NCBI RefSeq assembly: GCF_011742875.1
Contig: NZ_JAAQTL010000001.1
Coordinates: forward strand, 2,046,001 to 2,110,000
Direction: 5' to 3'
DNA from: Luteibacter yeojuensis
GTDB lineage: Bacteria > Pseudomonadota > Gammaproteobacteria > Xanthomonadales > Rhodanobacteraceae
Length of the DNA stretch: 64,000 nt
In this document: positions 1-64,000 of the stretch, one piece after another
Position numbering within the stretch: position 1 is the stretch's first letter
How the letters are laid out: the number at the start of each line of letters is the position of its first letter
Made by a program: the position numbers and the translations under genes
The notes under the pieces: generated by a model
What the model was told of the DNA's origin: nothing
The model's database searches: none
The model's input: the letters and a program-made list of their open reading frames with translations, nothing else

Positions 1-360
1 GATCTTGTTCATCAGTTCATTGACTGCCACCCGTGCACGCGGAAATCCCATGACCCATGCCATGGAAACGATCCGGGTATCCAGGTGAGCCAAGGAGAGC
101 TGCGAGGCCTTGATATCCGTTCCTTCTTTCCAGCCCCTTGGCAGAACCCACGCGCCATTAGAAAACCAGCGCTCCATAAGGTCGGCAGATACAAACCAGC
201 CCATTTGGCGCATCGCGGCTGGAATGGCCTTGATGTTCGCCCTCGACCGCTGCTCGTTCGGTCGTGACGATTTTTCCGACCCGGTTGAGGCGTGGCTCTT
301 TCCTGGCTCAACCGAGGCATCCGATGATCCATGGACGTGCGAAAAGCTTGATGTCTGCAT
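1..360 (-). CDS. DUF6402-like protein, N-terminal part (runs off the window)
   Basis: An open frame on the minus strand starts at ATG 358-360 and has no stop before the left edge, so only the first 120 residues are present. A GGAG lies 8 nt before the ATG. Residues 1-45 are polar, rich in Ser, Lys and Arg, and look disordered. A compact segment follows with the pattern IPAAMRQMGW, LMERWF, WVLP and a GFPRARVAVNELM stretch. From memory this resembles DUF6402 proteins (IP.AMRKMGW, LM.RWF), which are often found near type VI secretion loci. No biochemical function is known. The family call rests on recall only; a profile search of the full gene would settle it. Confidence 0.5.
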   Translation of the reverse strand, partial: MQTSSFSHVHGSSDASVEPGKSHASTGSEKSSRPNEQRSRANIKAIPAAMRQMGWFVSADLMERWFSNGAWVLPRGWKEGTDIKASQLSLAHLDTRIVSMAWVMGFPRARVAVNELMNKI

Positions 361-498
361 TACCGGGACTCCATATCTGGCACGCGAGCGCTCACGCACC
401 CACCGACAACAATCAGGCGCCTACGGTAGAGGCTTTCGGCTTGACCTGATATGGGCGGATTCTGAAAATCGCTGGCGCGAGCGCACGGCGGGCTTCCT

Positions 499-774
499 CT
501 AAGTGGCCGCGGACGTGATCGGTTTCGCCTCCTCCCACACCATGCGCGTGTGTGCGTGCGTAGCGCAGTCGAATGCTTTTTGTGTCATTACATCGAGGGT
601 TTCCAGCGCATACGCCACCTCCTTGCATTTCACCTCGTCGGCTTCGTCGATCAATTCGGACAAAAGCCGGGTGAGGCGTTGCGTGCGTTGCAGCCATTCC
701 ATCGTGCCGTTCATCAGGTCGTGCACGCTGGCCTCGGGGTTGATGATGTGGGTACGGTCTATCGTCCCGCTCAT
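499..774 (-). CDS. Hypothetical protein, 91 aa
   Basis: Start ATG 772-774 is preceded by AAGGAG with good spacing. An in-frame extension to 882 would add 36 Pro/Arg-rich residues with no visible ribosome site, so the shorter start is preferred. The product is acidic and helical (central LLSELIDEADEVKCKEV), with no signal peptide and no membrane segment. It has two Cys (K-C-K near 50, D-C near 70) with no metal-binding spacing. It lies 138 nt upstream of the DUF6402-like gene on the same strand, so the two may be cotranscribed. The layout loosely recalls short DUF3077-type proteins, but I do not assign a family. Confidence 0.55.
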   Translation of the reverse strand: MSGTIDRTHIINPEASVHDLMNGTMEWLQRTQRLTRLLSELIDEADEVKCKEVAYALETLDVMTQKAFDCATHAHTRMVWEEAKPITSAAT

Positions 775-1695
775 GGGTTGCTCCTTGCGTAACGAGTAGG
801 GGAATGGCGGCGCCACCGGTCCTACCAGCCGCCCATGCGTGTACGCGCCGGAAAAGACGGGTGGGCGACTTTTGAGAAACATCTTAGGACTGGCGACGCC
901 GCCGGGGCATCAGGCGGGGCGTCGAGGTCGAGGGACCGCCCGGTCGTGGGCTTGGATGCCGCCGGCGGGGAACCGGCGGGCGTGCGGGTGCCTTATGATG
1001 TGCATAGCGCAATCAACTCTCGATCAGTTGGTTGTGTAGCGGCCCAGGGGTGTTTCGAGCACCCTTGGGTCGCGCCTCTCACCGCTTCAAGCGATGGTTG
1101 CCTGCGTAGCGCATCGGGCCGATAGCGCAGGTAATGGCCTGACCATATCAAGCCATGCTGATATTGCCTGTAGGGCACAAGCGGAACGACGCGTCACGCG
1201 CGCGCATGAAGTATGCGCAAGCCCGATGCACCAGCGTTTTGCACCCTCCCCCGCTCGTCGTCCCTGGTCAGGCATGAACTCAATGCCTTGCTCCGCACCT
1301 TTGCGAAAACACTCAGTCCCTGGATGCGATAGCTTTCCAGGAGCATCGCCGACAGGGTCGACTTCCACCGAGCGAAAGTGGCGATCGTGCTGCGGTGTCG
1401 CGAGGTTTCCTCGCCGCTGTAGCGGCTCCTACGAGAGCCACTGCCTAGGCTTTTTCCTCATGGCACTGCCACGCCGGGAGGAGACGGCGGCCGTCGTTTT
1501 TGGAGCGATTCCGCACGGAGGCGTAGGCCGGAGGAGGACTTAGCGAGAAAAATGGCGGCCGGCGACTCCTTGCCGTCACGCCCAAGTGCGAACGCGATGG
1601 CGAAGCCGAGCCTGCCACTGGCGCGGCGAAGCCGCTCAAAACATATGGGCCCGCGTTTGCGGGCCAACCGAAGGGGCCGGGGTAACGTGAGGCGC
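775..1695. other. Intergenic stretch without a supportable gene
   Basis: Short open frames exist on both strands, but none has a good ribosome site or a recognisable protein. A hairpin CCCAGGGGTG/CACCCTTGGG lies near 1047-1073. One REP-like palindrome lies at 1402-1435. The stretch 1450-1640 has the purine-rich, repeated-looking character of dispersed intergenic repeats, but no second copy was found in this window. I see nothing else here. Confidence 0.6.
1402..1435. repeat. REP-like palindrome, copy A (half unit)
   Basis: Contains the core CGCCGCTGTAGCGGCTCCTAC, a short inverted repeat (GCCGCT/AGCGGC) followed by the CTCCTAC tail that is shared with seven other loci in this window. Only one arm is present here. 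Confidence 0.7.
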
Positions 1696-1730
1696 AAAAA
1701 AAGAGGCGAGGGTTTGCGCCCTCGCCTCTT
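1696..1730 (-). terminator. Intrinsic terminator of tuf copy 1
   Basis: A 12-bp perfect stem AAGAGGCGAGGG / CCCTCGCCTCTT (1701-1712 and 1719-1730) with a 6-nt loop is followed, reading the minus strand, by a run of T (A tract 1696-1702 on the plus strand). It sits 25 nt after the tuf stop codon and closes the rpsL-rpsG-fusA-tuf unit. Confidence 0.93.
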
Positions 1731-1754
1731 CGATTCCCCTTGGGGAGATGTTGC

Positions 1755-2945
<1,191 letters not shown>

Positions 2946-2993
2946 GACTCTAAACCTCTAAAAGAACGTTGTGTGTTGAAGAAGAAGCCCTTA

Positions 2994-5123
<2,130 letters not shown>

Positions 5124-5149
5124 GGTCTTTCCTCAATCTGAAGCTGTAA

Positions 5150-5617
5150 TTACCAGCGGTAATGCGAGAAGGCCTTGTTGGCCTCCGCCATGCGGTGCGT
5201 TTCTTCGCGCTTCTTGACAGCGCCGCCACGGGACTCCGAGGCCTCGAGCAGTTCGGCGGCCAGCTTGCGCGGCATGGACGTCTCGCCGCGCTTGCGCGCC
5301 GCGTCGATCACCCAGCGCATGGCCAGGGCCATGCGACGGCCCGGACGGACTTCGACCGGCACCTGGTAGGTGGCACCGCCCACGCGGCGGGACTTCACCT
5401 CGACGGCCGGGGCGATGTTGCCCAGGGCCTTCTCGACGAGCTGCACCGGCTCGGCGTGCTTTTCGCCGATGTGCTGCAGCGCGCCGTAGACGATCGATTC
5501 GGCGACGGACTTCTTGCCGGACTTCATCACCATGTTGATGAAGCGGGCGATCAGCTGGCTTCCGTGCTTCGGGTCCGGGAGGACGACACGGGCGGGATGG
5601 GAACCTTTACGCGACAT
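5150..5617 (-). CDS. rpsG: 30S ribosomal protein S7
   Basis: S7 is a primary binder of the 16S rRNA 3' domain and lines the E site. The 155-aa protein begins [10 protein letters not shown] and contains the typical [10 protein letters not shown] and PVEVRPGRR segments and the Arg/Lys-rich tail ending in HYRW. It is 16 nt downstream of rpsL and 26 nt upstream of fusA. In enterobacteria S7 represses the str mRNA at the rpsL-rpsG junction. The short 16-nt junction here makes the same structure unlikely; that last point is inference. Confidence 0.98.
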
Positions 5618-5633
5618 AATTCTTGTCCTTTAC

Positions 5634-6008
<375 letters not shown>

Positions 6009-6181
6009 GCGAAGCTATTCCTGAGAAACATAAAGGCAGACCGATAGATCGGCCCGCCAGAGAAGCGTTGTTGACGTGCGTGGCCCGCGAAAGCGGGCTG
6101 CGCCCATCGTCCATGAATCCGAACACGAGGCGCTTCCTTGCGCCTCATTTCGTATGTACGAGCAAAACCCGCGTACGGGCC
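6009..6181 (-). other. rpoC-rpsL spacer with two hairpins
   Basis: On the minus strand the 173-nt spacer can fold GAGGCGC/GCGCCTC (6127-6133 with 6140-6146) and GCCCGC/GCGGGC (6083-6088 with 6093-6098, GAAA-type loop). Neither is followed by a T run, so they look like processing or stability elements rather than terminators. I did not find a convincing sigma-70 promoter for rpsL here. Read-through from rpoBC is therefore plausible. Confidence 0.45.
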
Positions 6182-10393
<4,212 letters not shown>

Positions 10394-10418
10394 GCGTAAT
10401 CTCCGGTAGCCGCGACGA

Positions 10419-14588
<4,170 letters not shown>

Positions 14589-14764
14589 GGTGGGTACCGC
14601 CTCGGTTCTCAGTGGCGCCGGTGATGCACGCACCGGCTAAATGGTGAATCGAAAATCGGAGATCGGGATTCGTACCGCAGGGCATCGATGCCCTCGACTC
14701 CCGATGTCCCATTTCCGACGGAACGGAACATGGAACGATGGAACAGGCCCGTGGAACGGCCAAA

Positions 14765-14788
14765 GCCCGGGGGCTTACGCCCCCAGGC
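14765..14788 (-). terminator. Possible rplL-rpoB attenuator hairpin
   Basis: Near-perfect 10-bp stem GCCTGGGGGC / GCCCCCGGGC with a GTAA loop, followed on the minus strand only by TTTGG, so termination should be partial. Its position between rplL and rpoB matches the attenuator known in other proteobacteria, which lowers rpoBC relative to ribosomal protein transcription. Confidence 0.5.
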
Positions 14789-14830
14789 TCGCTTGACGCT
14801 ATGTCGAACGACTGGCGCGCAAGGCGCCGA

Positions 14831-15205
14831 TTACTTGAGTTCGACCGTGGCGCCGGCAGCTTCGAGGTCCTTCTTGAACTTCTCGGCATCTTCCTTCGAG
14901 GCCGCTTCCTTCACGACGCCGCCGGCCTCGGTGAGGTCCTTGGCTTCCTTCAGGCCCAGGCCGGTGATGGCGCGGACGGCCTTGATCACGTCGACCTTCT
15001 TGTCGCCGGCGGACTTCAGGATCACGTCGAACTCGGTCTGCGCTTCGGCAGCCGGGCCGGCGGCGGCCGGGCCAGCGGCCACGGCGACCGGAGCGGCGGC
15101 GGAGACGCCGAAGGTGTCTTCGATCGACTTCACCAGCTCCATGATTTCCGTCAGGGACTTGGCCTTGATGGCTTCAACGATCTGTTCGGTGGTCAGGGTG
15201 GACAT
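14831..15205 (-). CDS. rplL: 50S ribosomal protein L7/L12
   Basis: L7/L12 forms the ribosomal stalk that recruits translation GTPases. The 124-aa acidic protein has the N-terminal dimerisation domain ([12 protein letters not shown], 4-30), an Ala/Pro/Gly hinge (about 36-52) and the C-terminal domain with [17 protein letters not shown]. It lies 45 nt downstream of rplJ in the L10 operon. Copy number on the ribosome is set by the rplJ-rplL translational arrangement in other bacteria. Confidence 0.98.
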
Positions 15206-15250
15206 TGTTTCTTACCTTCTGAAATGGGGTTTCGAATGGAAAAGTCGAGG

Positions 15251-15775
15251 TCAGGCTTCGGCCGGGGCTTCGGCGGCGACTTCGCCACCACCCTGCTTGT
15301 CCGCCACGGCCTTGACGGCGCGGGCGAACATCGTGACCGGCTCGGCCAGCACGCGGGCCAGCATGGCCAGGGCCTCTTCGCGGGTCGGCAGCGAGGCCAG
15401 CACGTCGACGTGCTTGGCATCGAACAGCTTGCCCTCGATGGAGACGACCTTCGGCTTGAGCTTGTCGTTGGTCTTCGCGAATTCCTTGATCAGGCGGCCA
15501 GCGGCGCCCGGTTCCTCGGTCGAGAACGCATACAGCAACGGACCGACCAGGGCGTCCTTGACGACCTCGAATTCGGTACCGGCCACGGCGCGAGCGGCGA
15601 GCGTGTTCTTGACAACCTTCAGGAACACACCCGACTGACGGGCCTTCTTGCGCATCTCGGTCATCTGAGAGACCGTGGTGCCCGCGTATTCGGCGGCGAC
15701 CAAGGAGTGAGCCTTCGCGGCGACTTCTGCCAGCTCGGCGACTACTTCTTGCTTCTGGGACAGATTGAGAGCCAT
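15251..15775 (-). CDS. rplJ: 50S ribosomal protein L10
   Basis: L10 anchors L7/L12 dimers to the ribosome. The 174-aa product starts [12 protein letters not shown] with a strong GGAGGA ribosome site and ends in an Ala/Glu-rich tail. Typical motifs are [13 protein letters not shown] ([10 protein letters not shown]) and the [10 protein letters not shown] segment. It is preceded by a 348-nt leader carrying an intrinsic-terminator-like hairpin and a sequence resembling the L10 leader, so autoregulation by the L10-L12 complex is likely. Confidence 0.98.
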
Positions 15776-16080
15776 TGCACTCCTCCAATTTAACTCCGCT
15801 CACGACTCCTGCCGCTTGCGGTCCTGGGCGACATCGTCCTGACGTCGGGGATGCGGGCATCCCGGGTGGTGGCCTTTCCAGATTCGAAACGAATGCCAGA
15901 AGGGGCTGCACCATCTACGCAGGCTGGAGCCGTAGGGGCCTCCGATTAAGCGAATCCGCTGCCGACGACGGCGATTCCTTGCCAACACGAGCTCCCTGCT
16001 CGTCGTCGTCGCGCGCTATCCGCGCCTACGGTCTTTGACGGCTGCCCCGATGTCGCGCATGCGCAACCGGGGCCGCCCTC
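15776..16080 (-). promoter_or_regulatory. L10 ribosomal-protein leader (autoregulatory mRNA element)
   Basis: The long untranslated stretch before rplJ contains GCGTAGATGGTGCAGCCCC on the minus strand (15902-15920). From memory this matches the conserved core of the L10 leader family (CGUAG.UGGUGCUGCC). In that family the L10-L12 complex binds the leader to repress rplJL. The exact boundaries of the fold were not computed. Confidence 0.6.
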
Positions 16081-16114
16081 AAAAACGTGCCCTCGCCGGC
16101 TTGGCCGGCGAGGG
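16081..16114 (-). terminator. Intrinsic terminator/attenuator between rplA and rplJ
   Basis: Perfect 11-bp stem CCCTCGCCGGC / GCCGGCGAGGG (16090-16100 and 16104-16114) with a 3-nt loop, followed on the minus strand by CACGTTTTT (A run 16081-16085). It lies 9 nt after the rplA stop. It either ends an rplKA transcript or attenuates read-through into rplJL-rpoBC. Confidence 0.75.
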
Positions 16115-16123
16115 TCGTAACAC

Positions 16124-16831
16124 TTACTTGGCCGAGGTGGTCACGGTCGAGGTATCGACCGGCACGCCCACGCCCATGGTGCTCGACAGCGACACCTTCT
16201 GGATGTACTGACCCTTCGCCGCAGCCGGCTTGGCCTTCAGCAGGTCGCCGAGCAGCGCATTGAGGTTGTCGGCCAGCTGGGCGGCCTCGAAGCTCGCCTT
16301 GCCGATCGTGGCGTGGATGATGCCGCCCTTGTCGTTGCGGAACTTCACCTGGCCAGCCTTGGCGTTCTTGACCGCCGTGGCGACGTCGGCCGTGACCGAG
16401 CCGTCCTTCGGGTTCGGCATCAGGCCACGGGGACCGAGCACCTGGCCGAGCTTGCCGACGACGCGCATGGCGTCCGGCGTGGCGATGACGCGGCCGTAGT
16501 TCAGGTCGCCCGCCTGCATCTTCTCGGCGAGGTCGTCCATGCCGACGGCATCGGCACCGGCCGCGAGGGCGGCATCGGCCTTTTCACCCGGCGGAACGAA
16601 CACGGCGACGCGGACGGTCTTGCCGGTGCCATGCGGCAGCAGCGAGGAACCGCGGACGCCCTGGTCCGACTTCTTGGCATCGATGCCGAGGCGGACGGAG
16701 ACGTCCACCGACTCGGCGAACTTCGCCTTGGCGTTGTCCTTGACGATCTTCAGCGCCTCGTCGAGACCGTAGGTCTTGCCGGGCTGCACGGCGGCCGTGG
16801 CGGCCTTCATACGCTTGGTGAGCTTTGCCAT
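16124..16831 (-). CDS. rplA: 50S ribosomal protein L1
   Basis: L1 forms the mobile L1 stalk that helps release E-site tRNA, and in other bacteria represses rplKA translation. The 235-aa protein begins MAKLTKRMK and contains the [12 protein letters not shown] and [12 protein letters not shown] motifs diagnostic for L1. It lies 3 nt after rplK, so the two are translationally coupled. A strong hairpin with a T tract follows it. Confidence 0.98.
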
Positions 16832-16834
16832 GTC

Positions 16835-17263
16835 TTAACCCTCCACCACCAGACCCATGGAACGCGCGCTGCCGGCGATCGTGCGCACGGCGGCATCCAG
16901 ATCGGCAGCCGTGAGATCCGGCTCCTTCTGCTTCGCGATTTCCTCGAGCTGGGCGCGGGTGACCTTGCCCACCTTGTCGGTGTTCGGCTTCTGCGAGCCC
17001 TTGGCCACGCCCGTGATCTTCTTGAGGAGGATCGAGGCCGGCGGGGTCTTCGTGATGAAGGTGAAGGTACGGTCCGAGTAGGCCGTGATCACGACCGGGA
17101 TCGGGAGACCCGGCTCGAGCTTCTGCGTGGCGGCGTTGAAGGCCTTGCAGAACTCCATGATGTTCAGGCCACGCTGACCCAGCGCGGGACCGACCGGCGG
17201 CGACGGGTTGGCCTGGCCGGCCTTCACCTGCAACTTGATGTAACCAATGACTTTCTTTGCCAT
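16835..17263 (-). CDS. rplK: 50S ribosomal protein L11
   Basis: L11 binds the GTPase-associated centre of 23S rRNA and is needed for RelA activation. The 142-aa protein starts [13 protein letters not shown] and has the [16 protein letters not shown] motif and the C-terminal GSARSMGL motif. It is first in the rplKA pair, downstream of a recognisable -10/-35 promoter and about 130 nt of leader, where L1 could bind for autoregulation. Confidence 0.98.
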
Positions 17264-17396
17264 TTATCTTTCCTCGCGAGTGCTGGCGCCTTGCGGCTCC
17301 TCGCTGTAGACCGTCCGTGGAGTGTGGATGGGCGCGCGCCTGCGAACCCCTGAAACACGGACACGCCGGAGCACAAGGCTCCAGCGTGAACCGGGC

Positions 17397-17425
17397 ATTA
17401 TAGGCTCCTCACACGGGCTATGCAA
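17397..17425 (-). promoter_or_regulatory. Probable sigma-70 promoter for rplKA(JL-rpoBC)
   Basis: On the minus strand TTGCAT (17420-17425) is separated by 17 nt from a perfect TATAAT (17397-17402). It lies in the 205-nt nusG-rplK gap and gives a leader of about 130 nt before rplK. The -35 box is weak (3 of 6), the -10 is consensus. Confidence 0.7.
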
Positions 17426-17468
17426 ACCCTGTGCCGGAGGGCCGGCGAAGCCGGCCAGAAGGCCTGGA

Positions 17469-18029
17469 TCAGGCCTTCTCCACCTGACCGAACTCGAGTT
17501 CGACCGGGGTAGAGCGACCGAAAATGAGCACCGCGACGCGCAGGCGGCTCTTTTCGTAGTTGACTTCCTCGACGACGCCGTTGAAGTCGTTGAACGGACC
17601 GTCGGTGACCCGGACCATCTCGCCCGGCTCGAAGAGGACCTTCGGGCGGGGCTTTTCCACACCCTCGCGCACGCGGCTCAGGATGTTGTCGGCCTCGCTG
17701 TCGCGGATCGGGTGCGGACGATCGGCGGTGCCGCCGATGAAGCCCAGGACCTTCGGGGTCTCCTTGACCAGGTGCCAGCACTCGTCGTCGATACGCGGGG
17801 TCTTGCCGCTCGTATCGGTCTCGATCTGGACCAGGACATACCCGGGGAAGAACTTGCGCTCGCTGCGGCGCTTCTGGCCGCCGCGCATCTCGATGACTTC
17901 CTCGGTCGGAACCAGGATCTCACCGAACTTCTCTTCCATGCCCTCGCGCTTGACGCGCTCTTCCAGGGCCTTGCGGACCTGCTGCTCGAAACCCGAGTAG
18001 GCGTGAACCACGTACCAGCGCTTGCTCAT
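17469..18029 (-). CDS. nusG: Transcription termination/antitermination protein NusG
   Basis: NusG binds RNA polymerase and couples it to Rho or the ribosome. The 186-aa protein has the NGN domain ([15 protein letters not shown], about 1-115, including FFPGYVLV and FIGG) and a C-terminal KOW domain ([14 protein letters not shown], about 130-186). It lies 8 nt downstream of secE, the conserved order. A hairpin with GCCGGC arms after the stop could weakly terminate before the rplK promoter. Confidence 0.98.
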
Positions 18030-18037
18030 GCCTTACC

Positions 18038-18433
18038 TCAATGTCCGAGCTTGAGCAGCCAATCGAGCACGATCGACTTCAACAACCAGTCGATCAAGCC
18101 CATCAGCAGCGAAAGAATGACAACCACCACCAGGATGACACCCGTGGTCTTCAGCGTTTCGTCGCGCGTCGGCCATACGACCTTGCGCATTTCGAACTGC
18201 GACTCGGCGACGAAGCCGCGCAGCTTGCGGCCGGGGGCCGTGAATGCGGCAATGGCCATGGCGGCGGCCACGGCGACGATGACTCCGGCGACGCGCGCGA
18301 ACGACGGCACGCTCGGGTTATCGCCGAAATAGTAGAAACCGACGATGCCGGCGACGAGCACGACCAGCGCAAGCGCCAGCTTGCCGAGATCGGCCGGGCT
18401 CATACCCTTGGCTTCTTGTGCCTTCGTATTCAT
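18038..18433 (-). CDS. secE: Protein translocase subunit SecE
   Basis: SecE clamps SecY in the Sec translocon of the inner membrane. The 131-aa product, taken from ATG 18431-18433 (MNTKAQEAKG), has three hydrophobic segments (about 15-34, 45-65 and 95-125) and the conserved cytoplasmic FVAESQFEMRKVVWPTRDE motif, which is the signature of SecE. The frame stays open upstream through the tRNA-Trp gene, so a longer start is rejected. Length suits the three-TM proteobacterial form. nusG follows after 8 nt. Confidence 0.96.
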   Translation of the reverse strand: MNTKAQEAKGMSPADLGKLALALVVLVAGIVGFYYFGDNPSVPSFARVAGVIVAVAAAMAIAAFTAPGRKLRGFVAESQFEMRKVVWPTRDETLKTTGVILVVVVILSLLMGLIDWLLKSIVLDWLLKLGH

Positions 18434-18446
18434 GCGGACTCGGGAG

Positions 18447-18522
<76 letters not shown>

Positions 18523-18542
18523 ACAGGTGAAACAGTGGAACC

Positions 18543-18577
18543 GCGAAGGCGGGCGGTCGATGACCTGCCCGCCTCGC
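18543..18577 (-). other. Hairpin between tuf copy 2 and tRNA-Trp
   Basis: GCGAGGCGGGC pairs with GCCCGCCTTCGC on the minus strand. A second short hairpin (GCCGG TCC..GGGGCCGGC) lies between it and the tuf stop. Neither has a T run, so they look like processing sites in a joint tuf-tRNA transcript rather than terminators. Confidence 0.45.
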
Positions 18578-18612
18578 GACCGGCTGCCGGCCCCGAAGGA
18601 CCGGCATCGTTC

Positions 18613-19803
<1,191 letters not shown>

Positions 19804-19866
19804 GAGCGTTAAACTCCGCTGGAGCCAATGAGATAGTAAAAAAGGAACCGCCGCGGACGACGAAGA

Positions 19867-19942
<76 letters not shown>

Positions 19943-19968
19943 ACATGACGCAATGCGCGTATGAACAA

Positions 19969-20042
19969 TGGAGCGGGAGACGGGAATCGAACCCGCACAA
20001 TCAGCTTGGAAGGCTGAAGTTCTACCATTGAACTACTCCCGC
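19969..20042 (-). tRNA. trnG: tRNA-Gly (UCC)
   Basis: A 74-nt cloverleaf with encoded CCA. Acceptor arms are GCGGGAG/CTCCCGC, the anticodon loop is CTTCCAA, and the T loop is GTTCGATTC. It is the middle gene of the Tyr-Gly-Thr cluster. Confidence 0.97.
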
Positions 20043-20059
20043 ACTGCGCGGAACTCGTC

Positions 20060-20145
20060 TGGTGGAGGAAGGTGGATTCGAACCACCGAAGGCGTAAGCC
20101 AGCAGATTTACAGTCTGCCCCCGTTGGCCGCTTGGGTATTCCTCC
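20060..20145 (-). tRNA. trnY: tRNA-Tyr (GUA)
   Basis: An 86-nt tRNA with the long variable arm expected of tRNA-Tyr and an encoded CCA. Acceptor arms are GGAGGAA/TTCCTCC, and the anticodon is GUA in CTGTAAA. It is the first gene of the cluster, directly behind a promoter. Confidence 0.97.
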
Positions 20146-20159
20146 AACAAAGAACGCCT

Positions 20160-20188
20160 ATTGTCGCGAGCGTCCGCGAACCTGTCAA
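20160..20188 (-). promoter_or_regulatory. Promoter of the tRNA-Tyr-Gly-Thr-tuf operon
   Basis: Minus-strand perfect TTGACA (20183-20188), 17-nt spacer, GACAAT (20160-20165). It lies 15 nt before the 5' end of tRNA-Tyr, as expected for a strong stable-RNA promoter. Confidence 0.85.
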
Positions 20189-20226
20189 TAACTTCTGCAC
20201 ACAAAATGCAGGGGTCGCAGCGACCA

Positions 20227-20311
20227 TGTAGGAGCCGCTTTAGCGGCGAGGGAACCTGCCTCGCCGCTTCATCGCTCCGTTGGCTTCTCGCCGCTATAGC
20301 GGCTCCCACAG
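20227..20311. repeat. REP/BIME-like repeat, copy B
   Basis: Two inverted arms, TGTAGGAGCCGCTTTAGCGG and CCGCTATAGCGGCTCCCACA, enclose a roughly 40-bp middle (CTTCATCGCTCCGTTGGCTT). The 85-bp unit is nearly the same as copy H at 45129. It lies between the tRNA operon and the thioesterase gene. Confidence 0.85.
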
Positions 20312-20342
20312 TTCCGGCAACTCCCAAGGCCGAGGCCTGGAG

Positions 20343-20828
20343 TTAAGCCTCCCGGGTCGCCAGGACCAGGGGCTCCATCGCGCGGGACATCTCCATGAGC
20401 TTCATCGCGTATTCCTGCAGCCGCTTGTCTTTCTCCTCCACGGGCTTCCACGGCGGAACGGGCGTGGGCTTGCCGCCGTCGGGCTTGTCCAGGGCCACGA
20501 AGACCATGACGCAGCTGGTCGCCAGGCGCTGCTCGCCGGAACGCAGGTCGCGGGCCAGCACGTCGACGGCCAGGTGCATGCTCGAGGTGCCGGTGTGGAT
20601 GAGACGGGCCCGCACGGTCACCAGGTCGCCGATGAGGATGGGCGCGAGGAACTGGATGCCGCTGACCGAAGCGGTGACGCAATAGGCCCCGCTCCAGCCC
20701 ACCGCGCAGGCGTAGCCGGCCTGGTCGAGCCATTTCATGGCCATGCCGCCATGCACCTTGCCGCCGAAGTTCACATCGGTGGGCTGGGCCAGGAAACGGA
20801 ATTCGACTTCGCGCTGGGTGCCGGGCAT
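20343..20828 (-). CDS. Acyl-CoA thioesterase, hotdog fold (YciA/ACOT type)
   Basis: Probably hydrolyses acyl-CoA to free acid and CoA in the cytoplasm. The 161-aa protein carries a single HotDog ACOT domain (about 7-125) with DVNFGGKVHGGMAMKWLDQAG near 18-38, where the Asn/Gly-His-Gly cluster marks the catalytic helix of the YciA/ACOT group. FVALDKPDGG follows the core. Substrate chain length cannot be read from sequence. It is divergent from the phosphatase operon at 20931, with about 100 nt between starts, and a REP element lies behind its stop. Confidence 0.85.
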   Translation of the reverse strand: MPGTQREVEFRFLAQPTDVNFGGKVHGGMAMKWLDQAGYACAVGWSGAYCVTASVSGIQFLAPILIGDLVTVRARLIHTGTSSMHLAVDVLARDLRSGEQRLATSCVMVFVALDKPDGGKPTPVPPWKPVEEKDKRLQEYAMKLMEMSRAMEPLVLATREA

Positions 20829-20930
20829 GGCATGACCTTTCTGGGAAAAGTCGCATTATGACGTCACGGCGGCTTGTCGGGCCGGCCGGGGCGGCATAGA
20901 TTCGAGCCACGAACTCCGGGAGTGTCGCCG

Positions 20931-22844
20931 ATGGTCCTTCGCAGCGTCGCCTCGCGACTCGCCCTGGGCGTGCTCCTGGGGTCGGCGCTTGTCCTGGTCG
21001 TCACGGGCGGGCTGATGCTCACCCATACCCGCGAGCAGATCCTCGACCAGACCGAGCAGCAGGCGGCGGCCGTCTCCGGCTGGGCCGCGACGCGGATCCA
21101 GGGGCGACTCGACAACGTGTCCCGGGTGGCCCAGGTGCTCGCCGGCATCCTCGCCACGCGGCGCGACGAGGCGCCCGCCGTCATCCGCGACACCCTCGCC
21201 GTCAATCCCGAGCTGGTCGACATCACCGCCGCCTTCATCCCCCGGGACACGTCCGCGCCCCGCCCCGTCGACGCCCCGGTCGCGCGCCGCGCCATCGACG
21301 GCAGGCTGAGCATGGGAAGCCGCCTCGACGATCCGGAGGTGTACTGGACCTCGCCCTGGTTCGTCCGCGGACTCAACTGCGAACGCGGCTGCTGGCAGGC
21401 ACCCTTCCATTCCGTGGGGCGCACCGACACCCTCGTGGGCTATTCCGTCGCCATCCCCGGCAAGGACCTGCCCGTGATCGGCGTCGCCGATGCCACCATC
21501 AGCATCGACTGGCTGCAGAAACTGCTCGGCGAGTTGAACAAGCCCAAGCACGCCTCGGCCTTCGTCGTGGACGCGGACGGCGTGTTCCTGGCCCACGATT
21601 GGGCCTCCTACGTGGGCACCCGCGGCAGCAAGCCGTTCCGCGAGGCGCTTTCCGCCGGGACCAACCCCGTGCGGATCACCCCCGAGATGGGCGGACGGGT
21701 CAGCGAGCCCGTCTGGGTCTATTTCGTGAAGATTCCCGGCACCACGTGGACCTTCGGGCTGACCATGCCCGAACGCGAGGTATTCGCCGACCTCCGCCGT
21801 ACCTATTACGTGGACATCCTCCTGGGCCTGCTGGCCCTGGCCGGCGTGTCGCTGATCGCGCTGGTGATCACGCGCCGGTTGATGGCGCCACTGGGGGTGC
21901 TCTCCGACCGCGCGGAGGACGTCGCCCGCGGCCACCTCGACTTCCCTCTGCCCAAGCTGCGGCGCCGGGACGAAGTGGGCCGCCTGACCCGGGCCTTCGA
22001 CCAGATGCGCCACCAGCTGGCCGGTCACATCGACACCGCCAAGCAGACCGCCCGCGAACAGGAACGCATGGCCAGCGAGCTGGAGATCGCCCGGCAGATC
22101 CAGCTCGCCCTGATCCCGGAGCCGCACTGGCTCGCCGCGGATGGCCGGGTCGAAGTGCACGCCGCGCTGCGTCCGGCCAGCGCGGTGGGTGGCGATCTGT
22201 ATACCTACTTCACGCTCGGCGCGCGGCATGTCTGCGTGATGGTGGGCGACGTCTCCGACAAGGGCATCCCCGCCGCCCTGTTCATGGCCCGAACCATCAC
22301 CCTCGCCCGCACGCTCGCCACCCACGCGCGTTCGCCCAGCGAGATCCTGGGCGCGCTCAACCTCGAGCTGTGCAAGGGCAACGACACCTGCATGTTCGTC
22401 ACGCTGCTCTGCGGCGTGGTGGAAACGGAAACCGGCCTGCTCTCGCTCGCCAGCGCGGGACACGAGCAGCCCGTGCTGCACGCGGGCGGCAGCGCCACCC
22501 TCGTCGACGTCGAGACCGGCCCGGCGCTCGGACTCGACCGCGAAGCGCGCTACCCTGTACGCGTACTCACGTTGCTTGGGGGCGACACCGTGCTCATGTA
22601 CACCGACGGCGTCAGCGAGGCGCACGCGGACAACCAGCGCCTTTACGGGACGCACGCCATCCTGGACAGCGTGGCGCGCATCGACGAGGGTGCCGCGCCG
22701 GAAGCCTATGTGGAAGGCGTGCTGGGCGATGTCGACGCCTATGTCGACGGTGCGCCCGCCTACGACGATATCGCGCTGCTTGCGCTCACCTGGCACGAGA
22801 GTGGCGCCGCGGGGGTCCGCTTCGATGCGGTTGCGCATTCCTAA
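20931..22844 (+). CDS. RsbU-like PP2C-type serine phosphatase with periplasmic sensor
   Basis: Probably a membrane-bound phosphatase that dephosphorylates the STAS protein of the same cassette. Start ATG 20931 has GGGAG 8 nt upstream and gives 637 aa. TM1 is at about 10-30, a periplasmic Cache-like sensor region at about 31-290, TM2 at about 291-312, a HAMP linker (MAPLGVLSDRAEDVARG, about 314-365), a short coiled coil, then a SpoIIE/PP2C domain (about 405-635). Metal-site motifs seen are GGDLY, GDVSDKGIPAALFM, YTDGVSEAH and YDDIALL. The next gene overlaps it by 20 nt. The signal it senses is unknown. Confidence 0.9.
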   Translation: MVLRSVASRLALGVLLGSALVLVVTGGLMLTHTREQILDQTEQQAAAVSGWAATRIQGRLDNVSRVAQVLAGILATRRDEAPAVIRDTLAVNPELVDITAAFIPRDTSAPRPVDAPVARRAIDGRLSMGSRLDDPEVYWTSPWFVRGLNCERGCWQAPFHSVGRTDTLVGYSVAIPGKDLPVIGVADATISIDWLQKLLGELNKPKHASAFVVDADGVFLAHDWASYVGTRGSKPFREALSAGTNPVRITPEMGGRVSEPVWVYFVKIPGTTWTFGLTMPEREVFADLRRTYYVDILLGLLALAGVSLIALVITRRLMAPLGVLSDRAEDVARGHLDFPLPKLRRRDEVGRLTRAFDQMRHQLAGHIDTAKQTAREQERMASELEIARQIQLALIPEPHWLAADGRVEVHAALRPASAVGGDLYTYFTLGARHVCVMVGDVSDKGIPAALFMARTITLARTLATHARSPSEILGALNLELCKGNDTCMFVTLLCGVVETETGLLSLASAGHEQPVLHAGGSATLVDVETGPALGLDREARYPVRVLTLLGGDTVLMYTDGVSEAHADNQRLYGTHAILDSVARIDEGAAPEAYVEGVLGDVDAYVDGAPAYDDIALLALTWHESGAAGVRFDAVAHS

Positions 22845-23244
22845 CCGGCTCGAGGACGTGTTCCTCGCGCTGGACAGGGCCGAGGGCACGCTGGATCGCG
22901 CCGAAGTGGACCCTTCCTGTCGTGCGGACGTGCGCCTGGTGCTCGAGGAACTCCTCGTGAACACGGTGCGCCACGGCTATCCCGATGGACGGGACGGCAG
23001 CATCGACATCCGCCTCGAGGTCCAGGCCGACGTGGTCCACCTCGAGCTGCGCGACGACGCCATGCCTTTCGATCCCTTGCAACACGAACCGCCCGACCTG
23101 CCAGGAGACATCGCGCGGCGCGAGATCGGCGGACTCGGCCTGCACCTGGCCCGCAGCATCGCCAGCGATTTCCACTATGCACGCGACGCACACGGCAACC
23201 GTGTCGTCATCCGCTTCGATCCTTCCGACGAGCCAGCCCTATGA
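22825..23244 (+). CDS. RsbW-like anti-sigma/serine kinase (GHKL ATPase)
   Basis: A 139-aa protein from ATG 22825, which overlaps the end of the phosphatase gene by 20 nt. It has the GHKL ATP-binding boxes: N box EELLVNTVRHGY (about 41-52), G1-like LRDDAMPFDP (about 75-84) and G2 GGLGLHLARS (about 102-111). Such proteins hold a sigma factor or another partner and phosphorylate a STAS antagonist. The STAS gene follows with an ATGA overlap, so the three proteins are made together. No sigma factor gene is adjacent, so the regulated partner is unknown. Confidence 0.88.
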   Translation: MRLRIPNRLEDVFLALDRAEGTLDRAEVDPSCRADVRLVLEELLVNTVRHGYPDGRDGSIDIRLEVQADVVHLELRDDAMPFDPLQHEPPDLPGDIARREIGGLGLHLARSIASDFHYARDAHGNRVVIRFDPSDEPAL

Positions 23245-23624
23245 CTCTCATCGTCCGCAGCGAAAGCCCCAACCCCGACCGCAGCACCGTGTGGCTCGAA
23301 GGCCGTCTCGATGCAGCGACCTACGCGGCGTTCGACGAGGCCTTGCGCGACGTCATCCCGCTCCTGGACAACGGCGGCACGCTGGTGGTCGACCTTTCGG
23401 GCCTGGAATACATCAGCAGCGCCGGACTGCGCAGCCTCGCCCAGCTACGCAAGCAACTGCACGACCGCGATGGCCGCACGCTTCTTCTCAACCCGCAACC
23501 GCAGGTGAAGAAGGTTTTCGACATCGTGAAGGCGGTACCGGTCGCGGAAGTGTTCGCCAGCGTGGGCGAACTCGACCAGTACCTGGATCACATGCAGCGG
23601 CAGATGACCGCGCCGGGTGGGTGA
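23241..23624 (+). CDS. STAS-domain anti-anti-sigma factor (RsbV/SpoIIAA-like)
   Basis: A 127-aa single STAS domain. The phosphorylation site lies in LEYISSAGLRSLAQL near residues 55-70, with a conserved Ser in the ISSAG motif. It is expected to be phosphorylated by the RsbW-like kinase and dephosphorylated by the RsbU-like phosphatase, completing a partner switch. It overlaps the kinase gene by 4 nt (ATGA). The last 15 residues extend past the usual STAS end. Confidence 0.9.
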   Translation: MTLIVRSESPNPDRSTVWLEGRLDAATYAAFDEALRDVIPLLDNGGTLVVDLSGLEYISSAGLRSLAQLRKQLHDRDGRTLLLNPQPQVKKVFDIVKAVPVAEVFASVGELDQYLDHMQRQMTAPGG

Positions 23625-23656
23625 AGCGCAAGGGACAGCGTTCTCCCAGGCGCTTT

Positions 23657-23732
23657 GTGTGGGAGCCGGCTACGCCGGCGATCCCGCGGCAGCGGGCACG
23701 CTCGCGAGCACCCATCGCCGCTGAAGCGGCTC
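23657..23732. repeat. REP/BIME-like repeat, copy C, truncated at its right end
   Basis: Begins TGTGGGAGCCGGCTACGCCG and continues through CATCGCCGCTGAAGCGGCTC, but the expected CCCACA tail is replaced by AAACAAGACC. Copy F (40651) has the same inner sequence with the complete tail. The replacement point coincides with the start of the integrase remnant. Confidence 0.8.
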
Positions 23733-23742
23733 AAACAAGACC

Positions 23743-23999
23743 TACATCCAGCAACGGCACGTCTACGATGGACAGTGCAAGGTGGCGGGCTTGAGCAATA
23801 TGCATGGACTGCGGCATCGGTATGCACAGCTGCGATATGAAACATTGACGGGATGGAAGTCACACCGGCAGCAGGTGGACCGGGCACGGCTCAACTCGAC
23901 CTATCACAGCGTCTGGCCGACCGACACGTCCGGCAGCAGATCAGCCATGAACTCCGGCACGAGCGGGTGAAGGTGACGACGGTCTATCTCGGAAGCTAA
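23743..23999 (+). pseudogene. Tyrosine recombinase (integrase) remnant, frameshifted
   Basis: Reading from TAC 23743 gives YIQQRHVYDGQCKVAGLSNM, then HGLRHRYAQLRYETLTGWKS, which contains the catalytic HxLRH box of phage-type integrases. At about 23860-23864 two extra bases (a CA duplication in TCACACCGG) shift the frame. The other frame then continues PAAGGP, QISHELRHERVKVT and TVYLGS before TAA 23997-23999, restoring the usual C-terminus with the catalytic Tyr in VYLG. Only about 85 residues remain, with the N-terminal part missing at the REP junction. It is a fossil of the element that probably brought the neighbouring island. Confidence 0.8.
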
Positions 24000-24077
24000 G
24001 TCGCACGCTGCGCAAGTACCTGGGGCGACACAGCCAAGGCACGCTGTCACCACCAGGCTCATCCAAGACGCGTGGGG

Positions 24078-26162
24078 CTACTTCTGCAGTAAGTCCTCCA
24101 GAAATTCCGACTCAGGTTTCACTGCTGACACATGCAGTTGGTCGCGGGCACGGGTGCAAGCCACGTACAGCAACTGGCGTTCGGTGTTATAGATTTCGGT
24201 CAGCTCAGCCTCGTCAGCAGCAGTGTCGATGCGCACCTGTGAAGGGATGATTTCATCATCGCAGGCCATGACCGCAACCACGCGGAATTCCATACCCTTG
24301 GCCAAGTGCATGGTGGTGATACTGACGAAGCCCTCTTCCGTTGCCATGTCCTTACCGAGCACACGCCCCTGCAAGCATGCGGCCTTGACTGCAGCCTGTG
24401 CGCGTGACAGTTCGCTGTCGGCTCGAACGAATACGCCGATTTCCTGCGGCAGCACACCGCTGGCACTGCATTGCTGCAACCATACACCGACGGCCTGGCT
24501 TTCCGCCTTTGCATCGGCGTAGCTGCAAATGGTCGGCTCCGGCCCGTTGAATACAGAAATTGTGCCCTTGCGGCTTTCGACATTTCCGTCCACATCGGAG
24601 ACCTCGGGGTCGAGAAGCCGGTCGGCCTGCGAGCGAATCTGGTGCGAGGTGCGGTAGTTGATATTGAGCGTGCGCGAACGGCCTCGCACATCCACGCCAA
24701 GAGATCTCCACGAGAACGGAGTCTGAAAGATGCGCTGGCCAAGATCGCCGGCAAAGAACAGGGCATTGGCGCGGTTGCCGGCGATCGCCGCAAGAAAGCG
24801 CAATTGCTGCACACCGATGTCCTGCGTCTCATCCACCACGATGTAGTCGAATACCGGATGCTTGCGCTTGGGCATGGCCTCCGCTAGCTTGGCGAACATC
24901 TCGGCCGCAGTGATCTTGCCGGCCTGCTTCAATTGCTCCTTCACATTGGCGAACACCTGCCAATACAAGGCGCGTTGTGCCTCCGGCAGGCGCGTCTTGC
25001 GGCCCAGCCGCTTGGCGTCGCGGTAAGCCTCCCAGCTTTCCACTTGCCAAGTGTCTACCACGTCTTCCCATTCGGACAGCACAAACGCGACGTTGGCTTT
25101 CAGGCCATCGGCCTGCATGGCAGCCGCCTTCAGCAGCGTGGAAATTTCATCACGGCTGGCGAATACCGGTTTGCCGAATTCCGCCGCATACAAGCGGATG
25201 CCAAGAGCATCCATGGCGGCCACGTCGATACGTTCGCCGAGCTTGGGAGTGTTCCAGATCAACCGATACAGATTGCCGCGCAAGGCATTGGCCAACGTAT
25301 CCGAAAACGTGGAAAGCAGAACGCGCGCATCTTCGTCCTGATGCGCCAGATGCACAGCCCGGTGCAAGGCAACCACGGTCTTGCCCGTGCCCGCCGAGCC
25401 AGACACACGCGCCGCGCCGTTGTAATGGCGCTCGACCAACTGACGCTGTGCCGGATGGAGGAATACCGTCCACTTGTCCCACGGGTATTCCAGGGCGCGG
25501 GCCAGTTCGTCCATATCGGACATGACGCGGAAGCGGCGTTGCGCGTCCGGGTGCTGGAATGGATCCGCCCCCTTGGCTGCCACTTCCGGCAACGCCGGCG
25601 CGCCGCCGGTCGCCAGTTCAAGCAGGGCTTCGGCCGCCTCACCGGGCAGGTGGTCAGCCAGTTCCAGCAGCGAATCCTCGTCGGCAGCCTTCACGTCGGC
25701 CAGCCACTCTTGCGGCACACCATAGGCCAGCAGTTGGGCGTCGCCATATCTTGCGAACAGTTTCGGCATCTGTTGCGTCGCCGGCCTGCCGTCCTCAACA
25801 TAATTCGGAACGAGGATCTCCTCGACACGCTCGCGGACCTCGACAAGCTGGGCTGCGCCGGTGGTCGGGTGCACTGCCAGCTTGCGCCGCTCGGCCCATT
25901 GATAGGCCTTGTCGTGGTGATCGACATAGCAGAGCAGCAGACTGCCAGCGGTCTTGTGGACGATCAGGCGAATATCGCGGCTGACACGCACCGACCAGAA
26001 GTTCGGGTCTTTGGCTCTATCGAGCTTGTGGAAGCTCATGCCGTTGCCGACAGGATCCATCTGCAAATCGAAGGCAGTGGTCTTTGCGGCCTTTTGTTCA
26101 TCACCTGTCAGGCGGGCAAGACTGGTGGTAAAGGTGTCGGCAATGCGGAATTCCATACTCAT
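24078..26162 (-). CDS. RelE/ParE-like toxin domain fused to a UvrD/Rep-type helicase
   Basis: A 694-aa protein with two parts. Residues about 1-95 have the RelE pattern (KLDRAKDPNFWSVRV, RDIRLIVHK, and the end motif YVDHHDKAYQWAERR). Residues about 225-694 are a superfamily 1 helicase: Walker A GSAGTGKT (255-262), VVDETQD (442-448), the NYRTSHQIR motif near 502, SITTMHLAKGMEF and VACTRARDQLHV near the C-terminus. The SF1 motifs suggest ATP-driven 3'-5' DNA translocation. Whether the RelE fold is an active RNase or a binding module is unknown. ATG overlaps the upstream stop as ATGA, so it is translated with the preceding gene and ends the island operon. Confidence 0.88.
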   Translation of the reverse strand: MSMEFRIADTFTTSLARLTGDEQKAAKTTAFDLQMDPVGNGMSFHKLDRAKDPNFWSVRVSRDIRLIVHKTAGSLLLCYVDHHDKAYQWAERRKLAVHPTTGAAQLVEVRERVEEILVPNYVEDGRPATQQMPKLFARYGDAQLLAYGVPQEWLADVKAADEDSLLELADHLPGEAAEALLELATGGAPALPEVAAKGADPFQHPDAQRRFRVMSDMDELARALEYPWDKWTVFLHPAQRQLVERHYNGAARVSGSAGTGKTVVALHRAVHLAHQDEDARVLLSTFSDTLANALRGNLYRLIWNTPKLGERIDVAAMDALGIRLYAAEFGKPVFASRDEISTLLKAAAMQADGLKANVAFVLSEWEDVVDTWQVESWEAYRDAKRLGRKTRLPEAQRALYWQVFANVKEQLKQAGKITAAEMFAKLAEAMPKRKHPVFDYIVVDETQDIGVQQLRFLAAIAGNRANALFFAGDLGQRIFQTPFSWRSLGVDVRGRSRTLNINYRTSHQIRSQADRLLDPEVSDVDGNVESRKGTISVFNGPEPTICSYADAKAESQAVGVWLQQCSASGVLPQEIGVFVRADSELSRAQAAVKAACLQGRVLGKDMATEEGFVSITTMHLAKGMEFRVVAVMACDDEIIPSQVRIDTAADEAELTEIYNTERQLLYVACTRARDQLHVSAVKPESEFLEDLLQK

Positions 26163-27148
26163 GCCTTCCTCTTCGGACCATCGCCGATAGTGGCCGATAT
26201 TCTTTGGGCGAGTTGGTTTTTCAATGCATCAATATCTTTCCACGCGATATGGTTGTATTGGCGCGTGTCGAAGTGAACATTGTTCAGCGCATCAAAACGG
26301 CAAGTGAAAATCACTGGCATATTGAGGCCATGTGCATAACCCGCCTCGTAATAGACCCCGCCGCGCGCACCGCTATCTCCTTGCGTGAAGTCCGCGACAA
26401 CGAAACGCGACCTCCTTATCTCCGCAATGATTTCGTCGTCAATTTTGTTGTTGTGATTCTTCTTATCTATCCGCATTGGCTCGTAGCCAGCATCTCGAAT
26501 GGCCGGGGCAATGCCTTTCTCATACGCTTCGCTCATAGACGGGTCGAACCACATGGCAACGAATGCTTGGCTTGATGCTGCACCGCTGCCATCTAGGGCT
26601 GCCAGTCGGGCATACCCAGGCGGCCTGAGCATCAGTTCATGAGTGTAGCTAACCTCGCCGAGAGTTCTCGGTTTCTCGACTCGATGCTCAATCCATTTCT
26701 CAGTATGGGCATATTCGGCGAGGGTAATCACCTCGGAAAGTTTGCGAGAGGCTGTCCATGCCATCAGTGCATTGCCGTCATCCGGCTTGCTTGCTTTTTC
26801 AGGCGCGCAAAACATTACGACAGTGCCCAGTAGCTCGCTCCTGCTTGCAAGATAGCGCAACAGGCCGTCTGCCCTTTCGTGGACGGCTGGGAAGCTCCAG
26901 CTCTTCAAGTCTTCAAGAGTTTCGCTGAAAATCTCCGGACGGATGACACCAAGCCGATGTTGCCCGACTAGCCAAGAGGTCAGAAGAACTTTTTCCTTGT
27001 CGTCCAGATTGGCAAGCATGGCGTTCGCCGTACCCGAGATGAAGAACTCTCCGCCGGCCCTCGGCGAATCAACGGCGACGCCATCACGCCCGCCCACATC
27101 AATAGGTATGGCCGTGGCTCCCCAAATCGGACAAGTAGTATTCACCAT
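26159..27148 (-). CDS. Protein with C-terminal nucleoside 2-deoxyribosyltransferase/TIR-like domain
   Basis: A 329-aa protein with ATG 27146-27148 sharing a base with the mod stop (TGATG). Residues about 193-329 resemble the Rossmann-like NDT/TIR group: QAFVAMWFDPSMSEAYEKGI (about 195-213), RRSRFVVADFTQGDSGARGG (about 245-264) and VYYEAGYAHGL, where Glu268 would be the catalytic acid. Related folds cleave N-glycosidic bonds of nucleosides or NAD. The N-terminal 190 residues are not recognised and contain a CPIW start and LxPPGY. In this setting an NAD- or nucleotide-depleting effector is plausible, but that is inference. Parts of the gene are less G+C-rich than the surrounding chromosome. Confidence 0.75.
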   Translation of the reverse strand: MVNTTCPIWGATAIPIDVGGRDGVAVDSPRAGGEFFISGTANAMLANLDDKEKVLLTSWLVGQHRLGVIRPEIFSETLEDLKSWSFPAVHERADGLLRYLASRSELLGTVVMFCAPEKASKPDDGNALMAWTASRKLSEVITLAEYAHTEKWIEHRVEKPRTLGEVSYTHELMLRPPGYARLAALDGSGAASSQAFVAMWFDPSMSEAYEKGIAPAIRDAGYEPMRIDKKNHNNKIDDEIIAEIRRSRFVVADFTQGDSGARGGVYYEAGYAHGLNMPVIFTCRFDALNNVHFDTRQYNHIAWKDIDALKNQLAQRISATIGDGPKRKA

Positions 27149-30075
27149 CACTGCACCTTAAACACCTTCATCACCTCATCCCCGAGGTGATTGATGACCT
27201 TCACCGCAAACCGGCCGTTGCTCGGTTTCGGGAAAGGGCGGGAGGTATCGGAATTGAGTGTCGACCAAGCGTCGGGGTCAACCTCAGCTTTGAGGGTTGT
27301 CTTCAGCGCCTTGTACGGGTCGTTCGCGCCGAGGAAGTAGGCATGGCGAACGAAGAAGGACTCCTCGTTGTAGTCAGTGTCCAGGAACCAGCAGGCTATG
27401 CCCTCTGCGTCGTCGCTGCGGACTTCGCCGGTGCTGGGATGGAACACGTCCACGCCGTTGATCTTGACCACCAGTTGCCCATCGGCAGGCACGTCGATGA
27501 CGTCGCGCTTGCCATCGTATCTACGGATGCTACGGCCTTGCGTATCCAGCACATCCACATCCGGCTCACCGAAGATCACGAACAGGTTGCCCTTGCCGGT
27601 GTTCTTCAGGTCTTCGGCCATGTGCAGGTCAGCGTTCATGCGAGCCTTGAGCACGTGGATGCGGCCGAGTTTGCTGAATTCGCTGGCCGGCGCGTCGTAG
27701 TTGAAGGCGCAGGCGATGAGTACGTCGAAGTTGGCATCGCCGGCTTCGCGGGCGGCATCGACCAAATCAGCTCGGGTGACTGTACCGAACTCAGGGCCGA
27801 CCAGAATACCTGCTCGTTTCACCTGTTCGTTTTCCAGATAGCGGCCTTCGGCGCAGATCAAGTCACCCGGCCACGGTTCCAGTGAGGTGAATTCGATCTT
27901 GTCGGCCTTATGCGCCTGCTGCACACCGGCGGTGCGCAGGTTGGCCAGGATCAGGCTGGCAAAGTCTTGGCCATATTCGGCCTGGGTTTCGGCCACGTGG
28001 TCGATCAGCTCATCTTCCTCGTCCACGCCCAGCACGCGGTGCGGGCTGAGGGATTCCACGGTGAAGGGGCCGGCCACGCGCACCTTCTTCCTGTCCTCGT
28101 AGGGCTTGTCATAGAGGAACTCGAACTCGGCCTTAGCGGCGATGGACGCGTCGATTTCCTGCTGGCGGGCGGTACGCTGCTGCCACCAGTCGGCGTGGAG
28201 CTTCTTGGCTTCCTCGCTCCACTTGACATCGGTTTCGCGCGGAATTTCCCATTCCTGCCACTTCTTGCCGAGCGCCTGGTTCAAATCTGCGCGCAGCGGC
28301 TCAAGTACGGCCTGGAACTTGTCCCAGATAACGTCGATCTCGGCATTGTTGGCGATGGATTTGAGGGTGATATGCGGCACGCGCTCATAAACGAAGCCGT
28401 GAGCGATGTTGTCGTAAGTGGATTGGCTGGACGGCGCGCTGCGGGTGATTTCGGCTTCCTTCAACTGGCCGTCGCAGGAGTCGGCCAGCAGGTAGAACGG
28501 GTAGCGCGCGCCCATGATGCGGGCGCGGGCCAGCGCCAGCGCGACGCGGCTGGTGTCGATAGTGATCCAGCGGCGGCCCCATTGTTCGGCGACATAAGCG
28601 GTGGTGCCGGAGCCGCAGGTTGGATCGAGCACTAGATCGCCCGGGTCGGAAGCGATCAGCATGCATCGCTGCACAATCCGCGTATCGGTTTGGACAACGT
28701 ACGTTCTACTTTCGCCAAATCCACCAGATCGAAGATCGGACCAAACCGTATTAAATGGCCTATATCTCGCTCCATCAAAATATGCTTTCCAACCAACAGA
28801 GTTGCCGACCTTGTACATTCGGTTAGATTTTGCGAGTCGAGTAAGGCCGATCTCCGTGGTCTGCCATCCATACTGACCAGGAGGTCTGTACGACACGCCT
28901 TGAAATGAGAAAGGAAACCTACTTGATGGACCACCTGTTTGGGAATAAGTGGGATAGATGCGAAGCACCCGCCCCTCAGGCAACGTGTCAAGCCGCATCT
29001 TCTGCTTGAGAGATAGATCTATTACTTTACCTTTATCTGTCTCTACACAAAGGTATCGTTCGTTTGGATTCTCAAAGACATCCGTGGGATTCAAAGCATT
29101 GCGGTACTTAACTTTATCCTTATCTCTCGCAAACCAGAGTATGAAGTCGTTTGTCGACGGCAGAAGCACTGATGACAAGGCGCTTGCCTTTGAAATTACA
29201 ATCTCTCGACAGAAATTCTCGTCTCCAAAAACTTCATCCATCAACGCGCGGACGCGATGGACATTCTCATCGCCAATCTGCACAAAGATCGACCCGGACT
29301 CCGTCAACAAGTCCCGCGCCACCATCAACCGATCGCGCAAATACGTCAGATACGAATGAATTCCGTCGCGCCAGGTATCGCGGAAGGCCTTCACCTGCTC
29401 CGGCTCGCGAGTGATGTGGTCGGCGTTGCCGTCCTTCACGTCGCGGCTGGTGGTTGACCATTGGAAGTTGCTGTTGAATTTGATGCCGTAGGGCGGATCG
29501 AAATAGATGCACTGCACCTTGCCGCGCAGCCCCTCGCGCTCAGCCAGAGAGGCCATCACTTGCAAGCTGTCGCCCAGGATCATGCGGTTCTGCCAGTGGC
29601 CTTCGTGCTGGTAGAACTCGGTACGATCCGCACCTTCGGGCAGGCCGTTGAAGTCGCCGAACAGGTCCAGTGTGTCCTGTTTCGGCGCTGCGGCCTCGCG
29701 CTGGGCTTCAGTCTGGCGTCGCAGATCGTCGATCAGCGCCTTGGGTTTGACCTTCTCCTGGATGTATAGCGGTGGCGCATTGACCACGAGGTCGGACCAG
29801 TCCTGCTGGTCCTTGCCGCGCCAGATGAGTTGCGGATCCAGGTCGCGATTGAGCCGCTGCTGGAATTCCGAGGACGTCTTGCCCGTGCCGTGCGGAGCGC
29901 ATAGTTCCTCCAGCCATTGCCGGTTGGCGCGCGGGTAGGCCACCTTCACCGGCGCCTGCTCATGCTGCTGCATCACCGACTGGTGTTCCACGGTCGGGAT
30001 GTTCTTGCGTTTGGCCTCGGTATGCGTGATCTGTTCGATACCCTTGCTGGGCATCTGTGTTTTCTTCGTTGCCAT
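27148..30075 (-). CDS. Type III-like site-specific adenine DNA methyltransferase (Mod)
   Basis: Modification and specificity subunit, 975 aa from ATG 30073-30075 (MATKKTQ, behind AAGGAA); an upstream start at 30117 is unlikely. Motif IV DPPYG (193-197) precedes the AdoMet motif I region DPTCGSG (484-490), the order of beta-class N6-adenine or N4-cytosine enzymes. The stretch between them, about 290-465, is the probable target-recognition domain and is much more A+T-rich than the rest of the gene. The product is longer than classical Mod (about 650 aa), with a C-terminal extension of about 400 residues. Spacing to res is 1 nt, and the next gene overlaps the stop codon. Confidence 0.9.
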   Translation of the reverse strand: MATKKTQMPSKGIEQITHTEAKRKNIPTVEHQSVMQQHEQAPVKVAYPRANRQWLEELCAPHGTGKTSSEFQQRLNRDLDPQLIWRGKDQQDWSDLVVNAPPLYIQEKVKPKALIDDLRRQTEAQREAAAPKQDTLDLFGDFNGLPEGADRTEFYQHEGHWQNRMILGDSLQVMASLAEREGLRGKVQCIYFDPPYGIKFNSNFQWSTTSRDVKDGNADHITREPEQVKAFRDTWRDGIHSYLTYLRDRLMVARDLLTESGSIFVQIGDENVHRVRALMDEVFGDENFCREIVISKASALSSVLLPSTNDFILWFARDKDKVKYRNALNPTDVFENPNERYLCVETDKGKVIDLSLKQKMRLDTLPEGRVLRIYPTYSQTGGPSSRFPFSFQGVSYRPPGQYGWQTTEIGLTRLAKSNRMYKVGNSVGWKAYFDGARYRPFNTVWSDLRSGGFGESRTYVVQTDTRIVQRCMLIASDPGDLVLDPTCGSGTTAYVAEQWGRRWITIDTSRVALALARARIMGARYPFYLLADSCDGQLKEAEITRSAPSSQSTYDNIAHGFVYERVPHITLKSIANNAEIDVIWDKFQAVLEPLRADLNQALGKKWQEWEIPRETDVKWSEEAKKLHADWWQQRTARQQEIDASIAAKAEFEFLYDKPYEDRKKVRVAGPFTVESLSPHRVLGVDEEDELIDHVAETQAEYGQDFASLILANLRTAGVQQAHKADKIEFTSLEPWPGDLICAEGRYLENEQVKRAGILVGPEFGTVTRADLVDAAREAGDANFDVLIACAFNYDAPASEFSKLGRIHVLKARMNADLHMAEDLKNTGKGNLFVIFGEPDVDVLDTQGRSIRRYDGKRDVIDVPADGQLVVKINGVDVFHPSTGEVRSDDAEGIACWFLDTDYNEESFFVRHAYFLGANDPYKALKTTLKAEVDPDAWSTLNSDTSRPFPKPSNGRFAVKVINHLGDEVMKVFKVQ

Positions 30076-30076
30076 C

Positions 30077-33000
30077 TCAGTGTTCCTTGTTTCCCGGCGC
30101 GGGCACAGCCGATTCAATCATTTGGTTGAACTTTGCTTCGACCTCTTTGGCAAAGTCTTCCTGCATTTCGTACACATCGCCAAACTCGGCAAAGGCCCAG
30201 CGGCCGTGCGTGCCGAGGTGATTCACGCCGGGAATCCAGTAGGTGTCCATGGTGGACTTTTTTTCTTTCGCATCCTCGCGCCGGTAGCCCTTGATCTCGA
30301 CGATCAGGTTCAGCGGGTCGTTCTTGCCGTGACCATCGTCCACTTGCACGATGAAGTCTGGGATGTAGATGCGGTTGGCCGAGCCGAAGCGGTATGGCAC
30401 TTCCAGGCCGAGGTTGTGGTTCTTGGTATAGGCCAGCACACTGGGGTGCGACTCGGCGACGCGGCAGAATTCGGATTCCCAGCCGCTGTCCAGGATCACC
30501 CAGTTGACTTGGTTCTTGGGCGGCGGCCCAAGGGTTTCCCAACGGTCTTCGCGAGAGGTGTTGAAGCGCACGTGCGCGGTGCTGCCGGTGGGGTTGAATG
30601 GGTCGAGGATGGCCTTGACCTGCTGGCCTTTCTCTAGTTCGCGCTTGACGATGCCGCGAGTAATCTTCTGGCAGGCCAGGTCGGCCAGTTCACGGTGCAT
30701 CAACTGCGCCGGATAGGTGCCACCCTTACATTCCAGGCACTCCTCCAGCCACTCACGCACGATGCGCTTAAGCTGGCCGAACAGGGCGATCGGTGCATCC
30801 TGGCCTTGGTCGCGCCAGTGCTCGAACAGCAGGTGCTTGGTCAGCTCCATCAGCAGCGTGGACTGGCGCACGTCGCCTAGGTACTTGAGGTTCAGTTCCA
30901 CCGCTTCGCCGATAATGCCGGCGTTGCGGGTTTCCGTGGGGCCGACTTGCTCTGGCGTCAATGTCAGATGATCGTCGGTGCCAAAGGCGGCTTCCAGCCT
31001 TTCCTCCGGCAGTTCGACACGATAGCCCTGCACGCGCGGAAATCGGATTTCCTGAGAGTCGCGTTCCGGGCGCAGTGCCTTGACGGTGACGGTTTCGCGC
31101 GGCTTGGGCGGGGTGGCAACTACCGGCTTGGCGGTGAAGTCGAAGGGAATGCCGAACACGTCAGCATATTCCACGTCGAACAATCCCTGCTCGTTCAATT
31201 CATAGGACTGGCGGCGCAGAGCTCGGCCAATCACCTGTTCGCAAAGCAACTGGGTCCCGAACGCACGCACACCGAGTACGTGGGTAACGGTATTGGCATC
31301 CCAGCCCTCGGTGAGCATGGACACCGACACGACGCACCGGATTTGCTCGCCCAGGCGGCCCTGCTTGCCAACGGTGTTCATCACTTCGCGCAGCAATTCG
31401 CTGTCACTCAGGTTCTCGGCTTGTCTGCGGTCGCCAGTGCGCTCGATGATTTCGCGCTTGAAACGCTCGATCTCGTCGGCGGCCATACCCCGGAAGTTGT
31501 CGTCCAGCGCCTCGCCGGATTCGAGCTGTTCGCTGTCGATCAGCAGGGTATTCGGGCGCGCCAGCGGCTCACCGTGTTCGTCGTAATTGCGGAACAGTTC
31601 CAGTCGGCCAGCCTGGTAGCTGACCTTGCCATCGTCATTACGACGATCAAAGCCGGAAATGTAATCGAACACCAGCTTGGAGGTGGCGGTGTTGTTGCAC
31701 ACCACGATGAAGCACGGCGGCACCTTGATGCCGGCCTGCTTCCAAGCTTCGTAGGTTTTGAGGTAGTGGCCGTAAAGCGCGTCCAGCGCGCTTTTCAGCA
31801 ATTGCGGAATATCTTCTGGATCGGCCTGTGCACCCTTGCCGCGCCCCTTTTTGGGCATCTTCTTGCCTATGTGCTTCCATAGATCGCGGAACATCGGCAT
31901 GTCGAAGTCGCCGGGCAGGTTCTGTGCAATCGGCACACGCGGCAACTTGACGATGCCGCACTCGATGGCATCCATCAACGAGAAGTCACTCATCGTCCAC
32001 GGGAACAAGGTGCCTTCCACGTAGCCGGAACCGGCCAGGAAGAATGGCGTGGCCGAGAGGTCGATGACCTGTTGCACGCCCAGCTTGCGGTTCACGGCTT
32101 CGAGGCCGGAAATCCACAGGCGCGCGGCTTCGTTCTCGTCCTTGACGTGTTCCTTGGCGGCTTTGAGGTCATCGCCGGTCAGGGGGTTGCCCTTGTCGTC
32201 GATGAAATCGTCGTCGGAAGCGGGCTTTTCACGATAGCAATGGTGCGCCTCGTCGTTGATGGCGAGAATGTTCTTCAGCCCCATCAATTCCGGCATGACC
32301 CGCTGGAGCATCTGCCCCTCGGTTTCCAGCGTGTCCAGCTCGCTGCCGGTGCGGCCTTGCAGCAAGCGACGGCCGCCCTTGGACAATTCCATGCGTTCGC
32401 GCAGCTTGAAGGCGTGGTAGTTGGTGATGACAATCTTGGCCTTGTCCAGATCCGCCAGCATGTCGCGGGGCACGATCTCGCGGCTGGCGTAATAGCTGTC
32501 CGCATCATTGGGCAGCAGCACGCGCAGGCGATCCTTGATGGTCAGGCCAGGGGCGACCAGCAGGAAGCCTCGGGTGAATTTCTTGCTCTGCGGATGGCGC
32601 ACGGCATTGACCGTCTGCCAAGCGATGAGCATGGCCATGACTGTGGTCTTTCCTGCGCCGGTGGCCAGCTTCAGTGCCAGGCGCATCAGGCCGGGGTTGG
32701 CATCGTTGCTGACTCTCTTCAGGTGGTCGAGAAAGCGTTCCCCACTTTTGCCGAGCTGCGGGACGACCTCGGTCAGCCAGATCGCGGTTTCGGCCGCTTC
32801 TACCTGGCAGAAGAAGGGGCGCACCCCAGCGAACTTGTGGTTGCGCCAGTGCTCCAGCAGACGGGCCGTTTCGGGGGTGACACGCCACTGCGTCGGCGGC
32901 AAGCGACGCCACGCATCGACCTCGCGCCGCACCGAATTGATCAGTTCAGAGTGGCGGTAACGCTGCCCGTCGTCAGCCAGGTTCTCGACTTCATCCAGCG

Positions 33001-33181
33001 CCAGAGTAGCCTGTTCGCCGCGGTGCCGGCGGGGCTTTGGAATCGGACTGATGAAGCTGGACGCTCGGCGTGACTCGACGATTTGCTGCGTAGGTTGTCC
33101 GCTGTCGTCCAGCTCCCAGTGCCGCGACGGGTAGTCGTAAGGCGAATTGAGGATTGGCTGGTTGAAAAACTGGTCACTCAC
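30077..33181 (-). CDS. Type III-like restriction subunit (Res): SF2 helicase with PD-(D/E)XK nuclease
   Basis: A 1034-aa protein with GTG start (33179-33181) overlapping the stop of the small upstream gene. Helicase motifs are Walker A ATGAGKTT (173-180), NDEAHH (309-314), DLSATPFF and GRALRRQS (motif VI). Near the C-terminus IPDFIV and LIVEIKGY (about 942-966) fit a PD-(D/E)XK nuclease core. With Mod it should cut unmodified DNA after ATP-dependent communication between sites. The region MPKKGRGKGAQADPE is a basic insertion. Family resemblance is to res/DEAD restriction subunits of type III systems. Head-to-tail site needs and target sequence cannot be read. Confidence 0.9.
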   Translation of the reverse strand: MSDQFFNQPILNSPYDYPSRHWELDDSGQPTQQIVESRRASSFISPIPKPRRHRGEQATLALDEVENLADDGQRYRHSELINSVRREVDAWRRLPPTQWRVTPETARLLEHWRNHKFAGVRPFFCQVEAAETAIWLTEVVPQLGKSGERFLDHLKRVSNDANPGLMRLALKLATGAGKTTVMAMLIAWQTVNAVRHPQSKKFTRGFLLVAPGLTIKDRLRVLLPNDADSYYASREIVPRDMLADLDKAKIVITNYHAFKLRERMELSKGGRRLLQGRTGSELDTLETEGQMLQRVMPELMGLKNILAINDEAHHCYREKPASDDDFIDDKGNPLTGDDLKAAKEHVKDENEAARLWISGLEAVNRKLGVQQVIDLSATPFFLAGSGYVEGTLFPWTMSDFSLMDAIECGIVKLPRVPIAQNLPGDFDMPMFRDLWKHIGKKMPKKGRGKGAQADPEDIPQLLKSALDALYGHYLKTYEAWKQAGIKVPPCFIVVCNNTATSKLVFDYISGFDRRNDDGKVSYQAGRLELFRNYDEHGEPLARPNTLLIDSEQLESGEALDDNFRGMAADEIERFKREIIERTGDRRQAENLSDSELLREVMNTVGKQGRLGEQIRCVVSVSMLTEGWDANTVTHVLGVRAFGTQLLCEQVIGRALRRQSYELNEQGLFDVEYADVFGIPFDFTAKPVVATPPKPRETVTVKALRPERDSQEIRFPRVQGYRVELPEERLEAAFGTDDHLTLTPEQVGPTETRNAGIIGEAVELNLKYLGDVRQSTLLMELTKHLLFEHWRDQGQDAPIALFGQLKRIVREWLEECLECKGGTYPAQLMHRELADLACQKITRGIVKRELEKGQQVKAILDPFNPTGSTAHVRFNTSREDRWETLGPPPKNQVNWVILDSGWESEFCRVAESHPSVLAYTKNHNLGLEVPYRFGSANRIYIPDFIVQVDDGHGKNDPLNLIVEIKGYRREDAKEKKSTMDTYWIPGVNHLGTHGRWAFAEFGDVYEMQEDFAKEVEAKFNQMIESAVPAPGNKEH

Positions 33182-33318
33182 TTCTTTGCCCCCTGATTTT
33201 TGGGCTGTTTCGGGGCCGGTCGAAGCACAAGGCTCCGATCTGCAGCCGTGCCTCCTGGCCGAATGACTTGCTTGAGGTCATCACCCAACAAGCGGCTGAT
33301 GTTGTCGATCAGTTCCAT
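33178..33318 (-). CDS. Small protein, 46 aa, between fic and res
   Basis: ATG 33316-33318 is preceded by AGGGGAA and follows the fic stop after 10 nt. Its TGA overlaps the GTG start of res (GTGA), a strong sign of translational coupling. The product begins MELIDNISRLLGDDLKQVIR and ends with a Pro/Lys/Gln-rich tail (PAPKQPKNQGAKK). No known family was recognised. It could be a small regulator or a structural partner of Res or Fic. The reading frame, ribosome site and overlaps are observed; a function is not claimed. Confidence 0.7.
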   Translation of the reverse strand: MELIDNISRLLGDDLKQVIRPGGTAADRSLVLRPAPKQPKNQGAKK

Positions 33319-33328
33319 CGTGTTCCCC

Positions 33329-34375
33329 TTAGGCCCGCTTGGCCCATTTCGCCCCTCGCCCCTTGCCCATTGACTCGATCAACCCCTCTGATTTCATCGC
33401 CCGCAGCACCAGCCGCACCATGTCCCTGCTTACGCCTGGGCAGGCTTCCTCGATCTCGGAAATCGAGAACGGCAGGGTGCGCCCCAGAACTTCCGTCCGC
33501 ACTCGGTCGCCTTTGCTGCCACGTCCCCGTTCGATGGTGCCGACACGCTCCTCGAACTCACGGTAGGCCCGTAGCAAGGCACCCCAGAAGTAGTCTAGCC
33601 AGGGCTTTACGTCGTGCTGCCCCTCGTGCCAGCCCCGCGAGCTGGCTTCCAGCGTCTCGTAATAGCCTTCCTTGGTTTCCTCGAAGATGCGTTCCAAACT
33701 GATGTAGCGCCCCACGGCATAGTCGAAGTGGTAGAGCAGCAGCAGAGTCAGCAAGCGGGACATGCGACCGTTGCCGTCGGGGAAGGGGTGAATGCACAGG
33801 AAATCGAGCATCGCCAGCGGCACTAGTACGAGGGGGTCGGCCAGGTGCTGATCCAGCGCGGTGGCGTAACGCCCGGCCAGATCGGTCATAGCCATGGGTG
33901 TGAGGTGCGCAGCGACGGGCTGGAAGCGTAGACGTGACGTGCCGTCCGGGTGACGCTCGATGATGTCGTTATTGGTAGCCTTCCAGCGCCCGCCCGCCTG
34001 CGGCATATAGCGGTACAGCAGGGTGTGGAGTTGCAGCACTACGCCCTCGCTGAAGGGCATGTGCGCGGCCGATTCGTAGATCAGCGCCAGGGCGTCACGG
34101 TAGCCGGCGATCTCCTGTTCGGAACGGCTCTTTGGCGTTGCGTTGCGGATGACCAGAGACTTCAACCGCGAGGGCGCTACGACAACACCTTCCAGCCGGT
34201 TGGACGACTCGGTGGATTCCACCACCGCGATCTGGCGTAGCCCCTTGAGGGCTTCGGGCGACTGTGCGGTGTAGAGTTGCTGCTTGCCCTGGTACTCCCC
34301 CAGCGTGCGCAATGTGGCCGCCTGGGTGCCATCAAAGCGGAGCGCGGCAAGGTACTCGGGTGTGAGCGAGTGCAT
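33329..34375 (-). CDS. Fic-domain protein (AMPylase-type) with C-terminal winged helix
   Basis: Fic proteins usually transfer AMP to a Ser, Thr or Tyr of a target. The 348-aa product has the complete catalytic motif HPFPDGNGR (196-204), so it is expected to be active. Residues 58-63 read SNRLEG, matching the N-terminal inhibitory motif (S/T)xxxE(G/N) of class II Fic proteins, which would restrain activity. The C-terminal 90 residues look like a winged helix (FSISEIEEACPGVSRDMVRLV), suggesting DNA binding. It is the first gene of the island operon and has operator-like repeats over its promoter. Fic genes are known companions of restriction-modification islands. Confidence 0.92.
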   Translation of the reverse strand: MHSLTPEYLAALRFDGTQAATLRTLGEYQGKQQLYTAQSPEALKGLRQIAVVESTESSNRLEGVVVAPSRLKSLVIRNATPKSRSEQEIAGYRDALALIYESAAHMPFSEGVVLQLHTLLYRYMPQAGGRWKATNNDIIERHPDGTSRLRFQPVAAHLTPMAMTDLAGRYATALDQHLADPLVLVPLAMLDFLCIHPFPDGNGRMSRLLTLLLLYHFDYAVGRYISLERIFEETKEGYYETLEASSRGWHEGQHDVKPWLDYFWGALLRAYREFEERVGTIERGRGSKGDRVRTEVLGRTLPFSISEIEEACPGVSRDMVRLVLRAMKSEGLIESMGKGRGAKWAKRA

Positions 34376-34397
34376 GAAATGTAAGCCCGGGCTATCT

Positions 34398-34591
34398 AAA
34401 CGGGGTAATCATAGCCATTAAATGGGGTATTGTCTCTAAAAATACCTCATTAATAGGGTCTAACTACCCCATTTTCCGAACACTGGACTGGCCGTGGGGC
34501 TGGCATGGGCGACCAAAAGAGAACGAGCGACATGAAATAAAGAGGCAATCAAGCAAGAATTACCCTATTTAATCCATTGTTTACCCCGTTC
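34398..34591. repeat. Cluster of TACCCCATTT-type sites (operator-like)
   Basis: Copies seen: AAACGGGGTA (34398-34407), AAATGGGGTA (34420-34429), AATAGGGT (34453-34460), its inverse TACCCCATTT (34465-34474), TACCCTATTT (34561-34570) and TACCCCGTTC (34582-34591). The second and fourth form a perfect 10-bp inverted pair. The first two overlap the predicted fic promoter. The density in 200 bp and the promoter overlap suggest binding sites for a regulator, perhaps the winged-helix end of Fic. The rest of the gap to ychF (34592-34818) shows no gene or clear signal. Confidence 0.6.
34408..34436 (-). promoter_or_regulatory. Putative promoter of the fic-res-mod operon
   Basis: Minus strand GAGACA (34431-34436), 17-nt spacer, TATGAT (34408-34413), then about 30 nt to the fic ATG. 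It sits in a locally A+T-rich 60-bp segment. One TACCCCATTT site fills the spacer and another touches the downstream edge of the -10. Confidence 0.6.
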
Positions 34592-34818
34592 CCAGCGCCC
34601 AGCCTAGGACAAAGGCGAATGGCAAGGGAAGGGCACTCAAGGGGGCACCAGCCTTACCCAGAAAAGGAAAAGGTCGCCCCCTGTCCGTTCGTTCCGCAAC
34701 ATCCGCCCGACTCTGCAAGGACAACGGGCTGGCATGGTCACGCCGCGCTTTCATCTTTGCCGCGGGCAGACGCCACACTGCATCCTCGAAGTCGAACTCG
34801 TCCCACCAGCAAAAATCG

Positions 34819-35910
34819 TCAAACGTTGAAGCGGAAATGCAGCACGTCGCCTTCCTTGACGAGGTAATCCTTGCCTTCCAGGCGGAGACGGCCGGCTTCC
34901 TTCGCGCCCTGCTCGCCCTTGAACTTGATGTAGTCGTCGTACGCCACCGTTTCGGCGCGGATGAAGCCGCGCTCGAAGTCGGTGTGGATGACGCCCGCGG
35001 CCTGCGGCGCCGTGGAACCGGCACGAACCTGCCACGCGCGCACTTCCTGCACGCCGGCGGTGAAGTAGGTCTGCAGGCCAAGCAGACGGTAGCCGGCGCG
35101 GATGACGCGGTTGAGGCCCGGCTCGTCGAAACCGAGGTCCTTCAGGAACTCGTCGCGGTCGGCGTCTTCGAGCTGCGCGAGCTCTTCCTCGATGGCGGCG
35201 CACACCGGCACCACTTCCGCGCCCTCTTCCACCGCGCGGGCACGTACGGCGTCGAGGTGCGGGTTGTTCTCGAAACCGTCTTCCGCCACGTTGGCGATGT
35301 ACATGATCGGCTTCAGCGTGATGAGGAACATGTCGCGGACGAGTGCCTTCTCTTCCGCGTCGAGCCCGGCGGTGCGCGCCGACTTGCCCTGGTCGAGCAC
35401 CTTGGCGAGCTTCTCCAGCACCGGCTTGCGGGCGAGCGCGTCCTTGTCGTTGGCCTTGGCCGCACGCGTGGCGCGATCCAGTGCCTTCAGCACGGACTCC
35501 AGGTCGGCCAGGGCCAGCTCGGTGTCGATGGTTTCGATGTCGGCGATCGGGTCGACCTTGTTCGCCACGTGGATGACGTTGCCGTCCTCGAAGCAACGCA
35601 CGACGTGCGCGATGGCGTCGGTCTCGCGGATGTGCGCGAGGAACTTGTTGCCCAGCCCTTCGCCCTTCGACGCGCCGGCGACGAGACCCGCGATGTCGAC
35701 GAATTCCATGGTGGTGGGAATGATGCGCTGCGGCTTCACGATGGCCGCGAGCTCGTTCAGGCGCGGATCGGGCACCGGCACGATGCCGGTGTTCGGCTCG
35801 ATCGTGCAGAACGGGAAGTTGGCGGCGGCGATGCCGGCCTTGGTCAGCGCGTTGAACAGGGTGGACTTGCCGACGTTAGGCAAGCCGACGATGCCGCATT
35901 TGATGCCCAT
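34819..35910 (-). CDS. ychF: Redox-regulated ATPase/GTP-binding protein YchF
   Basis: YchF (OLA1 family) is an Obg-related P-loop NTPase that prefers ATP, binds ribosomes and affects stress responses. The 363-aa product has G1 GLPNVGKST near residues 8-16, a [16 protein letters not shown] switch region, the coiled insertion and a C-terminal TGS domain ending in [11 protein letters not shown], all standard for the family. It is 31 nt downstream of pth, the usual pairing. It is the first chromosomal core gene to the right of the island. Confidence 0.97.
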
Positions 35911-35941
35911 GGCGAATCTGTGTCCGGTTGGTGTGAGGGAG

Positions 35942-36520
35942 TCAGGCGACCGTGTGCAGGCGTTTCATCGCCTCGTCGAACTTGCCGTCCAGCGCCAGCG
36001 GCAGCACGTCGAACGCGCGCCCGATGGCGTGCATGATGGCGTCCTCGTCGGCCGCGTTCGGGCGGCCCAGCACCCAGGGGGTGACCTTGTCCTTGTGCCC
36101 CGGGTGGCCGATGCCGACCCGCAGGCGGTGGAACTTGCCGTGGCCCAGGTGGGCCATGATGTCGCGCAGTCCGTTCTGGCCGCCGTGGCCGCCGTCGAAC
36201 TTCATGCGGACGGTGCCGGGCGGGAGGTCCAGTTCGTCGTGGGCGACGAGGCACTCCTCCGGCGCAATCTTGTAGTAGCGCAGCGCCGAGGCGACGGCGA
36301 TGCCGCTCTTGTTCATGAACGTGGCCGGCTTGAGCAGCCAGACGGTCTCTCCGCCGATACGCAGCTTGCAGGTCTCGCCATGCAGCTTGCCGTCGAAGGT
36401 CCAGCGCTCCCCCTGGTCCATGGCCAGGGCGTCGACACACCAGAACCCGGCGTTGTGCCGGGTCCTGACGTATTCGGCCCCGGGGTTGCCGAGGCCGACG
36501 ATAAGACGAAGTGTCGCCAT
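35942..36520 (-). CDS. pth: Peptidyl-tRNA hydrolase
   Basis: Releases tRNA from prematurely dropped peptidyl-tRNA. The 192-aa protein has the Pth signature: [18 protein letters not shown] (9-26) with active-site His22 and Asn12, FMNKSG, and the HDELDLPPG motif near 94. Length is normal. It stands between rplY (upstream, separated by REP copy D) and ychF. No oddity was seen. Confidence 0.97.
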
Positions 36521-36527
36521 GACTTCA

Positions 36528-36606
36528 TGTAGGAGCCGCCATGGCGGCGAGGAAACCTCGCGAAACAGTCACAAGGCTGCCCTCGCCGCTATAGCGGCTC
36601 CTACAG
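36528..36606. repeat. REP/BIME-like repeat, copy D
   Basis: Inverted arms TGTAGGAGCCGCCATGGCGG and CCGCTATAGCGGCTCCTACA bracket a different middle (CGCGAAACAGTCACAAGGCT). Lies in the rplY-pth gap. Confidence 0.85.
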
Positions 36607-36612
36607 GGTTCC

Positions 36613-37251
36613 TTACTTCTTCTCTTCGGTCGGGGCTTCGCCGCCCTCGGCGGCCGTCGGGTCGACTTCTTCCTGGATCGAGGCCACGGTGACCACGGCC
36701 ACGTCGTGCTCCTTGCCCAGGCCCAGCTCCGGGATTTCCACGCCGGCCGGCAGCTTGAGGTCGGACAGGTGGACGATGTCGCCGGACTTCAGGTCCGCCA
36801 GGTCGAGTTCGATGAACTCCGGCAGGTTCTTCGGCAGGCAGGAGACCGTCACTTCCGTCAGGTTGTGCGAGATCACCAGACCGGCGGTCTTGCCGGCCGG
36901 GGACTTCTCCTGGTTCAGGAAGTGCACCGGAACGGCGACGCGGATGGCCTCGTTCTCATTAACGCGCTGGAAGTCCATGTGCAGCATGAGCTGCTTGAAC
37001 GGGTGCTTCTGCCAGTCCTTGATCAGGACCTTCTGGAGCTTGCCGTCGACGGTCAGGTCGATCACGGACGAGTAGAACGACTCGTAGCGCGAGCCGAGCA
37101 GCACGTCGTTGTGGAGGACCTGGATCGCCTGCGGGGCTTCGCCCGCGCCGTACACGATCGCCGGCACGTAGCCCGCGGTGCGAAGGCGGCGGCTCGCACC
37201 CTTCCCTTCCACACTGCGGCTCGTGGCCGTGAGCTGATGATTGGTAGCCAT
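36613..37251 (-). CDS. rplY: 50S ribosomal protein L25 (general stress protein Ctc form)
   Basis: Binds 5S rRNA. The 212-aa length marks the long Ctc/TL5 form, with the L25 domain (about 1-95, containing RRLRTAGYVPAIVYG) and the C-terminal TL5 beta domain (about 100-190), followed by an acidic tail (EEVDPTAAEGGEAPTEEKK). It is downstream of prs, an order common in this group, and about 80 nt away with hairpins between. Confidence 0.96.
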   Translation of the reverse strand: MATNHQLTATSRSVEGKGASRRLRTAGYVPAIVYGAGEAPQAIQVLHNDVLLGSRYESFYSSVIDLTVDGKLQKVLIKDWQKHPFKQLMLHMDFQRVNENEAIRVAVPVHFLNQEKSPAGKTAGLVISHNLTEVTVSCLPKNLPEFIELDLADLKSGDIVHLSDLKLPAGVEIPELGLGKEHDVAVVTVASIQEEVDPTAAEGGEAPTEEKK

Positions 37252-37268
37252 TGGTGTTGCCTCAAGTA

Positions 37269-37318
37269 AACCGCCTCGCGGCGGTGGGTAAAGGACTCCC
37301 CCGCGACCAGGGGAGCCC
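37269..37318 (-). other. Two hairpins between prs and rplY
   Basis: On the minus strand GGCTCCCC pairs with GGGGAGTCC (37294-37318, one bulge) and is followed by TTTA. A second stem ACCGCC/GGCGGT (37271-37286) follows. They may attenuate prs transcription before rplY; the T runs are short. Confidence 0.4.
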
Positions 37319-37331
37319 GAAAACGGTGCAT

Positions 37332-38288
37332 TCAGTCGATGTAGAGGGAGCTCACCGACTCGCCGAAGGCGATGCGGCGGATCGTCTCCGCGAGCAGTTC
37401 CGCGACCGACAACTGGCGGATTTTCGCACAGTTACGGGCGTTGTCGCGCAACGGCAGCGTATTGGTCACCACCAGCTCGTCGAGCTGGGAGTGCTCCAGG
37501 TTGTCGATCGCGGCCCCCGAGAGCACCGGGTGCACGCAGTAGGCGACGACCTTGCGGGCGCCCTTTTCCTTCAGGGCGGCCGCGGCGGCGCAGAGCGTGC
37601 CGGCGGTGTCCACGATGTCGTCCACCAGCACGCAGGTCTTGCCTTCCACGTCGCCGATGATGTTCATGACCGTGGCCACGTTCGCCTTCGGGCGGCGCTT
37701 GTCGATGATCGCGAGGTCGGCGTCGTCGAGGCGCTTGGCGAGCGCACGCGCACGCACCACGCCGCCGACATCCGGGCTGACCACGATCAGGTCGTCCATG
37801 CTGTGGTGACGCCAGATGTCGGCCAGGAGCACCGGCGAGGCGTACACGTTGTCCACCGGGATGTCGAAGAAGCCCTGGATCTGGTCCGCGTGCAGGTCGA
37901 TGGTGAGCACGCGGTCGGCACCGGCGGTGGCGATCATCTTCGCCGCCAGCTTCGCCGTGATCGGCACGCGGGCCGAGCGCGGACGGCGGTCCTGCCGGGC
38001 GTAGCCGAAGTAAGGCATCACCGCGGTGACGGTGCCCGCCGAGGCGCGCTTGAGCGCGTCGATCAGCACCAGCAGGTCGAACAGGTTTTCCGCGCTGGGC
38101 GCGCCCGTCGGCTGGATGACGAACACCTCCTGCTTGCGGACGTTCTCCTCGATCTCGATCTGCGCCTCGCCGTCGCTGAATCGGCCGACGAGAGCCTTGC
38201 CCAATGGAATGCCGAGGCGGGCGGCGACATCGTCGGCGAGCGCGCGGTGCGCGTTGCCGCTGAACAGCATCGGGGTGGACGTATCCAC
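37332..38288 (-). CDS. prs: Ribose-phosphate pyrophosphokinase (PRPP synthase)
   Basis: Makes PRPP from ribose 5-phosphate and ATP, feeding nucleotide, His and Trp synthesis. The 318-aa class I protein shows [15 protein letters not shown], the PRPP-loop motif [14 protein letters not shown] near 220-233, and the Mg site [18 protein letters not shown]. It lies downstream of tRNA-Gln and the ispE-type gene, an order often seen in gamma- and betaproteobacteria (ispE, tRNA-Gln, prs, rplY, pth, ychF). Confidence 0.97.
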
Positions 38289-38345
38289 GAAGGAGCTCCT
38301 GGCGTCTGGCTAGAGTGGGTGGTGCGTCTACGCCACCGCGAACGG

Positions 38346-38422
38346 TGGCTGGGGCGGCAGGATTCGAACCTGCGCATGCGGGAATCAAAATCCCGTGCCT
38401 TAACCAGCTTGGCGACGCCCCA
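38346..38422 (-). tRNA. trnQ: tRNA-Gln (UUG)
   Basis: A 77-nt cloverleaf with encoded CCA. Acceptor arms are TGGGGCG/CGCCCCA, the anticodon loop is TTTTGAT with UUG, and the T loop is GTTCGAATC. It lies between the ispE fusion gene and prs. Confidence 0.97.
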
Positions 38423-38443
38423 ACAATTCGTTCCGGCGAGTCC

Positions 38444-39832
38444 TTACGACACGATGCCCCTTGCCTCGATCCGGTACCGCGCCAGCAGCAGCGGCGAGGG
38501 ATCGACACCCGCCGCCACGTGGGCCGTGAAGCCCCCGGGACAGCGCGAGGCGACGCCAAGCGCCGCCTCGTGGGTTCTCGTCTCCAGGAACACGCAGCCA
38601 CCGCTGCCGGAAAGGCGGGCATGGCCGAAGCCGCCCAGCCAGTCCAGCGCCGCGGCCACCCGAGGGTGCCGCGCACGGACCACCGGCTCGAAGGCGTTTT
38701 CCGCCGAATCCCCGGAAACAAAGGATGAAATTGTCGCCCGAGGGGCGTTACGTGTCAATTCGGAGGCGGCGAACAGCGCGGCCGTCGGGACGTGTTCGTG
38801 AGGGTCCACGACCACGTACCAGCGACGCGGGAGACGCGTGGGCACGAGGCGCTCGCCCACGCCTTCCGCCCAGGCGGAGCGGCCACGGACGAATACCGGC
38901 ACGTCGGCGCCCAGCCTGAGGCCCAGCGCGGCCAGCGCGTCCTCGGACAGGCCCGTCCTCCAGAGCGTATTGAGGCCCACCAGGACGCTGGCGGCGTCCG
39001 AGCTGCCACCACCCAGCCCGCCGCCCATGGGGATGCGCTTGGAGACGGCGATCTCCGCGCCCAGCGCCGTGCCCGTCTCGGCGGCCAGCAGGCGCGCCGC
39101 GCGGACGGCCAGGTCCGCCTCCTCGGGAACGCCGGCGACCGGCGTGGGACGCGTCACGACCCCGTCCGCCCGCACGCGCAGGCGGACCTCGTCGCCCCAG
39201 TCGAGCAGGCGGAACACGGTCTGCAGCTCGTGGTAGCCGTCCTCGCGACGGCCGACGATGCGCAGGAAGAGGTTCAGCTTGGCCGGCGCCGGCCAGGCGG
39301 TCCAGTCGCCGTCGGCCAGCGGCGCCAGTCGGCGCGTCATGAACACACGCAGGTGGTCGGGGAAGCCGTTCTCGCGATCGCGCGCCAGGGCGGCGGCGAA
39401 CTCCGGGGCGTGCTTGTCGGCCACCGTGAAACCGTGCTTCGCATAAAACGGCGCGTTCCAGGGCACGTCGGCCAGGGTGCCCAGGTCGACCCGTGCGTAG
39501 CCCGCCTCGCGGGCCCAGGCGCAGGCGTGCTCGAGCAGCGCGGCACCGATGCCTTTTCCACCGAAGGCCGGCAGGACGTCGATCTCGGCAATGCCGATGG
39601 CGTCGGCCGATCCTTCGGTGTCCAGGCACACGAAGCCGACCACCTCCCCGTCCACCACGGCGACCCAGACGAGGCCGCGCGCGATCAGCTCGCGGACGGT
39701 GTCCACCGGCAGCGACATGCCCGAATACGACGGCCAGGCCTCGTGCCCGCGGAAGAGCTCCACCGCGGCGCGCTCGATGGCGCAAAGCCGCTCGGCGTCG
39801 TCGTCGCGGGCGCGGGTGAGGGTGTAGTGCAT
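38444..39832 (-). CDS. ispE: GNAT acetyltransferase fused to IspE (4-CDP-2-C-methyl-D-erythritol kinase)
   Basis: One uninterrupted frame of 462 aa from ATG 39830-39832. Residues 1-168 are a GNAT N-acetyltransferase (IAEIDVLPAFGGKGIGAALL near 81-100 is the acetyl-CoA loop; NAPFYAKHGF near 126-135). From about 165 the sequence is a full IspE kinase: WPAPAKLNLFLRI, then the GHMP loop PMGGGLGGGSSDAAS, ending with LSGSGGCVFLE and the C-terminal helix. IspE catalyses the ATP-dependent step four of the MEP isoprenoid pathway. An internal ATG at 39338-39340 could start a separate 298-aa IspE, but I see no ribosome site before it. A true fusion or a lost stop codon are both possible. Confidence 0.85.
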   Translation of the reverse strand: MHYTLTRARDDDAERLCAIERAAVELFRGHEAWPSYSGMSLPVDTVRELIARGLVWVAVVDGEVVGFVCLDTEGSADAIGIAEIDVLPAFGGKGIGAALLEHACAWAREAGYARVDLGTLADVPWNAPFYAKHGFTVADKHAPEFAAALARDRENGFPDHLRVFMTRRLAPLADGDWTAWPAPAKLNLFLRIVGRREDGYHELQTVFRLLDWGDEVRLRVRADGVVTRPTPVAGVPEEADLAVRAARLLAAETGTALGAEIAVSKRIPMGGGLGGGSSDAASVLVGLNTLWRTGLSEDALAALGLRLGADVPVFVRGRSAWAEGVGERLVPTRLPRRWYVVVDPHEHVPTAALFAASELTRNAPRATISSFVSGDSAENAFEPVVRARHPRVAAALDWLGGFGHARLSGSGGCVFLETRTHEAALGVASRCPGGFTAHVAAGVDPSPLLLARYRIEARGIVS

Positions 39833-39893
39833 CGGGGAAGCCGTGGTCCGCGGAGCACGGAAGTATACGGGGCTTCTGGCACAGCCCGCTTTG

Positions 39894-39978
39894 CGTAGGA
39901 GCCGCCATGGCGGCGAGAAGCCCACGGAGCGATGAAGCGGTGAGGCAGATTCCCCTCGCCGCTATAGCGGCTCCTACA
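39894..39978. repeat. REP/BIME-like repeat, copy E
   Basis: Arms CGTAGGAGCCGCCATGGCGG and CCGCTATAGCGGCTCCTACA. The inner part has CCCACGGAGCGATGAAGCGG in inverted orientation relative to copies B and H. Lies between lolB and the ispE fusion gene. Confidence 0.85.
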
Positions 39979-39998
39979 ACGGCGGCAAAGGACAGGTG

Positions 39999-40619
39999 CT
40001 AGTTGCCGAAGCTCCAGTCTTCGATGGACAGGCGCACCTTGTACGGCGCTTTTTCCGCGAACACCCGTGAAGGCATCGGCGGTTGCCGGGCGGCGTCCCA
40101 CTGGCGGTAATCCACCGTCCAGCCGTCCTGCACGATCCGCGACGGCAGCTTGTCCGTACCGAAGGCGATGTCGGCCGGACCGCCGTCCGCCCGCAGCCCC
40201 AGGACCCAGCGCTTCAGCTCGCTCATGGGAATCTGCCAGCCCACCGTGCTCGCCATCAGCGATTCCGCATCCGGCCCATGCCGGGGCCCGCCGTCCAGGC
40301 CCTCGAGTTCGGCCCCGTCGGGGCCACCCGTGAGGCGGAAGCTGCGTCCGGTGACCGGGGCGCGCACGGTGAATTCGTAATGCTCCCCATCCTGGCGCCA
40401 GGTCAGCCCCCCGGAACCGGAGTCCTTGCCGTCGGAGACGGAAAGCCGGCCTTCCAGGGTCCAGTGATCGGTGTCGCCGAGCGCGCGTTCGCGCTGCTCC
40501 TGCAGGCCTAGCGTGACCGCGTCGCCGGGCTGGCGAACCGGCGGGCGGGTGGTGGCGCAGGCGGCGAGCAGACAAACGGCGAGCGCCGGAACGATTCGGG
40601 CAAAACGGGAAAGGTGCAT
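39999..40619 (-). CDS. lolB: Outer-membrane lipoprotein receptor LolB
   Basis: LolB takes lipoproteins from LolA and inserts them into the outer membrane. The 206-aa product, from ATG 40617-40619, has a lipoprotein signal ending LLAAC with lipidated Cys21. The mature part carries the WTLEGRLSVSDG start and the WVLGLR region typical of LolB. It lies upstream of the ispE fusion gene in the conserved lolB-ispE order, and downstream of a TPR lipoprotein gene. REP elements fill both flanking gaps. Confidence 0.93.
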   Translation of the reverse strand: MHLSRFARIVPALAVCLLAACATTRPPVRQPGDAVTLGLQEQRERALGDTDHWTLEGRLSVSDGKDSGSGGLTWRQDGEHYEFTVRAPVTGRSFRLTGGPDGAELEGLDGGPRHGPDAESLMASTVGWQIPMSELKRWVLGLRADGGPADIAFGTDKLPSRIVQDGWTVDYRQWDAARQPPMPSRVFAEKAPYKVRLSIEDWSFGN

Positions 40620-40650
40620 GCGGATTCCAGGCACGCCGATACGGAAAGCT

Positions 40651-40737
40651 TGTGTGGGAGCCGCTTCGGCGGCGATGGGTGCTCGCCGCGAGCTTGCCCG
40701 CTGCCGCGGGATCGCCGCTGGAGCGGCTCCCACAAAA
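40651..40737. repeat. REP/BIME-like repeat, copy F
   Basis: Arms TGTGGGAGCCGCTTCGGCGG and CCGCTGGAGCGGCTCCCACA. The inner part (GATGGGTGCTCGCCGCGAGC) matches copy C in inverse orientation, so C and F belong to one subtype. Followed by AAAAAAG. Confidence 0.85.
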
Positions 40738-40762
40738 AAGCGCGCCCGCCCGGGAGAACGTA

Positions 40763-42517
40763 TCAAGGACGCAGCTTCCGCTCGGTCTTTTCCAGCGCGG
40801 CGTTCTTCGGATCGATCCGGCGCACCTCGTTGAGGAGCTTGCGTGCCTCGTCGTGACGGCCGCGCGTCCACAGCACCTCGGCGAGGTGCACGCCGATGTC
40901 GGCGTCCTTGCGCTGGGCCCAGGCACTGCGCAGCGTGCTCTCGGCCTGGTCGAGCTCGCCCTGGCGGAATTTCAGCCAACCCCAGGAATCGGCCACGGAC
41001 GGATCGTCGGGCCGCGCCGCGCGGGCGGCCTGGATGAGGTTCTGCGCCTCGCCCAGGTCGCGGTCGTTGTCCGCGAGCGTGTAACCCAGCGCGTTGCTGG
41101 TCTCGATGTCGCCGGGCTTGAGTTCGAGGATCTTGCGGAAGTCGGCCACGGCATCGTCGACCCGGCCCGCTTCCGCGTACGCGAGGCCGCGCCCGTACAG
41201 CATGTCGGTGTCGTCGGGCTTCACCCGCAACGCCTTGCCGTATGCGTCGGCGGCGGCGTCGAAGCGACGTGCGTCCATGTACAGCTCGCCGTCCACCGCG
41301 AAGGCCTTGAGCAACTGCTCCGGGCGCTCGGCATACGTGGTCTGGAGCTCGGCCACGATCTCGTGGGCGTCGTCGTCCTTGCCCTGCATGTGCAGCACCA
41401 CGGCGCTGCGCACGGAGGCGTCGAAGATGCGCGGATCGTCGTCGCCCACCGCGGCGTACCAGTCGAGCGCGTCTTCCTGCTTGCCCAGCAGCTCGGCCAG
41501 CTGCCCGAGGGTGAACGCGTTCTCCGTCTGCACGTCGTCGGACTGCCTGCGGATGTCGTCGTAGAGCTTGCGGATGGCCGCCTTGTCGTTGGCCCGGGCG
41601 GCGAGGCTCAAGCGCATCGCGTAGGTATCGGGGTTCTGCGCACCGGTGGAAAGCAGCCGGGTGGCGGCCTTCCTGTCGCCCAGCTGGACCAGGAGGGTGG
41701 CGTAGGCCATGCGCAGCCGGGCGTTCGTCGGCTCGCGCTCCACGGCCTTGGCGAACAGCTTCCTCGCGGCGGCCTTGTCGCCGGCCCGGAAGGCCTGCTG
41801 GCCCGCCCACGCATAGGTGGTTCCGTTGTGGAAACGGGCCAGCGCCGCCTCGCCGATCGTCTTGGCGTAATCGTGGCGGCCGAGGTTTTCGCCCAGCTCG
41901 GCCATGGCCAGCCAGGCCGTCGAATCGTTCGGCAGGCGCTGGGGGGTGGCGATCCGCTCGAGCAGCACGCCGGCCTGGGCGGCGTCGCGGCCGCTGACGA
42001 GGATCCTGCCGAACTCGCGCCAGGCGTCCGGATCGCCGGTGGCTACCAGGGCGTCGAGCTGCCGCTGCGCTTCCGCCGTGTCGCCCCGATCCAGGGCCAT
42101 GCGAGCGCGGGCCGATGCCAGTTCGGCGGGCTTCGCGCCGAGGGTGGCCCAGCGCGCCACCGCCTTGCCGGCGGCCGCCTGGTCGTGCACGGCCAGGGCG
42201 AGTTCGGTGGCCCGGGCGGCGACCTTGGGATCGTCGCTCAGGAGCGTGGCCTTGGCGTAGGCGTCCGAGGCGCCCTTGAGGTCCGTGGCGGCCAGCGCGA
42301 AATCGCCGGCCATCAGCAAGGCCTGGAGGTCGCGCTCGGGCGGCACGATGGCCACGTTCAACCGGTCCAGTGGCTGCACGCCGGTGCGGGTGGCCTTGGG
42401 TGGCTCCGCCGGTGGCGCCGTGACGCAGCCCGCCAGGGCCGCCATCGCCGCCAGGACTGCAAAATGCCGCACTTGCTTGAACTTGGACCGACCGCTCAGC
42501 ACACTACTCTCCGTCAT
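40763..42517 (-). CDS. TPR-repeat lipoprotein
   Basis: A 584-aa protein with start chosen at ATG 42515-42517. A hydrophobic segment ends AALAGC, with Cys31 as a likely lipidation site, so it is probably anchored in a membrane facing the periplasm. The rest is Ala-rich helical repeats typical of tetratricopeptide arrays (for example LEREPTNARLRMAYATLLVQ-like and ALDRGDTAEAQRQLDALVAT-like units). It sits upstream of lolB on the same strand and is divergent from hemA, with about 100 nt between starts. TPR proteins at this position between hemA and lolB are common in proteobacteria. The partner is unknown. Confidence 0.88.
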   Translation of the reverse strand: MTESSVLSGRSKFKQVRHFAVLAAMAALAGCVTAPPAEPPKATRTGVQPLDRLNVAIVPPERDLQALLMAGDFALAATDLKGASDAYAKATLLSDDPKVAARATELALAVHDQAAAGKAVARWATLGAKPAELASARARMALDRGDTAEAQRQLDALVATGDPDAWREFGRILVSGRDAAQAGVLLERIATPQRLPNDSTAWLAMAELGENLGRHDYAKTIGEAALARFHNGTTYAWAGQQAFRAGDKAAARKLFAKAVEREPTNARLRMAYATLLVQLGDRKAATRLLSTGAQNPDTYAMRLSLAARANDKAAIRKLYDDIRRQSDDVQTENAFTLGQLAELLGKQEDALDWYAAVGDDDPRIFDASVRSAVVLHMQGKDDDAHEIVAELQTTYAERPEQLLKAFAVDGELYMDARRFDAAADAYGKALRVKPDDTDMLYGRGLAYAEAGRVDDAVADFRKILELKPGDIETSNALGYTLADNDRDLGEAQNLIQAARAARPDDPSVADSWGWLKFRQGELDQAESTLRSAWAQRKDADIGVHLAEVLWTRGRHDEARKLLNEVRRIDPKNAALEKTERKLRP

Positions 42518-42586
42518 TCCCGTTAGGCACCTGCAAGCGCCGACGCCTTGGTAGGGGCACAATGCGCCCTTAGCTTAGCCGACGCC

Positions 42587-42616
42587 ACCCAAGCCGACCC
42601 AAGCCGACCCAAGCCC
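42587..42616. repeat. Three tandem 10-bp units before hemA
   Basis: ACCCAAGCCG, ACCCAAGCCG, ACCCAAGCCC head to tail, ending 3 nt before the hemA ATG. The array occupies the position where a ribosome site is expected, and no GGAG is visible. It could vary in copy number by slippage. Confidence 0.8.
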
Positions 42617-42619
42617 GTC

Positions 42620-43891
42620 ATGCCACTCATCGCCCTCGGGCTCAATCACCTCACCGCGCCGGTCAGCCTGCGCGAGCAGGTGGCCTTCGACGCCACGGTG
42701 GCACCCGAGGCGCTGGGCGACCTCACCCGCCAACCCGGGGTCGAGGAGGCGATGATCCTCTCCACCTGCAACCGTACCGAGCTGTACTGCAGCGTGGCCG
42801 AGGGTTTCGAGACGGTGCCGGGCCAGTGGCTGTCGCGTCAGCACCGATTGACCCCGCAACGCCTCGACGAGTTCCTCTATCGGCACGACGAGCAGGACGC
42901 CGTGCGCCACATGTTCCGCGTGGCGACGGGCCTGGATTCCATGGTGCTGGGCGAACCGCAGATCCTCGGCCAGGTGAAGGAGGCCTACCAGCAGGCCCGC
43001 TCGGCGCAAAGCCTGCGCGCGCCGATGGAGCGCCTGCTGCAGCACACCTTCGCGGTGGCGAAGCGCGTGCGCACGGATACCCGCATCGGCGAGCATACCG
43101 TGTCGGTCGCGTACACCGCCGTGCGGCTGGCCGAGCAGGTCTTCACCGACCTGCGCCAGGCCTGCGTGTTGCTGATCGGCGCGGGGGAAACGATCGAGCT
43201 CGCGGCCCGCCACCTGGCCGACAAGAACGTGCGCCGCCTCATCGTCGCCAACCGCACGCTGGAGAACGCGCACGAACTGGCCGGCCGCTACGCCGGCTAT
43301 GCCATCTCCCTGGCCGACCTGCCCCGCCACCTCGCCGAGGCGGACATCGTCATCACCTCCACGGCCTCGCGCCTGCCGGTGGTGACGCGGGCGATGGTCT
43401 CGGACGCGATCGCCGAGCGCCGCCGCCGGCCCATGTTCATGGTCGATATCGCCGTGCCCCGCGACATCGAGCCGGACGTCGCCACACTCGACGACGTCTA
43501 TCTCTACGGCATCGATGACCTGAAGCAGGTCATCGACGAGAACCGTCGCTCCCGCGAGCTGGCCGCGCGCGAGGCGGGCGCCATCATCGACCTGCAGGTC
43601 GAGCGCTACATGGCCTGGCGCCGCGCGCTCAACCTGCGCAATCCCGCCGTGGACCTGCGCATCGCCGCCGAGGCGCAGCGCGACGAGGTCCTGGCCAAGG
43701 CCCAGGCCATGCTGGCCAGGGGCCGGTCGCCCGAGGAAGCCCTCGCCTTCCTCGCCAACACCCTCACCAACAAGCTGCTGCACGCACCCAGCGCGCGCCT
43801 GCGCGATGCCGCCATGGCGGGCGATCTCGACCTGCTCCATGCCGCCGGCCGCCTGTATGGGCTAGACCCGGACGACGACGTTTCCGCATGA
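42620..43891 (+). CDS. hemA: Glutamyl-tRNA reductase
   Basis: Reduces glutamyl-tRNA to glutamate 1-semialdehyde, the first committed step of C5 haem synthesis. The 423-aa protein starts at ATG 42620 (MPLIALGLNHLTAPV). Catalytic Cys50 lies in STCNRTELY, and the NADP Rossmann segment is VLLIGAGETIEL near 190. The C-terminal dimerisation helix is present. In most bacteria prfA follows, as here, with a REP array in the 144-nt gap. The start is preceded by three tandem 10-bp repeats instead of a normal ribosome site. Confidence 0.97.
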   Translation: MPLIALGLNHLTAPVSLREQVAFDATVAPEALGDLTRQPGVEEAMILSTCNRTELYCSVAEGFETVPGQWLSRQHRLTPQRLDEFLYRHDEQDAVRHMFRVATGLDSMVLGEPQILGQVKEAYQQARSAQSLRAPMERLLQHTFAVAKRVRTDTRIGEHTVSVAYTAVRLAEQVFTDLRQACVLLIGAGETIELAARHLADKNVRRLIVANRTLENAHELAGRYAGYAISLADLPRHLAEADIVITSTASRLPVVTRAMVSDAIAERRRRPMFMVDIAVPRDIEPDVATLDDVYLYGIDDLKQVIDENRRSRELAAREAGAIIDLQVERYMAWRRALNLRNPAVDLRIAAEAQRDEVLAKAQAMLARGRSPEEALAFLANTLTNKLLHAPSARLRDAAMAGDLDLLHAAGRLYGLDPDDDVSA

Positions 43892-43903
43892 TGTGCCGGA
43901 TCT

Positions 43904-44023
43904 TGTAGGAGCCGCTAGCGGCGAGGGACCCACCGCGCCGCTCCATCGCTCCGTGGGCTTCTCGCCGCTATAGCGGCTCCTACATTGTCGGCTGGCTTCT
44001 CGCCGCTCTAGCGGCTCCCACAG
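43904..44023. repeat. REP/BIME-like repeat, copy G, one full and one half unit
   Basis: A full unit with arms TTGTAGGAGCCGCTAGCGGC and CGCCGCTATAGCGGCTCCTA (43904-43984), then an extra single arm CTTCTCGCCGCTCTAGCGGC up to 44023. It is the only locus here with more than two arms, which suggests tandem growth. Confidence 0.85.
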
Positions 44024-44035
44024 TTTAGTGACCGA

Positions 44036-45118
44036 ATGACTCCCTCGATCCGCCGCAAACTCGAAGCCCTCGCCGAACGCCACGAGGAGATCGGCTTGCT
44101 GCTCGCGCAGCCGGACGTACTGGGCGACAGCCAGCGTTTCCGCGACCTCTCGCGCGAATACGCGCAACTGGAGCCCGTCGCGGCGTCGCTGAAGGAACAC
44201 GACGAAGCCGAACGCGAGCTGGCCGATACGCGTGCCATGCTCGACGACCCCGAGATGCGCGACATGGCGGCGGACGACATCGACCGCATCGAGTCGCACC
44301 TGGCCCGCCTGGACGGCGAGTTGCAGATCCTCCTCCTGCCGAAGGACCCGCGCGACGAAGGCAACCTGTTCCTCGAGGTGCGCGCGGGCACCGGCGGTGA
44401 CGAGGCGGCGATCTTCGCCGGTGATCTGTTCCGGATGTATGCGCGCTACGCCGAACGCCAGCGCTGGCACCTCGAGATACTCAACGCCAACGAGGGCGAG
44501 CACGGCGGTTACAAGGAAATCGTGGCGCGCATCGAGGGACGGGGCGCCTATTCGAAGCTGAAGTTCGAATCCGGTACGCACCGCGTGCAGCGCGTGCCCG
44601 AAACCGAATCGCAGGGTCGCATCCACACCTCCGCCGCGACGGTGGCGATCCTGCCCGAACAGGACGAGGTGGGCGACATCGAACTGCGCGACGCGGACCT
44701 GAAGGTGGACACGTTCCGTGCTTCCGGCGCGGGCGGCCAGCACGTCAACAAGACCGATTCGGCCATCCGCATCACCCACCTGCCCACGGGCACCGTGGTG
44801 GAATGCCAGGACGAGCGCAGCCAGCACAAGAACCGCGCCCGTGCGATGAGCCTGCTGAAGGCGCGCCTGCTCGACGCGGAGCGAAGCAAGCAGAGCGCGG
44901 CCCAGGCGGAATCGCGCCGTCTCCAGGTCGGGTCCGGCGACCGCAGCCAGCGCATCCGCACCTACAACTTCCCGCAGGGCCGCATCACCGACCACCGCAT
45001 CAACCTCACCCTCTACCGCCTGACCGAGGTCATGCAGGGCGACCTTGACGAGTTGATCGACACCCTCACCCGCGAAAACCAGGCCGACGAGCTGCAAACC
45101 CTGACGGCCGGGGGGTGA
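44036..45118 (+). CDS. prfA: Peptide chain release factor 1
   Basis: RF1 reads UAA and UAG stop codons and triggers peptide release. The 360-aa protein has the GGQ motif (233-235, in [10 protein letters not shown]) and the anticodon-like PxT region in the stop-codon recognition loop, with the normal C-terminal [14 protein letters not shown]. The start context is weak (CAGTTTAGTGACCGAATG). It follows hemA, the usual hemA-prfA pairing. prmC does not follow. Confidence 0.97.
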
Positions 45119-45128
45119 GCCCCTACCC

Positions 45129-45213
45129 TGTAGGAGCCGCTATAGCGGCGAGGGAAGCTGCCTTATCGCTTCATCGCTCCGTTGGCTTCTCGCCGCTATA
45201 GCGGCTCCCACAA
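45129..45213. repeat. REP/BIME-like repeat, copy H
   Basis: Arms TGTAGGAGCCGCTATAGCGG and CCGCTATAGCGGCTCCCACA with inner CTTCATCGCTCCGTTGGCTT, almost the same 85 bp as copy B. Lies between prfA and ppk2. Confidence 0.85.
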
Positions 45214-45251
45214 ATAAGGCACACTAGGAACCTGGTCCGAGGAGCCGTCGC

Positions 45252-46022
45252 ATGGGCAAGAAGAAACACTACGAAAAGGCGCTCGAAGACCTGCAGATCG
45301 AACTGATCGGCCTCACCCGCTGGCTGCGCCACACCGGCAAGCGCATGCTGGTGATCTTCGAGGGCCGCGATGCCGCCGGCAAGGGCGGCACGATCAAGGC
45401 GATCACCGACAAGCTCGACACGCGCGCCGCCCGCGTCGTGGCGCTGGGCAAGCCCAGTGCGACCGAGGAAACCCAATGGTACTTCCAGCGCTATGTGGCC
45501 CACCTGCCCTGCGCCGGCGAACTCGTCCTCTTCGATCGCAGCTGGTACAACCGTGCGGTGGTCGAGCCGGCCATGGGCTTCTGCACCGACGAGCAATACC
45601 AGCGCTTCATGAAGGCCTGCCCGGTGTTCGAGAAGATGCTGGTCGACGACGGCATCATCCTCATCAAGTACTGGCTCTCGGTCGACCAGGCGGAGCAGGA
45701 AAAACGCTTCGCCGAACGCGCCGCCGATCCGCTCAAGCGCTGGAAGCTCTCGCCGGTGGACGTCAAGGCCCGGGAAAAATACGCGGAGATGGGCGATCTG
45801 CGCGATGCCATGATCCAGCACACGCACACCGCCGACGCACCCTGGTTCGTGGCGGACTTCGACGACCAGAAGACGGGTCGCCTGAACGTGATCCGGCACC
45901 TCCTCGACCAGGTGCCCGACAAGCTGACGCCCGACAAGGAATTCAATCTTCCGCCGTTGAAGGGCAAGCCGAAGAAAGACAAGGTCACCGCGAAAGCGGA
46001 GCGCGTGCCCGAGGTTTATTGA
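45252..46022 (+). CDS. ppk2: Polyphosphate kinase 2 family protein
   Basis: PPK2 enzymes transfer phosphate between polyphosphate and nucleotides. The 256-aa single-domain protein has Walker A EGRDAAGKGGT (37-47) and the Walker B/lid segment FDRSWYNRAVVEP (94-106). Residues KYWLSVD and QHTHTADAPW are typical. The Lys-rich C-terminus follows the kinase core. Which direction (NDP or NMP phosphorylation) and nucleotide it prefers cannot be decided without alignment. It is a single gene after prfA, convergent with ctaG. Confidence 0.94.
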   Translation: MGKKKHYEKALEDLQIELIGLTRWLRHTGKRMLVIFEGRDAAGKGGTIKAITDKLDTRAARVVALGKPSATEETQWYFQRYVAHLPCAGELVLFDRSWYNRAVVEPAMGFCTDEQYQRFMKACPVFEKMLVDDGIILIKYWLSVDQAEQEKRFAERAADPLKRWKLSPVDVKAREKYAEMGDLRDAMIQHTHTADAPWFVADFDDQKTGRLNVIRHLLDQVPDKLTPDKEFNLPPLKGKPKKDKVTAKAERVPEVY

Positions 46023-46054
46023 GTCGTTCCACGGTGCGAAGGAAACCGCGGAGG

Positions 46055-46912
46055 CTAAGGGTGCGCGATGGTCGGGCGGCGCGGCCGCACCGCGCGGCGT
46101 GGCAAGCGCCCGTTGCGCGAGAGGTGCAGCCACTGGCGCAGCGCCAGCAGGCCGCCGATCGATTCGATCATCGCGGCGGGCACCCACATGATGACGCCAC
46201 CGATCAGCTGGCCGGTCAGAACGTTCAGGGTGAAGGCGCGCCCGCAGATCTCGAAGATCGGGTAGAGGTCGGTCTTCGAGAACGTGACGATGGCGCCGGC
46301 CACGATCTGCGGCGTCATCGTGATCGCCGGCGACAGCACGCGCCAGCCGGGTGACATGCGACCCGGCGGCTTCGGCCGATGGTCGAGCACCAGCCACCAG
46401 TAAGCCAGGCCGGACACGATCATCGACCAGTTCATCGCGCGGTAGATGCGCCAGTCCAGCATCGCCAGCGTCTGCATGTCCGGGATCAGCCAGACCAGGA
46501 TCAGGGCCACGAAGAACAATGTGACGAAGGCCGGATTGAAGGCCATGGCCGCGAACGTCCGCCACGCAAGCGAGCGCCCTGCCCGCCGCACGCGCACGCG
46601 CCAGGCCAGCGGAAGGCCTGCACGCAGCGCCGTACCTGGATACGCCGCGACGATCAGCAGCGGCGCCAGGTGGTGGAGGAGCACCTGCTGGATGCGGTGC
46701 ATGAAGAATTCGTGCTCGGCGAAATAGTCGAAGTACGTGTGCAGCGACACATAGACCATCGCCATGCCCGCCCAGAACACCACCTGCCGCCTCCCCGGCA
46801 CGCGCAGGCGCCGCGAGCCGCGCGCATACAACCATGCGGTGCCGGCGAAGGCGAGCAGGAATACCCAGGAGAACTCCCAGGGCACGATCCATTTCAGCAC
46901 GACGTCGAGCAT
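46055..46912 (-). CDS. ctaG: Cytochrome c oxidase assembly factor CtaG (caa3 type)
   Basis: Integral membrane protein, 285 aa, with about seven hydrophobic segments. It has the caa3_CtaG pattern: HTYFDYFAEHEFFMHRIQQVLLHHLAPLL, rich in His (about residues 58-86), then MNWSMIVSGLAYWWLVLD and TGQLIGGVIMWVPAA. The family is linked to copper insertion into cytochrome c oxidase. It is the last gene of the operon ATPase-permease-GldG-like-CtaG, starting 4 nt after the GldG-like stop. No cox genes are visible here, so its partner oxidase is elsewhere. Confidence 0.88.
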   Translation of the reverse strand: MLDVVLKWIVPWEFSWVFLLAFAGTAWLYARGSRRLRVPGRRQVVFWAGMAMVYVSLHTYFDYFAEHEFFMHRIQQVLLHHLAPLLIVAAYPGTALRAGLPLAWRVRVRRAGRSLAWRTFAAMAFNPAFVTLFFVALILVWLIPDMQTLAMLDWRIYRAMNWSMIVSGLAYWWLVLDHRPKPPGRMSPGWRVLSPAITMTPQIVAGAIVTFSKTDLYPIFEICGRAFTLNVLTGQLIGGVIMWVPAAMIESIGGLLALRQWLHLSRNGRLPRRAVRPRRPTIAHP

Positions 46913-46916
46913 GACC

Positions 46917-48770
46917 TCAGACCACGCGGCGGCTGCGGCGCGTGCGCCGCCAGCCGTAGATCAGGCCGATCAGGGCGACGATGCCGGGCACCAGCACGAT
47001 GTTGATGAACTTCAGGCGCAGGCCGAGCGCGTCGATCTCCGCGTTCAGCTGGTGCTGCACGTCGCGCAACTCCTTGCCGATGGCGAGCTTGCGCTGCAGG
47101 TACTGCTCCACCTCGCGGCGTTGCTCCACGGTGGCGGTCGCGGCCGCCGGCGAGTTCTTCGCCGGCTGCAGTTCGGCGAGACGGCGCTGCGTCTCGTACA
47201 GTTCGTTCTCCAACTCGCGCTTCTTCACGAGGAACTTGCGGTCGGCGGCGGCCTGCAGCGCACGCACCTTCGTGAAGGGCCGCTGGGAATTCACACGGCC
47301 GCGAATGGACAGCAGCGCCGTCGAGCCGCCGAGGTTGTCGACGATGTTCGCCACGAAGTCGCCGTTGTTCGCGAACGGCGTGAGCTGCTGCTGGCCGAGC
47401 AGCGGCTGCACGTCGATCCAGAGCCGGTCCGACAGCAGGTCGGTGTCGCCCACCAGCACCACCTCGCCCGGCGCCGCGGCCTGCGAGAGGTGGCCTTTCT
47501 CCTCGCGCTCGGGGAAGGCGGAGTGGAACGTGTCGCGCAGGCGCGCCGCGAGCACGTAGCGCTCGTGCGTGGGCGCGTAGTTGTCGAGCAGGGTCGACGG
47601 GTCCGACGCGGCGTCGCGCACGCGCTGTGCGGAAACCACCTCGGCTTCGTCCGAGGTCTGCACCAGCGGCACCAGGCGGGCCTTCGTGTCCGGGGCGAGT
47701 TCGAAGAACCCGGCGGTGGAGAAGTTCACCCGCTGGAGGCTGGCGGTCACCACGTCCTCGTGGTTGAGGTCCTGCGGACCCACGCCGAGCATCGCCGGAT
47801 GCGCGAGGCTGCTGCCGTTCAATTCGATGCTCAGCGCGGCCGACCGGTCGAGTACCACCTTGGTCGGGTCGTACTCGACGCCCCATGCCTCGAACAGGCG
47901 GCGCAGGTCGGAGTCGTGGTCGTCCACCACGCCATGCGAGTCGACCAGCGGCGAGTTGTCCATTTCGGCATCGGGATCGACGAAGACGACGAGATGGCCG
48001 CCGCGCAACACGTACTGGTCGATCGCGTAGAGCGCGTCGTCGGACAGGTGCTTGGGATGGATCAGGAGGAGGACCTTCACCGCGTCGTCGATGTGCGTGA
48101 GGCCGTCGGGATCGATGGTGGTCACATCGGCCAGCTGGTCGAGCTGGCGCAGCACCGTCCAGGCGGGTTCGCCGATCACGAGGTTGCCTTCCACCGGCAA
48201 GGTGCTGATCACGCCAAGCCGCGGCTTCGTGGGCATGCCCAGTTCGTAGAGCAGCTTCACGATGTCGTACTCGACGAAGGCCTCGCGCGCGGGATCGAAG
48301 AAGGGAATGGCCTGCGGCGGCACGTCGCCGGTACCGCCCATGCCGACCAGCCCGAAGAACACCCGCTCGCCGTTGCTGCCGCCCGTGGCGGGCGACAGGC
48401 CATAGCTTTCCGCCGCATCCTCGTCGTCGGAATACGGCACCGGATCGATCACCCTGAAGCGAATGCGTCCGTGCGCGCGCACGGCGATCTCGCGCAGCAT
48501 CTCGTGCACGCGTTGCTCATAGCTGCGCAGCTGCGGAAGGTCGCGGGTCGCGTGCTCGGAGAAATACAGGGTCAGGGTCAGCGGCTTGTGCAGGCCGTCG
48601 ACGATCTTCTGCGTGCCGGGGGTCAGCGTGTACACGCGGTCCGCCGTGAGGTCCATGCGCGCGGTGCGCAGCGACATCGAGCTGATCGCGATCGCCACGA
48701 GGAACAGCGCGGCGATGCCGAGCAGGCTCAGGCGCAGCAGGAAGGAGCGGGAGAGCGTCAGGCTGCGCAT
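46917..48770 (-). CDS. GldG-like ABC-transport auxiliary protein
   Basis: A 617-aa protein from ATG 48768-48770, 2 nt after the permease stop. One N-terminal TM (about 8-28) is followed by a large periplasmic domain (DLTADRVYTLTPGTQKI, LTLYFSE, LGVISTLPVEGN and a GGHLVVFVDPDAE stretch) of the ABC_transp_aux/GldG type, a coiled coil (LENELYETQRRLAELQ), and a C-terminal TM (ALIGLIYGWRR). In gliding bacteria GldA-F-G form an ABC complex. In proteobacteria the role of this trio is unsettled. The open frame extends upstream over the permease, but that part is a shadow. Confidence 0.85.
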   Translation of the reverse strand: MRSLTLSRSFLLRLSLLGIAALFLVAIAISSMSLRTARMDLTADRVYTLTPGTQKIVDGLHKPLTLTLYFSEHATRDLPQLRSYEQRVHEMLREIAVRAHGRIRFRVIDPVPYSDDEDAAESYGLSPATGGSNGERVFFGLVGMGGTGDVPPQAIPFFDPAREAFVEYDIVKLLYELGMPTKPRLGVISTLPVEGNLVIGEPAWTVLRQLDQLADVTTIDPDGLTHIDDAVKVLLLIHPKHLSDDALYAIDQYVLRGGHLVVFVDPDAEMDNSPLVDSHGVVDDHDSDLRRLFEAWGVEYDPTKVVLDRSAALSIELNGSSLAHPAMLGVGPQDLNHEDVVTASLQRVNFSTAGFFELAPDTKARLVPLVQTSDEAEVVSAQRVRDAASDPSTLLDNYAPTHERYVLAARLRDTFHSAFPEREEKGHLSQAAAPGEVVLVGDTDLLSDRLWIDVQPLLGQQQLTPFANNGDFVANIVDNLGGSTALLSIRGRVNSQRPFTKVRALQAAADRKFLVKKRELENELYETQRRLAELQPAKNSPAAATATVEQRREVEQYLQRKLAIGKELRDVQHQLNAEIDALGLRLKFINIVLVPGIVALIGLIYGWRRTRRSRRVV

Positions 48771-48772
48771 GG

Positions 48773-49507
48773 TCAGCGCGTCCGCTTCAGGTCGAGCACG
48801 ACGACGCTGGCGGCCAGCCAGGCGACGATCGTGGCGAAGAAGTACACCAGGTCGCGCAGGTCGAGCACGCCGCGGGCGATCGCGTTCGCGTGGCGGGTGA
48901 TGCTCAACTGGCCCATCGCGCCGAGCAGCTTCGGCGGTATCGAGTCCTGGAAGAAGTCCAGTACCTGCGGCTGGCCGACGAGCAGCAGCAGGAAGCACAC
49001 GGCCGCCGTGAGGATGAACGCGACGATCTGGCTGCGAGTGCTGGTCGACATGCAGGTGCCGATGGCGAGGAACGCGCCGGCCATCAGCCAGCTTCCTACG
49101 TATCCGGCCAGCACGACGCCGTTGTCCGGATCGCCGAGGTAGTTCACGGTGACCCAGATGGGAAAGGTCAGGGCCAGGCAGATGCCGATGAAGCCCCAGG
49201 CCGCGAGGAACTTGCCCAGGACGGCCTGCGAGATCGTCACCGGCAGTGAGAACAGCAATTCCAGCGTCCCGGAAGCCCGCTCCTCCGCCCAGGTGGACAT
49301 CGTCACCGCCGGCACCAGCACGAGGTACAGCCAGGGATGCATGTCGAAGAACGGCTGCAGGTCGGCGAGGCCGCGGTCGTAGAAATCGCCGGTATAGAAG
49401 GTCAGCAGCCCCGCCAGCACCAGGAAGATCACCATGAACACGTAAGCCACGGGGGTGACGAAGTACGACCAGAGTTCGCGGCGCGCGATCGCCATCACCG
49501 CCTTCAT
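48773..49507 (-). CDS. ABC transporter permease (GldF/ABC-2 type)
   Basis: A 244-aa membrane protein with six hydrophobic segments, starting MKAVMAIARRELWSYFVTPV at ATG 49505-49507. WAEERASGTLELLFSLPVT (about 74-92) is the ABC-2 permease hallmark between TM2 and TM3. The start overlaps the ATPase stop as ATGA. It partners the ATPase and the GldG-like protein. Substrate is unknown. Confidence 0.9.
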   Translation of the reverse strand: MKAVMAIARRELWSYFVTPVAYVFMVIFLVLAGLLTFYTGDFYDRGLADLQPFFDMHPWLYLVLVPAVTMSTWAEERASGTLELLFSLPVTISQAVLGKFLAAWGFIGICLALTFPIWVTVNYLGDPDNGVVLAGYVGSWLMAGAFLAIGTCMSTSTRSQIVAFILTAAVCFLLLLVGQPQVLDFFQDSIPPKLLGAMGQLSITRHANAIARGVLDLRDLVYFFATIVAWLAASVVVLDLKRTR

Positions 49508-50436
49508 GCCTGCGCCCCGCGCTGGGTGGTGATCTGGCGGAACACCTCGTCGAGGCGGCCGCGCTCGAGCTGGATTTCCGAGACCTCCAGGTTCTGCGTG
49601 CGCAGCAGGGCCTGCACGTCGTCGAGGATCGGCTGGCCCGCGCGCGGGAACACCGTTACCCGGCCATCCAGCGGATCGACCTCCACCATCGCCACGCCGG
49701 GGATGCGCGCCAGCATCTCGCGGGACACGCCGCTGCCCGCCGCGCTGAACGACACCGCGCCGTGGTAGCGCGAGCGCGCCTCGAGCTCCGCGGGGGTCGC
49801 ATCCGCCAGCAGCCTGCCGTTGGCGATGATCGCGACGCGGTTGCACAGCGCGTGCACCTCTTCGAGGAGGTGCGTGGAAATGAGGATGGTGCGCTCGCGC
49901 GCCATCGCATCGATCAGCATGCGCACGGAATGCTTCTGGTTCGGGTCGAGGCCATCGGTGGGTTCGTCGAGCATGAGCACCGGCGGGTCGTGCAGGATCG
50001 CCTGCGCGAGGCCCACACGACGGCGCAGGCCCTTCGAGAGCGTACCGATCGTCTGCTCCAGCACCTCGTCCAGCTCCAGCCGCATCACCACCTCGTCGAA
50101 GCGGCGGAAGGCCACGTCGCGCTCCAGCCCGCGCACGCGGATCATGAAGACGAGGAACTCGCGGATCGTCATCTCGCCGTAGCTCGGCGCGCCCTCCGGC
50201 AGGTAGCCGAGCGCGCGCTTCGCCGCCAGCGGCTCCCTGCGCACGTCGTGTCCGCACACGCGCGCGGTGCCGGAGGTGGGCGTGAGGAAACCCGCGATCA
50301 TGCGCATGGCGGTGGACTTGCCGGCACCGTTGGGACCGAGCAGGCCCAGCACCTGGCCGGGCTCGGCACGCAGGCTCAGCGAGTCGACCGCAGTCAGCGG
50401 GCCGTAGCAGCGGGTGAGTCGGTCGGTTTCGATCAT
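49504..50436 (-). CDS. ABC transporter ATP-binding protein (GldA type)
   Basis: A 310-aa ATPase from ATG 50434-50436. Walker A GPNGAGKST (about 36-44), Q-loop region, signature LSKGLRRRVGLAQAI (about 135-149) with the LSKG core, Walker B VLMLDEPTDGLDP (about 154-166), and His switch STHLLEE. The C-terminal 90 residues are the extension usual in ABC-2 exporters. It heads the operon ATPase-permease-GldG-like-ctaG. Confidence 0.93.
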   Translation of the reverse strand: MIETDRLTRCYGPLTAVDSLSLRAEPGQVLGLLGPNGAGKSTAMRMIAGFLTPTSGTARVCGHDVRREPLAAKRALGYLPEGAPSYGEMTIREFLVFMIRVRGLERDVAFRRFDEVVMRLELDEVLEQTIGTLSKGLRRRVGLAQAILHDPPVLMLDEPTDGLDPNQKHSVRMLIDAMARERTILISTHLLEEVHALCNRVAIIANGRLLADATPAELEARSRYHGAVSFSAAGSGVSREMLARIPGVAMVEVDPLDGRVTVFPRAGQPILDDVQALLRTQNLEVSEIQLERGRLDEVFRQITTQRGAQA

Positions 50437-50506
50437 CGCAGGCCAGTGTAGCCAAGGACGGGCGACGAATGGGGTGTTGCTTGCCCGGGCGAGAGGCACC
50501 TCCAAA

Positions 50507-50538
50507 CGAAAAGAGCCCCGGGCGATGCCGGGGCTCTT
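50507..50538 (-). terminator. Intrinsic terminator after the SRPBCC gene
   Basis: 11-bp perfect stem AAGAGCCCCGG / CCGGGGCTCTT (50511-50521 and 50528-50538) with a 6-nt loop and, on the minus strand, TTTTCG after it. It lies 20 nt past the stop of the gene at 50558 and separates it from the ABC operon. Confidence 0.9.
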
Positions 50539-50557
50539 CCTTACCTGGGTGCGAGGC

Positions 50558-51940
50558 TTACTGCGCCGCGGTGCCGGCCGGGGCCGGGGTGGTACCGGCC
50601 GGAGCCGGTGCCGTGCCCGCCGGCGCGGGAGCCGTCGACGAACCGGCCGGAGCCGACTCCTCGAGGCCGGGCTGCTTCATGCCCGCTTCCTGTTCCGGCG
50701 TCTGGTCGGGAATGTTGTCGCCCTGCAGCGGCAGGTAGATCTCGAACTTCTGCTCGTCGTAACCCTCGATGGTGCCCTTGTTGTTCACCGGGGCCTTCAC
50801 CTGGATGTCGTACGCGCGGTAGGTCACGTCGTCGAACTTGTAGCCGTGGGTCTGCGAGTAGGCCTCGAGCATCTGGCGGGTCTGCGGCAGACCGGCGCCG
50901 GTGCCGTTCCACTCGGCCGTCAGGGCCTTGCCACCGAAGGCGAGCACGGCCTTGACGTTGCCGTCGACGATCACGCGGCCGAACCTGTCCTTGCTGCCCG
51001 GCGTGGCGGTGGCGGCCGCAGCGGCGGGAGCGGCGGCGGTCGAGGCCTCGGCCGGTGCGGCGTCGAGCGACGGACGCTGGGCGGCGGTGATCTCGACGTC
51101 CTGGCCGTCGATCTTCAGCGTGGTGGTGTCGATCTCGGCAGCCACGTCGAAGGTGTAGTTCTGGTCGCCCCAGTTCGTCGTGAAGGTGATGCGCGGGCTG
51201 ACGATGTTCACGCCCAGCTTCTTCGCCGCCGCCTGGATCTCGGCCATCGCCTTGTCCGACGCGGTGTCGACGTCGTCGAGCGTGCGCGGAGCGGTGGTCG
51301 ACACGAACAGCACCGGCTTGGCAGGCTGTTCGACGATCGAGGGAACCATCTTGCTGTAGTCGATGTTGGGGATCGACGCCATCAGGTTCTGCAGGTTGGA
51401 CAGGCTGAACTGGATCAGCGCGTCCGGATCGCCGTGGATGTAGAGGTTCGAGAAGCGGCTGATGAGGTTGAAGCCGTAATCGACGTCGTACGACCAGTTC
51501 ACCTTCACGAGCTTCTGGCTACGGCCGGCACGCTCGAGCTTGATGGTGAACTTCTTGTTCTCGCCGCGCCAACCGTTCTCCAGGTTCCAGACGATCGTGC
51601 CCTTGCCGGCATCGGAGATCTCGGCGAAGTTCGGATCGATCGAGGCGATTTCCAGCGAGCCGTCGCCCACCTTCTCGTCGCTGGCCTTCCAGGCGATCTT
51701 GGCGCCCGGGCCATAGGCCTTGCCGGACAGTTCGAACTGCACCTTCGGATCGAACGACCGCAGGACGGTGTAGTCCGGGAAGCGGCGGAAGTTGCTGAAA
51801 ACGTCGTAAACCTGGCGCAAATCCTTGCTGATAAGCATTTCGCGCTCGACATGTCCGGTCGAGGGCATGGCCACGCCGACCACGACACCGAGCACGGCGA
51901 CGATGACGAGGGCGACAATAAATTCTAACAGACGCGTCAT
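50558..51940 (-). CDS. Membrane-anchored SRPBCC (polyketide cyclase-like) protein
   Basis: A 460-aa protein with one N-terminal TM (LLEFIVALVIVAVLGVVVGV, 4-23), then an SRPBCC/START-like domain (about 34-180, VEREMLISKDLRQVYDVFSN). A second alpha/beta domain of the GyrI-like effector-binding kind, split by an Ala-rich linker, reaches about residue 415. The last 40 residues are low-complexity repeats of the form T-A-P-A-P-A-G. The domain pair is known from uncharacterised transcription- or transport-linked proteins. Ligand and role are unknown. It is a single gene with its own terminator. Confidence 0.75.
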   Translation of the reverse strand: MTRLLEFIVALVIVAVLGVVVGVAMPSTGHVEREMLISKDLRQVYDVFSNFRRFPDYTVLRSFDPKVQFELSGKAYGPGAKIAWKASDEKVGDGSLEIASIDPNFAEISDAGKGTIVWNLENGWRGENKKFTIKLERAGRSQKLVKVNWSYDVDYGFNLISRFSNLYIHGDPDALIQFSLSNLQNLMASIPNIDYSKMVPSIVEQPAKPVLFVSTTAPRTLDDVDTASDKAMAEIQAAAKKLGVNIVSPRITFTTNWGDQNYTFDVAAEIDTTTLKIDGQDVEITAAQRPSLDAAPAEASTAAAPAAAAATATPGSKDRFGRVIVDGNVKAVLAFGGKALTAEWNGTGAGLPQTRQMLEAYSQTHGYKFDDVTYRAYDIQVKAPVNNKGTIEGYDEQKFEIYLPLQGDNIPDQTPEQEAGMKQPGLEESAPAGSSTAPAPAGTAPAPAGTTPAPAGTAAQ

Positions 51941-52167
51941 TCCACGGATCTCCGAACGTCTTACGAACAGGCTCCACGCGCGGCCATGGACGCCGTGCGG
52001 TCACCCCTGAAGAATCGGCCCGTGGCAGGGGTTCGCCCGCGCCGAAAGAGCCGATGGTACTTGCTAGCGGCGGCGAACGCCATTGGGTGGCCTGCACTTT
52101 TTCTCAAGCCCGCACAAGCCGATTTTCGGCAGGTGCGGCCTTCCCCTGTCGCCCGGTCAGCCTGTGG

Positions 52168-52809
52168 TCAGACGATGCCCAGCTCCAGCGCCTTCAGGAC
52201 CGCCCGCGTACGGTCGCGGACACCCAGCTTGGAGAGGATGTTGGACACGTGGTTCTTCACCGTACCCTCCGCGACGCGCAGGGAATTGGCGATTTCCTTG
52301 TTGCTGTAGCCGCCCGACAGCAGGCGCAGGATCTCCGTCTCACGCTCGGTGAGCGGGTCCGGCTGCTCCAGGCTGGAAAACTGGTTCTGGATCCGACCCA
52401 CGCCCGCCAGCAGGCGCTGCGTGACCATCGGGGCGACCAGGGACCCGCCCGCGGCGACGGTCCGGACGGCCTCGACGAGCTGGTCGAGCGAGACGTCCTT
52501 CAGCAGGTAGCCGCGCGCGCCCGCCTTCAGGCCCGACAGCACCAGCTGGTCGTCGTCGAAGGTGGTCAGGATGATCGTGGGCGGCAGTTCGTTGCGGCCG
52601 CCGAGCGCCTGGAGTACCTCCAGTCCGCTCATGTTCGGCATGCGCAGGTCCAGCAGCACCACGTCCGGACGCACCTGGGGAATGGTCTGTACCGCCTGCG
52701 CGCCATCGGCGCATTCGGCCACGACACGGATGTCGCCGGCCAGGTCGAGCAGGGAGCGGATGCCCTGGCGGACCAGGTTCTGATCGTCAACGAGGCAGAC
52801 GGAGATCAT
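52168..52809 (-). CDS. NarL/FixJ-family response regulator
   Basis: A 213-aa regulator from ATG 52807-52809. The receiver domain (1-120) has phospho-acceptor Asp54 (VVLLDLRMP), acidic pocket DDQ (8-10) and Lys103 region LLKD. The C-terminal LuxR-type HTH (about 148-210) reads LTERETEILRLLSGGYSNKE. The start overlaps the upstream kinase stop as ATGA, so the pair is translationally coupled. The targets are not visible. The arrangement resembles DesK/DesR- or LiaSR-like systems, but no specific pathway is assigned. Confidence 0.93.
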   Translation of the reverse strand: MISVCLVDDQNLVRQGIRSLLDLAGDIRVVAECADGAQAVQTIPQVRPDVVLLDLRMPNMSGLEVLQALGGRNELPPTIILTTFDDDQLVLSGLKAGARGYLLKDVSLDQLVEAVRTVAAGGSLVAPMVTQRLLAGVGRIQNQFSSLEQPDPLTERETEILRLLSGGYSNKEIANSLRVAEGTVKNHVSNILSKLGVRDRTRAVLKALELGIV

Positions 52810-54077
52810 GGAAGATCCTCGGAAGGAACGGAGAGTTTGGCACGCGGCACGTCCTCGGGCTCGTCGCCCAGGGGCGGACCGAATATCTGGCGGGGCGGTG
52901 CGTGGGCCAGCGAGGGCTCCTCGCCCAGCGGCAGGCGGGCGGTCAGGGCGAATCCGCCGGCCGGGTCGGTGCGGAACGTCACCGTGCCGCCGAACTCGGC
53001 AAGCCGCTCGCGCATGCCGGTGAGGCCGTTCCCCGGACGGAACGTCCCGCTCCCGCCGCCGCGGCCGTCGTCGCGGGCGTCGAGGCAGAGCTCGTCCGGC
53101 CCGGTGTGGCGGAAGGTCAGCCAGAGATGGCGGGCGTTGGCGTGCCGCACGGTATTGGTAAGGATTTCCTGCACGCAGCGCAGCAGCACCTGGGCCCGGC
53201 GCGGGTCCTCGACGCCGAAGCGGGGTGGGACGGTCAGGCGCACCTCGAGCCCCGGCACGCCCTCGGTGAGGCTGCGCAGGGCCTGGGTCAGGTCGATGGC
53301 ATCGTCCTGGCGCAGTTCGCTCACTACCTCGCGCACGTCGGAGAGCAGCTGTTTCGCCGTGCTCTGGGCCTTCAGCACGTGCTCGCGGGCCACGTCGTTG
53401 GTGAGGTGGCTGGCCACTTCCAGGTTGAGGCTCAGGGCCGTGAGGTGGTGTCCGACAAGGTCGTGCAGGTCGCGCGCGATGCGCATGCGCTCGGCGATAC
53501 GGGTGGATTCGGCCAGCAGGGCCCGCGTGGCGCGGAGCTCCGAATTCAGGCGACGCAGCTCCTCGCGCTCCTCCGCCTGCTGGCTGGCGACCATGGAGGC
53601 GACGAAGACCAGCGCCGAGAAACCGAAATACAGGCAGGCCTGCATGAGAGCGCTGATGACGCTCCATCCGGGCACCTCGGCGAACACCGGCACCAGGGCC
53701 ACGTGGGCCACCACCATCCAGGCGATGCCCAGGGGCAGGCTGACCAGCCAGGGCACCACCGTGGCCACGATGATCAGCAGCAGCGCGCCCACGCCGCTCT
53801 TGCTCAGCGCGCCGATCGCCAGCGCCGTGCCGGTCAGGATCACCAGCACCGCGACGCGCGTGGCGCCGTTCAGGCGGGCCCCCAGCTGGTTGGTCAGCAG
53901 CCAGTGGACCAGGCCGAAGACAAGGTAGCAGGCGGTCCAGGCCAGGAGCGCGACATCGCCGATCGCGCCCGGCCCGCTGCCGGCGCGCTGCATCGACAGG
54001 GGAAGACCCGCACAGAGGAACACGAAGTACGTCGCGTAGCGGAGCAGGCGGACGTGGTTGAACTGGACCTTGGACAT
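52806..54077 (-). CDS. NarL-type sensor histidine kinase (HisKA_3)
   Basis: A 423-aa kinase with about six N-terminal TM segments (12-30, 43-62, 75-92, 97-115, 118-133, 140-163), no large periplasmic domain, a coiled coil, then the HisKA_3 dimerisation helix with His205 (RIARDLHDLVGHHLTALSL). The ATPase domain follows with N box EILTNTVRHANA and G box DDGRGG. The C-terminus is Pro-rich (PPRQIFGPPLGDE). It overlaps the response-regulator gene by 4 nt. The membrane-embedded input resembles DesK, which senses membrane state. Confidence 0.92.
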   Translation of the reverse strand: MSKVQFNHVRLLRYATYFVFLCAGLPLSMQRAGSGPGAIGDVALLAWTACYLVFGLVHWLLTNQLGARLNGATRVAVLVILTGTALAIGALSKSGVGALLLIIVATVVPWLVSLPLGIAWMVVAHVALVPVFAEVPGWSVISALMQACLYFGFSALVFVASMVASQQAEEREELRRLNSELRATRALLAESTRIAERMRIARDLHDLVGHHLTALSLNLEVASHLTNDVAREHVLKAQSTAKQLLSDVREVVSELRQDDAIDLTQALRSLTEGVPGLEVRLTVPPRFGVEDPRRAQVLLRCVQEILTNTVRHANARHLWLTFRHTGPDELCLDARDDGRGGGSGTFRPGNGLTGMRERLAEFGGTVTFRTDPAGGFALTARLPLGEEPSLAHAPPRQIFGPPLGDEPEDVPRAKLSVPSEDLP

Positions 54078-54268
54078 GTTCGCATCATAGGGCTTCGCGA
54101 GCCCCGCACCACCTGACTGAAGTCACGTGCGCGCAAGCGGCAAGCATCGGCTTTACAACGGTTTTACAAGCCCGGATCGCCCCCCGGCGCGATCCGGGCA
54201 TGCCATAATGCCGCGCATCGCGGCGGCCCGGGGGTCGCCTTTCCACGAACACACAAGCGGAGCAACGA

Positions 54269-54862
54269 ATGGCCCTTGCCATCCGCGACGTGCGCGAGCA
54301 CGACCTGGATGCCGTGCTGGCACTCAACAATGCCGCAGGCACGGGCATCCTCGCCACGGACCTCGACCGGCTGCGTCACCTGTACGAGATCGCCCACTAT
54401 TTCCGCGTAGCCGAGCAGGACGGTCGCATCCTCGGCTTCCTCATCGCGATGCGCCAGGACGCCGATTACGCCAGCCAGAATTTCCGCTGGTTCCAGGCCC
54501 ATTACGAAAGCTTCGTGTATATCGATCGCATCGTGATCGCGTCGCAGTCGCGCGGCCACGGCCTGGGCCGGATCTTTTATTGCGATGTACAGAGCTATGC
54601 AGAGGTACGCGTGCCGCTTTTGACCTGCGAGGTGTTCCTCGAACCCCGCAACGACCAGACCGTGCTCTTCCACGGCACCATGGGTTTCCAGGAAGTGGGC
54701 CAGCAGAAGATGGAAGAAGGCCCCAAGGTGAGCCTGCTCGCCCGCGAGCTGCCCAGCTTCCCCTTCGTTCGCGAGCGTTACCTCGAGCACGGCGGCCTGC
54801 CGAAGGTCGAGTGGCTGGCCGAACGCCAACGTCCCATCGACGGTGTGGGAGCCGCCGCATGA
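54269..54862 (+). CDS. GNAT family N-acetyltransferase
   Basis: A 197-aa protein with a single GNAT domain: FVYIDRIVIASQSRGHGLGRIFY (about 90-112) holds the acetyl-CoA binding loop R-G-x-G-L-G, and NDQTVLFHGTMGFQEVG is the motif B/C region. Substrate is unknown. Its TGA overlaps the ATG of minC (ATGA), so it is made together with MinC. The 190-nt gap to the divergent kinase gene has a strong palindrome (GCCCGGATCGC/GCGATCCGGGC near 54171-54201) but no clear promoter. Confidence 0.85.
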   Translation: MALAIRDVREHDLDAVLALNNAAGTGILATDLDRLRHLYEIAHYFRVAEQDGRILGFLIAMRQDADYASQNFRWFQAHYESFVYIDRIVIASQSRGHGLGRIFYCDVQSYAEVRVPLLTCEVFLEPRNDQTVLFHGTMGFQEVGQQKMEEGPKVSLLARELPSFPFVRERYLEHGGLPKVEWLAERQRPIDGVGAAA

Positions 54863-55629
54863 GCGCCCGCGCCGAATCCCTCGAGGCCGCCTGCGACCTG
54901 CGCTTCGGCCAGGTGGGCATCGCCTGCGTGCGCCTGCGCCGGGTCGATGCCGCCGCGCTGGTGGAAGAACTGGAGCGCCGCGTGCGCTCCGCCCCGCAGA
55001 TGTTCACGCGCGCGGCGGTGGTGCTCGACCTCTCGCACCTCCCGAAGCTGCCCGACGACGGCATGGTCGACGCACTGCTCGAAGCCATCCGCAGCGCCGG
55101 CATGCTGCCGGTCGGCCTCGCCTACGGCACCAGCGAAACCGAAGCCCTCGCCGAACGCATGGGCCTGCCCCTCATCGCCAAGTTCCGCGCCCAGTACGAA
55201 CCGGCGCAGGGCGAGGCCGCCGCACCGGCGCCCGCGCGGGAACCCGCGTCGGCGCGCGCAGCCGCGCCGCTCGCCGACGACACTGCCGGCAACGGCATCG
55301 CGACCGCCCAGCATCACTCGGGCAGCACCGTGCGCTCGGGCCAGCAGGTGTATGCGCGCGACCGCGACCTCGTCGTCACGGCCGGCGTCGCCAATGGCGC
55401 CGAGGTCATCGCCGACGGCTCGATCCACGTTTACGGAAGCCTGCGCGGCCGCGCCATGGCCGGCGCGCAGGGTGACGAATCGGCACGCATCTTCTGCTCC
55501 GACTTCCGCGCCGAACTCGTCGCGATCGCCGGGCACTACCGCGTGTTCGAAGACATGCCCAGGGAATTCGAAGGCCAGCCCGTACAGTGCTGGCTCGACA
55601 ATGGAAAACTCATGATCGCGCGACTCTAA
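54859..55629 (+). CDS. minC: Septum site-determining protein MinC
   Basis: MinC blocks FtsZ assembly away from midcell. The 256-aa product has the N-terminal FtsZ-inhibiting domain (about 8-110), an Ala/Pro-rich linker (about 118-150) and the C-terminal beta-helix (GSTVRSGQQVYARDRDLVV..GSIHVYGSLRGRAMAG) that binds MinD and FtsZ. The start overlaps the GNAT gene. minD follows after 30 nt. Confidence 0.96.
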   Translation: MSARAESLEAACDLRFGQVGIACVRLRRVDAAALVEELERRVRSAPQMFTRAAVVLDLSHLPKLPDDGMVDALLEAIRSAGMLPVGLAYGTSETEALAERMGLPLIAKFRAQYEPAQGEAAAPAPAREPASARAAAPLADDTAGNGIATAQHHSGSTVRSGQQVYARDRDLVVTAGVANGAEVIADGSIHVYGSLRGRAMAGAQGDESARIFCSDFRAELVAIAGHYRVFEDMPREFEGQPVQCWLDNGKLMIARL

Positions 55630-55659
55630 CCAGCGCATTGCAGCACTCGGAGACATCAC

Positions 55660-56472
55660 TTGACTGAAATCATCGTCGTCACCTCCGGCAAAGGCGGAGT
55701 CGGCAAGACCACCACCAGCGCCTCCCTCGCGACCGGCCTCGCCATGCAGGGCAAGAAGGTCGCCGTCATCGACTTCGACGTCGGCCTGCGCAACCTCGAC
55801 CTCATCATGGGGTGCGAGCGGCGCGTGGTGTACGACTTCGTCAACGTCGTGCACGGCGAAGCCGCGCTCAAGCAGGCGCTGATCAAGGACAAGCGGCACG
55901 AAAACCTGTTCGTGCTCGCCGCCTCGCAAACCCGCGACAAGGATGCCCTCACCCAGGAAGGCGTCGAGAAGGTACTCGACGATCTGGTGAAGGAAGGTTT
56001 CGACTACGTTGTCTGCGACTCCCCCGCCGGCATCGAGAAGGGCGCACACCTGGCGATGTACTTCGCCGACCATGCCGTGGTCGTGGTGAACCCGGAGGTG
56101 TCCTCCGTGCGCGACTCCGACCGCATCCTCGGCCTGCTCGCGAGCAAGACCCGCCGCGCCGAGAAGGGCGAGGGTCCGGTGCAACAGCACCTGCTGCTCA
56201 CGCGCTACAACCCGAATCGCGTCGAAGCCGGCGAGATGCTCAGCGTGAAGGACGTCGAGGAAATCCTCGGCATCTCCGTCGTCGGCGTCATTCCGGAATC
56301 GGAAAACGTGCTCGCCGCATCGAATGCCGGCGTGCCGGTGATCCTCGACGACGACTCGAACGCCGGCGCGGCGTACAAGGACACCGTGGCCCGCATCCTC
56401 GGCGAAGAGCGCCCCCTGCGCTTCCTCGAGCCGGTCAAGAAGGGCTTCCTCAAGCGCGTCTTCGGAGGTTGA
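55660..56472 (+). CDS. minD: Septum site-determining protein MinD
   Basis: MinD is the membrane-cycling ATPase that recruits MinC. The 270-aa protein has the deviant Walker [11 protein letters not shown] (9-18, Lys11 and Lys16), [14 protein letters not shown], and the C-terminal amphipathic helix for membrane binding ([12 protein letters not shown]). It starts with TTG at 55660-55662 behind CGGAGA; no in-frame ATG gives the conserved N-terminus. minE follows after 2 nt. Confidence 0.97.
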
Positions 56473-56474
56473 GC

Positions 56475-56747
56475 ATGGGTATCCTCGATTTCCTGAAGCG
56501 CAAGCCCGAGCCGAGCGCCGGCGTCGCCAAGGAGCGCCTGCGCATCATCGTCGCCCAGGAGCGCTCGACGCGCGGCGGCCCCGACTACCTGCCGCTGCTG
56601 CGCAACGAGCTGCTGGAAGTCATCCGCAAGTACGTCAACGTCGACGTCGAGGCCGTGAACATCAACCTCGAGCGCGATAGCGGCCACGAGGTGCTGGAGC
56701 TGTCCGTCGCCCTGCCCGACGGCAAGCCGGCCGCCTCGGCGGGTTGA
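56475..56747 (+). CDS. minE: Cell division topological specificity factor MinE
   Basis: MinE stimulates MinD ATPase and drives pole-to-pole oscillation. The 90-aa protein has the N-terminal membrane helix ([14 protein letters not shown]), the MinD-binding region with [14 protein letters not shown], and the C-terminal dimerisation domain. GGAGG precedes the ATG. It completes the minCDE set, followed after 4 nt by the gene for an HExxH protein. Confidence 0.97.
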
Positions 56748-56751
56748 ATCC

Positions 56752-57273
56752 GTGGGCGGGAGCGTGAGTCACTGGGTCCCTGACGTCGCGGGGACGACGA
56801 CGGCTTCCGGCGATCCCGCCGACGCGGTGCTGCGCGTCGGCGGGATCGGCTTCGATGGGCCGCGCGCGCTGCTCGCCCGGCACGGCCTGATGCTCGTGCC
56901 CGTCGCCGACGGCGAGGCCATTCCCGGCAGCTTCTGGGGCGACACCGAGGCCGGCATCATCGGTACGACGGTCTATGCACGGGCCGACACCCCGGTGCAT
57001 TCCCTTCTGCACGAGGCCTGTCACCTCATCGTGCTGCCTGCGGAAAAACGCGCGCTCGTGCATACCGACGCCACCGATTCCATCGAGGAAGAGGACGCCA
57101 CCTGCTACCTGCAGATCGTCCTGGCCGACCAGTTGCCTGGCGTCGGCTCCGCCCGACTGATGGAAGACATGGACCGCTGGGGCTACACCTACCGCCTCGG
57201 CTCGACGCGCGCATGGTTCGAGCAGGATGCGAGCGAAGCGCGGGCTTTCCTGCGCGCCCGCGGCCTGCTTTAG
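56752..57273 (+). CDS. Putative zinc metallopeptidase-like protein (HEACH motif)
   Basis: A 173-aa protein with a GTG start 4 nt behind minE; a second GTG at 56764 is an alternative. The motif SLLHEACHLIV (about 85-95) fits the HExxH zinc site. A downstream EEEDATCYLQI could supply the third ligand. No signal peptide or membrane segment is seen. Known families with short HExxH domains include ImmA/IrrE-like peptidases, but I could not assign one. The close spacing suggests cotranscription with minCDE. Confidence 0.65.
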   Translation: MGGSVSHWVPDVAGTTTASGDPADAVLRVGGIGFDGPRALLARHGLMLVPVADGEAIPGSFWGDTEAGIIGTTVYARADTPVHSLLHEACHLIVLPAEKRALVHTDATDSIEEEDATCYLQIVLADQLPGVGSARLMEDMDRWGYTYRLGSTRAWFEQDASEARAFLRARGLL

Positions 57274-57306
57274 GAAAAAACCGCCCGCGGAAGGCCCGGA
57301 ACCGGA

Positions 57307-58575
57307 TCAACCGGGCTCGTTGCGCTCGATCTGCGCGACCACGTTCGTCGCCGCCGCGGCCTTCGCCGAGGCCAGCCGGCGGCGCTCCAGGTAGATATAC
57401 CAGCCCCAGCCACCCAAGCCGATGGCGCACATCGCGGTGGCGCCCAGGGCGAGCGTCAGCATGCTGCCCGACAGCGCCGGCGACAGCACGCCCGCCACCA
57501 GGGCCGTGACCAACAGGCTGAAGAACGCCTGCACCGAGGACACGCCGCCGCGTTGTTCGGGGAATCGATCCAGCAAAAGCAGGGTCAGCGTGGGAAAGGC
57601 GAGCTGCACGCCGCAACCATAGAGCGCCAGCGGCAGCGTGGACCATGGCACGCGCGGCGTATCCATCGTCATCGACAGGACCAGGCTGATGGCGCAGGAC
57701 GAGAGCATCGCCACGTAACCCCAGGTCACCGTGTTCGCCGCGCTGACCCGTCCCGCCACGCGGCCCGAGATGAACGCCCCCGAGACCATGCCGGTCACCA
57801 CCGGCACGAACAGCCAGGGGAAACCGTCCACGCCCAGGTGCAGGTGGTTGCGGATCACCTGCGGCGCCGAGGCCACATAAAGGAACAACCCGGAGAAATT
57901 GACCGAGCTGGAGATCGCCAGTGGCCAGAACGGCAGGTCGCGGCCGATGCGCAGGTAACCGGCAAGCAGCGGGCGCGGCCGGAACACGGTGCGCTTCTCC
58001 ACCGGATGCGATTCCATCAGGAAAGTCCACACGCTGAAGGTCAGCAACAGCGTGAAGCCCGACAATGCCCAGAAAATGCCGCGCCAGCCGTCGATGCCGA
58101 GCAGCCAGGCGCCGACGATGGGGGCGATGGCCGGCGCGACGCCGAAGATCATCATCACCTTGGACATCATCCGCTGGGCTTCTTCGCCGTGCATGGTGTC
58201 GCGTACCACCGCGCGGCCGACCACGATGCCCGCGCCGCCGCAGAGCCCTTGCAGCACGCGGCATCCCAGCAGGAACGCGAAGCTCGGCGCCATGGCCGCC
58301 CCCAGGGAGGCCACGGTGTAGAGCGCCATCGCGATCACGATGACGGGTTTGCGCCCGTAGGCGTCGGACAGCGCGCCGTGGAAGAGGCTCATCGCCGCGT
58401 AGGCCAGCAGGTACACGCTGAGCAGCTGCTGCAAGGCGACGTCGCCCACGCTGAATTCGCGGCCGATGTCCGGAAAGCCAGGAAAGATCGCGTCGATCGA
58501 GAACGGCCCGATCATCGACAGCGCCGCGAGCAACAGGGGAAGATGGCGACGCGGGTCGCGGGTCGCTGGCGACAT
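57307..58575 (-). CDS. Bcr/CflA-family MFS drug exporter
   Basis: A 422-aa 12-TM proton-driven exporter, start chosen at ATG 58573-58575 (MSPATRDP). Conserved features of the family are MIGPFSIDAIFPGFPDIGREF in TM1, motif A GALSDAYGRKPVI (about 73-85) and motif C-like GWRGIFWALSG. The longer frame to 58656 adds 27 residues without support. Such proteins often export bicyclomycin-like or sulfonamide drugs, or dipeptides. The substrate is not determined by sequence. It is convergent with the minE-linked gene. Confidence 0.92.
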   Translation of the reverse strand: MSPATRDPRRHLPLLLAALSMIGPFSIDAIFPGFPDIGREFSVGDVALQQLLSVYLLAYAAMSLFHGALSDAYGRKPVIVIAMALYTVASLGAAMAPSFAFLLGCRVLQGLCGGAGIVVGRAVVRDTMHGEEAQRMMSKVMMIFGVAPAIAPIVGAWLLGIDGWRGIFWALSGFTLLLTFSVWTFLMESHPVEKRTVFRPRPLLAGYLRIGRDLPFWPLAISSSVNFSGLFLYVASAPQVIRNHLHLGVDGFPWLFVPVVTGMVSGAFISGRVAGRVSAANTVTWGYVAMLSSCAISLVLSMTMDTPRVPWSTLPLALYGCGVQLAFPTLTLLLLDRFPEQRGGVSSVQAFFSLLVTALVAGVLSPALSGSMLTLALGATAMCAIGLGGWGWYIYLERRRLASAKAAAATNVVAQIERNEPG

Positions 58576-58687
58576 GGTGCGGCAGTGCCCTACGGGGAAG
58601 AGCGCAAAGTATAACCGCAGGGTCTTGCGCTCGCGGTCCGGCGGCCATCGGTTCATAATCGGTCCAACGATCCTTCGCGGGGGTAAC

Positions 58688-59077
58688 GTGGGTTACACGG
58701 GGTTCCTGGCCGTCGGCATAGGCGGCATGCTGGGTTGTTGGCTGCGCTGGTGGCTCGCGGTCGCCTTCAACCCCCTCTTTCCGACGCTGCCGCTCGGCAC
58801 CCTCGCGGCCAATCTCACGGGTGGCCTGCTCATGGGCATCGCCCTGGGTGTCTTCGATCACTTCCAGACACTGCCGGTCGAGGCACGCCTGCTCGTCGCC
58901 ACCGGCTTCCTCGGCGGCCTCACCACCTTCTCCACCTTCTCGGCCGAAGCCTCCGCGCTGCTGCTGCGCCAGCAGTACGCGTGGTTCGCCGCGCATGCGG
59001 GGCTGAACCTGGCGGGATCCATCGCCATGACGATCGCCGGCCTGGCGATCACGCGCGGAGTACTCCGGCACTTCTAG
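58688..59077 (+). CDS. crcB: Fluoride ion channel CrcB (Fluc)
   Basis: Exports fluoride as a dual-topology dimer. The 129-aa product starts at GTG 58688-58690 behind GGGGG and has four TM segments with the conserved GIGGMLGCWLRWW start, the NLTGGLLMG segment and GFLGGLTTFSTFS (about 74-86), where the break helix and Phe box lie. No fluoride riboswitch consensus was seen in the 110-nt gap upstream. Confidence 0.94.
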   Translation: MGYTGFLAVGIGGMLGCWLRWWLAVAFNPLFPTLPLGTLAANLTGGLLMGIALGVFDHFQTLPVEARLLVATGFLGGLTTFSTFSAEASALLLRQQYAWFAAHAGLNLAGSIAMTIAGLAITRGVLRHF

Positions 59078-59130
59078 TCATACGACGCCGCGCGGTGCGG
59101 CAACGAGGGTCACAAGGAATCATCGACGCC

Positions 59131-60255
59131 ATGAACCACGATTCTTCTTCTCTCCGGACACGCGCGCAGGAATTGCTGGAACACGCCGGCGTCACCATCG
59201 GCGGCGACCGCCCCACCGACCTCGTGGTGCACGACGAGCGCACCTACGCCCGCGTCTTCGCGCATGGTTCCCTTGGCCTCGGCGAGGCCTATATGGACGG
59301 CTGGTGGGACGTGGCCGACATGCCCGGCTTCTTTGCCCGCGTGCTCTCGTCGCACCTCGACGAGTCGCTGCGCACGCTGGACACGCTGATCGCGCACCTC
59401 AAGGCCCGCTTCCTCAACATGCAGCGCGGCGAGAACGCCTGGGAGGTGGGCCGCCAGCATTACGACCTCGGCAACGACCTCTTCGAGGCGATGCTGGGCA
59501 AGCGCCTGGTCTACTCCTGCGGCTACTGGGCCCAGGCGGACAACCTGGACGACGCGCAGGAAGCCAAACTGGACCTCATCTGCCGCAAGCTCCAACTGAC
59601 ACCCGGCCAGCGCATCCTCGACATCGGCTGCGGCTGGGGCGAGGCGCTGAAGTTTGCCGCGGAGCGTTATGGGGTGAGCGGCGTGGGCGTCACCATCTCC
59701 CGGGAACAGGCGGCTTTCGCGCGCGACCTGTGCAAGGGACTGCCGATCGAGATCCGGCTGCAGGACTACCACGAGCTCGACGAGCGCTTCGACGCCATCC
59801 TCTCGGTCGGCATGTTCGAACACGTCGGCGGCAAGAACCATCGCAGCTGGTTCGAGGTGGCCCGGCGATGCCTGCGGCCGGGCGGCCTCGCCCTGCTCCA
59901 CACCATCGGCAGCAACGGTGCGCCGGGCCGGCCCGATCCGTGGATCGAAAAATACATCTTCCCCAATTCGGTCATTCCCGCCATGAGCCAGGTCGCCGCG
60001 GCCCTGGAAGGCCTGTTCGTGGTGGAGGACTGGCACAACTTCGGCGCCGACTACGACCGCACGCTGATGGCCTGGCGGGAGAATGTCGACGCCGCATGGC
60101 CGCGCCTCTCGGCGAGCTACGATGAGCGGTTCCGGCGCATGTGGCACTTCTACCTCGGCTGTTCGGCGGGCGTGTTCCGCAGCCGGCGCGACCAGTTGTG
60201 GCAGCTCACGCTCTCGGCGGAAGGCGTGCCCGGCGGCTATCGCGTGCCGCGCTGA
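59131..60255 (+). CDS. cfa: Cyclopropane-fatty-acyl-phospholipid synthase
   Basis: Methylates the double bond of unsaturated phospholipid acyl chains using AdoMet. The 374-aa product starts at ATG 59131 after AAGGA. It has the N-terminal lipid-binding part (about 1-100, GSLGLGEAYMDGWWD), the AdoMet loop ILDIGCGWGE (about 166-175), and the conserved VGMFEHVG and YIFPN motifs of CFA synthases. It lies between crcB and an MFS gene on the same strand. Confidence 0.95.
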   Translation: MNHDSSSLRTRAQELLEHAGVTIGGDRPTDLVVHDERTYARVFAHGSLGLGEAYMDGWWDVADMPGFFARVLSSHLDESLRTLDTLIAHLKARFLNMQRGENAWEVGRQHYDLGNDLFEAMLGKRLVYSCGYWAQADNLDDAQEAKLDLICRKLQLTPGQRILDIGCGWGEALKFAAERYGVSGVGVTISREQAAFARDLCKGLPIEIRLQDYHELDERFDAILSVGMFEHVGGKNHRSWFEVARRCLRPGGLALLHTIGSNGAPGRPDPWIEKYIFPNSVIPAMSQVAAALEGLFVVEDWHNFGADYDRTLMAWRENVDAAWPRLSASYDERFRRMWHFYLGCSAGVFRSRRDQLWQLTLSAEGVPGGYRVPR

Positions 60256-60303
60256 CGGAGCGAGCCGGACCTGCCGGCGATCCCACGGCATTGACGGAAG
60301 CGT

Positions 60304-61458
60304 ATGAACGAACTCGTCGAAACGGACGTCCCTGCACGGCTCGACCGGCTGCGCTGGGGACGCTTCCACACCCTGGTCGCCACCGCGCTCGGCATCACCT
60401 GGGTGCTCGACGGCCTCGAGGTCACCATCACCGGCGCCATCGCCGGGGCGCTCAAGTCGAGCCCCGTACTCCACTTGAGCGATACCCAGGTGGGCCTCGC
60501 GGGCAGCCTCTACCTCGTCGGCGCCGTCGCCGGCGCGCTGGGCGCGGTGGTCCTGCTCGATACCGGATGGCTGCCGCCGGAGATCGGCTGGCGATTCACC
60601 TTCGGGCTCGGCGCCGTGCTTGGCCTGGGCATCCTCGTCCTGCGCCGCTGGATTCCGGAAAGCCCGCGCTGGCTCATGCTGCACGGACGCATCGGCGAAG
60701 CCGAGGCCATCGTCCGCCAGATCGAAGACCGCCTCGGCGCCGCGCCGCCGGACCGGCCGCTGCCGCGCCTCCGCCTTCGGCCGCGCGGCCTCACGATGGC
60801 CGACGTGGCCTCCACGCTGTTCCGGCTGTATCCGAAACGCACGCTGCTCGGCCTGGTGCTGATGGCGACCCAGGCCTTCTTCTACAACGCGATCTTCTTC
60901 ACTTACGCCCTGGTTCTCGGGCGCTTCTATGGCGTGGCCGATGCCGATGTCGGGCTTTATCTCCTGCCCTTCGCGGCAGGCAACTTCCTTGGCCCGCTGC
61001 TGCTCGGCAGGTTGTTCGACAGTGTGGGCCGACGGCCGATGATCGCGGCGACCTATGCCCTGTCCGGTTTGCTCCTGTTCGCCACGGCGTGGCTGTTCGT
61101 CAACGGCTGGCTCGATGCGCGCATGCAGACGCTCGCCTGGAGCGCGGTGTTCTTCTTCGCCTCGGCAGCCGCAAGCTCGGCCTACCTCACGGTAAGCGAA
61201 AGCTTTCCCCTGGAACTTCGGGCCCTGGCCATCGCCCTGTTTTATGCCTTCGGCACGGCGCTTGGTGGCGTCGCGGGGCCGTGGCTGTTCGGCACACTCA
61301 TCGGTACCGGCGAACGCGGCGCCATCGGCGGCGGGTACGCGCTGGGCGCCTCGCTCATGCTCGTCGGCGCCGTGGCGGCCTGGTGGCTGGGGCTCGCCGC
61401 CGAACGCCGGCCGCTCGAGGACGTCGCCACGCCGCTCGCTCACGCCGAGAATCCATAA
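60304..61458 (+). CDS. MFS transporter with an apparent internal deletion
   Basis: A 384-aa product from ATG 60304. The N-terminal MNELVETDVPARLDRLRWGR and the GITWVLDGLEVT segment, and the C-terminal half (WIPESPRWLMLHGR, LFDSVGRRPM), follow a well-populated MFS family of about 480 aa. Around residues 68-86 the sequence jumps from the middle of TM2 (SLYLVGAVAGAL) to the middle of TM5 (GAVVLLDTGWLPPEIGW). Motif A (G-x-x-x-D-R-x-G-R) after TM2, TM3 and TM4, about 95 residues, are missing in frame. The protein may be non-functional or repurposed. The comparison is from memory. Confidence 0.75.
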   Translation: MNELVETDVPARLDRLRWGRFHTLVATALGITWVLDGLEVTITGAIAGALKSSPVLHLSDTQVGLAGSLYLVGAVAGALGAVVLLDTGWLPPEIGWRFTFGLGAVLGLGILVLRRWIPESPRWLMLHGRIGEAEAIVRQIEDRLGAAPPDRPLPRLRLRPRGLTMADVASTLFRLYPKRTLLGLVLMATQAFFYNAIFFTYALVLGRFYGVADADVGLYLLPFAAGNFLGPLLLGRLFDSVGRRPMIAATYALSGLLLFATAWLFVNGWLDARMQTLAWSAVFFFASAAASSAYLTVSESFPLELRALAIALFYAFGTALGGVAGPWLFGTLIGTGERGAIGGGYALGASLMLVGAVAAWWLGLAAERRPLEDVATPLAHAENP

Positions 61459-61539
61459 GTGCGGACCACTCCTACAGCACTTTCTTTCGTGTCCCGCTAA
61501 ACTGCGCCCACCTCAGCAGTTCACCAGGGAATCCAGGGC

Positions 61540-61749
61540 GTGCAGCAACGTAATTTCGCCGTATCGGTGGTCCAGCCCGGCGGCAAGGTCGCCATCGAGA
61601 TCGAGTTCAACGAGAAGGTCCACGGCCTGTCCGGCGACACCGTGTGGCTGTCGCTCGAGGACGACGCCAGCCTCGAAGACGCCGAAGCCCTGCGCGCCCT
61701 GCTCGAGCGCATCGGTCACCGCATCACGGTCACGAACGTACGCTCCTGA
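61540..61749 (+). CDS. Small conserved-looking hypothetical protein, 69 aa
   Basis: GTG start at 61540 behind AGGG (weak). The product is acidic, with beta strands followed by a helix (LEDDASLEDAEALRALLERI), no TM and no Cys. It overlaps the tail of the following convergent gene by 20 nt. The codon use and balanced composition look real, but no family was recognised. Confidence 0.55.
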   Translation: MQQRNFAVSVVQPGGKVAIEIEFNEKVHGLSGDTVWLSLEDDASLEDAEALRALLERIGHRITVTNVRS

Positions 61750-62158
61750 CCTGCGCGGCGGTGTCCTTCACGGCCACCGCAAGCGGCACGACGCGCGGCG
61801 CGAGCCGATGGTGGTTCACGCCGTGCACTTTCCCGCATCCGAGGCAATGCCGGGTCCGGCCCAGTCCGTGTCGCGCCGCGCGCGGCGGCCCGAGCAGACA
61901 ACCGCACACATAGCAGCCGGCGATCGCACCGCGGTCCCATAGCCGGAGCTTCAGGGTCTGGATAGCGACCAGGACCAGGCCGATCGCCAGGCCGGCGGCG
62001 AACGTCCACGCCGGCAGGTTCGAATACAGGGAAAGGGTGCCGAGATCGCCCGGCATCCCTTGCGTCGCCTTCAGCGCGGCCGCCCCCAGGGTTCCGCCGG
62101 CAACCGCGAGCCCGGCGGGCAGGTACAACCGAAAAACCATGCGTCCCACGTACGACAT
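61730..62158 (-). CDS. Membrane protein with C-terminal Cys pairs, 142 aa
   Basis: ATG at 62156-62158. Two hydrophobic segments (about 12-29 and 48-66) are followed by a soluble tail with CYVCGC (82-87) and CLGCGK (105-110), which could form a zinc ribbon or heme-type site, and a His pair (VNHH). It is tail-to-tail with the 69-aa gene. Not assigned to a family. Confidence 0.6.
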   Translation of the reverse strand: MSYVGRMVFRLYLPAGLAVAGGTLGAAALKATQGMPGDLGTLSLYSNLPAWTFAAGLAIGLVLVAIQTLKLRLWDRGAIAGCYVCGCLLGPPRAARHGLGRTRHCLGCGKVHGVNHHRLAPRVVPLAVAVKDTAAQVRSVRS

Positions 62159-62245
62159 GCGTATGCCCCCTTCTCCCTGCCGGATCCTCCCGGCGAGGGC
62201 AGATTGTCGGTAAGGGGGTCTATCGATTGTGAACGGCGGGAGGCA

Positions 62246-64000
62246 TCAGGCTTTCGCGGGGCTCCCGAACGACGGCGGGCGGTCGGCGGCGGACTTGCCG
62301 AACGATTCGTTCGGCGTGTCGCCCATGACGAACGACAGCGTGCCGCCTGCCGTGAGCTCCTTGTGCGAAATCCAGCTCTTCGTCCACGGCTGGCCGTTCC
62401 AGGTCACCGACTGGATGTACGCGCGACCCGGCCCATTGTCCTTCGTCTCGATCACCAGCGTCCGGCCACCGCCGACCTTCAGTTCCGCGCGGTCCAGGAT
62501 CGGGCTGCCGAACACGTAGTTCGTGCTCACTGGGTCCACCGCATACAGGCCCATCGCGCTCATCACGTACCAGGCGCTCATCTGGCCGCAGTCCTCGTTG
62601 CCGGGAAGGCCGTCGGGTTCGGGCAGGTACATCGTCTCGAGCAGCATGCGGACGCGCGCCTGCGTCTTGTGATGCGTGCCGCTGTATGCGTAGAGGTAGG
62701 GCATGTGGTGCCCCGGCTCGTTGCCGAAAGCGTACTGGCCCACCAGGCCGGCGATATCCGGCGGCGCATTGTCCGGCAGCGTCGGGTCGGCATTGAACAG
62801 CGCATCGAGTTTCTTCTCGAACGCCTGCTCGCCACCGAACAGTGCCATGTAGTTGTAGACGTCGTGCTGGTTGAGGAAGGTGGCCTGCCAGGCGTTCGAC
62901 TCGGTAAAGTCGCGCCAGCGCTTCGAATGCCCGATGGAGACCGGGTCGAACGGCTCGATCCAGCTGCCGTCCTCCGCGCGCGGACGCACAAACTGCTTTT
63001 CCTTGTCGAAGACATTGGCGTAGTTCTTCGACTGCTTGCGCAGCAGCTCGGCATCCTCGGCATGCCCTAGCGCGTCGGCCATGTGCGCCACCGCCCAGTC
63101 GTCGTATGCGTATTCGAGCGTCTTGCTGACCGCCTCGCCTTCCTTGTCGCTGGGGATGTAACCGAGCTTGCGGTAATAGGTCAGGCCGAAATAATCGTCC
63201 TGCATCGCACGCCGGCGGAACACCGGCCAGGCCTTCGCGTAATCGATGCCGGTGAAGCCCTTGGCCTGCGCTTCGGCGAGCACGACGGCGGAGTGGTAGC
63301 CGATCATGCACACCGTCTCGATACCCTGCAGCGGCCACACCGGTGCGCCGCTGGGGCTTTCCACCGCGTTGCGGACGATGCCGTCGACGAGGTCGGGCAC
63401 GCGCTCGGATTGGTAAAGCGTGAGCAGCGGATGCTCTGCGCGATAGGTGTCCCACAGCGAATAGGTGCTGTAATTGTGCCGCCCCTCGGGCAGCGTGTGC
63501 ACCGCCTTGTCCATGCCGCGGTAGCGGCCGTCGATGTCGCTGAAGACCGTGGGCGCGAGCATCGTGTGGTAAAGCGAGCTGTAGAAGGTACGCTTGATCT
63601 TGTCGGACGACGAGTCGATATGGATCTTCGAGAGCTCTCCTTCCCACTCGGCCTCGGCCGAGGCGCGCACCGCCTCGAAGTCCCAGCCGGGAATCTCGCC
63701 GTCGAGGTTGCGCATGGCGCCGTCGATGTCGACGCCGGAAATGCCGACCTTGACCAGCAGCGGCGCCGACGACGCCTTGTCGAAGTGCAGCGCGGCCTTC
63801 AGGTGGTCGCCCTTCGCGGCCGCCGTGCCGGCGGGCAGTGCCTTGTCGTCCTTGTAGAGCGTGACGCTCGCGACCGGACGGGACAGCTTCATCGCGAAAT
63901 AGATGACACGCCCGCTCGCCCACTGCCACACGCGACGACCGCCCACGAGGGTATCGTTGCCGACCAGCGTCAGCTCGGCATCCGTGACGTTCGTCGGCTT
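62246..64000 (-). CDS. Glycoside hydrolase family 92 (alpha-1,2-mannosidase-like), C-terminal part
   Basis: The frame stays open to the window end, so at least 584 C-terminal residues are here and the N-terminus, with any signal peptide, is missing. Typical GH92 features are TYSLWDTYRAEHPLL, GYHSAVVLAEA, the LPGNEDCGQMSAWYVMSAMG active-site region and GSPILDRAEL. GH92 enzymes are calcium-dependent exo-mannosidases, usually exported and acting on mannans or N-glycans. Linkage specificity cannot be read here. Confidence 0.92.
   Translation of the reverse strand, partial: KPTNVTDAELTLVGNDTLVGGRRVWQWASGRVIYFAMKLSRPVASVTLYKDDKALPAGTAAAKGDHLKAALHFDKASSAPLLVKVGISGVDIDGAMRNLDGEIPGWDFEAVRASAEAEWEGELSKIHIDSSSDKIKRTFYSSLYHTMLAPTVFSDIDGRYRGMDKAVHTLPEGRHNYSTYSLWDTYRAEHPLLTLYQSERVPDLVDGIVRNAVESPSGAPVWPLQGIETVCMIGYHSAVVLAEAQAKGFTGIDYAKAWPVFRRRAMQDDYFGLTYYRKLGYIPSDKEGEAVSKTLEYAYDDWAVAHMADALGHAEDAELLRKQSKNYANVFDKEKQFVRPRAEDGSWIEPFDPVSIGHSKRWRDFTESNAWQATFLNQHDVYNYMALFGGEQAFEKKLDALFNADPTLPDNAPPDIAGLVGQYAFGNEPGHHMPYLYAYSGTHHKTQARVRMLLETMYLPEPDGLPGNEDCGQMSAWYVMSAMGLYAVDPVSTNYVFGSPILDRAELKVGGGRTLVIETKDNGPGRAYIQSVTWNGQPWTKSWISHKELTAGGTLSFVMGDTPNESFGKSAADRPPSFGSPAKA

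Follow-up and report, generated by a model that had tools for sequence, protein, structure and literature searches.

The window, by which we mean the whole 64-kb stretch of DNA analyzed, carries six closely packed ORFs on its minus strand, all of them present when read from the sequence (Table 1). The fic gene is followed after 10 nt by a 46-aa ORF, which overlaps res by GTGA; res and mod are separated by 1 nt, mod overlaps the NDT/TIR-like gene by TGATG, and the latter overlaps RelE-UvrD by ATGA. An initial annotation had reported these spacings and overlaps and had described a tightly packed unit of defence-type genes on one strand, and our reading of the sequence confirmed both. Most of 58 aligned RelE-UvrD sequences begin at the residue equivalent to Met3 of the window protein; a start at Met3 would replace the ATGA overlap with a gap of 2 nt. 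Of 22 ychF loci from the same genus, 12 have the island's left flank at most 1.5 kb from ychF. In two of these 12 (L164 and L165), sequences corresponding to window positions 23627 and 34816 are only about 75 bp apart, indicating the approximate extent of the insert. No terminal direct repeats of at least 8 nt were found between the end stretches 23591-23720 and 34741-34860, nor was an integrase found among the six island proteins profiled. Four of the nine copies of GGGGTA/TACCCC in the window fall in the 260 bases preceding fic, and the corresponding spans of L082 and L083 contain three and two copies, respectively.

Table 1. Features of the island and its flank (window positions).
Feature	Position	Strand	Remarks
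Whole inserted island	23628..34815	.	directly 3' of ychF; ~75 bp there instead in two genus relatives
RelE-UvrD, third chassis gene	24078..26162	-	ArmD-like; 694 aa
RelE-superfamily domain (residues 1-108)	25839..26162	-	invariant residues in 51 aligned sequences
UvrD-type SF1 helicase (residues 234-694)	24081..25463	-	Walker A Lys261; DETQD 444-448
NDT/TIR-like gene, slot B cargo	26159..27151	-	330 aa
NDT/TIR-fold domain (residues 191-330)	26162..26581	-	invariant Glu269 in VYYEAG
mod	27148..30075	-	DNA methyltransferase, type III-like; 975 aa
Presumed target-recognition region of Mod (~residues 281-480)	28636..29235	-	swapped
res	30077..33181	-	SF2 helicase and C-terminal PD-(D/E)XK; BPTD_3080 family
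46-aa ORF	33178..33318	-	poorly conserved; possible remnant
fic	33329..34375	-	HPFPDGNGR; SNRLEG inhibitory-type motif; weak HTH match at C-terminus
Candidate operator, pre-fic region	34400..34590	-	four GGGGTA/TACCCC words
ychF	34819-35910		Pfam

The domain calls of the initial annotation held for Fic (Pfam PF02661), Res (ResIII and BPTD_3080), Mod (N6_N4_Mtase and PADLOC MTase_III, the latter at 1880 bits) and the helicase part of RelE-UvrD (UvrD, PF00580), and for the NDT/TIR-like protein by fold. The RelE call is weak by sequence, the window domain matching a HigB-like profile at 17.1 bits against a cut-off of 27. Res belongs to the BPTD_3080 family (NCBIfam NF046055, 1332.5 bits, cut-off 800), for which a literature search found no papers. 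It matches ResIII at 36.2 bits (cut-off 22.5) and carries the motifs DEAH (310), QVIGRALR (649) and PDF...EIK (941), so that it has the SF2 helicase and PD-(D/E)XK nuclease expected of a type III Res. Counting against this assignment, its match to PADLOC REase_III is just 17 bits. A sequence search of the PDB returned no solved relative of Res. In Mod, DPPY (193) precedes the SAM motif DPTCGSG (484), and its profile matches type III Mod chains (6k0w, E 1.9e-22; 4zcf, E 1.7e-19; also 7dsu, Mbo45V); this motif order and this homology together identify a type III Mod. Compared with L082 and L083, Mod identity per 40 residues is 0.10-0.47 over residues ~281-480 and 0.75-1.00 elsewhere. Local dips occur in both proteins, for example to 0.47 at residues 41-80 of Res versus L082 and to 0.38 at residues 41-80 of Mod versus P. 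avellanae, so variation is not confined to the recognition region. Type III systems methylate one strand, and cleavage needs two inverted sites. Relative to EcoP15I, the Mod profile and the Res motifs are alike, but in the window res precedes mod, a third gene follows, and Mod has 975 residues versus 644 in the EcoP15I chain.

The RelE domain of the third gene was examined among its relatives. Weak HigB-like matches were found in 34 of 38 (best E 7.6e-5), and His45, Arg65, His82, His83 and Tyr87 are invariant across 51 aligned RelE-UvrD sequences, the window included. We take the predicted strand-helix order to fit the RelE fold. Searched by sequence against the PDB, the domain gave chance-level matches only, and when the full-length RelE-UvrD model was used in a structure search, coverage was mainly of residues 184-694 and thus does not bear on the RelE domain. 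RelE-UvrD is 34% identical over 711 columns to an ArmD-like protein from an E. coli plasmid, a likeness to ArmD of ARMADA type II drawn with a sequence other than that of the original study (PMC12458937). The two systems differ in their partners: the window has Res and Mod, but no YprA-like ArmC, BrxHII-like ArmA or PglX-like ArmB. An ArmC-like gene is present in all 11 loci with lower-identity RelE-UvrD, and this Mod in none of them; Mod is present in 12 of 14 higher-identity loci.

The NDT/TIR-like protein was placed in its superfamily by the predicted fold of residues 191-330 and a conserved Glu, features shared with NDT/DNPH1/TIR effectors such as the SPARTA TIR; unlike these, it carries an N-terminal region of its own, some 190 residues long. 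The retron-Eco1 effector is also a member of this superfamily. By sequence the match to PF05014 (24 bits) is under the cut-off of 28.8, a single PADLOC match (TIR effector, 38 bits) was obtained, and matches to the PDB were at chance level. Among 95 loci the gene adjoins mod in the window only, a single case, and a homologue elsewhere stands alone. In genome G185 the NDT match and a Mod fragment lie on separate contigs, and none of the ORFs flanking NDT there (L078) is Mod-like. This survey of context set aside four genomes with weaker matches (G026, G092, G177 and G229) and 15 NDT loci on viral contigs.

The genes preceding res are also variable. Only L082 and L083, among the 94 other loci, have a close Fic homologue immediately upstream of res; in L126 a weak Fic match is upstream of res, and matches in L102 and L128 are kilobases upstream. 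In ten loci a Fic-family protein sits between res and mod (assigned by Pfam for L085). The window Fic resembles SoFic in its Fic and inhibitory-type motifs and in a PADLOC SoFic match of 122 bits, but scores 42.3 bits against the NCBIfam SoFic equivalog cut-off of 550. Fic would occupy a further variable position, perhaps as a regulator of the operon. The 46-aa ORF is poorly conserved, at 46-47% identity where fic and res are 89-95% identical, and may be vestigial; its start may resemble the N-terminus of PLD-type helicases.

Comparison of homologous loci supports a division of the operon into constant and exchangeable genes. The 80 named loci were taken from the top scores among at least 574, a choice that biases the sample toward close relatives. 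Where 8 kb or more of downstream sequence was available (63 loci), RelE-UvrD follows mod in 50 and is missing from the other 13; five loci with a partial or distant Mod (L071, L072, L073, L074 and L081) were left out of this count and of the slot counts, and L159 was excluded as a duplicate. No RelE-UvrD was seen in the distant relatives L073 and L074. The interval between mod and RelE-UvrD (slot B) is at least 150 nt in 53 of 62 loci and shorter in nine. Nine slots are empty and 49 hold cargo, sorted into 32 groups, many of which are based on mechanically called ORFs. Profile matches identify SIR2-HerA, IetAS, LmuAB, HEC-07 and GmrSD-like genes in this cargo, as well as PDC-S06, PDC-M32A and HEPN-type effector-like genes; 8 of 17 cargo groups tested had no PADLOC match of at least 90 bits. 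Minus-strand ORFs occupy some slots (L068 and L084). Operons whose RelE-UvrD proteins are 94-96% identical carry differing cargo. By this comparison the NDT/TIR gene, missing from the 94 other loci, is exchangeable cargo, and RelE-UvrD, regularly present, belongs with res and mod. The two genes that the initial annotation had set together at the end of the operon are thus separated, homologous islands regularly lacking the first and not the second.

Scars, remnants of chassis gene ends, were found inside slots in five loci only. In L150 the apparent slot ends at such a remnant; the true slot is about 3.1 kb and includes a mod-end remnant, and the full-length RelE-UvrD start is that of a genuine gene. 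Matches to rel or mod ends in L088 and L117, and to Res ends in L084 and L118, were ruled out as scars, these being genuine genes and genuine Res ends, respectively; the match in L137 is a weak RelE-like one. The remnants suggest that cargo is exchanged by way of the mod and rel ends. In this sample of sequences, res, mod and RelE-UvrD look like a chassis with two exchange points, to which the other genes look like add-ons.

From the anatomy of the operons, the co-conservation of their genes, the turnover of cargo, the swapped recognition region, the predicted folds and the scars, we infer a set of biochemical activities, their order and a mechanism of exchange. We consider it probable (roughly 70%) that the operon is a modular restriction-modification system, with a Res-Mod-RelE-UvrD chassis, a cassette slot between mod and RelE-UvrD, and the NDT/TIR protein as a second layer. 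Mod would methylate a sequence specified by its swappable recognition region, and the helicase and PD-(D/E)XK nuclease of Res would attack unmarked DNA as in type III systems. RelE-UvrD would be a motor required for full interference, like ArmD of ARMADA, probably acting on DNA ends made by Res or on stalled DNA, with the RelE domain as a putative nuclease or nucleic-acid clamp. The cargo would be swapped by recombination that uses the conserved 3' end of mod and 5' end of rel. In the window that cargo would be a single-gene NDT/TIR-fold N-glycosidase, which probably cleaves a nucleotide or NAD upon infection as a layer separate from restriction.

A different relation between chassis and cargo can be envisaged, in which Res-Mod, when translocating, cutting or inhibited, switches on whatever occupies slot B and so serves as a sensor with interchangeable effectors. 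The overlap of the window cargo with both neighbouring genes, the usual mod-rel gap and the effector-like cargo (HEPN, SIR2-HerA and NDT/TIR) are consistent with such coupling, but other cargo matches entire self-sufficient systems (IetAS, LmuAB and SIR2-HerA), the NDT homologue occurs without the operon, and some slots are empty or hold minus-strand ORFs. We regard it as unlikely. RelE-UvrD might instead be an abortive-infection toxin, its UvrD part sensing DNA damage and its RelE part then cleaving mRNA; the initial annotation had proposed an abortive role. The invariant His, Arg and Tyr residues of a RelE-superfamily domain in close relatives would fit a toxin, but the E. coli ArmD-like protein lacks His45, His69 and His82, and RelE families are matched only weakly by sequence. 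Moreover, ArmD is essential in ARMADA type II, a non-abortive system in which infected cells stayed viable, and mutation of its Walker A motif abolished defence (PMC12458937). This kinship weakens the abortive role of RelE-UvrD, which is not the best guess and appears doubtful to us; the NDT/TIR cargo, for its part, may be abortive or toxic. It is quite unlikely that the locus is an ordinary defence island of unrelated modules with RelE-UvrD a frequent passenger: two reports do describe defence genes embedded in others (PMC12255303, PMC12629846), but RelE-UvrD is constant while cargo varies, its identity tracks the host system, and mod and rel lie within 150 nt of each other in nine loci. A fixed six-gene system acting as one functional unit, as first annotated from the tight spacing, is highly improbable and is rejected as a general rule in our sample, the full set being absent from all 94 other loci that were searched.

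The modular restriction-modification operon can be compared with other embedded defences (Hma-embedded candidates, PDCs, and DarTG2 in type I RM). These likewise place cargo between restriction-system genes, and slot B cargo includes matches to the profiles HEC-07, PDC-S06 and PDC-M32A; here, in contrast, the system that houses the cargo is type III-like, of the BPTD_3080 family, and has two slots and scars of chassis ends. No named system with exactly these six genes was found, in agreement with the initial annotation, and our literature search found no report of the third chassis gene, the slots or the scars, although the Payne 2024 preprint on embedded defences may overlap. We offer as a speculative and rather improbable extension that such operons form a distinct restriction class, in which the mod-rel junction would be conserved as a recombination dock, the effector would be activated by the restriction complex or the RelE-UvrD motor, and RelE-UvrD would be a trigger module in common with ARMADA and a third system (Qipengyuania L201).

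If the modular organization is correct, genes between BPTD_3080-type mod and RelE-UvrD would be prime anti-phage candidates and the slot a discovery tool, and the scars would offer a testable mechanism for the swapping of defence genes within operons. RelE-UvrD would be a motor linked to two or more restriction-type systems that are unrelated to each other, and its role is thus open to a direct deletion test in the three-gene core.

The six minus-strand ORFs described in the initial annotation, with their order and spacings, were confirmed by reading the window sequence. RelE-UvrD and the NDT/TIR-like protein were searched for in a single sample of 299 genomes from the phylum. A long RelE-UvrD match at 49% identity or more was found in 11 of the 299, the window's own included. 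In 10 of these 11, the contig also has a Mod relative upstream of the match, at a gap of between a few bases and 2.7 kb; for G004, the remaining genome, the contig starts at the match. We also collected 94 Mod-relative loci besides the window, 14 from other genomes and 80 that were the best-scoring of at least 574 and are biased toward close relatives. Dropping five loci (partial or distant) and one duplicate left 89, window included. RelE-UvrD follows mod in 62 of the 80 eligible loci (4 kb covered beyond mod, or RelE-UvrD found) and in 50/63 of a stricter set with 8 kb covered. In the literature covered, from which the Payne 2024 preprint is absent, we found no description of BPTD_3080 systems constantly accompanied by RelE-UvrD.

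The three chassis genes, res, mod and RelE-UvrD, enclose two slots with variable cargo. Of 62 loci, 9 have a gap between mod and RelE-UvrD (slot B) shorter than 150 nt; the longest gap is 7.2 kb. Slot B ORFs of at least 90 aa occur in 49 loci, sorted into 32 groups by shared families; because ORFs were called mechanically, small ones may be spurious, and those of L068 and L084 include some on the minus strand. Profile matches in slot B include SIR2 (520 bits) with HerA (861), IetA (247) with IetS (110), LmuA (402) with LmuB (549), PDC-S06 (633), PDC-M32A (460), HEC-07 (621) and HNH (99), and further GmrSD, OLD-like AAA_15, Peptidase_M78 with DUF4411, and HEPN. PADLOC gave matches of at least 90 bits for 9 of 17 cargo groups tested, six of the 17 having been chosen after a Pfam hint. 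Of 87 loci, 29 have less than 150 nt between res and mod (slot A) and 55 have at least 250 nt; proteins encoded in this slot include SoFic-like Fic (a 10-locus cluster), Bro-N, deaminase-ATPase, NYN, PIN and GmrSD_N proteins. Both slots are closed in six loci. The same holds for a Pseudomonas avellanae plasmid, on which mod overlaps RelE-UvrD through the sequence TAATG. Slot A of L134 has eight small ORFs (64–103 aa), two related to each other, several of which by eye resemble toxin-antitoxin and nucleotidyltransferase genes. Defence genes embedded within other systems are already known; the available text of the sources describes DarTG2 inside a type I system and 'guilt-by-embedding' (PMC12255303), HEC and PDC candidates as embedded defence genes (PMC12988326), and PrrC in type I loci (PMC12629846).

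RelE-UvrD identity to the window is 96% in L082 (Brachymonas) and 94% in L083 (Castellaniella), the window's closest relatives, and identity of Fic and Res is 89–95%, yet both loci carry a different, two-gene cargo. Mod is 0.75–1.00 identical to theirs per 40-residue block outside residues 281–480, within which identity drops to 0.10–0.47. This region is also low against the P. avellanae plasmid (0.20–0.45), with a second dip at 41–80, and Res shows local dips as well. The proportion of locus pairs with a common slot B state was 23/908 at 0.6–0.7 RelE-UvrD identity, 9/134 at 0.7–0.8, 1/5 at 0.8–0.9 and 1/3 above 0.9. A common slot A state was more frequent (166/908 at 0.6–0.7), many of these being closed slots. 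In L150, mod is followed by a 228-aa cargo gene, a remnant of the RelE-UvrD start, a remnant of the mod end, a second cargo gene (GmrSD-like by eye) and full RelE-UvrD. Slot B holds mod-end remnants in L123 and L068 and a RelE-UvrD start remnant in L103; in slot A, a mod-start remnant occurs in L145 alone among 55 loci tested. Across the remainder of the 89 loci (about 1.58 Mb, compared with about 0.10 Mb of slot B), no remnants of the kind seen in slot B turned up besides genuine genes and a weak RelE-like match in L137. Recombination through the chassis ends would be expected to produce such remnants, and is inferred from these five loci.

The NDT/TIR-like protein was matched at E 1e-8 in 10 of the 299 phylum genomes, among which only the window's own had it on a contig with a strong Mod match, and the 94 other Mod-relative loci (80 being the best of at least 574) gave no match at E 1e-4. 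Of 7997 candidates scored in a profile search, 6098 were homologues at E 1e-10. An NDT gene stands by itself between nuoF and nuoG at L075, and among 369 genomes of the class two, one of them the window's, gave a match at E 1e-30; NDT can thus travel singly. On a Bradyrhizobium plasmid (L194), an NDT homologue is preceded by several small genes and a gene for a ThiF adenylyltransferase. Four GGGGTA/TACCCC words precede fic (window 34400–34590), and the C-terminal part of Fic matches an HTH weakly (13.5 bits), so the protein may be a regulator of its own operon.

We compared 25 RelE-UvrD loci: 16 genome loci, part of those listed, and 9 of 20 plasmid rows listed (55 records matched). Mod is present in 12 of the 14 with at least 48% RelE-UvrD identity, and Res too in 11. 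Two loci do not fit: L249 has just 3.4 kb of upstream coverage, and in L201 (Qipengyuania) RelE-UvrD is flanked on one side by a RecB-like nuclease gene region and on the other by a DUF4011 protein with matches to the PDC-S37 and Hhe profiles. An ArmC-like helicase is present at all 11 loci with 31–37% identity, and matches to window-type Res or Mod at none of them (0/11); ArmC and ArmB labels follow gene order and PADLOC matches (DruE-like, 320 bits; DrmMI-like, 300 bits) rather than the ARMADA paper's own sequences. According to the available text of that paper, ARMADA type II requires all four genes, protection is lost when the Walker A motif of ArmD is mutated, and infected cells keep their viability; this text makes no mention of a RelE-domain mutant (PMC12458937). 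Homology is the sole support for the following steps. Mod and Res would most likely label the cell's own DNA and attack DNA that lacks the mark, RelE-UvrD would most likely act on DNA engaged by Res, as the analogy to ArmD and UvrD motors suggests, and NDT/TIR would most likely hydrolyze nucleotides or NAD as a separate layer.

GC content (1-kb bins) is 0.53–0.63 in the operon versus 0.63–0.72 in the flanks. The right-hand neighbour is ychF, with its end at 34819. Counterparts of window positions 23627 and 34816 lie about 75 bp apart in same-genus L164 and L165, indicating an insert of about 23628–34815. The left flank was found inside the 1.5 kb compared at 12 of 22 same-genus ychF loci. In regions of about 18 kb from 10 same-genus genomes (nine of the remaining ten loci and one already examined), ychF is about 1.1 to 11.5 kb from the left-flank gene, and the six operon proteins had no match at E 1e-10. 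The ychF proteins of the window and its two closest relatives are 68% identical, and the distance to fic is about 0.1 kb in L083 and 1.8 kb in L082. In the other 102 loci searched, many with too little flank to exclude ychF, none was found upstream of the operon except a weak 33% match in L135. Possibly, the window, L082 and L083 have a common insertion site next to ychF.

Coordinates of ychF and of the third RelE-UvrD context
Feature	Coordinates	Description
ychF	L082:2839-3933; L083:4503-5591; window 34819-35910	Upstream of operon in all three
Third RelE-UvrD context	L201:7787-19757	RecB-like nuclease, small gene, RelE-UvrD, DUF4011 protein

The longer intervals between ychF and the left flank contain ORFs of 1574–1937 aa (L217, L218, L220). 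In another genome of the genus (L221:174-2026), an AAA ATPase-like gene, recognized by eye, overlaps a 198-aa gene directly after ychF, possibly another defence pair.
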